Positions 1 to 64,000 of a stretch of 64,000 nt of DNA are shown piece after piece. A model generated the notes under the pieces. It searched no databases. It was not told where the DNA came from and was given only the letters and a program-made list of their open reading frames with translations. The DNA is from Dastarcus helophoroides. Its lineage: Eukaryota; Arthropoda; Insecta; Coleoptera; Bothrideridae. The translations under genes were made by a program, and so were the position numbers. Each line of letters opens with the position of its first letter. Position 1 is the first letter of the stretch. Where the stretch lies: NCBI GenBank assembly GCA_028583605.1, contig CM053327.1, forward strand, positions 34,466,126 to 34,530,125. The letters run 5' to 3'.

Positions 1-1330
1 ATTACATTTTTTTAAGTTAAATTAGAAGCACTTGGGTTTTTTGAAAATTTCGTTTTTTAATGAAAAAATTTGAATTTTTCTTGAAAACCATCTCTTGAAA
101 TTTTTCTAGTTGTCTTGAAAATTTCGACTTTCCTTTTAAACATTTCAATATTTTTCAATGTTGAACATTATTTCAAAATTTTGTTCTTTTTGAAATTTTA
201 ACTATTTTTCAAAATTTCGACTTTTTTGAAAATTTTTACTTTGATTAAAATTACAATTTATCTTCAAATAAAATTAGTACGACTTCAAAAATTTCGTCTT
301 TTTTTGAACATTGGATTTTTTTAAATCTCTATCAATATTTTGTCTTTAAATGTTTTACGATTTTTTCAGAATTTTACTAGGTGTACAAAGGATATTAATT
401 AAAATAACAATTTTTTTTAGAAAGGTCGAGTTTATAGTCGAAATATCTTGAAATTCGACTTTTTTCTCGATTTTTAGACTTTAATCTTGAAATTTCGACT
501 TTTTTCTTGAAATTTCCACTTCAATCCCGAAATTTCAACTTTAATCTCGAAATTTCTAAAAAAAAAGACCAAAATTTGCTAATTAAAAATAGTAATTATT
601 GGTCGCACCCTACTAACAACTGTCAAGATTGTTGGGAAAGAGGAGTGGTGGAACGTAATTGTCGTGTGCCTTATTTAACCATAGAGTGTGCTTATTATAG
701 AGCGACTTATTCTCGAAATTTCGAGAAAAAATTCGATATCAAAGTTGAAATTCTGAGACTGAAGTCGAAATTTCGAGATTAATCTGGGAATTTTGAGAAA
801 AAAGAAGAAATTTCAAGAAAAAAGTCGAATTTTCGAGAAAAAAGTCGAAATTTTGAATGTAAAGTCGAAATTTCGGGTTTAAAGCGGAAATTTCGAGTTT
901 AACTCCAAAATTTCGAGATAAAAGTCGATATTTCGAGAAAAAAAGCCGAAATTTCGAAAAAAATCGAAATTTCGAGAAAAAAGTCGAAATCTCTAAAAAT
1001 ATTTTTTTAAATCAATATCCTTTTTACGCCTTTGTAAAATGTCGAATTTTTTCTTGAATATTATACTATATGTAGTGTCAATATTAAATTGTAAAAGGGT
1101 TGGTGCTTAGAATATAGTCTTATATTCTAAGGGTTGGTAGGGTTTAAGTGTCATTTGCCTAATTTAACCATAGAATAAGAAATTTCTACTTATCTTGAAA
1201 TTTCGTGAAAAAAGTTGAAATTTCGAGATTAAAGCCGAAATTTTGACTTTATCTATGAAATTTCCTCAAAAAGAGTCAAAATTTGGAAAATAAAGTATAA
1301 ATGTTCAGTTTAATCTCGTAATTTTCAGTT
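1..1330. repeat. TTTCGA-rich degenerate repeat with internal polarity switch
   Basis: Up to about 560 the strand reads AAATTTCGACTTTTT-like. From about 780 it reads the reverse, AAAGTCGAAATTTCGAG. A non-repeat patch (590-700) has a partial second copy near 1090-1180 (TTTAACCATAGA). Short open frames here are repeat translations. Confidence 0.75.
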
Positions 1331-4300
1331 TAAACTTCATATTTGTAAATATATTTTTATAAATGAATGCCTTTTCTACATCTTCGTAAAACATCAAAAA
1401 TGCATTAATTAAAAACAAAGCAGATAAAAAATGTGTATTGGGTTTTTCTAATTAGGAATAAATAATTAAAATACAAATATTAGTGTTTAAGAAGAAAAAA
1501 CTTTCAAAATTAAACTACGCCAATTCATCATTATCATTCAATTTTTGTTTTATTAGAAATGTTTAAAAATTTCACCAACAAGGCGATTAATCGGAAATCG
1601 ATATTTCAGCACCCAATTTTATCTGGAATCGATACTTTTGCTCACGATTCGAATCGATCCAAAAGTCGATTATTTTAAAAAGGAATCGATATCCCTAATC
1701 CCTAGTCCCCTTTGAACTTTTTTCGTAACTTTAAACTCTCATATCTTCCAAACCAAAAGTCGTAGCTCAATTTGGTTTTCAGTTTCATAATCTACTGATA
1801 GGATGGTTTTAAATTCTAAATAATAACTTTTGAATTTTGACCATAGTAAATTAGGCGAAAATTTAAAAATTTCGAAACACGTTTAGCTCTTCTACCTGTC
1901 CATGCATTCGTTAAGAGTATCTAAATCTTCAGTACCACATACGATTTGAATGCAAAAGTTACTCAGCTCTAAAGTAAACACATTAAGTGTGTTTGTATTA
2001 TTAAATTAAATTCTGGTGCATTACCAAATATTGGTAACTGGTCGTTAAAGATAAATATATAAATGTGCTGACCTTAAACTATTCATTTTTAAACACCTGA
2101 AACAGGCATTCAGCTATATGTAGGTATTGATCCTGTACAAAGTTATATAATTCTAGCGCCTCCTGTTGGCTACGCCTATTTTACGTAGGACTCCGCCCTG
2201 CAAAACTTCGATCGTCAAGAGCATTTGCAAAAAGGTCACTTTACTGGTGACTAATGTCCAACTTTTAAACAGTTTAAGCTGTGAACGTATATTTCATCAT
2301 TAGCAAGGTTGCCCTAAATACCACCTATCGTTTAAACCAAAAGTTTTAAAAGGTCCTGAAGGCACTTTCCCCAAAAATGTTCGCCTCAAAGTTGACAACT
2401 TGCAATTTCGCATTTTAGCGTATACCCCTGTGATTCCCCCATAATCCCACCAAAAAGATTTTTACAGGAATTGTTTCAGTCATTAATTTTAACCACGTAT
2501 TTGGAAAGCATAAGACTTTTTAAAAGATAAAGTCAATCCATAAATTGTCCCTAGTGAGGCGCCAGTTATTTTCAACAAACGGTTTACGACTTCATAGGTC
2601 AATAGATCCTCATCACGTTACCAAAGTGGACTAGTGGTCGTTAGTTAATTGACGAAATGTGTAGTTGTGTTACGGTTTATTTCTCAGGCTCTACAACGAG
2701 GTAGCTGCAAAGTAAATTGATTGATGGATTAATTGTCACGAAATGTGAGATATAGCGTAATTGTTATGTAACCATTAACATACATCAACGGTAACTTTCT
2801 CTGGTATTAATTGAAAACAATTTAGCCTAGTACTAATGTGCTTGTAAAGTATGTAAGAATAGAAATTCTTTCGGCATGTTTGTAAATGAAAATGATACAT
2901 CTCTAACCTTGAAAGATAGTGAAAGTGAAACCGGAAATAGCAAAAATTATCCTTCTCACTTTAAGTACCGAAAGTTCCTAACAAATCCTTCAAATATACA
3001 TAACACTATAAAATGTTAAATTTACTTAAAGGGATATTTTCAGAATTCATTTAGCAGTTACATGGATGCTAATTATTTAGAACATGAATAATAACCTTGC
3101 AAATTGTTACAAATTGATTTGCTTTCATCAGAGTTGTCAAATGCGGGATGGGTAACTACAAATCTTCCCATATTCAAAATTTACGCAGACCAAGTTGTTG
3201 GCAACTGGTAGACTAAAAAGATAGTCTTGTTATGGTAGTCCGACAACGCATAACAACAATTATTACAAATGCGATCGTGACATATTTATTTTATTATGTT
3301 GTAACGCTTTGTTTTCGAGCCATTAACGTATAAAACAAGTTATACTTAATAAACAAACAATAGGTAATTTCGACTTCCAGTGTTTAAATTTACACCACTT
3401 TCAGTGTATATTGACACCTAAGTTAATAGTAAATTCAATCAGATTATTATATTCTGAAAAGAAGTTATTACATTCTGAAAATTACCTGGAATTCATATCA
3501 CCGGAAGATATCTATATTTCGATCAACATGATTTATTCATGGATCCCGCAAAACAGATCCAGTCGATTGCTTCACTTTCCAGCATCACGAAGCCACTATA
3601 AAATTTACAATGTAACATCCTTGGTAGGAATCAAATGCAATATATTATAACTGTTTTGAAATTGGTAACGAACGTTACCTCTTAGACTTCATGTCACCTT
3701 AGTGTTTACAACCACGTACCTTGCGTAATACTAGTTCATAGGAAATGGAGAATTTTTAAATTTGTCAGGCGCAAAACTGCTATCCAGAGTTACAAAATGT
3801 TTGCACCCAGTTTCTTCCACGCTCCAAGCGTTAATATTTAATCAGTAATAAATATGTATCACCCCTATGGCATATTCGAGAAGGTAACATAAAATTGAAG
3901 GTATATTTGCGCACGTAATTCTGCTTGCAACACAATGGCATTACGAGTACATTGTGCCAGCTATGTAAATATCATAGAATACAAATCATCGCAGTTAAAG
4001 TACCTCTTCAAAATATTATCATGTTCTAATTTGGTTTGAAGTGTACTTTTGTGTAATTCGAATAACAGACAAATTATGCTTTACCATAAGTCCTTGGTGT
4101 ATATGAAGATCTACGTAAGACTGATCTCAGGTTAATAAAAATCGGCATTGATGTCATGTTTTGAATAACTAGGACGCTCATTTGCGTTGCTTTACATATA
4201 CTCTAGGTTCACGTATTTCGTCATAATGCTTTTAGAAATTTTCATTGTAAATAATGCATCTTCTAATTAAGGAAAGAACGCTTTTTGCAACTTACCATTG

Positions 4301-4490
4301 TTAGGGTTACTTTGATGCAAATATTTATGTTTATATATTGCAATGCTGTGTTATAAAGCACTTAATTACGATTATAGAATTATAACATTTAGTAATATAA
4401 GCCACGGAATATGCATAAATAATGGCGTATTAACTAAAATGATTTGACTTGAACCCTTAACCTCTTATTCACTCAAGGTTTTGCTCTTTT
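1331..4490. other. No gene seen
   Basis: AT-rich, mostly single-copy sequence without recognisable coding. Four ATCGAT motifs cluster at 1597-1690. A 79-codon frame at 3411-3650 has no family resemblance. Confidence 0.5.
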
Positions 4491-4860
4491 GTTGATGTAA
4501 GTACAGTCAAACTTGGGTACCTGGGTAAACTAGGTTTGGGTGAGCTAGAACTGAATAAGCGAAACTCTAAATCTCGCTTATCCAATTCTAGCTCTTTTAG
4601 TTCGATCTAATAAAATCGAAACAGTCTTTGGTTTCCAAACTTTGATAAATGTTCAAACTTGTTCATCTGTGCATTAGAATTCTTGTCTTCTGGGACCTTC
4701 CTAGAGATCAATCACTTTGCTAGGCGTTTGTGTGTCAACTGGTAGTTCGATTACCTATGATGCACTATATATGCTTAGAGGGCTGCATTAATGTAGACTA
4801 GGTTACATTCTATATGCATGAAGCTCTATGAGTGAATTTAAATGCCAAATACCAGAATTA
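4491..4860 (+). mobile_element. Degenerate copy of the 47 kb hammerhead family
   Basis: The segment shares with the 47 kb units the GATCTAATAA...ATCGAAAC, TTTGGTTTCCAAAC, CTTGTCTTCTGGGA and CTACCTATGAT-like stretches in the same order. The CTGACGA box is lost (TTAGTTC in its place) and stem III is shortened (GAAACAGTC), so no working ribozyme is expected. Confidence 0.65.
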
Positions 4861-5224
4861 ACCCTCAATATAAAAAAGGAAAAATAAACTTGAGCAGGAG
4901 GGAATTGTTTTACATTTCTGGACCTCTGTAACTGATTGTGAGACTGTATCATTCTATCAAGTGAGAGTCAGCAGTCTCCCAAGCAAAACAAGTTGATCTG
5001 GCTTTATTTTACGTCATTGTTGACATACAGCACTGCGCATTTTGTGAATTTGACATAGTATCAAGTATCGGTGACGAAATCAAATGATGCGATATTGCGC
5101 TGTCACATAATTTACCTCTGCTTTCTGAATAAAATATTACTGAAACTTTTTTTTAAGATATAAAATACAGTAGACTCCCGCTAAAGTTGCTCTCACCATA
5201 TTGGATCGACTACTGCTCCCCGTT

Positions 5225-8200
5225 ATTCCTACTTAATTTTGAAAATTTCCACTTTCTTCAAAATTTTTACTTATTAGATATATTTGCTCAATTTCGGCTT
5301 TTTTCCAAAACTTCAATTTTTCAATTCGTAGTTTTTTGAGATAATAAGCCTTGTATATACGAATATATACAAGTTTATTACGATGCAATTGAAATCTAAT
5401 TTCATTAGAATCTAATGAAAACTAGACTGCAATTGCAAAGTTCACGTAGATGAAGCAAAGCTTGTATCACGGGTTGCATCGTAGTTTTTTGAAAAATTCT
5501 AGTATTTTTAAAATTTTTCCATTTAAAAAACTTTGACTTTTTCCAAAACTTTCGATTTTTTTAAAACTGTTTGACACAAAATTTAGGCTCTAAAAATGTT
5601 GTTTTTCGTAAATTCTTAAGACCTTTGACTTTTTCCAAAACTCTCGATTTTTTAAAATGTTTGACACAAAATTTAGGCTCTAAAAATGTTGTTTTTCGTA
5701 AATTCGATTGTTAAATTTTTTTTTTAAACTTCCACCTATTTTTTTTAATTTCCACCTTTTGATAATTTCTAACTTGGTTCAAAATTTTGACTTTCTGAAG
5801 GCTCAACTCTTTGATAAATTTAACGCTTATTTTGAAAATTTTGACATTTCTGAATATTTGATTTTTTTCTAATTTCGACTTGTTGCATTTTTTTCAATCT
5901 GTATTCAGAATTTCCACTTTTTATCCAGGTTTTGAGCCTTTAACTTCGATCTTTTTTTTAAACAATTCTTTTTGAAAGCTTGGACTTTTTCAAAGTTTTC
6001 TTCGAAATTCGAAATCGAAAATCTTCGAATTTGTGTAAATTCGCCTGCTTAAAAAATTCGCCTTTTCCAGAAAATTTCTAATTTTTTAAAAAATCCAAGG
6101 TATTACCTATTTAAAAAATCATCTTTTGCAAATATGTAATACCTTGGATTTTTTGAAAAATCATATTTTTCAAAATTTCGACTTTTTTGAAATCTTCGAT
6201 CTTTCTTTTAAAATTTCCACATATTTAAAAACTTCGACATTTTATTATCAAAATTTCGATTTTCCTCGAAGTTTTGACTTTTTAAAATTTCGACTATTTT
6301 TGAAAATTCTGATTTTTTTTCAAAATTTTAACTTTTTGTCGAATCTTTGAATTTTTTGTAAATTCGACTGTTTAAAAAGTTCGCATTTTCTAAAAAACAT
6401 CTAATTCTTTAAAGAATCTGATGTATGACTTTTATTTGAGAAACTATTTTCTTCACAATTTCGACTTTTTTGAAATTTTTGATCTTTCTTTCAACATTTC
6501 CGCATATTTCAAAATTTCGATTTTCCTTGAAGTTTTGACTTCTTTCACAATTTTGACCGTTTTTTAATATTTCGATTATTTTTGAAAATCCTGAACTTTT
6601 TTTCAAATTTTGACCTTTTATCGAATCTTCGAATTTTTGCAAATTCGACTACTTGAAAAATTCGCCTTTTGCAGCAAATTTCTAATTCTTTAAAAAATCT
6701 GATGTATGACTTTTATTTGAAAAATTATTTTCTTCAAAATTTCGACTTGTTTGAAATTTTCGATCTTTCTTTCAACATTTCCATATATTTCAAAATTTCG
6801 ACATTTTATCAAAATTTCGACATTTTATCAAAATTTCGACATTTTATCAAAATTTCGATTTTCCTCAAACTTTTCACTTCTTTCACAACTTTGACCGTTT
6901 TTTTAAATTTCGATTAGTTTTGAAAATCCTCAACTTTTTTTCAAAATTTTCACTTTTTCTGGAATCTTCGAATTTTTGTAAATTCGACTGTTTGAACAAT
7001 TCGCCTTTTCTAGCAAATTTCTAATTTTTAAAAAAAATCCAAGGTAAAAATCATATTTTTCAAAAATTTGACTTTTTTGAAATCTTCGATCTTTCTTTTA
7101 AAATTTCCATATATTTAAAAACTTCGACATTTTATTATCAAAATTTCGATTTTTCTAGAAGTTTTGACTTTTTTCACAATCTCGACCATTTTTAAAATTT
7201 CGACTATTTTTGAAAATTCTGATCTTTTTTCAAGATTTTAACTTTTTGTCGAATCTCTGAATTTTTGTAAATTCGACTGTGTAAAAAGTTTGTCTTTTGT
7301 AGAAAATTTTGACTTTTATTTAAAAAATTATTTTCTTCAAAATTTCTACTTTTTTGATCTATTTGAAAATTTCGACATTTTATCAAAATTTCGATTTTCC
7401 TCGAAGTTTTGACTTCTTTCATAATCGTAACCAGTTTTTAAAATTTCGATTATTTTTGAAAATCCTCAAATCCTCAATTTTTCTCAAAATTTTGACTTTT
7501 TTTCGAATCTTCGAATTTTTTCAAATTCGACTGTTTAAAAAGTTCACCTTTTCTGAAAAATGTTTAACCCTTTAAAGAATCTGATGTATGACTTTTATTT
7601 GAAAAACTATTTTCTTCAAAATTTCGACTTTTTTGAAATTTTCGATTTTCCTTTCAATATTTCCACAAAAAATTTCGACATTTTATTATCAGATTTTCGA
7701 TTTTCCTCGAAGTTTTGACTTCTTTTATAATCTCGACTATTTTTTAAAATTTCGACTACTTTTGAAAATCTTTGAACTTTTTTTCAAAATTTTCACTTTT
7801 TCTCTAATCTTAGAATTTTTGCAAATTCGACTATTTGAAAAATTCACTGTTTCTAGCAAATTTCTAATTCTTTAAAAAATCTAACATAGGACTTATTTAA
7901 AAAATTATTTTTTTCAAAATTTGGACCTTTTTGAAATTTTCAATTTTTCTTTTAAAATGTTCACATATTTGAAAATTTCGAGATTTTATTATCAAAATTC
8001 GATTGTCCTCGAAGTCGACCATTTTTTAAAATTTTAACTTTTTTTGAAAATCCTGAACTTTTTTTCAAAAGTTTGACTTTTTTTGGAATCTTCAAATTGT
8101 TGCAAATTCGACTGTTTGAAAAATTTGCCTTTTCCAGAAAATGTCTAATCCTTTAAAGAATCTGATGTATGACTTTTATTGGAGAAACTATTTTCCTCAA

Positions 8201-9700
8201 AATTTCGACTTTTTTGAACTTTTCAATCTTCCCTTCAAAATTTCCACATATTTCAAATTTTCCACTTTTATCAAAATTGCGATTTTCCTAGAACTTTTGA
8301 CTTCTTTCACAATCTCGACTATTTTTTAAAATTTCGACTATTGAAAATCCTCAATTGTTTTTTTAAATTTTCACGTTTTCTCGATTCTTTAAATTTTTTT
8401 AAATTCGACTGTTGTATGATTCTTATTTGAAAAATTATTTTTTTCAAAATTTCGGCTTTTTTGAAATTTTCGATCTTCCTTTCAAAATTTCCACATAAAA
8501 TTTCGATATTTTCTTATCAAAATTTCAATTTTCCTCCAAATTATGACTTTTTTTAAAATCTTGACCATTTATTAAAGATTTGGCTATTAAAATCTTGAAA
8601 TGTTTTTAAAAATTTTAACTTTTTCTCGATTCTTCGAATTTTTGTAAATTGAATTTTTTTAAAAATTATTCGAAAAATCAATATTAAAAAAAATAGACTT
8701 TTTTTTTGAGAATTGGATTTTTCAAAATTTAAATTTCTTTTTGTAGTATCAAAATTTCATTTTTTTTTCTCAAAGCTGTGACTGTTTTTAAAATTTCGAA
8801 AACTTCTTTTAGAAATTTCGGCATTTCCAGATCAGTAAAGATTTGACTTGTTCCAAAACATTGAGCATTTTTTACCAATTTGGGATTTTTTTGAAAATTT
8901 GACCTTTTTGAAAGTTTCGAAGTTTTTTCAAAATTTTGACTTTCTCTAATCTATAAATTTTTGTAAATTTGATTTTGATTTTTCCAAAAAATTCTGATTT
9001 TTTAAAGAATCTGACGTATAACTTAATTGAAAAATGAGTTTTTTTAAATTTCGACTTTTTTGAAATTTTCGACACATATTTGAAAATTTTGACATTTTAT
9101 TATCAAAATTTCTTTGAAGTTTTGACTTTTTACCAAATCTCGGGCATTTTTTAACATTTCCACCATTTTAGAAAATCGTGCAGTTTTTTTCAAGATTTTG
9201 ACTTTTTCTCGAATTTTCGGATTTTATAAATTAAATTTTTTCAAAAATTTGCCTTTTTTAAAAAAAAACTTAATGTTTTGAGAACTCTGAAAATTCGATT
9301 TTTCTTGAAAATTTGTTTTTTTTTCAAAATTTAGACTTCATTGAAATTTTTGATCTTTTTTTTTAGAATTTACACTTTTTTTTGAAAATTTCCGTACTTT
9401 ATTTTCGAAATTTCAATTTTTTTTCAAAGTCTTGACTGTTCTCAAAATTTCGAAATTTTCTTTAGAATTTCCACTTTTTTTTTGATATTTCGCTATATTT
9501 ACATCAAGATTTCAACTTTTTTTTGAAGTTTTGACTTTTTTCAAAACATCGAGCATTTTGCAAAAATTTCTAGTTTTTTTTGAAAATGTCGGTCTTTTTT
9601 CAAAATTTTAACATTATCGAATCTGCGAATTTTTGTAATTTTGACTTTTTAAAGAATCTTACGTTTCAAAGAAGTTTTAAAAAATTCGAAATTTAGAAGC
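5225..9700 (+). repeat. TTTCGA array with ~285-bp higher-order unit
   Basis: AAATTTCGACTTTTTTGAAA-type motifs recur every 20-35 bp. From about 6130 to 8440 a landmark (TCTGATGTATGACTTTTATT and relatives) returns at roughly 6420, 6700, 7580, 8165 and 8410, with weaker ones between, giving units of about 285 bp. A separate 100-bp tandem duplication is at 5529-5725 (TTTGACACAAAATTTAGGC). The many 60-80-codon frames here are low-complexity Phe/Lys-rich translations. Confidence 0.85.
5337..5481 (-). mobile_element. 145-bp fold-back element, copy 1
   Basis: It is flanked by a 13-bp duplication CGTAGTTTTTTGA (5327-5339 and 5480-5492). It contains two small palindromes: CTTGTATATA-CGAA-TATATACAAG (5350-5373) and TTTCATTAGA-A-TCTAATGAAA (5400-5420). 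The reverse complement recurs nearly unchanged at 22519-22663. It has no coding frame; the superfamily is unknown. Confidence 0.65.
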
Positions 9701-9722
9701 GTTTTCGAGTTTCAAATATTAT

Positions 9723-10047
9723 TGCGAGTTATCGGTTCGAATGATTAACACTTGGTGAATTGTAACCACTTTATTTCCAACTGATTCCAGAACATTACAA
9801 TTGTAATTCATTAACACTGTTTAATTAACTAACTTATTCATTGACTTCTAACTAACTAACTAAGGGAAAGCCGACCGCCTTATATAGGTCCCGCTTCGGG
9901 TTCTAGAAGGAAGAAGCAAATAAGACTTATCATTTGCCGAAATTTCTGGAACGCTTATCTGTCGTTTGATTCATTATCGCGGCTGCTTCCCCTTATTAAT
10001 TTTTTTAGAAAATTCCTAACTATATTTTATAATTACATTTTGTTACA
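9723..10047 (-). mobile_element. Solo LTR, copy 1
   Basis: Read on the - strand it begins TGTAACAAAATG and ends in CA, and it is related along its length to the LTR at 28313-28671. It holds a TATATAAGG box, GATAAGTCTTATTTG-like sequence, and a heat-shock-type triplet GAA-AT-TTC-TG-GAA at 9939-9951. The flanking 4-mers are TTAT and CTAT, a decayed target duplication. No internal region or second LTR is next to it. Confidence 0.65.
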
Positions 10048-13000
10048 CTATAAAAATGGAGTTTGGATAACAAGGGAAACAATTTCGAGTAAAAATTTAA
10101 AATCACATAAAAAATCTGACTTTTAACACGAAATTTCGAGAAAATGCAGTCCTTCAACATGTTTGTAATTCACGAACTACTAACATGGGGAATCATCAGG
10201 CTTCTATAAAGCGGGGGCTCCGGAGTATTTGCTTCGTTTTTTCGCCCTTCTCACCGGTCCTGTATCTTAGATGCTGTAAAATACTGTATTTTATTTTACA
10301 TACATTAAAAATGGTTTTATACTTCAAAGTAAATTTTTTTAGAAAGTGAAAATTGAAAAATATTCGATATAGGATGTTAATAAAATAAAAATTGAAACTG
10401 ATTAATGAACTAGGTTACCACTGGGGCCACGAAACCCAGCCTGTAACACATAGGATTTAGTGCACCTAATTTCCCTTTCGATGATGAGCGACAGTTCGAA
10501 TTATTTATGGCTTTTGCCACAATAATTCTCTACCAGGGTTTGCGGTGATAACTTATGTCCCATTTTTTCATTAATGGTACGGAACCTTAAAAAGGTACCG
10601 GAGGACGACATATTGTGAATAACATTTTGGAAGTACTGTAATAGGGCGGATTGGAAAAAAAAATCAGAACGAGCAAGGATCTGTGGCAGTGAATCACCTT
10701 CAGCAATAACGTTGCGTTAGCCACAATCTGAAGAATGTAAAGTTTGACGATGATGATATAGATGTTGGTGGTTAGAGATGAATAATGATGAAAATGTAAT
10801 TTATTAACTCTAATAATTATAGCTTCATTTTCCGACTAGGACAAAAATGCTATTTCACAACACTGACACCGTATTTTGATCTTCTTCCATCCAGCTATTT
10901 TAGTTATTTGCTGTTTACAACACATTTAATGTTTAATAGTTATAGTTAATTACAAAAGATGGGTTTTACGAAATACGAAGAGCATGCATGTCTTATAAAG
11001 GTGGTAATTAGTTTATGTTTAAATAATAAACCATAATTTCAAAGATAAACAAGGTGTGCTATACTTAAATGCAGTAAATGATCTAAAACGTGGTGTGCGC
11101 TGTATTTTAGCACAAGTCGTACATGAAAACCTGAAACTAAGGTCAGACACATACACATACGTACTGTATACTGGTTTTGCAATACATATGCACGAAATAC
11201 GAGTTTCATAACCTACATTAGGCGAACGTGTTTGATGCTCGATGAGATGCAAAAGATTCACAAGGTTAACGTTTTGTTCGGCTCCCGTTCCGCACTGTAA
11301 TTCATCAAGTAGATCTGTTAATGAAATGCAGTTACATCACTGAATTTACAAATGCTTGAAATATTATCTGCTTGCAGATATGCTATTGTAGGAAATTGAT
11401 GTAATAGTTCAATCTGAATTGTCAAGAATACATTAATCTTTAAATCGATTTTACCACCGCTGATTAGCTCTGTTTAATTGAAGGTGAAGTTTCATCAACA
11501 TAACTGATTAAATTGGACCACCACGCACAAATCAGAATTCAAATTTGGGCTATTGCATCTAACACAAAGTTAAAAGTATTGAAATTGTATTGAAATGAAA
11601 CCTTTGGAGGAACAATCTTTGTCAGAATTAGTTTGAATCTTTGTTGCATCAGTTTTGTTCTTATAATTAGTCGCGTTCACTCGAATTGCTACTTACTTGA
11701 TTATTTCGCGAAATATGCAGGTGGGCAGACTCTCGCATATTCTGGTCGTTTTCCGAATGGAAACTTCGCGAAGCCAGTATCCCATATAAATGCATACACA
11801 CTCCGATGGTGATTCATTTAGTACGATGTCTTCATACAGTATTTAATTAATGCTTTTCGTTGTTGTACCTTCTCTGTCTTTCAGTTTATAGAAAGTGCTT
11901 TAAATTTACGACATCTTTAAATCGAAGTTATTATTTTATTTCTGTACAAATGCTTTTATGTTATCCACATATTGCGATTCAAATTAGTGAAAACTGTCTC
12001 AACCAGATAAAATCGCATTGATTATTTATTATTTATAGTTTCCGAGTTAGGATCGATACTATTTAATTATGAATTCCATATTTGTGTACTAAGTTCATGC
12101 CTAGCTCAAGAGTTGCAACAATCGATACCGATGCCATTAGAACCTGCTCGAAAGAGATTTCATTTCAGAGAAATCCCCTCAAAATCTCGATCGCCTGCAG
12201 TGCAATGTGATCGAAATTCAAATGAACCACAGGAAGTCTTACGTTCGATGTCCAAACCAGGCACAGCATAGTGGTTTATTTGACGAGCTCCCCCAACGCA
12301 GAACAAGATTTGTAAGCGTTACAAAGCTGTTACCCTCCGTTTAACTTCATTTCTCGCATATAAAGGCACTAAACCCCGTTTATAGATTAAAAACGAAATT
12401 AACGAGATTATTTAGTCATTCAATATAAGTTATTAGAAGTTTTGGTGTAAAATGGATATAGAATAAAACAAATATTTATGGGACTATATTGGCTATTTGG
12501 GTTGTTTGTTTTGTGACGGAAATCTACATTTTTTAAATTAATGTTATTTCTCGAAACTGGGATAGTGAATCTTTATAATCATTCTTAATATATTACTATC
12601 CCTTATAACTCTCTCTCTCTCTTCCTGAAACTGGTTTATGAGTAACTGCAAAAGGGTCGTTTTCTCATAAAGTTAACCAACACTACTAGCAAACTATGCT
12701 CTGAAATACCTTGAAACTTTCCGAATAATTTTGACATGTTTGTTTTGACAGTTTCAGCAATTTCTTAACAATGCTCCTCTGTACCAATGTCTAAACTTGG
12801 CCGAAAAATCATCTTTGCTAGGCTGACTTATTGAGTCATTTTCAATTCGATTTCAGTATCCCATCCACCAAGGTACAATCTGTACATTGTTCATCAAGGA
12901 GCCATATTTTTATCGATTGCATACTTTGAAATGATGCGAGTATTCCTCCAGTAGCACCCCATCAAAGTGAAGAGAGTCCTCAGAGGCCCGAGGACAATCA

Positions 13001-13455
13001 TCTTAACGCAAAACAAAGGTCAAGAGGCAATTGAGTTTCACAAAGCGGAAATAATATATTACATCTCACGACCCCTTTTAGTAAGTTGTATAAGCAAATT
13101 AATTATAAAGCACCATACAGAATACAAAGGCCCTAGGGATTTACTTGCTACTTACTACAATATGATTATAGAAAATTTAAAATATATTAGACAAGCTTAA
13201 GTAATAAAGCAAAATTTGTTCGTATATCTGTTCCAATTCCTCAGTCCAAGTTATTTTAATCAAATGGGATGTCCTGTCTTTTATACACAAGAAAAGTCAC
13301 TAGAAAAGAAACCATAAATATGTTTTTTTTTTTTAATTTGAGGCAGATCTGCTTTAAATTGTTATGCACTAAAAAAAATACTATTTTCTTGTCATCAAAA
13401 AACACAAAATATGAAAATATGTCTTGGACCATCAAAGGCAACATAATTTTATGCT
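10048..13455. other. No gene seen
   Basis: AT-rich single-copy-like sequence with a short CT run near 12610-12622. No splice-bounded coding or conserved domain was recognised. Confidence 0.5.
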
Positions 13456-16400
13456 AGAAAGTTGGGTATTTGCTGTTTCATCAGTATTGCAGTTGTTTTC
13501 CATTGAAGTCTTCTCTAAAATTCAAAAATGTTCTCTTGGGGAACCCTGATCAAAATAATTCGGAGCTAAAAGTTTGGTCATTTAGTAGTTCATCAGTGTT
13601 TTAATTGTTTTGCCATGAAACATTCGCTCCTTAGAGATTGAGAATAACAAGTAAAATTAGGTTAAGTTGGGTATTTGGCTATTTGGTAGTGCATCTACCA
13701 ATTGTCTTCCCTCTACAATTCGCAAATGTCCTTATGGAGGTTCCTGATCAAAATAGTTTTGAGCTAAAACGTTGAGCATCTAGTAGTTAATCGCTATTTT
13801 AATTATTTGCTCACAAAAATTTTCTTAAAATTCACAAATGTGCTCTTGGAATTCCACAATCAAAATAATATTATGATAAAAAGTTGGGTATTTGCTGGTT
13901 TATCAGTATTGCAGTTATTTTCCCATAAAATCTTCTCTAAAATTCGCAAATGTTCTCATGGAAGATCCCAATCAAAATGATTTGAATGTAAAACTTTGGA
14001 CTTCTGGTAGTTTCAGTATTCTTGTTTTACCTCGAAACATTCTTATCTTGGAGATTGAAAAATCATAGGTAAAATAGTGTTATGGTAAAAAGTTGAGTAT
14101 TTGGAAGTGCATCTGTCAGTTGTTTTTCCATGAATTCTCCAAAATGTGCAACTGTGTCCATGGAGGTTTCCGTTCAAAATAGCTCTTGGATATTCACATA
14201 TACAATAAAAATATGTTAAAAAGTTGAGGATTCAGTGGTTCATCAGTACTACAGTTGGCACCTGCCAATTCTATTCACATCAAATCTCTAAAAGTCGTAA
14301 ATACCCTCATGAAGGTTCCTGATTAAGATAGTTTTGAACTAAAACATTGAGCATTTGGTAGTTCATCAGTATTTTAATTATTTGGTCACGAAAACTTCTC
14401 TAAAATTCACAAATGTGCTCTTGGAGATCCACAGACACAACAATATTATGTTAAAAAGTTTGGTATTTGGTGCTTCATCAATACTGCTGTGATTTTTCCA
14501 TGAAATATTCTCGAAAATTCGCAAATGTTCTCATGGAGGTTCCTGATCAAAATAGTTTTGAGCTAAAACGTTGAGCATTTGGTACTTCATCAGTATTTTA
14601 ATAATTTGGTCACAAAAACTTCTCTCTCTAAAATTCACAAATGTGCTATTGGAGGTCCATAGGCAAAATAATATTATGTTAAAAGTTTGGTATTTGGTGG
14701 TTCATCAGTATTGCAATTATTTTCCAATCAAATCTTCCCTAAAATTTGCAAATGTTCTCATGGAGGATCCCAATCAAAATAATTTGAAGGTAAAATTTTG
14801 GACTTTTGGTAACCTATCAGTATTCTTGTATTGCCTCAAAACAATTCTTCTTGGCGATTGAAAAATCATAGGTAAAATAATGTTATGATAAAAAGTTGAG
14901 TATTTGCAAGTGCATCTGTCAGTTGTTTTTCCATGAATTTCCCAAAGCGTGCAAATCGAGATTTTCCTTCAAAATAGTTTTAAGCTAAAACAAACGGGCT
15001 CTTAGAGATCCACAGACACAATAAAAATATGTTAAAAAGTTGGGGATTTAGTGGTTCATCAGTATTGCAGTTGGCACCTACCAATTTTATTCATATCAAA
15101 TCTCTAAAAGTCACAAATATCCTCATGAAGGTTCCTGATTAAAATAGTTTTGAGATAAAACTTTGTGCATTTGGTAGTTCAACAGTATTTTAATTATTTG
15201 GTCACGAAAACTTCTCTAAAATTCAGAAATGTGCTCTTGGAGATCCACAGACACAATAATATTTTTTTAAAAAGTTTGGTATTTGGTGGTTTATCAGTAT
15301 TGCTGTGATTTTCCCATGAAATATTCTCGAAAATTCACAAATGCTCTCATGGAGGTTCCTGATCAAAATAGTTTTGAGCTAAAACGTTGAGCATTTGGGA
15401 CTTCATCAGTATTTTAATTATTTGGTCACAAAAACTTCTCTCTCTAAAATTCACAAATGTGCTCTTGGAGGTCCACAGACACAATAAAATTATGTTAAAA
15501 AGTTTGGTATTTGGTGGTTCATTAGTATTGCAGATATTTTCCCATGAAATCTTCTGTAAAATTTGCAGATGTTCTCTTGGAGGATCCCAGTTTGAAGCTA
15601 AAACTTTGGACATTTGGTAGCTTATCAGTATTCTAATTGTCTTGCCTCGAAACATTCTCTCCTTGGCGATTGAAAATTAATAGGTAAAATAGTGTTATGG
15701 TAAAATGTTGAGTATTTTTGGAGGTGCATCTGTCAATTGTTTTTCCATGATTTCTCCAAAATGTGCAAATGTGCCCATGGAAGTGTCTGTTCAAAATAGT
15801 TTTAAGCTAAAACAAATGGGCTCTCGGAGATCCACAGTCATAAAAAAAATATGTTAAAAAGTTGAGGATTCAGTGTTTAATCAATATTGCAGTTGGCACC
15901 TGCCAATTCTATTCATATCAAGTCTTTAAAAGTCACAAATATCCTCATGAAGGTTCCCGATTAAAATAGTTTTGAGCTAAAACGTTGAGCATTTGGTAGT
16001 TCATCAGTATTTTAATTATTTGGTCACGAAAACTTCTCTAAAATTCACAAATGTGCTCTTGAAGATTCACGGACACAATAATATTATGTTAAAAAGTTTG
16101 GTATTTGGTGGTTCATCATTATTGCTGTGATTTTGCCGTGAAATCTTCTCTAGAATTCGCAAATGTTATGGAGGATCCTGATCAAAATAGTTTTGAGCTA
16201 AACAGTTGAGCAATGTGTTGTTAATCAGCACTTCAATAATTAAGCCACGAAAATATCTCTAAAATTCACAATTTGCTCTGGGGATCCACATGCCCAATAA
16301 TATTATGTTAAAAAGTTTGGTATTTGATAGTTCATCAGTATTGCACTTATTTTCCAAGAAATCTTCTCTAAAATTGGCAAATGTTCTCTTGAGGGATCCT

Positions 16401-19400
16401 GAGCAAAATAATGTGGAGCTAAAGCTTTGAGCATTTAGTGGCTCATTAGTATATTAATTTGTTTTGCCTCAAAACATTCTCTTCTGGGCGAATGAAAATC
16501 ATAGGCAAAATAATGTTATGTTAAGAAAGTTGGGTATTTGGAAGTGCATCTGCCAATTGTTTTTCCATGAATCTCCAAAATTCGCGAATGTTCTCGTGGA
16601 GGATTCGGATCAAAATAGTTTTCAGCTAAAATTTTGAGCATTTAGTACTTCATCAGTATTTTAACTATTTGGTCTCTAAAACTTCTCTAAAATTCACAAA
16701 TGTGCTCTTGGGAGGTCCACATGGCACAATAATATTATGTTAAAAAGCTTGGTATTTGGTGGTTTATTCAATACTGGCAGTTATTTCTCCCATGAATCTT
16801 CTCTAAAATTCGCAGATGTTCTCTGGAGGATCCTGATCAAAATATTTTGGAAGCTAAAACTTTGAGCATTTAGTAGCTCATCAGTATTTGAATTGTTTTA
16901 CTGGAAACATTCTCTTCTTGACGATTGAACAATCATAGGCAAAATAATGTTATGTTTAAAAGTTGGGTACTTTACAATACATCTACCAACTTCTATTCCC
17001 ATGAAATTCTCTAAAATTCGAAATGTCCTTATGGAGGATCCACATCAAATAATTTTAAACTTAAACGTTGGGGATTTAGTAGTTCCTAGTATTTCAATTA
17101 TTTGGTCACGAAAATTTTCTCTAACATTCATAATATGCTCTTGGAACGTCCACAGCAAAATATTATTATGTTAAAAAATTGGGCATTTGGTGGTTCATTA
17201 GTACTGCAGTTATTTTCCTGTAAAATCTTCTCTAAAATTCGCAGATATTCTCTTGGAGGATCCTGATCAAAATATTTTGAAGCTAAAACTTTGAGCATTT
17301 AGTAGCTCATCAGTATTTGAATTGTTTTACTTCGAAACATTCTGTTATTGACGATTGAATAATCATAGGCAAAATAATGTTATGTTAAAAAGTTGAGTAT
17401 TTGGCAGTACATCTGCCAATTCTATTCCCATGAATTCTCTAAAATTTGAAAATATCCTTATGGAGGATCCTCATTAAAATAATTGTAAACTAAAACGTTG
17501 GGCATTTAGTAGTTCCTTACTATTTCAATTATTTGGTGACGAAAATTTCTCTAAAATTCAGAAATGTGCTCTTGGACGTCCACAGCCAAAATATTATTAT
17601 GTTAAAAAATTAGGTATTTGATAGTTCATCAGTATTGCAGTTATTTTTCCATGAAATCTTCTCTAAAATTAATAAATCTTCTCATGGAGGATCTCGATGA
17701 AAATATTTTAGAACTAAAACTTTGGGCATTTAGTAGCCCATCAATATTTTAATTGTTTTGCCTCAAAACATTCTCTTCTTGGCGAATGAAAAATCATAGG
17801 CAAAGTAATGTTATGTTAAAAAGTTGGGTAATTGGAAGTGCATCTGCCAATTGTTTTTCCATGAAATCTCTAAAATTCGCAAATGTTCTCATGGACGGTC
17901 CTGATCAAAAGAGTTTTCAGCTAAACATTGAGCATGTAGTTGTTAATCAGCACTTCAATAATTAAGCCACGAAAATATCTCTAAAATTCACAAATTTGCT
18001 CTGGGGATCCACATGCCCAATAATATTATGTTAAAAAGTTTGGTATTTGATAGTTCATCAGTATTGCACTTATTTTCCCAAGAAATCTTCTCTAAAATTG
18101 GCAAATGTTCTCTTGAGGGATCCTGAGCAAAATAATGTGGAGCTAAAGCTTTGAGCATTTAGTGGCTCATTAGTATATTAATTGTTTTGCCTCAAAACAT
18201 TCTCTTCTGGGCGAATGAAAAATCATAGGCAAAATAATGTTATGTTAAAAAGTTGGGTATTTGGAAGTGCATCTGCCAATTGTTTTTCCATGAAATCTCC
18301 AAAATTCGCGAATGTTCTCGTGGAGGATTCTGATCAAAATAGTTTTCAGCTAAAATTTTGAGCATTTAGTACTTCATCAGTATTTTAACTATTTGGTCTC
18401 TAAAACTTCTCTAAAATTCACAAATGTGCTCTTGGAGGTCCACATGTACAATAATATTATGTTAAAAAGCTTGGTATTTGGTGGTTTATCAATACTGCAG
18501 TTATTCTCGTATGAAATCTTTTCTAAAATTCGCAGATGTTCTCTTGGAGGATCCTGATCAAAATATTTTGAAGCTAAAACTTTGAGCATTTAGTAGCTCA
18601 TCAGTATTTAAATTGTTTTACCTGGAAACATTCTCTTCTTGACGATTGAACAATCATAGGCAAAATAATGTTATGTTTAAAAGTTGGGTACTTAACAATA
18701 CATCTACCAACTTTATTCCCATGAAATCTCTAAAATTCGCAAATGTCCTTATGGAGGATCCACATCAAAATAATTTTAAACTTAAACGTTGGGGATTTAG
18801 TAGTTCCCTAGTATTTCAATTATTTGGTCACTAAAATTTCTCTAACATTCATAAATATGCTCTTGGACGTCCCAAGCAAAATATTATTATGTTAAAAAAT
18901 TGGGCATTTGGTAGTTCATCAGTATTTCAGTTATTTTCTCATGAAATCTTCTTTAAAATTAACAAATCTTCTCATGGAGGATCTTGATAAAAATATTTTA
19001 GAACTAAAACTTTGGGCATTTAGTAGCCCATCAATATTTTAATTGTTTGGCCTCAGAACATTCTCTTCTTGGCGAATGAAAAATCATAGGCAAGATAATG
19101 TTATGTTAAAAAGTTGGGTAATTGGAAGTGCATCTGCCAATTGTTTTTCCATGAAATCTCCAAAATTCGCGAATGTTCTCGTGGAGGATTCTGATCAAAA
19201 TAGTTTTCAGCTAAAATTTTGAGCATTTAGTACTTCATCAGTATTTTAATTATTTGGTCTCTAAAACTTCTCTAAAATTCACAAATGTGCTCTTGGAGGT
19301 CCACATGCACAATAATATTATGTTAAAAAGCTTGGTATTTGGTGGTTTACCAATACTGCAGTTATTCTCCCATGAAATCTTCTCTAAAATTCGCAGATAT

Positions 19401-22400
19401 TCTCTTGGAGGATCCTGATCAAAATATTTTGAAGCTAAAACTTTGAGCATTTAGTAGCTCATCAGTATTTAAATTATTTTAACTGGAAACAGCCTCTTCT
19501 TGACGATTGAACAATCATAGGCAAAATAATGTTATGTTTAAAAGTTGGGTACTTAACAATACATCTACCAACTCTATTCCCATGAAATCTCTAAAATTCG
19601 CAAATGTCCTTATGGAGGATCCACATCAAAATAATTTTAAAACTTAAACGTTGGGGATTTAGTAGTTCCTTAGTATTTCAATTATTTGGTCACTAAAATT
19701 TCTCTAACATTCATAAATATGCTCTTGGACGTCCACAAGCAAAATATTATTATGTTAAAAAATTGGGCATTTGGTAGTTCATCAGTATTTCAGTTATTTT
19801 CTCATGAAATCTTCTCTAAAATTAACAAATCTTTTCATGGAGGATTTTGATGAAAATATTTTGGAACTAAAACTTTGGGCATTTAGTAGCCCATCAGTAT
19901 TTTAATTGTTTTGCCTCAAAACATTCTCTTCTTGGCAAATGAAAAATCATAGGCAAAATAATATTATGTGAAAAAGTTAGGAATTTGGAAGTGCATCTGT
20001 CAATTCTTTCCATGAAATCTTTAAAATTCGCAAAGGTTCTCATGGAGGATATTGATCAAAATAGTTTTGAGCTAAAACGTTGAGCATTTAGTACTTCATC
20101 AGTATTTTAATTATTTGGTCACAAAAACTTCTCTAAAATTCATATATGTGCTCTTGGAGGTCCACAGGCACAATAATATTATGTTTAAAAGTTTGATATT
20201 TAGTGGTTCATCAGTACTACACTTATTTTTTCATGAAATCTTCTCTAAAATTCGCAGATGTTCTCTTGGAGGATCCTGATCAAAATAATTTGGAGTTAAA
20301 ATTTTGAACGTTTAGTAGCTCATTACTATTTTAATATTATTAGATGTAATGTATTAAAATGTTTTGTCTCAAAACATTCCTTCCTTGACGATTGAAAAAT
20401 CATAGGCAAAATAATGTTATCTTGAAAAGTTGGGTATTTGGAAGTGCATCTGTCAATTGTTTTTTCATGAAACCTCCAAAATTGGCAAATGTCCTCAAGC
20501 AGGTTGCCGATTAAAATAGTTTCGAGTTACAACTTTGGTCATTTGGTAGTTCTTCAGTATGTTAATTACACGATCATAAAAATTTCTCTAAAATTCACAA
20601 ATGTGCTCTTGGAGGTCCAAAGACAAAATAATAATATGTTAAAAATTTAGATATTTGCGAGTTTATCAGTATTGCAGTTATTTTTCTATGAAATATTATC
20701 TAAAAGCAAATTTTCTCTTAGAGAATCCTGATGGAAATAATTTTCAGCTTAAACATTGAGCATTTAGTGGTTCATCACTATTTCAATTATTTGATCACGA
20801 AAAATTCTCTAAAATTCATAATTGTGCAGTTATTTTCCCATGAAATCTTCCCTACCATTCGAAAATGTTCTCTTAGAGGATCCTGATCAAAATAATTTGG
20901 AGCTAAAACTTTGAACATTTAATAGCTCATCAGTAATCAACTTGTTTCGTCTTGATACATTATGTTATGTTAAAAAGTTGGGTATTTGGAAGTGTTTTCC
21001 CATGAAATCTCTAATATTCGAAAATGTCCTCATACAGGTTGCCGATCAAAATAGTTTTGAATTAAAACATTGAGCATTTCTTAGTTCATCAGCATTTTAA
21101 TTATTTGGTCACAAAAACTTCTCTTAAATTCACAAATGCGCTCTTGGAGGTCGAAAGGCAAAATAATAATATGTTAAAAAGTTAAATATTTGGTAGTTCA
21201 TCAGTATTACAGTTATTTTTTCATGAAATCTTCTCTAAAAGACGTAAATGTTTTTTTAGAGAATCCTGATGCAAGTAATTTTCAGCTAAACGTTAAACAT
21301 TAAGTAGTTTATCACTATTTCAATTATTTGATCACGAAAATATCTCTAAAATTCATAAGTTTGCAGTTATTTTCCAAAGAAATTTTTCCTACAATTTGGA
21401 AATGTTCTCTTGGAGGATCCTGATTAAAATAATTTGGAGCTAAAACTGTCAACATTTAATAGGTTATCGGTAATCAACTTGTTTTGCCTCGATACAATAT
21501 GTTGTGTTAAAAATTTGGGTATTTGGAAGTGCACCTGTCAATTGTTTTCCCATGAAATCTCTAAAATTCGAAAATGTTCTCATACAGGTTGCCGATCAAA
21601 ATAGTTTTGATTTTAAACATTGAGCATTTCTTAGTTCATCAGCATTTCAATTATTTGGTCACAAAAATTTCTCTAAAATTCACAAGTGTGCTCTTGGATG
21701 TTCAAAGTCAAAATAATAATATGGTAAAAAGTTAGATATTTGATAGTTCATCAGTATTGCAGTTATTTTTCCATGAAATATTCTCTAATAGTCGCAAATT
21801 TTCTCTTGGAGAATTCATATGAAAATAATTTTCAGCTTAAACATTAAGCATTTAGTGGTTCATCACTATTTCAATTATTTGATCACGAAAAACTCTCTAA
21901 AATTTATAAGTGTGCAGTTATTTTCCCATGAAATCTTCCCTACAATTCAAAAATGTTTTCTTGGAGGATCCTGATCAAAATAATTTGGAGCTAAAACTTT
22001 GAACATTTAATACCTCATCAGTAATCAACTTGTTTTGCCCCGATACATTATGTTATGTTAAAAGGTTGGGTATTTGGAAGTGCACCTGTCCATTGTTTTT
22101 CCATGAAATCTCTAAAATACGAAAATGTCCTCATACAGGTTGCCGATCAAAATAGTTTTGATCCAAAACATTGAGCATTTATTAGTTTATCAGAATTTTA
22201 ATTATTTGATCACAAAAACTTCTCTAAAATTTACAAACGTGTTCTTGGAGTTCCAAAGGCAAAATAATAATATGTTAAAAAGTTAGATATTGGTGGTTCA
22301 TCAGTATTGCAGTTATTTTTCCATGAAATCTGCTCTAAAGGACGCAAATGTTCTCTTAGAGAATCCTGATGGAAATCATTTTCAGCTAAAACATTTAGCA

Positions 22401-22518
22401 TTTAGTGGTTCATCACTATTTCAATTTAACTGTTTAATTACAGAACATTTAATTGGTCATTTGTCAAAACTAGATGAAAGTAAAGTCACGCCGAGGACGT
22501 TTGTATCTATGGATGTTG

Positions 22519-22663
22519 CGATGCAACCCGTGATACAAGCTTTGCCTCATCTACGTGAACTTTGCAATTGCAGTCTAATTTTCATTAGATTCTAATGAAA
22601 TAAGATTTCAATTGCATCGTAATGAACTTGTATATATTCGTATATACAAGGCTTATTATCTCA
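22519..22663 (+). mobile_element. 145-bp fold-back element, copy 2 (nested)
   Basis: This is the reverse complement of 5337-5481 with few differences and both palindromes kept. It lies inside the hammerhead-bearing insert, without an obvious separate target duplication. It may be a nested insertion, or a part of that element that also moved alone. Confidence 0.6.
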
Positions 22664-22804
22664 GCAGAGAGTAATGCTTCAATTAGCATGTAGCAAAAAT
22701 GTTTGCGTAATAAACAGTTAAAAGTCAGTTACAAGTCACCCAATGGAGGTTTGCTCTCTTGGATACTTATACGACTGACTAACGGCTTTAAATTGGAAGT
22801 GTAT

Positions 22805-22867
22805 ACAACCACCGTACCATGCTGACGAGGCCAAGGAAGGACGAAACTAGTCTATGGTTGCGGTTGT
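22805..22867 (+). ncRNA. Hammerhead ribozyme motif, type I
   Basis: CTGACGA (22822-22828), stem II GGCC-AAGGAA-GGAC with one G-A mismatch, GAAA (22843-22846), minimal stem III in the palindrome ACTAGT, GUC cleavage after 22852. Stem I is ACCATG with TATGGT, an internal loop, then ACAACC with GGTTGT. The self-complementary stem III region fits the dimeric hammerheads reported from animal elements. Confidence 0.85.
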
Positions 22868-25694
22868 ACATATTTTCAATTTAAAGCACGTTTAACTGTT
22901 TAATTACAGAACATTTAATTGGTCATTTGTCAAAACTATTTCAATTATTTGATCACGAAAAATTCTCGAAAATTCATAAGGGTGTAGTTATTTTCTCATG
23001 AACTCTTCCCTACAATTCAAAAATGTTTTCTTGGAGGATCCTGATCAAAATAATTTGGAGCTAAAACTTTGAACATTTAATACCTCATCAGTAATCAATT
23101 TGTTTTGCCTCGATACATTATGTTATGTTAAAAAGTTGGGTATTTGGAAGTGCACCTGTCCATTGTTTTCTCATGAAATCTCTAAAATTCGAAAATGTCC
23201 TCATACAGGTTGCCGATCAAAATAGTTTTAATCTAAAACATTAAGCATTTCTTAGTTCATTAGCATTTTAATTATTTGGTCACAAAAATTTACAAATGTG
23301 CTCTTGGAGGTCCGAAGTCAAAATAATAATATGTTAAAATGTTAGATATTTGGCAGTTCATCAGTATTGCAGTTATTTTTTCATGAAATCTTTTCTAAAA
23401 GTCGCAAATGTTCTCTTAGAGAATCCTGATGAAAATAATTTTTAGCTAAAACGTTGAGCATTTAGTTGTTCATCACCATTTCAATTATTTCATTACGAAA
23501 AATGTTCCAAAATTCAAAAGTGTGCAGTTATTTTCCCATGAAATATTTCCCACAATTCAAAAATGTTCTCTTGGAGGATCCTGATCAAAATAATTTGGAG
23601 CTAAAAGTTTGAACATCTAATAACTCATCAGCAATAAACTTGTTTTGCCTCGATATATTATGTTATGTCAAAAAGTTGGGTATTTGGAAGTGCACCTGTC
23701 CATTGTTTTCCCATGAAATCTCTAAAATTCGACAATATCCTCATACAGGTTGCCGATCAAAATAATTTTAAACTAAAACATTGAGCATTTATTAGTTCAT
23801 CGGAATTTTAATTATTTAGTCACAAAAACTTCTCTAAAATTTACAAACGTTCTCTTGGAGGTCCAAAGGAAAAATAATAATATGTTAAAAGTTAGATATT
23901 TGATAGTTCATCAGTGTTGCAGTTATTTTTCCATGAAATCTTCTCTAACAGACGCAAATGTTCTCTTAGAGAATCCTGATGGAAACAATTTTCAGCTAAA
24001 TGTTGAGCATTTAGTAGTTCATCACTATTTCAATTATTGGATCACGAAAAAATTTCTAAAATTCATCAGTTTTTAGTTATTTTTCCATGAAATCTTCCCT
24101 ACAATTCGAAAATGTTCTCTTGGAGGATCCTGATCAAAATAATTTGGAGCTAAAACTTTGGACATTTGGTAGCTCATCAGTAATCAACTCGTTTTGCCTC
24201 GATACTTTATGTTATATTAAAAAGTTGGGTATTTGGAAGTGCACCTGTGAATTGTTTTCCCATAAAATCTCTAAAATTCAAAAATGTCCTTATACAGGTT
24301 GCCGATCAAAGTAGTTTTGATCTAAGACATTGAACATTTCTTAGTTCAATAGCATTTTAATTATTTGGTCACAAAAAATTTTGTAAAATTCACAAATGTG
24401 CTCTTGGAGGTCCAAAGTCTAAATAATAATTTGTTAAAAAGTTTGATATTTGGTAGTTAATCAGTATTGTAGTTATTTTTCCAAGAAATTTTCTCTAAAA
24501 GACGCAAATGTTCTTTTAGAGAATCCTGATAAAAATAATTTTCAGCTAAAACGTTGAACATTTATTAGTTCGTCACTATTTCAACTATTTGATCACGAAA
24601 AGTTCTCTAACTTCATAAGTATGCGCTTGGAGATCTACAGGCAAAATAAAATTGTGCTAAAAAGTTGGGTATTGTGGTGGTTCATCAGTATTCTAGTTCC
24701 TTTTCCATGAAATCTTTCCTACTACGGAGTGATTTAAATTCAAAATTTCAAAAGGATCATCAAAATAACCACGTCACAATTCTAAACTTGAAGTGTAAAA
24801 TTAAAAATACAACAAAAAATAAATAATGAAAGTGGAATTTTGAGAAAAAGATGAAAACTTTGATACTGAAAAAAAATTCGTAAAAGAAGTGAATAAGAGT
24901 TGACAGACGTTTCAGGAAAAAGGCTGAGATTGACAGTTTAAATTTAAAACTTCCAAAAAATGTCGACGTAAAGCCGATGCTCTAACAGAAAAATTTTCTA
25001 TGTAAATCTAAAATTTTTAGAAAAAAGACCAAATTTTTAATTAGGAATCGAAATTTCTAATAAAAGTTTAATTTCCAAATAGAAGTTTCAAAGAAAACGC
25101 AGTAATTGAAGATGTGAACTTGGAATTAAATATGCGAAAATTTGAAATTATAAAAAAATTAAAAAACCGAGATAGATCGAACGAAAGCTGACGCTTCCAA
25201 ATTTGGAATCGAAATTTCAGAATAGTTTTAGGAAATAAGAGGCCTCGATAAGTCTCTTCAACAAGGGCCTATTGGTTCGTAGCTACCCACTGTTCATTTC
25301 TCTATTAGATATCAAGATTAATATCGAATTTTTCTGAAAAACGTCGATTTTATAATCAAAATTTTGGGGAAAAAACAGAATTTTAAATTTAAACTGAAGA
25401 TTGCTTAAAGTCGATTGGATGAAATTAATTTAAAAAAAATCTGTTTAAACTACCAATTTTGAGAAAGAAGCTTAAATTTGGAAACTTAATTCGAGATTTA
25501 ACTGAAAATTTCGATTTTAATGCTGAAATTACAAAAACAATTAAAGCTTTTAAATTGAAAAAGAAAAAATTCCATAAAACACTTGAAATTTATAACACAT
25601 ATAAACGAATTTTTGAGTTTGAAATCTAACCATGGATTTTGAGGAAAAAAGCCAAAATTTCGAAAAAAAAGGATCGAAATTTTGAAGTCAAAAA

Positions 25695-25775
25695 ACGCTA
25701 ATAACCAACAAAGATTAAAAAATACAACAGAGGTTGCTCTAGAGCAGAGCAACCTCTGTTGTGTTTTTTTTTTTT
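25695..25775. mobile_element. Fold-back MITE M1, internal fragment
   Basis: ACAACAGAGGTTGCTCT and its perfect inverse flank a 5-base centre (25714-25763). The outer terminal repeats are lost. Confidence 0.6.
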
Positions 25776-26166
25776 TCGAAAAAACTGATAATTTGGTATT
25801 TTTTCTCGAATTTTCAAAATAATCACACTGAACTCGAATATTCGAATTTTTCTAGAAATTCTACTTAAAAACTCTAGATATCGCTGGAAGTTCAAAATTC
25901 GAAATTTTAACACTCGTTTCTAATATATTTTTAAAGTGACAACTTCAGGCGCATTGGGTGTTTTTGCATAGGGGGGAAAATTATGGTTTCACGTCACCAT
26001 CACGTTTACTTCCGTCACCAACATGCTCTAATGTCAACACTAGTATGTAACTTAGTTGATTATTTTAATTATTCGAGTAAGTGGCACTTTCTTTTTTTTT
26101 TCTCTCTTTCTCTTGATTATTTTTAATATTAAAAAACGCTCTCCAGCAGGCCTTTTGCAATCTTCC

Positions 26167-26258
26167 CTCTGAAGATGATAGCTTAATTATCGAAACGCAT
26201 TAGAATAACTTTGTTGTATTTTTTAATCTTTCTTGATTTCAGGGGATAAGATTTTTAT
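26167..26258 (+). mobile_element. Fold-back MITE M1, right half only
   Basis: It begins CTCTGAAGATGATAGC and ends TTTCAGGGGATAAGATTTTTA, matching the right arm of the family. The left arm is missing. Confidence 0.6.
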
Positions 26259-26529
26259 ATCAAGGCTTTTTATCTAAAGGTATAGAAAATCCTTGGCCTC
26301 CTTTGTCAATTAAAAACTGCTTACGATAAAACCAAGGATAATTTTCGTATTTTCAATAGAGTATCTTAAAAAGTCATCGAGAGTTAGCTTAATTTGTACT
26401 CTGTGTGCAAAAAGCACATTTCAATCATTTACGTGGTTGATATCCATAGAGTTTTGGCGTCAGCTGAGTATGGAAGTCGAGTTGTACGTGTAGGGCACGA
26501 GGGGTCTAAAATATTCATGGAGAAACGGC

Positions 26530-26601
26530 GGGTGCTGTATCGACCCGTGGCACCCCGGACTTTCCACCCTCTACTACCGTCGGCGTCTACCTGAATGAAA
26601 G
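26530..26601 (+). other. Candidate upstream leader exon with strong donor
   Basis: A locally GC-rich segment ends in GAAAG|GTGAGT at 26601/26602, a strong 5' splice site on the same strand as ChAT and VAChT. The frame across it (from 26394) has no recognisable domain. It could be a distal non-coding exon of the cholinergic locus or of something else, or chance. Confidence 0.25.
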
Positions 26602-26959
26602 GTGAGTTTAGCCATTTTATTTCGGATGATGAACTTGCCCTTTGCCTGTGTCCTTTGAGAAAGGAAATATTTCATTTTAAACACATTAGCACAAATTAAA
26701 ATTTATCGCTGCCTCCGAACCAGTCACAAACTGAAACTAATTTAGGTTAGACCAAATTACATTTTCATTAATTTCTGGTTAATTGGCATGCATTTAACTT
26801 AGTATATTTGGAACCTGGATACTCTTATATTTTATTACAAGAAATAAGAAACGATGTGAATATTTTTCGCCCTTTCTTAAGGCCTTCAGTGCTGATGACG
26901 CACCGAAATGCAAGAGTTTCCAGAGGTAGGGATGACGCACTGGTGCATCATGTCTTTTT

Positions 26960-27335
26960 TTATAAATTGGCTTATATGCAACCTGGACTACAGTTCTGCA
27001 GCCCCCTAGGCTTGTATAGAAAATCATAGGTAGTTGAATTATCAGCAATTGAAACACAAACACCCAGCGAAACGGTTGCTCTCTAGGAAGTTCCCAGAAG
27101 ACAAGGGTTCTAATGCACAGAGCAATCGGCTTGAACATTTATTAGATTAGAGGGTTGGAAACCAAAGACCGGTATCGATCTTGTTAGGTCTTTGGTTTCC
27201 AAAGTTTCAATCCGATAAATTTTCAAGCCTACCTAAGACCGGTTCTGATCTTGTTAGGTCTTTGTTTTCCAAACTTCGAATGTAATAAATGTTCAAGCCT
27301 ATTGGTCTGTGCATTAAATTGGGTTATGTTACTTC
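26960..27335 (-). mobile_element. Degenerate inverted and direct copies of the hammerhead family
   Basis: The - strand matches the 47 kb unit from GCATTAGAA-CTTGTCTTCTGGGA through GTTGCTCTC. It then meets a direct remnant ending AATAAATGTTCAAGCCTATTGG near 27305. Around the lost ribozyme is a 14-bp inverted repeat, GGAAACCAAAGACC (27157-27170) and its complement (27187-27200), separated by GGTATCGATCTTGTTA. The CTGACGA box is missing from both remnants. Confidence 0.6.
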
Positions 27336-28312
27336 AGCACTTTAGTTGGTGGTAAGTCCAAAAAAAATTGGGCAATTAGAGGGAGTGCCGACAGACATGA
27401 TATAATAGTGTTTTGTTTGTCATTTTCAAATCAATTGTAATATCAAAAATATTTCATAAATTGTAAATTTAAATAATTATTTCTAGTTTTTCTCTTTTAT
27501 ACTTGTTACGGCCTTGTCTCCGTTTATTATGCCTTTGTCTGTTGACTGTGTTATTTGACGAATCAATTAAAAATATTCCATTTAAACATTAAGACACGAT
27601 AAAAAATTTTAACCACAAAATATTGATTTAAACTTGACTATTCACTTTTTTATTTTTTTATTATTTTCGAAATTTAGTTTCAAATAAATTTGAAATTCTA
27701 TAGCATTTTAGATTCATAGGAAGCCAAAATTTCGAATTTTTCCGTAATTTCGTCTTCAAATTTAAGAAAACAAAACCGATTTCAACTTTGATTTTTGATG
27801 GTTTTTTTTTCAATAAATGTCTACTATGAAGAATAAACCTATTTGGTTTTTGAGTTGAAAACTGTTTACATTTTTATTAATTGGACGTTTCTAGGAAAGC
27901 ACAGAATTTCTAAAATACTTTTATTAAATTTTTAGTAATTTCTCCAAACTTAGACGTCTTTCTCAAGAAAATAATCTTTAGTGATTCAGTTTTTTCTTTT
28001 TGAAATTCGACTGCTTCTTTGAAACGTTTTCTTAAGAGACATTTCAAGCTTGATTTTCAAGATGTCGACTTCTATCGCTAAAGCCATTTTTTTTGCAAAA
28101 TTTCGACAATATGTTGGAAAATTCGATTTTTTGAAATTCGACTGCTTATTTAAAACATTTTCTTAAGAGATATTTCAAGCTCGAATTTCAAAATGTCGAC
28201 TTCTACCGCTAAAGCCATTTTTTCGCAAAATTTTGACAATATGTTGGAAATTTCGTTTTTTTTAGAAAATCCAAACACAGAAATGTGACCCATTCCAAAG
28301 AATTAAGAATAT
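27331..28312. repeat. AT-rich stretch with a ~130-bp tandem duplication
   Basis: GAAATTCGACTGCTT...TTTCAAGCT...ATGTCGACTTCTA...CGCTAAAGCCATTTTTT...GACAATATGTTGGAAA occurs at 27998-28128 and again at 28130-28258. The remainder is AT-rich with no gene seen. Confidence 0.6.
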
Positions 28313-28671
28313 TGTAACGCAATGTAAATAGATGAAATAGGATTTAGAATAGAATTGTAGAATTTAGTAAATAAAAAAAAAGTTTCTAGAAGGATCTGAT
28401 AAGGGAAAAGCGGCCGCTATAACGAAACAAATGGCAGATAAGCGTTCCAGAAATTTCGGCATTCGATAAGCCTTATCTGCCGAAAATTCTAGAAGCCGGG
28501 GGCCAAAACTATAAAAGGCGGTCACCTTTCCCTCGAGGAGTCAGTTAGAGTCAGCGTAATTAGTGAGTTAGTAGAAGTCAATAATAAGTGAGTTAATTGT
28601 CAATTGTGGTGATCCAAGTTGAATTCAGTAATAAAGTGTGTCTTATTCGATAAGTGTAATCAATTCGAACA
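28313..28671 (+). mobile_element. Solo LTR, copy 2
   Basis: It runs from TGTAACGCAATG to CGAACA and is flanked by the 4-bp duplication ATAT (28309-28312 and 28672-28675). TATAAAA is at 28510-28516 and AATAAA near 28630, as in an LTR promoter and poly(A) region. Perfect heat-shock-type triplets are at 28445-28457 (TTC-CA-GAA-AT-TTC) and 28482-28494 (GAA-AA-TTC-TA-GAA). Duplication size suggests a Ty3-type element, but no coding region is left to confirm this. Confidence 0.75.
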
Positions 28672-31600
28672 ATATTTAAATGCTCTAGCACTAGAGATAT
28701 TCCACCTTTTTGAATCAAAAGAAATAGTGGATTTTTTAAAGTAAACAAACAATAATTTTTTAAGTATTAAACGGAAAACATCTATGAGAAATGGCTAAAT
28801 GAAAAATTTCTCTAAGTGAGGTCCCAGGTGCTTTAAAGTTTCCCTTATCCAAGTTCCAATATTGGGAAAATAAATCTGATTTTAGAGAAACGAACACAAA
28901 CTAATTCCTAGTCTTTAGTTGCTGAATAATACCACAATTTTTTAGCACATCCTTGCATTAAGTTGCAAAAAGCAAGATTTCTGGTCCTACTTGCTGATGT
29001 GTTTTACTTCTGATTTTGCCAATTTTTGATGGCTTGATTCTTGTCTTGCTAGCAAGAATCTTGCTCTCTCTTGTTCTTGCTGGCTTCTTTGTTTTGCACA
29101 TGAATATTGGTGTATCTACAATTTTTTTCTAGGGGGGGGGGGGCTGGCCCCTGAAAAATGATAACGCATAAATGTACATAATAAAGATAAATTGGAAATG
29201 ATTTCGATAATCCACTTGTGGAATAATGCTTTAGATAAAATTACTCTAGTTTTCCATTTTTCTCTACAAAAACGTTTAACACTTTTTTGGACGTAACGTT
29301 TTCTTCGACGTGTTTTGATTTTCTATTTAAAACTAAATTTAAATTATTTAACTCAAAAAATTATTTGTAAATTCAAAATTTTCTTCTGTGTTCCTTTTTT
29401 TTAAAAAAATGTGAATCTAGAAATTTCGATTTCCTTATTAAATTTAAAATTTCAAAAATTTTACACTTTCAGTTTCGTCTGACATTTTTCACGTAAGTAA
29501 AAGTTTCGACTTTTTCAAGAGATTTTGAGTTGTTTCGACGCCTCTAGTTTTTTTTTCGAAGTGTCAATTTTTAACCTGAAAATTTGTTAAAGCCCCATTT
29601 TTTTATCAAAACTGTGATATTTTTCTAAATTGCGATTTGAAATGCAGTTTTGATTCGCCCAAAATTTTGACTTTATGATCAAAATGTCATTTCAGAACGA
29701 TTTTCATTTTATTTTCTAAATAATGACTTTAAATTTAATTTCAGTTTTTTTAATAGTATTCTATTTTACACTTTCATGTAAAACTACATTTTTCAATACA
29801 AACGCTAAATTTAGATTTCCTCTTCATATTTAACTTAATTATTTAAATATTTTCTGACATCAGATTTTCCTGCAAAGGATATTTTCCTCTACCACTTCCA
29901 CTTAAGAATCGAAATGTCGAAACAATTATTAAATAAATTTCCAATTCCTTAAAATATTGACTTTTTCCAAATATTTCAAGATTCATATTCTTTCAAATAT
30001 TTTGAATTTAACCTCAAAATTTCAACTGATTCTCAATATTTTAAGGATTTAGTTCGATATTTTTAATTTTGAATTTTTTACGGTTTCAGCTTTTACTTTT
30101 GTTGATTTTTTACTTTAAAGTAAAAATTAGGTTTTTGCTTTTTTATTTTTTAAAATTTCGATTTTATAATATCCAAATTTGTTAAGTACTGCCGATGAGT
30201 TATACGCGAATTGTACTTAACGGACGACGTACGATTAAACTTGCAATTTAAGTTTACCGATCGTCTTCAATCACCAAGAATTATTATAAAAAAATCAAAC
30301 GATCTATTGCTATATTTAACATAGATGATACAAGTTGTGCAGCTTAAAGTATGTATATTCATAGGCGCATCTAGAATAGGGCAGGGTAGGGCACTTGCCC
30401 CCCTGGCTCTTAAAGTGGCCGAAAATTTATATTCAATTGAAATTTCCATTTTTTCTTCAGAATTGGTACTGTGGTGAGTCGAGTTCTACTAAACTGTTTT
30501 ATTTCCTCGTTTGTTTTATTCAATTAAATTTTATTCAATTTTTCTTGGAAATATTAAATCTACAAATACTGTATTATAAAAATTCTTTGTAACATAACAC
30601 AAATTAGATAAGGGTTATTTGTTAGGCCTGGTTTGTTTCAAGTTTAATTACATAAACTGAGTAAAATAACATGTTAGTTTTGAAGGACCGCTGAAAAGTA
30701 GAGTAATAAATCAGGGTAAGTGTCAATAACGGAGACCGTAGCAAATCTCTCGGCAAGACCATGTGGTGGTAGAATGGAGGAATTTGACGTTCAAAAAGTG
30801 CCCTTATAAACACGTACAATTGTAAGTTATTTAAATTTCAATTATCGAAGTAAAACTTGCAAGGTAAAGGGACGACATTATTCAAACGGGGTTTGCAGTT
30901 TGATATGCACTTTAAGAATCCTTTTCAAAATTTATTTAAGGGTTAATTTGGATTAGAAATATTTTAATTAGTAGAAATTCTACATCCTCATGCCCTCTAG
31001 CGAGATGCAGAGGATGTCTTTCGGTCCCCAGAAGTTAAGGGTAGGGGAATAAAAAGATAAAACACCAAAGACCAACTTTAAAGTAGTCAAGTACTAAACT
31101 TCGATGAAATTAGTTTAAAAATTATGGTCAACTTCCGAACTGATAAAAACGAGTAGAAAATACGGGAGGTTAAAAAAAACTGCTTCTGTTTGTGCTAATT
31201 AACGTAAATGAACAACAAAAAAATTCTGTTCAATATGAAGTTCTTGTGCCATTTGTGTGATGTTTGCTACGAAAAAAATAGGCAAGTAAATTTTAAATTG
31301 TCCGATGATTTTATTTGATGGTTTTTCGCTGTTATATGATTTAATTAAATTTTCCTAAAATTTGAGAAAATACTTGTTCCTTATTTTGATCAATATGGGG
31401 TTGGGGGGCGTACACAAAAAAAAGAGAAAGGAATTTAAATTTTCAACAACAAACCGAATGAATGAGAAAGTCGTTGTTAGAAAATTATTATAGGGCCAAG
31501 AACCCTACCGCTGACTGGTGCAACTACCAGTCTCAGTTTCAAAAAAAAGAAACAAAAAATAAAACAAAATAAAAATACAAAGACAATAAAACGAAAAGGA

Positions 31601-33180
31601 AATAAAGCGCATTCGCTTCATAGAAACATTTTCATTTCCTTAAGGTCCATGTTGGTGTTCTGCTGTTGGAAGCTGAGTTTCCTGGGGTTCCAAAATAATT
31701 TATACCCATCACCACAAAGGTCCGGCAACTGGCAGCAGACACATATATTTGGGTTTTACTGATGATGTTCTGCAAGTTCTAGAAACGTGGGCATTGTATA
31801 TCTTAACATCCTAGAAGCATAAGCCACAATGAGCTCTTACCTAGTTCTTGTTTTGGTGTATTCACCTAGTGCTACCTATTTCGCAGATTCTCCTTCGTAG
31901 GTTGCTTGAATCCCAAAAATATAGGACAAGACAACCTGCCCCAAAGAGAGCCTTATAGATCTGTTGACAAATGAGGAGTACTAACGTAGGTGAACGAGCA
32001 GTATCAGCATCAGCTCTCGTTAGGGAGATGTTTTGACGAAAGAAATGAGAACTTCTTGCCAGTTTCTAACTTTAATTTCAATGTTTTTGTGCTAAGTCAA
32101 GCTTAGCCACTTTCTAAGCCAGCAAGACGCCCCTTCTATTAGAACAGTAGCCGCAGAAGTAGATGTAGTGTTGGAAGGAAAAATTCTGCTTAGAAAGTTT
32201 CTACGAAATCTGCACAATATTTCTAGTCTATTTTATGACACTGGTTTGAAATCGAGTGATTGAGTTTGGTATGAGAAAAACAGAAAAACAAACAAAGAAA
32301 CAAGTTAACAAAGGAAAGAAAGAAAGAGTGAGAGAACGAGAGATCTGTAAGATTGAATGAACATTTATAAATTTGATTTATTACGATAAATCACAACTTC
32401 ATTTTCAAGCTTGAGCTCCATTTTCTCGTAGCATTATCCTTTGGATATTGTTAGCTCAAAGCTTTGACAGAAAACTGTATGCTATGTGACGAATGCTTGA
32501 ATAAAGAAGCGACAAAACACACAAGAATTGGCAAATAAAAACAGACGCCTGAAAATAGTTTGAGAACCTCTGTATACAAACTAACGAGCGAATACCCACG
32601 ATAATCAGGTACAAAGTTAGCTGCGTTTGGTTTGAAAACCTTTGAGTACAAACTAAATGGCTCAGCTGGGGAAAGCATTGCACTTATTAGGGTTAAGATA
32701 AACTTTGGGAAATTAATAACTGACCTACTATATATGAGCGAAAGGGTTAAACAAAGAATGTCAGATTACTTGTGCTTAATGAATTCTCTTAATTTTCTAA
32801 AGAAATATTTCTCTCGGATCTGTGTCCAGCAAATTTAAACAAGTTGAAACAAACAGGTTCACTTTATTTTGTTGTATTATGTTTAAGAACACTTGAAAAT
32901 CACAAACTTGAAATTTTGTTGATTTATTTTTTAACCAATTGTAATAAAACGTTGAGGTCAATTGTTGTTTGAATTTGATAACACTTCCCTGTCGACTCTA
33001 CGAGCTGGGGTTACAATTTATTGGAATAAAATAATTTTAAACACAACGTAGACAAATTGGGTCCGAAAATCGACGTAAATTATTCTTAGAAAATTTTTAA
33101 AGATGTGCAAAATTCGACAATTTTGAAAAACTATATACACTCACTGGTTATGGTCACAAACGGTCGCTCATCACAGTACT
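28672..33180. other. No gene seen; scattered low-complexity features
   Basis: A CTTGCT/TTCTTG-rich patch lies at 28975-29100, related to 36690-36860. A run of 12 G is at 29132-29143. A GGGCAGGGTAGGGCACTTGCCCCCC patch-like segment is at 30376-30402, and purine-rich A runs are at 31535-31590. Short frames near 32.45-32.84 kb on both strands show no family features. Confidence 0.45.
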
Positions 33181-34971
33181 TATCTTGAAATTTCGATATT
33201 TGCCCATAATTTCAATATTTTTCACATTTCGTGATTTTTCAAAAAAAATTTCTCTAATTTATGGCTTTCTCTGGAAAATTTCGAATTTTTATAAATTTTG
33301 GAATGTTTTTTTTTTGGAAATTTTGATTTTTTTGAAAATGTCGATCTTTTTCTCGAAATTTCAAATTTTTTTCAAAATCTGTTTTTGCTTTTGTGATGTT
33401 TTTTCGAAATGTTCATAGTTTTCTCAAAATTGGTTCTTTTTTAGAAATTTTGATTTTATTTCAAATTCAATGCTTTATGTTCCCAAAAACCTCAATATTT
33501 TCGTCCAAGTTGTTTTTATCTAAAAATTTTGATTTTTTCTTTAAAATTTGTCTCTTTAAAATCAAAAATTTTCAAAAGTAAACCTTTTTTTTTCAATTCA
33601 GAAGAGTTTCGCCTCTGGTATGGTGGACATACTGAGTTGCCGTGCTCTGACGTTTGAAATGGACCTTTTCATTCTTTCGTTTTCTGCATATTCCCTCATA
33701 TTCCTCTTTTCATTTTTTCTTTTCTTTGTTCCCGAAGAAGCCCCCTACGATGGTGGGCGAAACGTCGAACACTTTTAGTAGTTCTTTGACACGGTCCAAT
33801 CCCGGAAGAAGTATATCCTGTACTGACTCTGGCCGTGAAAGCCTTCGTTATCTTTTTTATCAAAATTTAACTTTCATCGAATCAGTTTTCTGCGCGAAAT
33901 TTTTAATTTTTTCGATATTCTCTGAAAAATTTCGAATTTCCTCTCAATTTTGAAGTTTCACTTGATTATTTTAAGCTCATTTCTCAAAATTTCGCCTATT
34001 TCTACAAATTTATTTTCCCTAATATTTGAATTTTTAAGAAAATTTTAACCTTATAGAAACTAATTTTCCAAAAATTTTGACCAGTTTCTGAGAGTTTGCT
34101 TTTTTTCGAAATTTTGATTTTATATCTCAAAATTTGATACTAAATATTTATGAAAGTTTCGACTCTCTGCTTGAAGTTCGTCCTTTTATCGAAATCTTGA
34201 CTTTAAATCTGCCTTTTTCTTAAAAGTTTTCTTATTATCAAAAATTCGAAATTTTAAAAATCGTTTTTTTAAATTTCGCCGTTTTTCTCAATACGTATAC
34301 ATGTTGTTTCGAAATTCTGCTATTTTTCTTAATATTCTTTTTTTATATATTTCGACTTTTTCAAATTAAACTTTCCGAAAATTTCAAATTGCACCTATCT
34401 CAAAATTTTCCGTATTTTTGACATTTCGAATTTTATCTCGAATATTATATGTTTCTGAAATTGCAGACTTTTCCCCCGAAATTCTCTAGCTTTGATCGGA
34501 ATGGAATATCGAATCTTAATAAAAAAGCAACCATGTTAAGAAAACATTTTTGTATTTAGTGAAAAAAATTGAATTTCTTTACCGAAATTTAAATGTTAAC
34601 ATTTAAATAAAAAAGTAAATATTTCGAAAAGAATATTTTTCTCATATTGCGATTTTTTTTTGACATTCGACTTTTTTTTTCACAAAATTTGACCTTTGAA
34701 AATTTTGTCTTTTTTCGATTTTTCAACAGTTTTCAAATTTTTCCAGAAGGAAGTTTGATTTTCTGAAAATTTTGACCTTTTCTCGAAATTATAACTTTTT
34801 CTGAATTCTACTTTTTTCGCTCTTTCTTTCCTTTTCTTGGAAATTTAAATATTTTCTAGAAATGTTGATCATTTTCTTGAGATTTTGACAGTATTTTTCG
34901 AAATTCGTTTTTATTAATGTTCAGTTTTTTCTGATTTTTTTAATTTGACTTTGTGGACTTCCACTTGTTAT
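33181..34971 (+). repeat. TTTCGA degenerate array with an embedded fragment
   Basis: GAAATTTCGAATTTTT-like motifs in the same polarity as the 5-9 kb array. Between about 33596 and 33860 is different DNA with GAAGAAGCCCCCTACGATGG and GGGCGAAACGTCG, probably a fragment of a dispersed element; its open frame has no clear family. Confidence 0.65.
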
Positions 34972-35405
34972 ACAAATCTTGTCCTCTGAAACCAAAAAAG
35001 ATAAAAAATACAACAAAAGTTGCTGTAAAGTCTTGCTTTTGAAATAAAAAGACAAGATCGATCAAGACTATGTCATATAATGTTATGTATTCTTGCACAC
35101 CCTATGTCAAAACTACTCCTACCTACAACCTAAGGGTCAAGGGGGGTGGTTACCCTCTCCATGACGACGAACAAGTAATTATTGTGATATTATCGTTGGG
35201 AAAACAGTTGCTGTAACGCGTTCCGATAGCCAAGCTATCATCTTCGAAGAGATACAGTATCTCATATTAGTATCTTTCTGAAGATGATAGCTTGGCTATT
35301 GAAAAGCGTTTGAGCAATTTCTGTTGTATTCTTTAATATTTTTTGCTTTCAAGGGACAGGATGTGTATATTAGCTTTGGAACATAACCAACGACAAGTCT
35401 GTTCC
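34972..35405. mobile_element. Fold-back MITE M1 with a long internal segment
   Basis: The left arm, TACAAATCTTGTCCTCTGAAACC, starts near 34972. The right arm ends GGGACAGGATGTGTA near 35375 and continues to an inverted GTGGAACAGAC near 35405. Between them are about 180 bp not seen in other copies, then the GCTATCATCTTC inverted core (35225-35310). Confidence 0.6.
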
Positions 35406-36165
35406 ACTTGTTTCTCTAAAAAATTTCCACTTGTTTCTCTAAATTCGTTTTATTCTTGGAATAGGATATACCCCAAACTTTGACGTTTTGTTTCTGGAAA
35501 TTTCTATCTCCTCCAAATTTCGACTTTTTCTTAAAATTTGATTAATTTTTTCAAAACCAGGACAAAATATTAATAAAACGGCATAGTTTTTAGAATAATA
35601 TTTAAATAAAGTAAAATTCTGAGGAAAATATTGTTGGTTATTTCAGTCTTTTTCCCAAATGTAATTTATTCAGGAAATTTTTTAAAGTTTGAAGTTTGGC
35701 ATTCGACATTTTTATCAGTATTTTTTTCTTTGCCAATTTTGATATTCTTGAAAATTTAACTCTTTTCTCAAAATTTTGGTCTAACACAAAGATTTCATTT
35801 TTTCCCCCAAAATGTCGACTTAAAATCCATTTTTTTTTCTCTCTTTCTGTAGTGTGAAGATTTTGTAAAAATTCTCTGTTTATTTTTCCCAAAAATGTTA
35901 AATTGAAACTAGAATTATCAAAGTTAGAGTTAGTGGGTCCAATCTGGCAGTATTTATGGCTAGAGAGGTACTTTATAATATTATTTTATGATATTGCGTC
36001 GAGTCACTTTGTCACAGACCACACGTTTTTATCCCTGGAATCCCGTAGGGCGAAGGATAACTGTACCACAAATTGTTTCATGTTTCAGACTTAAGAAATT
36101 TTAAAATAATTTGTATTATGATATCATAAAATATCGGGGTTTTATTTTTGGGTTGGTAACCTAAT
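35406..36165. other. No gene seen
   Basis: AT-rich, with weak TTTCGA-like character to about 35890. Frames here are short and unremarkable. Confidence 0.45.
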
Positions 36166-36169
36166 ATTC

Positions 36170-36270
36170 TGGGGTGGGCACCAGACAACTCTGGGGTGGG
36201 CACCAGAAAACTCTGGGGTGGGCACCAGACAACTCTGGGGTGGGCACCAGACAACTTTGGGGTGGGCACG
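36170..36270 (+). repeat. 22-bp minisatellite, five copies
   Basis: TGGGGTGGGCACCAGACAACTC repeats start at 36170, 36192, 36214, 36236 and 36258, nearly identical. The run is G-rich against an AT-rich background. Confidence 0.9.
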
Positions 36271-36927
36271 GACCACCCGCGCCCCCTATATACGCCAATG
36301 CGCATGAGCAATAACAAAACAGATTCAGGATTGATTGACAATCAGTTTAAATCTGCTTAATTAAAAACAAGTAAAGACAAAATAAAATAAAAAATTGGAG
36401 ACATTTTGAAATTAAAATCCAAATTTCGGGAAAAATTTGGAACTAGAAATTGATTTTTTTGGACTGTTAATTTCAAATCTACATTGGAAATTTTGAGAAA
36501 AAAGTTGATATTAAGATGAAATAGTCAAAACTAAAAACATTATTTTAGTAATTTCGTGTTTTTTTCTGAAATATTAACCTTATTCGTGAAAATTTAAGAA
36601 TGTCGACAGAATTTTTTACTTGCAAGAGGGCTGTGCATTTAAAAAAGTTTAAAAATATTATTCTAGAGGATCGCTTGTTACTATAAAAAATTGAAAAGAG
36701 CAAGGAGACTTACTTCTTGCTATTTTCTTGACAAAAAAATCTTGCCTTTGCTTAAACAACTGTTTGTCTTGTCTTGTTTTTGCTCACTAATTTCTTGTCT
36801 TCTTCGTACAGCAAGAACAAGACAAGAACTAAAAAAGGCAACACAAGAACAAGTTCATGAAACACTTCATTAAGTGACCGAATATTCAACGAACTAGATT
36901 GTCTTTCATCAAGGGTAACAGGGATAA
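36271..36927. other. No gene seen; CTTG-rich repeat patch
   Basis: AT-rich sequence; 36690-36860 is rich in CTTGCT, CTTGTCTTG and the inverse CAAGAACAAG, so it can fold on itself. It is related to 28975-29100. Confidence 0.45.
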
Positions 36928-37206
36928 AAACTATGCCTACAACTCTCAAGGAATAATCTCAGGAAACTTATAGGGACTTGGACAGGTCACTGTCGATTAA
37001 ACAAACACCTCAGAATGGGAATTATAAACGACTCGTGTTGCAGAGGGTGTTTAGAAGAAGATGAGAGTGTCGAACACGTGATGTGTCACTGCCCGGCACT
37101 AGCATCAATCAGGGGATCCACGCTGAGGGACTTCTGGCTTAGTGTGGCCAGTTTGAGAGAGGTGCATCCAAGAGATGTTTTTCAGTTTCTCAATAAGGTT
37201 GGGTGA
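36928..37206 (+). pseudogene. Non-LTR retrotransposon (LINE) ORF2 C-terminal fragment
   Basis: One open frame, closed upstream by TAA at 36925, reads LSRNNLRKLIGTWTGHCRL, then NKHLRMGI. A Cys/His cluster follows (CCRGCLEEDESVEHVMCHC) and the frame ends ...FLNKVG before TGA. This is the RNase H end and zinc-knuckle typical of Jockey/R1-like LINEs. Everything upstream is missing, so it is a 5'-truncated copy; the 3' tail probably runs to about 37320. Confidence 0.85.
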
Positions 37207-37894
37207 ATGAATGAATGACCAAGAACACCTCAATCACGGGGATAGCACAATGGGCCCGGAAAGAGGGGCCTAAGTGCTGGCCTAAACTTTAAGCAACGCA
37301 CAACGAATCCAGAATCCAGGGGTAACACTTTGAAGATTATTTTGAACAATTATTATCGTTTATTTTGCAATATGTTTTGTCGTTATTGACATATTTTTGG
37401 CACTGTGTGTTGTCAGTGTGACTATCTTTTTCTAAATCCAGGATAATGCTTCTAAATCATCACCTGCTGGTACTAATTCTGTTAGGGGAGCCCTTTGATC
37501 AAAGTTTGGTCCTTTTGAAAAATACATTAAGATTTATTTGTTGAAAGCAGTTGAACTTATTTTGTGTCGAGGGTACAATTACATTTTCCTACTTTAACTT
37601 GAGAGTTTCGCAAAGTTCTAATAAAAAATACTAAACTATTCATCAATAAAATACGCTAATGATTTGTTTTAATACAAACCACTTAAAGGCTAAATTAGTT
37701 CAGTCTCTGGGGGCATACATTTAGATGGATTAGACAATATGACAGGAAAAACTAGAAAGGTCAATTCAGATTTCAGTCAATTTTATTAAATCGAAAAAAA
37801 CATTACAAAAGCGAGCGCCTCAAGTGCATAATTAGATGCAATCCAAACGAATATTAAAAAAATTATTAAATATTAAAGGATTCATATCAGCGGC
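37207..37894. other. LINE 3' tail and unassigned DNA upstream of the ChAT exon
   Basis: To about 37320 this is probably LINE 3' untranslated sequence. The rest is AT-rich, with TATTAAA-like motifs near 37865 that could serve as weak promoter elements. Confidence 0.4.
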
Positions 37895-38157
37895 GGTTTA
37901 ATTTTAATTGTAACAAAATCAATCTCGCCGTCCCAAAAATCAACATAGAAATAGAACCCGACCGAAAGCCTTTTATTGGCGGAGGCGACGGTGACGTCGG
38001 GGGCGGCGTCCAATGGATCAATTCTGTAGAGGCGCGTGCCTGGTACGTTTCCGCCCCCAGTCCAGGGTTTTCGCGGCGAGATAACGTGGACTGCAGCTGA
38101 GAAGCGGTCGCGCGTACATACTTAGTGAGCCCTAGTGTGCACCTGGACATCGGCACC
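37895..38157 (+). promoter_or_regulatory. CpG-rich promoter/leader candidate of the ChAT-VAChT locus
   Basis: The base composition changes sharply from AT-rich to CpG-rich here and drops back after the splice donor. Visible elements are an inverted CCAAT (ATTGG, 37975-37979), a CRE-like TGACGTC (37992-37998) and CCAAT (38010-38014). A 23-codon upstream ORF starts with ATG at 38013 and stops at 38082-38084, before the GUG start. A pyrimidine-rich AG (CGTTTCCGCCCCCAG, ending 38060) could be a 3' splice site if an earlier leader exon exists. The transcription start cannot be placed from sequence. The antisense strand is also open for 122 codons here, which I treat as a composition effect. Confidence 0.45.
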
Positions 38158-38275
38158 GTGGATACCCGGGGCCAGCAAGGCCCGGGAGGCAGCCTAAGGC
38201 TGCTGGGTGAATCGCGCGTAGCCAGCAACATTCGCGGATTCTTCACCTCCCGCATCAGTGCCCTACCTGATACAG
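38158..38275 (+). CDS. ChAT: Choline acetyltransferase N-terminal coding exon, GUG-initiated (partial)
   Basis: ChAT makes acetylcholine from acetyl-CoA and choline in neurons. Reading from GTG at 38158, the frame gives 39 codons plus one base and runs to the donor CAG|GTAAG at 38275/38276, a phase 1 intron. The end of the peptide contains SNIRGFFTSRIS followed by ALPDTG. As I recall it, this matches the Drosophila ChAT segment SNLRGFLTHRLS...DTGW, including the position where Trp would start the next exon. The frame is closed upstream by TGA at 38098-38100 and has no in-frame ATG after it. The GTG lies in GGCACCGTGG, a near-ideal initiation context. Drosophila ChAT was reported to start at a non-AUG (GUG) codon, so a GUG start is favoured over a missing exon. 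Other in-frame near-cognates are GTG 38125 and 38137 and CTG 38143. The next exon is not visible in the window. Confidence 0.8.
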
Positions 38276-38281
38276 GTAAGC
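38271..38281 (+). promoter_or_regulatory. Strong 5' splice site of ChAT exon 1
   Basis: TACAG|GTAAGC matches the U1 consensus over the exon end and intron positions +1 to +5. It sits where coding-quality, CpG-rich sequence gives way to AT-rich intron. It leaves the reading frame in phase 1 (ACA G|). Confidence 0.8.
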
Positions 38282-38536
38282 TGACCCACCATATTTGATC
38301 AGTCGCTCGTATTTCGATCAGGATATAGACTATAAAAAAAAATGTATGAAGTGTTATTGCACACAGAACTGGACAGTTTAATGGAGGATAAATTAAAAAT
38401 TTCTCTATGGGAAGATGGATGAGCTTAACTGAGCATGATCAAATTGTTTATCGATAAAAGCAAAATGGCGGATTATAATGCATAAACGACAAGATGGCTG
38501 AAATCAATGAATTGCGTAATTGACCTGAAATCTTCA

Positions 38537-38725
38537 GATTTTGTCCCCTGAAACCAAGAAAGATTAAAAAACACAACAATAGTTGCTCCCTGAGAACAAC
38601 TGTTCTTGAACTGTTGTTGCTTCCTGAGAACAACCGTTGCTGTGTTTTTTAATTTTTTTTTAGTTTCAAGGGACAAGATTTGTATAACAATTCTTAAAAA
38701 TAACCAAGGACTAGTTCGCTCCACA
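38537..38725. mobile_element. Fold-back MITE M1 just downstream of ChAT exon 1
   Basis: TTGTCCCCTGAAACCAAGAA and its inverse bracket a short centre with repeated TGAGAACAAC...GTTGTT. The right end continues to CTAGTTCGCTCCAC. It lies 262 bp into the intron. Confidence 0.65.
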
Positions 38726-38864
38726 AAAAAATGTAATATTTAAAATAGTAATATCGCATATTAAAAGTGCAAGTATTCGGTGGTGTTCAAATTAAAAATA
38801 TTCTATGTTTATGGTGTAAAGAAATGTTTATTTAAACAATTCGATTGTTTGGTATCGCTTTGAA

Positions 38865-41800
38865 CAAAAACGGTTTTGGTTGGCTTTCTTTTTACTTGCT
38901 TTTTCCGTAATTATCTCGTCTTCCTCAACTCTAGATCCTCAGTTGCATTTAATTGAGAAATTGAAGATTGAACCAAAGAGCGGTTGCGCTGGTATCGCTT
39001 TGTATCGGTTTTTGTTGCTTTCATTTTTACTTGCTTTTTCTCTCATTATCTGGTCTTCCTTGACTCTAGATCCTCAGCTGTATTCAATTGAGGAATTGAA
39101 AATTGAACCAAAGAGCGGTTGCTCTAGTATCGCTATGTAAAAAACGGTTTTTGTTGGCTTCATTCTTGCTTACTTTTTCCCTAATTATCTCGTCTTCCTC
39201 GACTCTAGATCCTCAGTTCTATTTAATTGAGGAATTAAAGATTGAACCAAAGAACAGTTGCGCTGGTATTGCTTTGGACAAAAACAGTTTTTATTGCCTT
39301 TATTCTTTCTTGCTTTTGCTCAAATTATCTCGTCTTTCTCGACTCTAGATCCTCAGTTATATTCAATTCAGAAATTGAGGATTGAACCAAAGAGCGGATG
39401 CGCTGGTATCGCTTTGTACAAAAACGGTTTTAGTTGCCTTCATTCTTACTTGTTTTTTCCCTAATTATCTCGTCTTCCTTGATTCTAGATCTTCAGCTGT
39501 ATTCAATTGGGAAATTGAATATTGAACCAAAGAGCGGTTGCGCTGGTATCGCTTTGTACCTTTGTGTCTTCATTCTAACCTTCTTTTTCCCTAATTATCT
39601 TGTCTTCCTCAACTCTAGATCCTCAGTTGTATTCAATTGAGGAATCTACTCGACTCTAGATCCTCAGTTGTATTCAATTGAGAAATTGAGGATTGAACCA
39701 AAGAGCGATTGCGCTGGTATCGCTTTGTATAAAAACGGTTTTTGTTGCCTTCATTCTTACTTGCTTTTTCCCTAATTATCTCCTCTTCCTTGAATCTAGA
39801 TTCTCAGTTGTATTCAATTGAGGAATTGAGGATTAAACCAAAGAGCAGTTGCGCTGGTATCGCTTTGTACAAAAACGGTTTGTGTTACCTTCATTGTTAC
39901 GTGCCTTTTCCCTAATTATCTCGTCTTCCTTGACTTTAGGTCCTCAGTTGTACTCAATTGAGGAAATGAATATTGAACCAAAGAGCGGCTGCGCTGGTAT
40001 CGCTTCGTACAAAAACAGTTTTTGTTGCCTTCATTCTTCCCTTCTTTTGCCTAATTATCTTGTCTTCCTTAACTGTAGATCCTTAGTTGTATTCAATTGA
40101 AGAAATCTACTCGACTCTAGATCCTCAGTTGAATTCAATTGAGGAATTGAGGATTGAACCAAAGAGCGGTTGCGCTGGTTTCGCTTTGTACAAAAACGGT
40201 TTTTGTTGCCTTCATTCTTACTTGCTTTTTCCCTAATTATCTCGTCTTCCTTGATTCTAGATCTTCAGCTGTACTCAATTGGGAAATTGAATATTGAACC
40301 AAAGAGCGGTTGCGCTGGTATCGCTTTGTACCTTTGTGTCTTCATTCTAACCTTTTTTTCCCTAATTATCTCGTCTTTCTCAACTCTAGATCCCCAGTTA
40401 TATTCAATTGAGGAATCTACTCGACTCTAGATCCTCAGTTGTATTCAATTGAGGAATTGAGGATTGAACCAAAGAGCGATTGCGCTGGTATCGCTTTGTA
40501 TAAAAACGGTTTTTGTTGTCTTCATTCTTACATGCTTTTTCCCTAATTATCTCCTCTTCCTTAAATCTGGATGCTCAGTTGTATTCAATTGAGGAATTGA
40601 GGATTAAACCAAAGAGCAGTTGCGCTGGTATCGCTTTGTACAAAAACGGTTTTTGTTACCTTCAGTGTTACGTGCTTTTTCCCTAATTATCTCGTCTTCC
40701 TTGACCTTAGATCCTAAGTTGTACTCAATTGAGGAAATGATTATTGAACCAAAGAGCAGCTGCGCTGGTATCGCTTTGTACAAAAACGGTTTTTGTTGCC
40801 TTCATTCTTACTTGCTTTTTTCCCAATTATCTCGTCTTCCTTAACTCTAGATCCTCAGTTGTATTAAATTGAAGAAATCTACTCAACTCTAGATCCTCAG
40901 TTGTATTCAATTGAACCAAAGAGCGGTTGCGCTGGTATCGCTTTGTACAAAAACGGTTTTTGTTGCCTTCATTCTTACTTGCTTTTTCCCTAATTATCTC
41001 GTCTTCCTTGACTCTAGATCCTTAATTGTACTAAATTGGGAAATTGAATATTGAACCAAAGAGCGGTTGCGCTGGTATCGCTTTGTACAAAAACGGTTTT
41101 ATTTGCCTTTATTTTTACTTGCTTTTTCTCTTATTATCTGGTCTTTTTCGACTCTAGATCCCCAGTTGTATTTAATTGAGGAATTGAAGATTGAATCAAA
41201 GAGCGGTTGCGCTGGTATCGCTTTGTACAGAAACGGTTTTTGTTGCCTTCATTCTTACCTTCTTTTTCACTAATTATCTCGTCTTCCTTAACTTTAGATC
41301 AGTTGTATTCAGCTGAGAAATCTACTTGATTCTAGATCCTCAGATCCTCAGTTGTATTCAATTGAAGAATTGAGGATTGAACTAAAGAGCGGTTGCGCTG
41401 GTATAGCTTTGTACAAAAACGGTTTTTGTTGCCCTCATTCTTGCTTGATTTTTCCCTAATTATCTCCTCTTTCTTGACTCCAGATTCTCAGTTGTACTCA
41501 ATTGGGGAATTGAATATTAAACCAAAGGGTGGTTGCGCTGGCATCGCTTTGTACAACAACGGTTTTTGTTGCCTTCATTGTTACTTGCTTTTTCCCTAAT
41601 TATCTCGTCTTCCTTGACTTGCTTTTTCTTCAATTATCTCCTCTTCCTTGACTCTACATCCTCAGTTATACTCAATTGAGAAATTGAATATTGAACCAAA
41701 GAGCGGTTGTGCTGGTACCTCTTTGTAAAAAAACGGCTTTGGTGGCCTTCATTTTTACTTGCTTTTTCCCTAATTATCTCGTCTTGCTCGACTCTAGATC

Positions 41801-42020
41801 CTCAGTTGCATTTAATTGACTCTGGATCCTCAGTTGTACTCAATTAGGGGATTGAATATTGAACCAAAGAGTGGGTGCGTTGGTATCGCTTTGAACAAAA
41901 ACAGTTTTTGTCGCTTTGATTCTTACTTGCTTTTTCCCTAATTATCTTATCTTCCTCGACTCCAGATCCTTAGTTGTATTCAATTGACGAACTGATGATT
42001 AGACCAAAGAACTGTTGCGC
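38865..42020 (+). repeat. 140-bp satellite in the ChAT intron, about 21 monomers
   Basis: Monomers contain GGTTGCGCTGGTATCGCTTT, ACAAAAACGGTTTTTGTTGCC, CTAATTATCTCGTCTTCC, CTCTAGATCCTCAGTTG and a TCAATTGAGGAATTGA segment. The landmark CAAAGAGCGGTTGCGC recurs mostly at 135-145-bp steps; some monomers carry about 30 extra bases. A 775-bp block is repeated (39388-40160 and 40160-40935). Each monomer can be read as a similar 60-80-codon frame, but lengths are not multiples of three and frames shift, so I treat these as non-coding. Confidence 0.95.
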
Positions 42021-43010
42021 GGCTTAGCACTTGATCAATCGCTTGTTAGAAAACATTCATTAACAAACATTTACAAATACTTTCAATACTATAAATGAAC
42101 GCGGTAAACGGTTGAAGGTTTTGAGCAGTTTCGTCTCTGTTACCTTCAGAATGTCTCCCTCTCTCCATCTGTTTATTATGTATCAAATTTTATTTTGACA
42201 GCCTGGCGCTCAATCTACTAGGTTCAATTTTACTAAATTTAGTGACATTCAATCTATCGCTATCTACAATTGTAGAAGGCGATCCTTAGGAAGGTCGAAA
42301 AAATTTTTGTTTTATCATCCTAGTCATCCACTGGAAGACCACACTAGCGAAATAGTGAGTTGCACATTTAAGCTATCAAAAACCTATAATTCTGGCGCTT
42401 CTATTGGACCCATTATCTTACCCCACTTCCTGAGGAATTACATCTTCTTAAAGTGTCTTTGGCAAGACTATAATAGGTAAAATTATGAAGTTTTTGAAGC
42501 GTTCTCTTCATTCAAAGTTGAGCACAAGTTTTCAAAACTAACAAGGATATGTGGACTGCAGATTTTTTTGTTACATGTTGCTCTATAAGATTGCATTGAA
42601 GAAGACCCACTTTGGAACGATTAGATAGAAGATTTTGGATTTTTAGCAAAACAAAATGCCAATCTTGCTGATTTTTTCCATCGCCATCGACCCTTGTTCC
42701 CGCATCCTACTTGTGGTGCTTCATAGGCATAATAGGGTTGCCTGTTGCGAATGTATTGAACTAATACTTAAAAAAAAAGGTTGATTTGAGCCTTCTGGAT
42801 GTATATTATTGGTAGATTGTCTGCCCAACTAATTTGTCAATACAAAGCACGTCAATTGCACACCTCGCTCAATTATTGACTAGCGCGCTAGGTTAGAGTT
42901 TGCGCAATAGAAACTTTGATAATTTTGCAAAAAATCAAGTTCAGCGCTTTGGAAAGAGAAGATCTTCCTATCAACATACCAAGTTTTTTTTGGAAGTTGC
43001 ATTCGAACGA
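42021..43010. other. No gene seen
   Basis: Mixed-composition, apparently single-copy intron sequence between the 140-bp satellite and the mariner copy. Confidence 0.45.
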
Positions 43011-43012
43011 TA

Positions 43013-44238
43013 CGAGGGGGTGGTCTGAAAAGTTTCCGATTGACATTTTTGCTTTAACTTTTTCTTATTTTTCTACATAATCTCCTTATCAGTCTGCACA
43101 CTTTTCCCAGTGATGATGCCATCACTTTAACCCATCCAAATAGTACTCGGCGTTTTTCTCTGCAAAGTAATTATTCGCGAAGGTAATTGCCTCCTTATTT
43201 GACGAAAATCTCTGTCCTCTGAACGCAATTTTTATGAGGGAACCAAAAGAAGTCGGTTGGGACTAGGTCTAGTGAATAAGGAGGATGTCAAGCACTTCAA
43301 ACCATAATTCGTGGATTTTCTCTATGGCAATTACGGAGATGGGTGGTGAAACAGGATTTTCTTTTTCTGCAAATGTGGCCGTTTCTTCGCAATTGTTGCC
43401 TTCAGCTTGTCAAATAAAAGGGTATGCCCCTGTAGTGGTTTTTCCTGTTTGAAGATAATCGATTAAGATAACTTCGTGACTATCCTAAAAAACTGTCGTC
43501 CATCACTTTCCCATCCGAAAAAATAGGTTTAACTTTTTTTGGACCCGATTCCCTTTCGCAGTCCAGTGTTTTGACTGTATTTTTGTTTCGGGCGTATATT
43601 GGTGTATCCAAATTTCATCTGCAGTGATTAATGGGCGCCAAAATTCTTATTTATTGTTCCAACGAAGCGTTGGAAATGTTCACTCGAATACGTTTTTGAT
43701 TTAAGGTGAGCAAACGCGCCACCCAACGCACGGACAGCTTTCTCATGCCAAAATCTTGTGACAAACACATTGGACATATTCAGATCTTTTTTTATCTCTC
43801 TCACTTTATTTCGGTCGTTAAGCATCATTTGGTGAACTTTAGCGATGTTATCGTCAGTGGTTACAATTTTTGGACGTCCCTAACGTTCATCGTCTCTCAA
43901 GCTGGTACGACCACGTTTAAATTCAGCTGCCCAAAATTTTCCTGTGGTAAATTGTGGTGCAGAGTCCCCACACACAGAGTCCAACTCATCTTTGATTTGC
44001 GTAGGCTTATTGCCTTTCAAAAACACAGCTCGATACTCTATTTTTTCCATTTTTACAAAAACACTGACATCGACTCACTCAGTTGTCAAATAACAACTGC
44101 GTCTCCAAAATAGCTGAAATTTTAATGAATACCATTTTAATGAATACCCGCCAAAGGATGCACAATTACATTCCCTAACCTGTATTGACGGGGGCTGCCA
44201 TTTTCACGTTAAGGTTGGAAACTTTTGGGACATCCACG
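43013..44238 (-). mobile_element. Decayed mariner transposon
   Basis: The ends are imperfect inverted repeats (CGAGGGGGTGGTCTGAAAAG... and, reverse complemented, CGTGGATGTCCCAAAAG...), each bordered by TA (43011-43012 and 44239-44240). At 1226 bp it is close to a full-length mariner. The transposase on the - strand is broken (separate entry). Confidence 0.9.
43065..44050 (-). pseudogene. Mariner transposase pseudogene
   Basis: The - strand reads from ATG at 44050 through a helix-turn-helix N-terminus (GDSAPQFTTGKFWAAEFKRG, then DDER and GRPK). Frameshifts and stops follow. A fragment with the first catalytic aspartate (ADEIWIHQY, near 43600-43620) is in another frame. The HQDNAP segment that should carry the second aspartate is deleted (LFHHPSP). 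A remnant of the third (PPYSLDLVPTDFF) remains. No active transposase can be made from this copy. Confidence 0.85.
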
Positions 44239-44559
44239 TATTTTCAGTTTGATCTAGAATTGAATTGGTTTTCTCATTGGTTTTTGGCTTAAAAAATTGA
44301 TTCTGATGACAGCCCTTGCAGTATAAATTCTCCATATTTAGGTGTCATCAAAAGCTCTTCAGTGGTGTCATCAAAATTCATTCAGCGGTGCCCCCAAAAT
44401 AAAAATATACGAACACCTTCGCAAACAGACAAAAAATCTAGTAATGATTTTGAGTTTGCAGATTGCGTAAATAACCATATCAGATTACAGTAGAAGCTCG
44501 CTAATCCAACCATGACAGGACTAAAGGGTGGGTCGAATCTCAAAAAAACTCGAATAATT

Positions 44560-47160
44560 CGATAAATAAAAAATGTCAAGCGAAAATATATTAAACAGCC
44601 TCAGGACGTTTTCCCGAAGGGCACTTTGCTTCGGTTTTCGTGTTTTTTTTATTCGAAATTTCGGATCCTTCCCCCAAAATGTGTCCTTTTACAAATTCGG
44701 CTTCAACTTTTTTCTCAAAATATGTCTTTCTTTGAGAAATTTATACTTCTTTTTAGAAATTATAATCTTTTCCCCAAAATGTCGACTTAGCTTCTAATTT
44801 TTTTTGGGTCAATATTTGTTGATTTTTCTCAAATTCCGCTCTTTTCCAAATTTTGACTTCTTTGACTCATTCAAAATTCGCCCTTTATCGATATTTTGAA
44901 AAATTGAAAAATTCCTGAACATTATCGATATTTTGAAAATTCAATTTTTTTTGTAAACATTCGAGGAATCTTATTTTGTCTAAATATCAACTTTTTTATC
45001 GAAATTTCAAAAAAAGTCGGGTTATCCGATAAATAAAAAATGTCGAGCGAAAATATATTAAACAGTCTCAGGATATTTTCCCAAAATTTTACATTTTTCC
45101 TCGGTTTTCGTGTTTTTTTTATTCGAAATTTCAACTCTTTTTTCCAAAATTCGTCCTTTTACAAATTCGGATTTATTAAAATTCAACTTTTTTCCCAGAA
45201 TATGACTTCCTCTGAGAAATGTATACTTTTTCTTAAAAATTATATTCTTTTTCCTAAAATATCGACTTTGTTTTTAATTTACCTTTTCTTGTCAAAATTT
45301 CTTAACGTTTTCTAAAAATTTCGATTTTTTTTAAGTCCCCCCATTTTCAAAATTCGCCTTTTATCGATATTTCGAAAATTTGAATATTTCTTCTGAACAT
45401 TATCGATATTTCGAAAATTCGAATATTTTTTCTGAACATTATCGATATTTCGATTTTTTTTTGTACATTGTCATATTTCGAAGAGTCAATTTTTTCTGAA
45501 TATTCAAGAAATTTATTTTTTTTTCTAAACTTCAACTCCTTTTATCAAAATTTCTCAAACTTTTTTTCAAAAATTTCATTTGTTTTCATTAAAATACTTT
45601 TATTTTTCAAAAACCAATATTTTTCCAAATTCAGCTTGTTTGGAAAATTTCGATTTTTTTTTATTTCAACATTTTAGAAATTTGGGACTTCCCATTCCCA
45701 TTTCATTTGGACTTGTATCATAAAATTCATCCTTTTATTTGAGCATTCGTCTTTTTCTTGATATTTCAATTTTTTCCCGCCACAATTCGAGGTTTCGGCT
45801 CAATTTCCAAAATTTGACTTTGTTCTCAATGTTTAACATTTTTTGGGAAATTTTGACTCTTTTCCTAATATTGGGATGTGTTTAAGAATCTTCGACCTCC
45901 TATAAATTGCTTTTTTTTTATTTCCCAAATTTTCTCAACCTCTGCTACCTTAGAAAAAATCGAATTTTGTGGATGAAACTTTGTGGTTGTTTTTTAAAAT
46001 TTGTCTGTTTCTCGTCTTTATTAAAAATTTTCACATTTCAATCTTCGAAATCCTCGAAACTTTGGGTTTCATGTTGACCATTTGTTGAAAAATTATGATT
46101 TTTTTTAAATTATGAATTTTTTGAAAACTTTGATTTCTTTCAATATGTTTTGGTGGAACGGACTGGTCCTTGGTTATCTTCAAAAATTCAGATACAAATC
46201 TTGTCCCCTGAAACCAAGAAAGATTAAAAAACACAACAGAGGTTGCTCTAACGCGTTTCAATAGCCTAGCTATCATCTTCAGACATATCTCTCTGAATAT
46301 GATAGCTTGGCTTGGAGATATATCTCTGAAGATGATGACTTGGTTATGGAAATGCATTAAAGTAACCTCTGTTGTGTTTTTTAATCTTTCTTGGTTTCAG
46401 GAGACAAAATTTGTATTTCAATTCTTCCAATATATCAACCCCTTGAAAGTTTTCTTGAAAATATCAACATTTTTTGAAAATTACAACGTACAAGGATCAT
46501 TCTCAAAATTTTGACATTTTCAAATTTCCACCTCTTCCAAAATTCCGGTTTTAATTTTTTCTAATCCTATATTTTCAGCATATTTTAGTATAGATATTTG
46601 TAAGCAAGAAATAAAGGAAGAAGCGATTTTGAAAATTTCAATCATGTCTCAGTTTTTTTAGTTTCGACTTTTTTAATGCATATATTTACGAATTTTGCTT
46701 CCAAAATGTTATTTCGGCATTCGCTTTTCCCAAAAACTAGTTTTATTTTCAGAAATTTCGATTTCATTTTTAAAATTTGTCCTTTTTCCTCAAAGTTTGA
46801 CTATCTTCTGACTATAGATTTTTCTTGATTTTGAATCTTTTTCTGTTTTAATGATATTTTAACAAATTTTCGAGCGTTTTACAAATCCTTTTTTTTTCAT
46901 TTTCCCAGTTTTCTCAAAATTCTGCTAAAATAGAAAAATCTTTGAATAGAACTTTCGGCTTGTTTTTCAAAAATTTTTTTTTCTTTATATCAGTTTTCAA
47001 AATTTTTATTTCAGCATTCGCTTTTTTCTAAAAATTTCGACTTTTTTCCTCAAAACTATTCTTTTTTTTTTAAATTTCGATTTTTTTTTAAATTTGCGTT
47101 TTTTCCCAAATTTTGACTATCTTTGGGTTTCAGATTTTTTTTCAATTTTCTGAAATGTTT
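44560..47160 (+). repeat. TTTCGA array with a 466-bp tandem duplication
   Basis: Polarity is as at 5-9 and 33-35 kb. The block starting ATGTCAAGCGAAAATATATTAAACAG at 44573 is repeated at 45039 (466 bp). A shorter GAACATTATCGATATTTCGA unit repeats around 44910-45450. A MITE lies at 46.15-46.42 kb. Confidence 0.8.
46152..46416. mobile_element. Fold-back MITE (family M1), best-preserved large copy
   Basis: The left end reads GGTGGAACGGACTGGTCC, then TACAAATCTTGTCCCCTGAAACC and AGATTAAAAAACACAACAGAGG. The right half is its reverse complement, ending in GGAGACAAAATTTGTA. The centre holds GCTATCATCTTCAG and its inverse. Arms are about 100 bp, so the RNA or single strand would fold end to end. Other copies are at 25.7, 26.2, 35.0, 38.5, 50.4, 58.0, 58.6 and 59.7 kb. 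Confidence 0.75.
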
Positions 47161-47248
47161 TAACTAGTTGATGTATAAATAATGAATACAATTTAACATT
47201 TTTCACCAGAATTCTAATGCACAGACCAATAGGTTTGAACATTTATTA

Positions 47249-47315
47249 GATTCGAAGTTTGGAAACCAAATACCGGTTTCGATCTTATTAGATCTCGTCA
47301 GTTTGGTCAGTTTGG
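47249..47315 (-). ncRNA. Hammerhead ribozyme motif, inverted copy
   Basis: Read on the - strand: CTGACGA (47295-47301), stem II GATCT-AATA-AGATC, GAAAC, then the CCGGTA stem III/cleavage region. Cleavage is predicted between 47271 and 47270. CCAAA before the core pairs with TTTGG after the cleavage site (stem I). All core nucleotides are intact. Confidence 0.8.
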
Positions 47316-47396
47316 ACCAATAGGTTGTAGTACTAAGAGTCACTCGCTTGACGTCTGTGAATGTTTTAGTACTTACTTGTCGGAACATTTGTTAGT

Positions 47397-47470
47397 ATTC
47401 GAGTTGGATATGTCAAACTGACGAGATCTAATAAGATCGAAACCGGTATTTGGTTTCCAATCTTCGAATC
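47397..47470 (+). ncRNA. Hammerhead ribozyme motif, direct copy A
   Basis: CTGACGA (47418-47424), stem II GATCT-AATA-AGATC (47425-47438), GAAA (47439-47442), and a minimal stem III around the palindrome ACCGGT. The predicted GUA cleavage site falls after 47448. Stem I is formed by the segment before the core and TTTGG...TTCCAA...TTCGAAT after it, with an internal loop. The core is intact; one stem I pair is a U-G wobble. Confidence 0.85.
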
Positions 47471-47776
47471 TAATAAATGTTCAAACTTATTGGTCTGTGC
47501 ATTAGAATCCTTGTCTTCTGGGAAATTGTTCGTAGAGAGCAACCGCTTCGCGAGCTGGCAGTGTTTCAGCTGTTTGGTAGTTCAGTTACCTATGATTCAC
47601 TATACACGCCGCATGGAGGACTGCATGAATTTGTTGTCTAGGTTGCATTCTACTTGCATACGACATTGTTGGCGATGGCCATAGTTTCTCTATGGACCAA
47701 TAGGTGGTAGTACTAAGAGTCACACGCTTGATGTCTATGAATTTTTTAGTACTTACTTGTCGGAACATTTGTTAGC

Positions 47777-47850
47777 ATTCGAGTTGGATGTTCCAAACTG
47801 ACGAGATCTAATAAGATCGAAACCGGTCTTTGGTTTCCAAACTTCGAATC
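47777..47850 (+). ncRNA. Hammerhead ribozyme motif, direct copy B (best copy)
   Basis: CTGACGA (47798-47804), 5-bp stem II with AATA loop, GAAA (47819-47822), stem III palindrome ACCGGT, GUC cleavage after 47828. Stem I pairs CCAAA with TTTGG, then TTGGA with TCCAA, then ATTCGA with TCGAAT across small internal loops. Every conserved core position is present. Cleavage at A and B would release a 380-nt RNA. Confidence 0.9.
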
Positions 47851-48147
47851 TAATAAATGTTCAAACCTATTGGTCTGTGCATTATAGAATCCTTGTCTTC
47901 TGCGAACTCTCCTAGAGAGCAACCGCTTCGCTAGGTGGCAGTGTTTCAACTGTTGGTAGTTACCTATGATTCACTAAACACGCCTGGAGAGCTGCATGAA
48001 TTTGTTGTCTAGGTTGCATTCTACTTGCATACGACATTGTTGGCGATGGTCATAGTTTCTCTATGGACCAATAGGTGGTAGTACTAAGAGTCACACGCTT
48101 GATGTCTATGAATTTTTTAGTACTTACTTGTCGGAACATTTGCTAGT

Positions 48148-48221
48148 ATTCGAGTTGGATATACCAAACTGACGAGATCTAATAAGATCTAAACCGGTAT
48201 TTGGTTTCCAAACTTCGAATC
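48148..48221 (+). ncRNA. Hammerhead ribozyme motif, direct copy C (core-mutated)
   Basis: CTGACGA (48169-48175) and stem II are kept. The GAAA that should follow reads TAAA, so the conserved G12, the proposed general base, is U (48190). This copy is predicted to be inactive or nearly so. The rest of the fold, including ACCGGT and stem I CCAAA/TTTGG, matches copies A and B. Confidence 0.8.
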
Positions 48222-48424
48222 TAATAAATGTTCAAACCTATTGGTCTGTGCATTAGAATCCTTGTCTTCTAGGAAATTGTTCCTAGAGAGCAACCGCTTC
48301 GCTAGATGGCAGTGTTTCAACTGTTTGGTAGTTCAGCTACCTATGATTCACTATACACGCCGCATGGAGGGCTGCCTGAATTTGTAGTCTAGGTTGCATT
48401 CTACTTGCATTTTTCACCAGAATT

Positions 48425-51420
48425 AAATATTAAATTTTCTTTTTCATAGTGGACTCCCATTAGTCGGAAACATTAGGTTTATTAATTTTATTGAACATTT
48501 CTGCGACCCAGTTTGGAAATATTTAAATATTTTTAATAAACATTAAATTTTCTATTATAAAGATTTATCGGTTTTGAAATTTGGGATATACTTTCAAATT
48601 TCTAAATCGTTTTTTTCCTTTATTTCTTCCTTTCAAATATCTATACTAAAAAACGCTAAACATTTCCTTCAAATTAAATAAAATAAAAATCAAAACCTGA
48701 AAAAAGCTTCGGAAATTTAAAAATTAAAAGGTTGAATATTTTCATAGATGCATAATTCTCCTTAATCTCGAATGTGTATTTTTCAAATGCTACTTTTTTA
48801 ATTAGGAACATTTTTAGAAACTGAATTCAGGAAACATATCAGGGGGATTCTAGACCAGTTTGCATATGATTTGAAAGATCGAGCGAATTTCGAGTGTATA
48901 TTTAAAATTTTCTCAAACGAATATTTGGATTTAACGTCAAACTGTTGCTATTAAAGTTAAAATTTCGAAAGGAAAGTCGACATTTTAAAAATTTAAACCT
49001 TTTTTCAGAATTTTCAGGTAATTTTTTTACATTGAATTCTTTTCCCAAAATCTTCGCTTTAATCCAACAATTTTGAGTTTGTTTAAACTTTGGATTTAAA
49101 TTTTTGAATAAAACTCGATTGTTGTAATAAATTTCATTTCAAAACAGCCAATATTGAAGCATTTTAAAACGTTTTTAAAAAATTATTAATTTATTCCCAG
49201 AAAAAAACCGTAATTTTAATTTGAGTTTCCAAAATTCGACTTTGATTTTAAAATTTTGGGGCAATCTCAAAATGTTTGAAACTTCAATAAGGGACAATTT
49301 AAAAAACAAGAATGGACATTTCCAACTTAGAGTCAAATTTTAAAAAAATAAAGGAAAATATCTAAGAGAAGTTTCCCAGATTTTTCTATTAGAGTTTTTT
49401 TCTTTCGATTTCAAAGTCGAAATTTCATAGTTGTTCAGAAAAATTAAAAAATTTGCTTTTACAGTTGAAGTTTTACCTTTAACGTCAAAAATGCATCCCG
49501 TTTAAAAGTTTGCCTTTGATCAGAGTCGACATTAGTCGACATTTTAAAAAAAATAAAGGAAAATATCTAAGAGAAGTTTCTCAGATTTTTCTATTAGAGT
49601 TTTTCCTTTCGACTTCAAAGTCGAAATTTCATAGTTATTCCGAAAAATTAGTTGCTTTTACAGTTGAAATTTTAACTTTAACATCAAAAATGCATCCTGT
49701 TTAAAATTTCCACTTTGATGAGAATATCTAACTGTCCAAAAAATTGAAACTTCCAATTTTAAGTCGAAACTTGAGAATTTTGAGATTTAAAAAACTGAAA
49801 AGTTTTAAAGAAAGGTTAATTTTGACTTTAATTTCAGTAATTCAAAAGAAAACCATCTAAGGTGAATATTTCTGCAAAAGTTCTCGCCATTTAAAGATTT
49901 ATTGAAATTTTTTCAAAAATTTTAAACAGTAAATTTGAAATTCATATTTTTTTCTAAAACCGTTACTGTAAATTCGAAATTTTTAATTTAAACTTGTATT
50001 ACAATTAAAAATTCTTTTTTTTTTCCTAAAATCTCCACCTAAGATTGAAATGTTTAGTTTGCATACTTAATCAAAATTTAGACTCCATCAACATTTCAAA
50101 TGTTTACTTATTTCGTTATTATAGATTTAAACCTTTTCTGCAAATATCACTATTTCTCGGAACTTCGACTCTTTTCTTGAAATGCATAGCTTTAAATTGA
50201 AAATTCGAAAAAAGAAATTAATTCTAATCTTCAATACTTTAATGGCCACATTTCTGATCCCCTTCAAGATGTTGACCGTTTTGTAGCTGTTGGGAGATTG
50301 ATGATTCCAGTTTTATACGGAACACCTAAGAACTTTTTGTTCTGTCGAGATTTACTAAACTCTAAAAAAATTGAAACACAGAACTTGTCCCCTGAAACCA
50401 AGAAAAATTAAAAAACACAACAAAGGTTGCTCTAACGCGTTCCGACAGCCAAGCTGTCATCTTCAGAGAGAAACACAGGGGGAACACAGTTTAGTAAATC
50501 TAGGTGGAAGGTCGATGTGCCACCCACTCCTATCTTCCTAATGAAGTCCCCGCGACATTCTCTTTCTAGGAGTCTCTACATGGCTTAATCCGGTCCTGGA
50601 TACAAACTTTTTATGCAAAATTTCACATTTCTGGGTCATGAACATCTCAATTTTCCATAATAACTCCGACTTCTTTTTTTACCCTCTAAAATGTATTTTT
50701 TTAAAGCGGTCAAAAACGTTTTCAGTTATCTCTTTGACAGATTCTTTGCTGAAAATTTTGCCATGTAATACATTTTTAACGTTTCTTTTTATACTATCTT
50801 TCACAGACTTTCTTCCAAGTAGGCCTTTAAAAATTGAGTTTCCACAAATTTGTTTTAGTGCTCACACGCAAAGAGAATAGCGTTGTAATAGCCAGGGGCG
50901 GGTTTAAACATGTGCAACTGCACAGGGGCCCCCCACAAGACTAGGAAGTTGCCTTTTTTTTAGTCGTCAAAATTGCTATGAAGACGAGATGGATATTTAA
51001 GTACATAACATTGGGTAACTTTTTTTAGCAACATTTTCATCAGAGGCGTCCATTAGTGTATTGCATAGGGCTCCGAATAAGGTTAAATTAGTCCTGGTAA
51101 CAGCATTCTAAACATGTAGGAATAAGTAGCTGAATTACCAACAGTTGACCACTGACGTTTAGCAAAAGTAGTCACTCTGAACAGATCTAAAGAAATTTTT
51201 TTTAAGGCAACTTAGAATTTAAATTGTGCAAAGCTAAACACTAATACACAGATCAATAGACCAATACTATTGGTCTGCAATCTACTCTACATTATGCGAA
51301 AAATATTTGTCCAAATTTTAAATTTTATAATCTTGGAGATTTCAATTCAGTTGATTTCTATAACTTTTCCGCAAAACTACTTAAAATTATTCGACGTTTT
51401 GTCTTCTATTTTTAGCAATA
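48425..51420. repeat. AT-rich intron sequence with a ~206-bp duplication; no gene seen
   Basis: AAATAAAGGAAAATATCTAAGAGAAGTTT...TTTCGA.TTCAAAGTCGAAATTTCATAG occurs at about 49338 and again at 49544. AGACCAATACTATTGGTCT, a perfect 19-base palindrome, lies near 51258-51276. No coding was recognised. Confidence 0.5.
50375..50470. mobile_element. Fold-back MITE M1, left half
   Basis: It holds ACTTGTCCCCTGAAACC through AACGCGTTCCGACAGCCAAGCTGTCATCTTCAGAG, equal to one arm of the family. The partner arm is absent. Confidence 0.6.
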
Positions 51421-51564
51421 AAAAAAAAATGCAGATCACTTACCGTGTTCTTTTATCTAGAAGTTTTTTTTAGACACTAAATCGGAAAGCTGTATCTTTT
51501 ACGGATTTAGTGTCTAAAAAAAACTTCAGGATAAAAGACCATGGCAAGTGGTCTGTATTTTTTA
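51421..51564. mobile_element. Fold-back element 0.6 kb upstream of VAChT
   Basis: Two arms of about 62 bp (51421-51483 and 51503-51564) are inverted copies at about 85% identity or better. They are perfect over AAGTTTTTTTTAGACACTAA and the next bases around a loop of about 20 nt. Such near-palindromes are typical of MITEs or fold-back transposons. Transcribed within the ChAT intron it would form a long hairpin. Confidence 0.65.
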
Positions 51565-52025
51565 TTTTTTTTTGTAATGTATGTGGTGGAAGCTATGTAA
51601 GCTTTCGTGGTTAAGTTCTTATTTTATAAGCTATACAGACTAATTGATTTCTCATTCTTAATATGTTACGAAAATTGATTGGATATTTTGAAATAGACAC
51701 ATAAATACTGTATTTCTGTAACGCTTAAAAAAATAGACTCATGATAAGCCAAAAAATTTCATGATGTTATTGCTGATTTTGATTTGCACATCTAAAATCG
51801 TAATGAATTCATAGCCTGCTGGTGTACGTGTAATTCTATGTTGCGTTAAGTTATCAGAAGGGCAAAGGACCAAGAATGCCGCCAAGAGAATTTTCAGAGA
51901 TAAACAACCATTTAATCATTTCTTGCCTAAAATGGTTAAGAAATATAATGTTCTAGAAATTTTTTGACAAAATTGTCAGATTATTATGCTCCAAACTATT
52001 AATACTTGGCGCATACCTCCGTGAC
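51565..52025. other. Intron sequence upstream of VAChT
   Basis: AT-rich, no coding. It changes abruptly to GC-rich sequence at about 52010. Confidence 0.4.
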
Positions 52026-52131
52026 GGGGTGCGGGGGGATAGCGCAGTGCCTCCCCACCCGGGTCAAGAGTGAAACTAATGCTTATTCTATGTCCAGGTT
52101 AACCCGATGGCACTGCGCTACCCCCCACCCC
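52026..52131 (+). promoter_or_regulatory. GC-rich stem-loop enclosing the VAChT 3' splice site
   Basis: Arm 52026-52051 pairs with arm 52109-52131 as 12 bp (TAGCGCAGTGCC with its complement), then 6 G-C pairs, then 5 bp (GGGGT/ACCCC). Only a bulged A39 and a bulged GC interrupt it. Inside the 57-nt loop a further 5-bp helix, CGGGT (52060-52064) with ACCCG (52102-52106), can form. The loop holds the candidate branch point and AG. In AT-rich surroundings such a G-C-rich 23-bp stem is striking, and it could control use of the acceptor or scanning by ribosomes. Confidence 0.7.
52076..52098 (+). promoter_or_regulatory. Candidate branch point and 3' splice site for the VAChT leader
   Basis: CTAAT at 52076-52080 fits an insect branch-point consensus. 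After the branch A (52079) there are 18 nt of mostly pyrimidine sequence (GCTTATTCTATGTCCAG) to the AG at 52096-52097. No other AG with a comparable tract lies between this point and the VAChT ATG. Splicing the ChAT exon here would give an 84-nt VAChT-specific leader. This acceptor is inferred, not demonstrated. Confidence 0.5.
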
Positions 52132-52145
52132 AAGAAGCGCTCTAA
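52107..52145 (+). CDS. Short upstream ORF in the VAChT leader (12 codons)
   Basis: ATG at 52107 opens a 12-codon frame (MALRYPPPQEAL) closed by TAA at 52143-52145, 36 nt before the VAChT ATG. It begins in the loop of the GC hairpin and runs through the 3' arm, so translating it would unwind the stem. Its own context (C at -3, G at +4) is weaker than that of VAChT. I see no sign that the peptide itself matters; it may limit or meter VAChT translation. Confidence 0.35.
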   Translation: MALRYPPPQEAL

Positions 52146-52181
52146 ATCTCGAACCAAGGAGGAAACGACCGAGTCGCCACC

Positions 52182-53903
52182 ATGCCGAGAACAATACCCA
52201 TCATCAACATGGAGTACGGCGAGCTAAAGGAGGTGGTGTGGACGAAGCTTCAAGAGCCTCGAACGCAACGAAAACTCATCCTAGTCATCGTCTCTATCGC
52301 CCTCCTCCTGGACAACATGTTATACATGGTGATAGTGCCCATCATCCCAGATTATTTACGTTACATCGGCGCCTACACCGACGAGCCTATGGTGCCGGGA
52401 AACGTGACACTTCCACCGGGTACTCCCTACAAACACGACCACCATGGACAGGACTCGGCTACCGGCATCCTCTTCGCATCCAAAGCCATCGTACAGCTGA
52501 TGGTGAATCCGTTTTCCGGAGCGCTGATCGATCGCATCGGATACGACATCCCCATGATGATAGGCCTTTGCATCATGTTCCTGTCGACGGCGGTGTTCGC
52601 GTGCGGCCGAAGTTACGGTCTCCTGTTCTTCGCTCGAAGTCTCCAGGGCGTCGGTTCGGCTTTCGCAGATACGTCAGGGTTGGCGATGATCGCCGATCGC
52701 TTCACGGAGGAAAACGAGCGATCGAAAGCCTTAGGGATCGCGCTCGCCTTCATCAGCTTCGGTTGTTTGGTGGCACCTCCGTTCGGGGGCGCCCTCTACC
52801 AATTTGCTGGAAAAGAAATGCCTTTCTTAATTTTAGCTTTTATATCGCTTTTGGATGGTTTTATGTTGCTTCTTGTTATGAAACCGATAAAGCAACAAAT
52901 AATGGAGTCGCAGATGGCGAAACCGCCGTCGGTTCCGATATGGAGGTTGTTTATGGATCCTTATATCGCGGTTTGCTCGGGGGCGTTGATGATGTCGAAT
53001 GTGGCGTTGGCGTTCTTGGAACCGACTATATCGCTTTGGATGGAGGACAATTTAACAACGGACAATTGGAAGATTGGTATGATTTGGTTGCCTGCGTTCG
53101 TTCCTCATGTAATTGGCGTCGTGTTAACGGTAAAGATGGCGAAACAATATCCCCATTATCAGTGGTTGATGGCGGCAGGAGGTTTAGCCTTGGAAGGACT
53201 CTGTTGCTTTATAATTCCTTTCTCTCCTTCCTGCACGGTGCTGATGATACCGATATGCGGAATTTGCTTCGGCGTAGCCCTCATAGATACCGCCCTATTG
53301 CCCACTCTCGGATACTTGGTGGATATAAGATACGTTTCCATATACGGAAGTATATACGCCATCGCGGATATCTCCTATTCTGTGGCTTACGCCATAGGTC
53401 CCATAATAGCCGGAGAAGTAGTAGAAATGATAGGATTCACGGCTTTAAACATAGGAATCGCATTTTCAAATCTTTTATACGCCCCAGTTCTGATATACCT
53501 TAAACACATTTACGACTTCAAGCCGTTCCAAAATGAGGCAAATATTTTAATGGCTGATCCACCGAAAAAAGAATACCAAACCTACTCGATGCAAGAACAG
53601 AAAACTGTAACGAACGGCGTTCAGAATCATTTAGAATATAAAGAGCAGACGGAAACGTCGTTTAATAACACCGATGAGCAATATCAGGATCCGAATTATC
53701 AACAAGGTGGTTATCAGAATTATCAAACAAATTATCAGGATGGTTATCAGAGTCAACAATACCAGGACAACAGTTATCGTCAACAGGAGGCGCCGGCAAG
53801 GCCGCCTAGACCCGCTGGTAGGGTCTTGCCTCAACAGCCGGAGCCTGCAAATCCGTTTAGACCCCAAGCTACCGGAGGCAATCCATTTAGGCAAGGTTTT
53901 TAA
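52182..53903 (+). CDS. VAChT: Vesicular acetylcholine transporter (VAChT), complete single-exon ORF
   Basis: This 573-residue member of the major facilitator superfamily exchanges vesicular protons for cytosolic acetylcholine at the synaptic vesicle membrane. The start lies in GCCACCATG, and its product is close in length to the fly protein. About 12 membrane segments are visible (roughly 33-56, 94-113, 123-142, 147-167, 183-206, 214-234, 260-285, 299-318, 328-346, 352-376, 387-410, 418-440). Family hallmarks include LLLDNMLYMVIVPIIP with Asp44 in TM1, Lys101 in TM2, the NPFSGALIDRIG loop 2-3 motif, Asp163 in TM4, the VAPPFGG motif in TM5, Asp369 (ALIDTALLP) in TM10 and Asp396 (AIADISYSV) in TM11. 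N-glycosylation sequons occur at Asn74 and Asn290, both in predicted luminal loops. The 130-residue cytosolic tail has an acidic dileucine-like ENxxLM region, a Tyr/Gln-rich stretch (500-535), an SH3-type PxxPxR at 538-543 and two NPF motifs. The ORF has no intron and sits 14 kb downstream of a ChAT exon on the same strand, as expected for a nested cholinergic locus. Confidence 0.97.
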   Translation: MPRTIPIINMEYGELKEVVWTKLQEPRTQRKLILVIVSIALLLDNMLYMVIVPIIPDYLRYIGAYTDEPMVPGNVTLPPGTPYKHDHHGQDSATGILFASKAIVQLMVNPFSGALIDRIGYDIPMMIGLCIMFLSTAVFACGRSYGLLFFARSLQGVGSAFADTSGLAMIADRFTEENERSKALGIALAFISFGCLVAPPFGGALYQFAGKEMPFLILAFISLLDGFMLLLVMKPIKQQIMESQMAKPPSVPIWRLFMDPYIAVCSGALMMSNVALAFLEPTISLWMEDNLTTDNWKIGMIWLPAFVPHVIGVVLTVKMAKQYPHYQWLMAAGGLALEGLCCFIIPFSPSCTVLMIPICGICFGVALIDTALLPTLGYLVDIRYVSIYGSIYAIADISYSVAYAIGPIIAGEVVEMIGFTALNIGIAFSNLLYAPVLIYLKHIYDFKPFQNEANILMADPPKKEYQTYSMQEQKTVTNGVQNHLEYKEQTETSFNNTDEQYQDPNYQQGGYQNYQTNYQDGYQSQQYQDNSYRQQEAPARPPRPAGRVLPQQPEPANPFRPQATGGNPFRQGF

Positions 53904-54293
53904 TTATTGTATAATGCAATTTTGAAGATAATGTTGTGTACATATCACGCCAACTGTTCCTTTAGGATTGTACATAAAGTATAAAGATAAATAGAGTGAA
54001 GGTGATGCTTCTTTACGAACGTTTAGTGTTTAAAGCTTAAAACAGAAAAGTGACATAAAATTACGACCGTTTCGCGAACAATATCAAAAAAAACGAAGGA
54101 TCATCGGATGGTCTTCTAGAGGTAAGATTTTTAATATTGCTCGCAAAACGTTTTGATGTTCGATTATTTAAATACGAGACATGTTTAAACTTAGGTGCTA
54201 TTTTAATAAAAGTTAAAGTAGAAATGATTTTTCTTCACTGAAATTTCAAATTTTTAAACACTGATACTCGTTTAATTGAATATGTAAAATAAA
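53904..54293 (+). other. VAChT 3' untranslated region with candidate poly(A) signals
   Basis: After the TAA stop there are no further codons of interest. AATAAA occurs at 54205-54210 and again at 54288-54293, so the mRNA probably ends shortly after one of these. A 17-nt inverted repeat (54068-54084 with 54134-54150, 15 of 17 paired) lies between, with AG|GTAAGA in its loop near 54120. Confidence 0.5.
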
Positions 54294-55159
54294 ACCTTAT
54301 TTGATGCATTTCTGCGGCCAATGATTTTGGACGCAGTCAGCAATCAATATAATCAAGATAAGAGGAAAATCGGTGAAGAAAATTTTCAAAAATGTCAAAA
54401 ATATTAACCGCAAAATTGTCCCTTATTCGTAAAAATATAATTTTGCTAAATGTGCCTTGAATAGTGGCTGATTACATTTAATTCGAAAAAGTTATTAGGG
54501 AAAATAAAATAGAGGCTGAATTTATGGAATACTTTGCTTCTTTATTATTCATGTGTACCAAGAGTCCCCTAATGCAAAGATGAATTAATATTTTTTGCAA
54601 AGTATTTCTTTAAACAATTATTAAGAAGTTTTGAAATTTTGAGTTTAACTTTTATGAGTGAAAGATGTCTCGAATTATCTATTTTTCTGTCATACAATTT
54701 TTATAGAAGACTTTTTAGGGTTTATCCAAAATTTCGATCATTTTCTCTAAAGTTGGACTTTATTCTGGAAAATGGGACATTTAATTACAAAATATTTCTC
54801 TAAAAAAATTTGTACGAAATTTTTTTTTAATTTTCGTTTGTTTGTTTGAAGAAAGAATCAAATTGAATTTAAAGTATGAATGCATTGATTCCAGTAAAAG
54901 AACTTAAAATTTTCAATGTTAAAGCGTAATGGCAAAATTTCGAGAATTCTAATTCTCGAAATTCTCCTGAGAAAAAAATTTGCGGCATTTGTAAAATAAA
55001 GTCTTTCAAAACTTTAAATGTAAATTCGAACTTTCGTTAATTTGTCTCGAATCAAAAAATCGAATTTATAAAAATTGAGGTTCAAAAAATTCCGAATATT
55101 CGAGTTTAATGTCGCAAAGACTAAAGTCGAACATTGCTGATTTAAGCAAATAAAATGCA
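54294..55159. other. No gene seen downstream of VAChT
   Basis: AT-rich. I looked for the next ChAT exon (expected after AG as G-N-TGG-AAR-GA) and saw none here. Confidence 0.45.
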
Positions 55160-55375
55160 ACTTAGACTATAGTATGCAGCCCTCTGAGCTTGTATTATAG
55201 GTAGCTGAACTACCAACAGTTGAAACACAAACGCCTAGCAAAGCGGTTGCTCTCGAGGAAGATCCCAGAAGACAAGATTCCAATGCACAAACTAATCGGT
55301 TTAAACATTTATCAGATTTCGAGTTTGGAAACCAAACAAACTTTGAATAACATAAACCTATTGGTCCGTGCATTA
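55160..55375 (-). mobile_element. Truncated copy of the hammerhead family
   Basis: The - strand carries the family's GCATTGGAAT-CTTGTCTTCTGGGA, AGAGCAACCGCTT and GGTAGTTCAGCTACCTA segments. The copy breaks off inside the ribozyme stem I (TTTGGAAACCAAAC), and the core is absent. Confidence 0.6.
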
Positions 55376-58024
55376 GAATATTACAGATTTACATTAAAAT
55401 GTCAATTTTAAAGTCGAAATGTCGTTGGAAATTTCTAAAATAGGATTTAGATTCTATATTATACAATCGTATGTTCGATATTCGTTTCAAAATTTTTCCA
55501 ATTTTGAATTTAAGATCGAGATATGTGGTCTAAAGTAGAAAGACTTTTGAATTCTTAAGAAGAGTTTTGGGCGTGAAGTGGAAATTTCGAAATAAAAGAC
55601 GAAACTTTTCGCTTAAAAACGAGTTTTGAAGTCGAATTTTGTAAATGAAATTCCACGTTTCAAAAGTAAAGTCGAAATTTTGAGCAAAATTCAGAATTTC
55701 GAGTTTAAAGCTGAAATATGAAGATTAAAGTAAAAACAAGTTCCTGATTTTCAAAAAGCATTCAAAAAATGTCGATTTTGAGGTAAAAATGTTGAGTCTA
55801 AAGTAGAAAGATTAAAGACAACATTTTAAATCATTTACTTATGAATAAATCAAAATTTGATTGCTAAAATCCAAACACTTTGAAAGTCATTTGAATCAAA
55901 AGTCGAAATTTTGAGTTTAAAACGAAAATTTTGAATTCAAGTGGATTTAAGATCGAGATATGTAGTCTAGAGTAGAAACACTTTTGAATTCTTAAAAAAA
56001 AATTGATTTTTAGGCCTGAAGTGGAAATTTCGAAATAAAAGACGAAAGTTTTCGCTTAGAAACGAGTTTTGAAGTCGAATTCTGTAAATAAAATTCCGCG
56101 CTTTAAAAGTAAAATCGTTTTAAGCAAAATTGAGCATTTCGAGTTTAAAGCCGAAATTTGAAGCTTAAAGTAAAAAAAAGTTCGGGAATTTCAAAGAGCA
56201 TTCAAAAAATTTCGATTTTGAGGTAAAAATTTTGAGTCTAAAGTGGAGAGTTTAAAGACAACATTTTAAATTAATAATTGTTTATTTATTAATAAATCAA
56301 AATTTGATCGCTAAAATTCAGTCAATTTGAAATTCATTTGAATTAAAAGTCGAAATTTTGACTTTAAAACGGAAATTTTGAATTCAAATGGACTTAAGAT
56401 CGAGATATGTAGTCTAGAGTAGAAAGACTTTTGAATTCTTAAGAAGAGTTTTGGGCTTGAAGTGGAAATTTTAAAATAAAAGACAAAAGTTTTCGCTTAA
56501 AAACGAGTTTTGAAGTCGAATTTTGTAAATAAAATTCCGCATTTCAAAAATAACGTCGTTTTGAGCAAAATTCATAATTTCGAGTTTAAAGCCGAAATGT
56601 GAGGATTAAAGTAAAAAAAAGTTCGTAAATTTTAAAAATCATTTAAAAAATTTCGATTTTAAGGTAAACATTTTGAGTCTAAAGTAAAAAGATTAAGGAC
56701 AACATTTTTAATTAATAATTATTTATTTATTAATAAATCAAAATTTGATCTCTCAAATCCAAACAATTTGAAAGTCATTCGAATTAAAAATCCAAATTTT
56801 GAGTTTAAAACAGAAATTTTAAATTCAAGCCCCCGAAATTTTTGATTTAAAATCGAATATGCAGAGTAGATCTGTTTTCCAAAAACGAAAGTTTTTCGAA
56901 ATATTTAGTCGAGTTTGAAGTGAAAATTTCAAAATAAAAGACGAAAGTTTTCGTTTAAAAACGAGATTTTAGGTTTGAAGTTTTGGGTTTAAAGAGGAAA
57001 TTTCGAAATTAGAGCGAAAATTTTGAATTTAAACCAGTTTAAAGACGAAATTTTTTTATTTAAAATCAAGTTTTCAGGTTTGAAGTCGAAATGCTTAGAT
57101 TAGTTCCCAAATTTCGATAATAAGAACAATTTAAGAATGAAGTCAGAATTTCAAGTTTAAAGACGAAACGTGGAAATCAAACTGAAAAGCAATTTCGAAT
57201 TTTTGAAAAACTTTTAAAAAATTTCGATATGGAAGTCAAAATATTGAGAACAAAATCCAAAATCTCGTGTTTCAAATCGAAATGTGTGGATCAAAGTATT
57301 CGGATTTTTTTTTAATGCTCAAAAAAATATGCTAACGTCAAAATTTTGAGTTTAAAACCAAAATTTAGTCGCTAAAATTTAAAGAATTTGAGTCATTCGA
57401 GCCAAAAGTCGAAATTTCTGATTTCTGAAATCCTAAAACGAAAGTTTCTCGAAATTTATCTTTCAAAATTCTTTCAAGTTTAAAGAGGAAATTTTGAATT
57501 TGAAGACAAATTTTTTGTTTAAAAGAGAGTTTTTAGGATTAAAGTGGAAATGTTTATATATAAGTTTTCTTATTTCGAGAATAAGAACCTTTTGAGAAGT
57601 CAAAATTTCGAGATAAGAAACGAAACGTGGAAATAAAGCTGAAAAGCATTTTAGAATTTCTAAAAAAGGGTTAAAAAATGTTCTCTATGAAAGTCGAAAT
57701 TTTGAGAACAAAATTCAAAAATATCGTGTTTCAAATTGAAATGTGGAAATCAAAGTCGAAAACATCCAAAATGTTTGAAAAATACTTAAAACATTTTGAT
57801 ACAAACGCTTAAATTCAAACAATTTGAAAGTCATTCGAACCAAAAGTCGAAATTTTGAGTTTAAAACAAAAATTTCGAGTTTCAGTCTCGTAAGTTTTTG
57901 ATTTAAACTCAAATATGTGGAGCAAGTTGAAAGACTTCTGAATTCCTAAAAGGAAAGTTTCTCGAAAATTTAAAATTCTTTCGAGTTTAAAGAGGAAATT
58001 TCGAGATTGAAGACAATTTTTTTT

Positions 58025-58137
58025 GGTGGTCCTTGGTTCTCTTCAAAAATTGAAATACAAAACTAATCCCCTGAAACCAAAAAAGATTAAAAAACACAAC
58101 AAAGGTTGCTCTCAAGAGCAATTATTCTTGTGTTTCC
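58025..58137. mobile_element. Fold-back MITE M1 in array unit, right side deleted
   Basis: GGTGGTCCTTGG through TTGCTCTCAAGAGCAA, ending at TTGTGTTTCC. It sits at the same site (after GAAGACAATTTTTTT) as the copies at 58.6 and 59.7 kb. Confidence 0.6.
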
Positions 58138-58609
58138 AAATTTCGAGAATAAGAACCTTTTGAGAAAGAAGTCAGAATTTCGAGTTAAGCAACGAAACGT
58201 GGAAATCAAACTGAAAAGCATTTTAGAATGTCTAAAGAAAGGGTAAACAATTTTGATATGAAAGTCGAAATTTTGAGAACAGAATTAAAAAATTTCGTAA
58301 TTCAAATTGAAATGTGGGGATCAAAGTCGAAAGCATTCAAAATGTTTGAAAAATACTCAAAACATTTTGATACAAACGCTTAAATCCAAACAATTTGAAA
58401 GTCATTGGAACCAAAAGTCGAAATTTTGGGTTTAAACCGAAAATTTCGAGTTCCAATCTCGTAAGTTTTTGATTTAAAATCGAATATGTGGAGCAAGTTG
58501 AAAGACTTCTGAATTCATAAAACGAAAGTTTCTTGAAATTTTTCGTTTACAATTCTTTCGAGTTTAAAGAGGGAATTTCAAGATTAAAGACAAATTTTTT
58601 TGGTGGTCC

Positions 58610-58712
58610 TTGGTTATCTTAAAAAACAGAAATAGAAAATTTATCCTAAAACCAAGAAAGTTTAAAAAACACAAAAGAGGTTGCTCTCAAGAGCAATCTT
58701 TGTTGTGTTTCC
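58610..58712. mobile_element. Fold-back MITE M1 in array unit, right side deleted
   Basis: It has the same insertion site and the same truncation (TTGTGTTTCC) as the 58.0 kb copy, so the two arose by duplication of the host unit, not by two insertions. Confidence 0.6.
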
Positions 58713-59666
58713 AAATTTCGAGAATAAGAACCTTTTGAGAAAGAAGTCAGAATTTCGAGTTAAGGAACGAAACGTGGAAATCAAACTGAAAAGCATTTTA
58801 GAATGTCTAAAGAAAGGGTAAACAATTTTGATATGAAAGTCGAAATTTTGAGAACAGAATTCAAAACTTTCGTGATTCAAATCGAAATGTGGGGATCAAA
58901 GTCGAAAGCATTCAAAATGTTTGAAAAATACTCAAAACATTTTGATACAAACGCTTAAATCTAAACAATTTGAAAGTCATTGGAACCAAAGGTCGAAATT
59001 TTGGGTTCAAACCGAAAATTTCGAGTTTCAATCTCGTAAATTTTTGATTTAAAGTCGAATAGGTAGAGCAAGTTGAAAGATTTCTGAAATCCTAAAAGGA
59101 AAGTTTCTGGAAATTTTTCATTTAAAATTCTTTCGAGTTTGAAGACTTTTTTTGTTTAAAATAGAATTCTTAGATTTAAAGTGGAAATGTTCAGGTTAGT
59201 TTTCAAATTTCGAGAATAAGAACCTTTTCAGAAAAAAGTCAGAATTTCGAATTTAGAAACGCAACGTGGAAATCAAACTGAAAAGCATTTTCGAATTTCT
59301 GAAAAAGGTTAAAAAATTTCGATATGAAAATTGAAATTTTGAAAACAAATTTCAAAAATTTCGTGCTTCAAATCGAAATGTGGGGATCAAAGTTGAAAAC
59401 ATTCAAAATGTTTGAAAAATACTCAAAACATTTTGATACAAACGCTTAAATCCAAACCATTTGAAAGTCATTCCAACCAAAGGTCAAAATTTTGGGTTTA
59501 AACCGAAAATTTCGAGTTTCAATCTCGTAAATTTTTGCTTTAAAAACGAATACGTAAAGCAAGTTGAAAGATTTCTGAATTCTAAAACGAAAGTTTCTCG
59601 GAATTTTTTGTTTAAAATTCTTTCGAGTCTAAAGAGGAAATTTCGAGATTGAAGACAAATTTTTTT

Positions 59667-59825
59667 GGTGGAACAGACTGGTTCTTGGTTATCTTTAAAA
59701 ATTGAAATACAAAACTTGTCCCCTGAAAGCAAGAAAGATTAAATAACACAACAAAGGTTGCTCTCAAGAGCAATCTTTGTTATGTTTTTTAATCTTTTTT
59801 GGTTTCAGGGGACAAGTTTTGTAAT
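59667..59825. mobile_element. Fold-back MITE M1, near-complete short copy
   Basis: GGTGGAACAGACTGG, TACAAAACTTGTCCCC, then a near-perfect palindrome centred on GCTCTCAAGAGC, ending GGGGACAAGTTTTGTA. The flanks ACAAATTTTTTT and ACAATTTTTTTT look like a target duplication. Related array units at 60.3 and 60.8 kb show the empty site. Confidence 0.7.
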
Positions 59826-62440
59826 ACAATTTTTTTTATTTAAAAGAGAGTTTTTAGGTTTAAAGTGGAAATGTTTACGTAATTTTTCAAATTTCGAGAA
59901 TAAGAACCTTTTGAGAATGAAGTCAGAATTTCGAATTTAGAAACGCAACGTGGAAATCAAACTGAAAAGCATTTTCGAATTTCTAAAAAATTTCGATATG
60001 AAAATTGTAATTTTAGGAACAAATTTCAAAAATTTCGTGCTTCAAATCGAAATGTGGGGATCAAAGTCGAAAACATTCAACATTTTTGAAAAATACTCAA
60101 AACATTTTGATACTAACGCTTAAATCCGAACAATTTGCAAGTCATTCAAACTAAAAGTCGAAATTTTGGGTTGAAAACGAAAATTTCGAGTTTCAATCTC
60201 GTAAATTTTGGATTTAAAATCGAATATGTGGAGCAAGTTGAAAGACTTCTAAATTCCTAAAACGAAAGTTTCTCAAAATTTTTCGTTTAAAATCCTTTCG
60301 AGTTTGAAGAGGAAATTTTGAGTTTGAAAACAATTTTTTTTGTTTAAAACAGAGTTTTTAGGTTTAAAGTGGTAATGTTTAGATAAGGTTCAAAATTTCG
60401 AAAATAAGAATCTTTCGATAAAGAAATCAGAGTTCCATTTTTAGAGACGAAATGCAGAACTTAAACTGAAAAGCATTTTAAAATTTCTGAAAAAGGTTAA
60501 AAAAATTTCGATATGAAAGTCAAAATTTTGAAAACAAGTTTCAAAAATTTCGTGTTTCAAATTAAAATATAGGGATCAAAGTTGAAAAATTTCAAAATTT
60601 CGACAAAATATTCAAAACATTTTTATTCTAACGTCAAAATTCGATTTGAAATCAAGCTTTGGGATGAAAGTCGAAATTTTGGGTTTAAACCGAAAATTTC
60701 GAGTTTCAATCTCGTAAATTTTTGATTTAAAATCGAATATGTAGAGCAAGTTGAAAGACTTCTGAATTCCTAAAACGAAAGTTTTTCGAAATTTTTCGCT
60801 TAAAAGCGTTTTGAGTTTAAAGAGGAAATTTCGAGACAATTTTTTTTGTTTAAAACAGAGTTTTTAGGTTTAAAGTGGTAATGTTTAGATAACTTCAAAA
60901 ATTTCGAAAATAAGAATCTTTCGATAAAGAAATCAGAGTACCAACTTTAGAGATAAAATGTGGAACTTAAACTGAAAAGCATTTTCAAATTTTTGAAAAA
61001 GGTTAAGAAAATTTAGATAAGAAAGTCAAAATTTTGAAAACAGGTTTCAAAAATTTCGTGTTTCAAATTAAAATATGGGGATCAAAGTCGAAAAAGTTCA
61101 AAATTTCGAAAAAATGTTCACAAAATTTTTAAACTAACGTCAAAATTCGATTTGAAATCAAGCTTTGGGATGAAAGTCGAAATTTTGGGTTTAAACCGAA
61201 AATTTCGAGTTTCAATCTCGTAAATTTTTGATTTAAAATCGAATATGTAGAGCAAGTTGAAAGACTTCTGAATTCCTGAAACTAAAGTTTTTCAAATTTT
61301 TTCGTTTAAAATCGTTTCGAGTTTAAAGAGGAAATTTTAAGTTTGAAGACATTTTTTTTTTGTTTAAAACAGAGTTTTTAGGTTTAAAGTGGAAATGTTT
61401 AGATAAGTTTCCAAATTTCGAGAATAAGAATCTTTCGATAAAGAAATCAGAGTTCCAAGTTTATAGACCAAATGCGAAACTTAAACTGAAAAGCATTTTC
61501 AAATTTCTGAAAAAGGTTAAAAAATGTCGATATGAAAGTCGAAATTTTGAGAACAAAGTTTAAAAATATCGTTTTTCAAATCGAAATGTGGAGATTAAAG
61601 TCAAGCAAGTTCAAATTTTCGAAAAAAATATTCAAAACATTTTTATACTAACGTCAAAGTTCGATTTAAGGTCAAACTTTGGAGATCAAAGTCAATATTT
61701 TGAGTTAACAATCAAAATGTTATCACTAAAGTCCAAATTTCACAAAAATGGGAATTTAGAATTTATAGAGAAGATTTCGAGTTTAATGACGAAATGAGTG
61801 CATTTTGAAAATCAAGGTTCTAAGTTTAAAGCTAAAATTAGTTTCCAAATTTCGAGAATGCAATAAACAGTTTGAAAAACAGTCAGATTTTCGAATTTAG
61901 AATCGAAACATGGAATTTAAAGTCAGAAAAATGTTGAATTTCTGAAAAATATTAAATACATTTCGAAATTAAAGTCAATTTTGTGTTTAAGACAACTTAT
62001 GTAGAGTAAAAGGGAATGAATAAGTCAGATTTTCGAGTTTAGAATGGAAACAGAAACTAAAGTCCAAAAATAAATTTTGAATTTTCGTAAAATATTAAAA
62101 ACATTTCGAAATTAATGTCAATTTCGAGTTTAAAGACAACTTATGTAGATTTAAATGAAAATTTTGAATAAGTCACATTTTCGAATTTAGAATCGAAACA
62201 TTGGAAACAAAGTCAAAAAAATTTTTGAATTTCCGAAAAATATTAAAAATATTTCGAAATTAGAGTCGAAATTTTGAGTTTAAGGACAAATTTTGGAGAC
62301 TAGTATGGACATTTTGGATAAGTCAGATTTTTGAGTTTAGAATTGAAACGTGGAAACTAAGCCAAAAAAAAATGTTGAATTTCTAAAAAATATGAAAAAC
62401 ACTTTGAAATTTAAATCGAAATTTCGATTTCAGAGACAAA

Positions 62441-64000
62441 TTATGGAGATTATTATGGACATCTTGAATGAGTTAAGAGATAAAATGTTAGGTTAAATGT
62501 TGGCGTGTCAACAAAACCATCGATTGTTCCAAAGAAAATTGTTTTGAAGTGAAAACTTCTTTAGGAGCTTTGAGCGACTTTTGATAGGGGGAAAACCCGT
62601 GGTTTCGCGTTACCGCCACGGTAATTCTTGTTACCAACATGCTCTACCGTTTATTACGTAACTATGAGTAAGACGCGTAATACAATTTAAAAAACGCTTG
62701 GTTGGTATAGGGCTGACACTTCTCCGCGTTTAACTCGGAATCTCCGGACTTAGAGAGGTGTCTCCAGGTCCCCAGTTCGACCCATTATTTCTCCAGATCG
62801 ACTTGAAGGCGACGTGCTTTTTTTTAATCATAAATTTTCATCGCAGCCGCCAAAGAAAACTTTTATATGAATAAAATATGGGGACCTTTTTTTTAATCAA
62901 CAATTTTTTCCGAGTGACGAATATCCAAAAAAAAAAAAATTATCCAGTCTAATCTATGGGTGATCTAGTCGCGATAGATGGTAATCCTAGATCGGCAGCA
63001 ATATTTAAAGTTGCCCACCGCACAAATTAATTAAGCACAAGAATCAGTCGCCCTATTTATTGCGCCATACCCTCTGATTGACTTAAAAGTTTAACTCGCT
63101 TGATAACCTATCCTTACGCCTACGATGTATAAGTTATACGTGAGAAATGTGTATACTGTGCGTTGTTTCAATTGTCTTTTAATTTGATTATGTTGTGTGC
63201 GAGATTAAAATAAAAATCTCGTTCCCACAATATCACACAATCAACAGATAACAGCATAATGAAGAAAAACTAGATCATATACAAATACAAAGAATATAAA
63301 AACTGAAACAATAATTTTAATTTAAAAATTATGAAACTGTTATTACAATTGATACCACAATTAATTGAAAATTAAAAAGCAGTTTCATCATAGTTTTAAG
63401 TTTTCACCTCTGTCGGCAGTCTCCGTACTATTTTTTAAATTTTTATACCAAAAGGTAAATGCATCAAATCAGTTCACCTATATCAGTAAAATGCGGAATA
63501 TTTTTGACATTTTCATTAAAAATGTATTTCATATCTAGATATTCTGTACAAAATTTAATGAAACATTTTTTTTAATTTTAATTTTTGTTTGAGATTTTTG
63601 AATATATCAACTAAGATCACATACATATCAGAATCAATTGATTCCACTAAATAAAGTGATAGACCAAATGTTGGTCATTAGGATAATTATGTAAGATTAG
63701 CACTTACATGGTACAACTAGTTGTAAAACAAAGTATATTTTTAAACCAATTTTAAGCTTCAAAATGTCTAAAGACTTTTTTGTTTCATTTCCTTCTTCGT
63801 TTAGAAACAAAGGGCCCTATACATATCTAAAAGTGCCCCCATGCAAATGCTAATCTCGAAAATGTATGATTAGAAAAATAGAAAATTAAATATAAGCCAC
63901 AATGTAGCCCGCATCACACCCCCGTCTCCTTACAAATTGTATATTCAAGTTGGATTTTATTCAAATAGCTCTCGACTCAATAGTGTCAATTCCCTTGTGT
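62441..64000. other. No gene seen; one dispersed repeat copy
   Basis: A dispersed repeat at 62580-62668 (GGGGGAAAACCCGTGGTTTCG...TTACCAACATGCTCTACC) matches 25965-26055. Otherwise AT-rich. A small inverted repeat, GAGATTAAAATAAAAATCTC, lies near 63202. No ChAT exon was recognised before the window ends. Confidence 0.45.

What the first reader, a model, noticed from the sequence alone, without database searches (positions are those of the whole stretch)
47198..48424. Tandem hammerhead-ribozyme element with a 16-bp target duplication
Three direct units (380 and 371 bp spacing) plus one inverted unit each contain CTGACGA - hairpin - GAAAC - palindrome - UH with matching stem I. The whole is framed by a perfect 16-bp direct repeat. 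The non-coding unit size and very short palindromic stem III fit metazoan retrozymes or Penelope-like PLTRs, which can yield circular RNA. Cleavage at copies A and B would release a 380-nt RNA.
Basis: partly seen in the sequence, partly recalled or inferred. Interest (0 to 1): 0.9.

Follow-up and report, generated by a model that had tools for sequence, protein, structure and literature searches.

The report
Beetle retrozyme with dimeric hammerhead ribozymes
A beetle chromosome carries a small protein-free jumping element made of repeated units that each encode a hammerhead-type self-cutting RNA, and the way it is inserted looks like the work of Penelope-like retrotransposons, which are suspected but not proven to move such elements.

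Summary
The element is real. At 47197-48424 three direct units (380, 371 and a partial 347 nt) follow a ~96-nt inverted part-unit, inside a perfect 17-nt direct repeat. Hammerhead cores A, B and inverted D are intact; copy C carries G12->U. No Rfam match reaches gathering, but Hammerhead_HH9 matches all four (best E 2.5e-4 over 64 kb). A strict motif scan finds four sites in the window (A, B, D and one more) and none in 400 shuffles; the fourth lies in an unrelated second element (22427-22934) with a 12-nt duplication and empty sites in the surrounding satellite. Stem III is a loopless palindrome, so cleavage should need RNA dimers. The host is a beetle; three relics of the family lie in the window. 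Best reading: a non-autonomous retrozyme-like element, probably inserted by Penelope-like machinery, because the inverted 5' arm has the same outer end, within 4 nt, at three loci. The 380-nt circle is unproven: copy A is predicted to fold into the inverted arm in read-through RNA. Units A and C share derived changes that B lacks, so the tandem was probably not copied from one circle. The own-genome search did not complete.

The parts
47197..47213 (.). left copy of the framing direct repeat CATTTTTCACCAGAATT (target-site duplication of 11-17 nt; 3 nt at each end also match the unit)
47211..47306 (-). inverted part-unit (5' arm), 95-99% complementary to the unit stretch around the ribozyme, with an intact hammerhead D
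47271..47301 (-). hammerhead core D (CTGACGA to H17), cut predicted after 47271 on the minus strand
47313..47692 (+). direct unit A (380 nt)
47418..47448 (+). hammerhead core A, predicted cut between 47448 and 47449 (GUA)
47449..47828 (+). 380-nt RNA that cuts at A and B would release (predicted, not shown)
47693..48063 (+). direct unit B (371 nt), a different subtype from A and C
47798..47828 (+). hammerhead core B, predicted cut between 47828 and 47829 (GUC)
48064..48410 (+). direct unit C, 347 nt, ends at unit position 338 (unit B numbering)
48169..48199 (+). hammerhead core C with G12 changed to U at 48190; predicted inactive (role of G12 recalled)
48408..48424 (.). right copy of the framing direct repeat
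4604..4819 (+). degenerate relic of the same family, no 5' arm, ends at the same 3' point (unit 338)
26976..27316 (-). degenerate relic with inverted 5' part-units; ends at unit 327; weak candidate 8-nt duplication CCAATTTA
55143..55379 (-). degenerate relic with an inverted 5' arm; its direct unit starts exactly at the base after the predicted cut site; ends at unit 339
22427..22934 (+). second, unrelated hammerhead element (508 nt: one 466-nt unit plus a repeat of its first 42 nt) inside a satellite array; no inverted arm
22415..22426 (.). left 12-nt target duplication ACTATTTCAATT of the second element
22935..22946 (.). right 12-nt target duplication of the second element
22822..22852 (+). 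hammerhead core of the second element, palindrome CTAG, predicted cut after 22852; one of four stem II pairs is a mismatch

Best explanation
47197-48424 is one insertion of a non-autonomous, protein-free retrotransposon of a beetle: a retrozyme-like multimer of ~371-380-nt units, each with a minimal hammerhead whose loopless palindromic stem III (ACCGGU) makes it work as a dimer between neighbouring units or between two RNAs. Shown: anatomy, ribozyme motif, target duplication, an inverted 5' arm with one common outer end at three loci, a nearly common 3' end, other copies, and a second unrelated element with known empty sites. Inferred: transcripts self-cleave; a GIY-YIG Penelope-like reverse transcriptase acting in trans opens AT-rich DNA and starts copying at fixed internal sites of the RNA from both cut strands, one giving the direct units and the other the inverted arm, and the two cDNAs are joined at microhomology.
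For: Rfam HH9 at A, B, C and D; strict scan 4 sites against 0 in 400 shuffles. Of 13 pairs compared between the two families, three changed on both sides, one per helix (6 of 500 shuffles reach this; in effect one comparison of two families). Perfect 17-nt framing repeat; second element with a 12-nt duplication and 5 satellite copies aligning over all 160 nt of its empty site, 3 of 5 without a gap and 2 of 5 with one. Inverted arms at 47k, 55k and 27k have outer ends within 4 nt of each other. Direct units end at unit position 338 at 47k and 4.6k and at 339 at 55k. At 55k the direct unit begins at the base after the cut site. Folded as circles the units are highly self-paired, z -4.2, -4.9 and -9.8, against -0.6 and 0.7 for two control stretches. 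Literature match: Penelope copies with an inverted pLTR next to direct pLTRs plus target duplication (PMC3846280, passages); internal reverse-transcription start 85-92 nt past the hammerhead cut (my arithmetic from PMC11167929), against 82 nt for the second element's 3' end.
Against: No Rfam hit reaches gathering. No reverse transcriptase or GIY-YIG endonuclease found in the window: 30 of 73 ORFs of at least 75 aa scanned, only a sub-cut-off zf-RVT piece. The 3' end of the main family lies 211 nt (unit C) past the cut, not 85-92; only the arm's outer end (57-60 nt) and the second element (82 nt) are near. The 27k relic ends at unit 327, and the 4.6k relic and the second element have no inverted arm. 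The duplications (12 and 11-17 nt) tend to be longer than the 8-10 bp in the rotifer passages. In one search two of 65 cells are unpaired, and the count of further pair types is no better than shuffles (423 of 500). Minimum-energy folds do not show the active core. No cleavage, transcript or wider genome evidence was available.
Confidence: 0.72

Rival explanations
1. The element is a remnant of a full Penelope-like element (solo or tandem pLTRs after loss of the ORF), not an independently spreading short unit.
For: Minimal hammerheads that may act as dimers, tandem pLTRs, an inverted pLTR and target duplications are all described for Penelope-like elements (PMC3846280 and PMC7761336 passages, PMC11167929 main text).
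Against: Four insertions of the family in 64 kb with the same unit and no ORF of at least 75 aa with a Pfam hit in any of them; a second ORF-less element; the period is a steady 371-380 nt with nothing between units.
Confidence: 0.17
2. A retrozyme moved by a LINE: ordinary target-primed reverse transcription with twin priming makes the 5' inversion.
For: Twin priming gives the same geometry, and target duplications of 7-20 nt are usual for LINEs (both recalled); LINE-type debris may be in the window (zf-RVT piece 36928-37206, below its cut-off).
Against: Outer ends of the arm coincide at three loci, whereas LINE twin-priming points scatter (recalled); no long A-rich tail at either element's 3' end (element 2 ends in CAAA).
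Confidence: 0.15
3. A tandem satellite repeat without mobility that happens to carry a hammerhead, spread by unequal exchange.
For: A hammerhead satellite exists in cave crickets (PMC2837043, title and abstract start only); this window is full of tandem arrays.
Against: Direct repeats framing both elements, empty sites for the second, inverted arm with a constant outer end.
Confidence: 0.03
4. The hammerhead-like motif is coincidental.
For: All Rfam hits below gathering; one mismatch in stem II of the second element and G12 changed in copy C.
Against: 0 of 400 shuffles, significant HH9 hits, compensatory differences between two unrelated elements.
Confidence: 0.03

Closest known systems
Metazoan non-LTR retrozymes (Cervera and de la Pena 2020, PMC7229834)
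   Same: Non-coding tandem units of 170-400 nt with a type I hammerhead, GC below 50%, target duplications over 4 bp, strongly self-paired predicted circles; insects are named among hosts; axolotl forms need dimers.
   Different: Most invertebrate ones have a helix III that works in the monomer. The passages I read describe no inverted 5' arm for them, and PMC7761336 (passages) says metazoan retrozyme repeats show no motif that reveals the mobilising element.
Penelope-like elements and their pLTR hammerheads (PMC11167929, PMC3846280, PMC7761336)
   Same: Minimal hammerhead lacking the variable part of helix III, partial tandems, an inverted pLTR next to a direct pLTR, target duplication, AT-rich target.
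   Different: No reverse transcriptase or GIY-YIG ORF here; unit of 371-380 nt only; the main family's 3' end lies farther past the cut than in the anole element.
Amphibian (newt, axolotl) satellite hammerheads and the Aedes aegypti repeat hammerhead (PMC7229834 text; PMC3088659 Figure S8 legend)
   Same: Palindromic helix III that pairs between two units; amphibian repeats of about 330-350 nt. The axolotl form (one pair capped by a palindromic tetraloop) may be nearly the same as ACCGGU, depending on how the closing A-U pair is counted.
   Different: The Aedes helix III is longer (10 bp in the dimer). No inverted 5' arm is described in the parts I read.
Rfam Hammerhead_HH9 (RF02275) and Hammerhead_1 (RF00163)
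   Same: Best sub-threshold matches for element 1 (HH9, 32.7 bits) and element 2 (Hammerhead_1, 19.5 bits).
   Different: Both models have loop positions on helix III that are missing here (alignments); scores stay below gathering (52 and 34).

Membership tests
Hammerhead ribozyme (type I) | Conserved core CUGANGA...GAAA...UH with helix I open | tested here: met
   A, B, D and the second element; not met by copy C (G12 changed)
Hammerhead ribozyme (type I) | Rfam gathering score | tested here: not met
   0 matches at gathering; significant below it for element 1
Hammerhead ribozyme (type I) | Helix III with a loop (canonical form) | tested here: not met
   CCGG and CTAG palindromes without loop; fits the minimal, dimeric form
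Hammerhead ribozyme (type I) | Site-specific self-cleavage | not testable with these tools
   no bench data
Metazoan non-LTR retrozyme | Tandem non-coding units of about 150-450 bp with a hammerhead in each | tested here: met
   380/371/347 nt; no Pfam domain in the only ORF of at least 75 aa inside the element; copy C is a changed hammerhead
Metazoan non-LTR retrozyme | GC below 50% and target duplication longer than 4 bp | tested here: met
   GC 0.40 and 0.35; 11-17 and 12 nt
Metazoan non-LTR retrozyme | Classical (not minimal) type I hammerhead with loop-loop contacts | tested here: inconclusive
   helix III is minimal, but axolotl retrozymes also have a very weak one; loop-loop contacts not tested. 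Hence 'retrozyme-like'
Metazoan non-LTR retrozyme | Expression as linear and circular RNA | not testable with these tools
Metazoan non-LTR retrozyme | No primer-binding site or polypurine tract | not tested
   no scan made
Penelope-like element | ORF with telomerase-like RT and GIY-YIG endonuclease | tested here: not met
   none in the element; 30 of 73 window ORFs scanned. Hence not filed as a Penelope-like element
Penelope-like element | Direct pLTR-like repeats with an inverted copy at the 5' end and a target duplication | tested here: met
   47k locus; arms also at 55k and 27k; absent at 4.6k and in the second element
Penelope-like element | 3' end at a fixed internal RNA site downstream of the hammerhead cut | tested here: inconclusive
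   unit 338-339 in 3 of 4 loci (27k ends at 327) but 211 nt past the cut at 47k; second element 82 nt

The most novel reading that the evidence does not exclude
This is direct sequence evidence that Penelope-like machinery moves animal retrozymes: protein-free 370-nt ribozyme units carry its integration signature (double-strand primed insertion with a fixed-end inverted 5' arm), and at 47k the template was a mixed multimeric or switched linear RNA, not one RNA circle.
Probability: 0.4. Interest if true: 0.72.

Novelty: new variant of a known kind. Interest (0 to 1): 0.52.

Why it matters
Which enzyme mobilises animal retrozymes is open: PMC7229834 calls Penelope-like elements a strong candidate, PMC11722881 (passages) proposes that retrozymes are reduced Penelope-like elements, and PMC7761336 says the repeats carry no motif that reveals the helper. 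An inverted 5' arm with a constant outer end is such a motif and can be counted genome-wide in any beetle assembly. The unit-by-unit differences (A and C against B) and the 55k junction at the cut site also let one ask from DNA alone whether the template is a circle, a cleaved linear monomer or an uncut multimer.

Tried and rejected
First guess that the host is a nematode (my recognition of the ORF and the composition, note): wrong; homologues of the ORF 52182-53903 put it in beetles (corrected). DNA-transposon reading: rejected by eye, the two element ends are not inverted repeats of each other. Pol III-driven SINE reading: B-box-like words in the unit but no match to a simple A-box pattern in element 1 (both patterns recalled); not supported. 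Loose CTGANGA...GAAA matches: 28 in the window, 6.4 expected, largest shuffle 14; of the other 24 none passed the strict scan, which only covers hairpins of 8-24 nt, so a few with shorter or longer ones were not judged by it. Candidate target duplications at 27k (8 nt) and at 55k and 4.6k (6 nt) are weak: 206 of 3966 random flank pairs share 8 nt or more. Minimum-energy folds: B and C form helices I and II but pair part of the core with the palindrome; A, D and the second element fold otherwise; the dimer folds do not show the active form either. They neither prove nor exclude activity. Private substitutions A 12, B 10, C 6: no significant difference (p 0.37). The exact ribozyme pattern is absent from bacterial/archaeal contigs and from IMG/VR, as expected for a beetle element.

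Full report
WHAT IS THERE. At 47313-48410 three direct units of 380, 371 and 347 nt (the last cut at unit position 338, unit B numbering) lie head to tail. Before them lies an inverted part-unit, 47211-47306, 95-99% complementary to the unit stretch around the ribozyme. The whole is framed by a perfect 17-nt direct repeat, 47197-47213 and 48408-48424. Its first 3 nt on the right also match the unit end, and its last 3 nt on the left also match the arm, so the true duplication is 11-17 nt. In 5151 flank pairs of the same spacing from non-array parts of the window, 8 shared 14 nt or more and the longest shared word was 15. In 2984 pairs of 61-nt stretches from the whole window, repeats included, 11 shared 17 or more.

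RIBOZYMES. Rfam at gathering level finds nothing. With relaxed thresholds, Hammerhead_HH9 (RF02275) matches B, C, A and the inverted copy D with 32.7, 31.4, 28.6 and 24.3 bits (gathering 52), E 5.5e-6 to 2.6e-3 in 1401 bases and 2.5e-4 to 0.12 in the whole window. A strict scan (CTGANGA, stem II, GAAA, palindromic tetramer, UH, stem I) gives four sites: A, B, D and 22822; none in 400 dinucleotide shuffles, and 6 in 400 if any tetramer is allowed. I wrote the scan after seeing the motif. Copy C fails because G12 is U (48190). Stem III is ACCGGU in element 1 and ACUAGU in element 2: self-complementary and without a loop, so a single molecule cannot close it. From recalled hammerhead geometry, in a dimer the core of one unit cuts the site of the other; hence B could cut A or C, but C should not cut B.

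A SECOND, UNRELATED ELEMENT. The fourth site lies in a 508-nt insertion, 22427-22934, in a satellite array. Removing it with one 12-nt copy (ACTATTTCAATT, 22415-22426 and 22935-22946) leaves a 160-nt empty site that aligns over its whole length with five satellite copies of the window at 83-92.5% identity, three without a gap and two with one. The insertion is one 466-nt unit plus a repeat of its first 42 nt. A 145-nt stretch of it (22519-22663) is 97% identical to 5337-5481, so the true unit may be about 320 nt. Rfam Hammerhead_1 gives 19.5 bits (gathering 34), E 0.066 in 601 bases. Against element 1, three of 13 compared pairs changed on both sides, one in each helix (6 of 500 shuffles reach this); two of 65 cells are unpaired, one of them a stem II pair of element 2; the measure 'further pair types' is no better than shuffles, 423 of 500. 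This is in effect one comparison between two families.

HOST AND OTHER COPIES. The ORF 52182-53903 is a vesicular acetylcholine transporter; the best named hits are beetles (Aethina tumida 85%, Anoplophora glabripennis 84%). Three diverged relics of the family lie at 4604-4819 (+), 26976-27316 (-) and 55143-55379 (-). Inverted 5' arms occur at three of four loci (47k, 27k, 55k) and their outer ends fall within 4 nt of each other. The direct parts end at unit position 338 at 47k and 4.6k, 339 at 55k and 327 at 27k (ends of local alignments). At 55k the direct part begins exactly at the base after the predicted cut, as expected if a cleaved RNA was copied to its end; this is one locus, noticed after the fact.

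HOW IT MOST LIKELY WORKS. Inference: read-through transcription gives multimeric RNA; paired ribozymes of neighbouring units cut it; a helper reverse transcriptase copies it into new sites. Typical Penelope copies have direct pLTRs next to an inverted pLTR, with target duplications of 8-10 bp in the passages seen, and one insertion there had none (PMC3846280, find passages). The anole Penelope-like protein cuts and extends both strands, prefers AT-rich ATT sites, and starts copying 111-118 nt into the ORF while its ribozyme cuts 26 nt into it (PMC11167929, main text read), that is 85-92 nt past the cut. Here the distances are 82 nt (element 2), 57-60 nt (outer end of the arm, by the coordinates above) and 211 nt (3' end at 47k). 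So two of three fit roughly and one does not. That paper also reports that ribozyme cleavage is not needed for insertion in vitro and that its ribozyme needs the protein.

LIMITS ON THE CIRCLE IDEA. Cuts at A and B would release 380 nt (47449-47828), and the predicted circles are strongly self-paired (z -4.2 and -4.9; element 2 -9.8; two controls -0.6 and 0.7). But RNA that includes the inverted arm is predicted to fold copy A into a long hairpin (-185.8 kcal/mol for 318 nt). Units A and C share two insertions and two substitutions that B and the relics lack, one of the substitutions beside an insertion in an uncertain stretch of the alignment; A and B share one substitution that C and the relics lack. 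If all three units had been copied from one circle they would differ only by later, private changes. So the template was probably a mixed multimer, or the enzyme switched templates; later gene conversion cannot be excluded. Element 2 runs through its own cut site for more than one lap (508 nt on a 466-nt unit), which needs a circle or an uncut multimer; so the two elements do not point the same way on this question.

COMPARISON. Metazoan retrozymes are tandem 170-400-nt units with type I hammerheads, insects included (PMC7229834, abstract, results parts 1-2 of 3 and discussion read). [quoted passage not shown] Minimal hammerheads that may act as dimers are described for Penelope-like elements (PMC7761336, passages; the primary papers of 2014 and 2017 are not held). 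Palindromic helix III dimers were proposed for Aedes aegypti (PMC3088659, Figure S8 legend). PMC11722881 (passages) proposes that retrozymes are reduced Penelope-like elements, and PMC8969392 (passages) notes that they may rely on them. So the link itself is already in print as a proposal; what I did not see is a structural signature for it. In ten searches of the held library no title or abstract start listed describes an inverted 5' arm on a retrozyme or a beetle hammerhead; the lists are capped, the library lacks most subscription papers, and I opened only some of the listed papers. Hence: a new variant of a known kind, with the integration pattern of Penelope-like elements on a retrozyme-sized, protein-free unit.

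WHAT COULD NOT BE DONE. The search of the beetle's own genome did not complete (14 calls), so copy number, the autonomous helper and the constancy of the ends rest on four loci in 64 kb. There are no RNA data. Of 73 window ORFs of at least 75 aa, 30 were scanned for domains.

Noticed in passing
22427-22934: Second retrozyme-like insertion with hammerhead, 12-nt target duplication and empty sites in the satellite; its unit folds very strongly (z -9.8).
   Followed up: yes
22519-22663 and 5337-5481 (-): 145-nt repeat, 97% identical; the 5-kb copy is flanked by AAAAAACTA on both sides, so it may be a mobile element of its own; no such flank repeat seen at 22.5 kb.
   Followed up: partly
52182-53903 (+): Single-exon vesicular acetylcholine transporter ORF; element 1 lies about 4 kb upstream with its units in the same direction.
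   Followed up: partly
46219-46389: Palindromic repeat that scores on MIR2606 (RF04205, 50.8 bits, gathering 139.7); similar words at 26169 and 35278, perhaps a MITE.
   Followed up: no
36928-37206 (+) and 43628-43879 (-): Possible remnant of a non-LTR retrotransposon (zf-RVT, below its cut-off) and a mariner-like transposase fragment (recognised by eye; no Pfam hit).
   Followed up: no
about 13.5-24.6 kb and 38.85-42 kb: Large tandem arrays with periods of about 112/431 bp and 140 bp.
   Followed up: no
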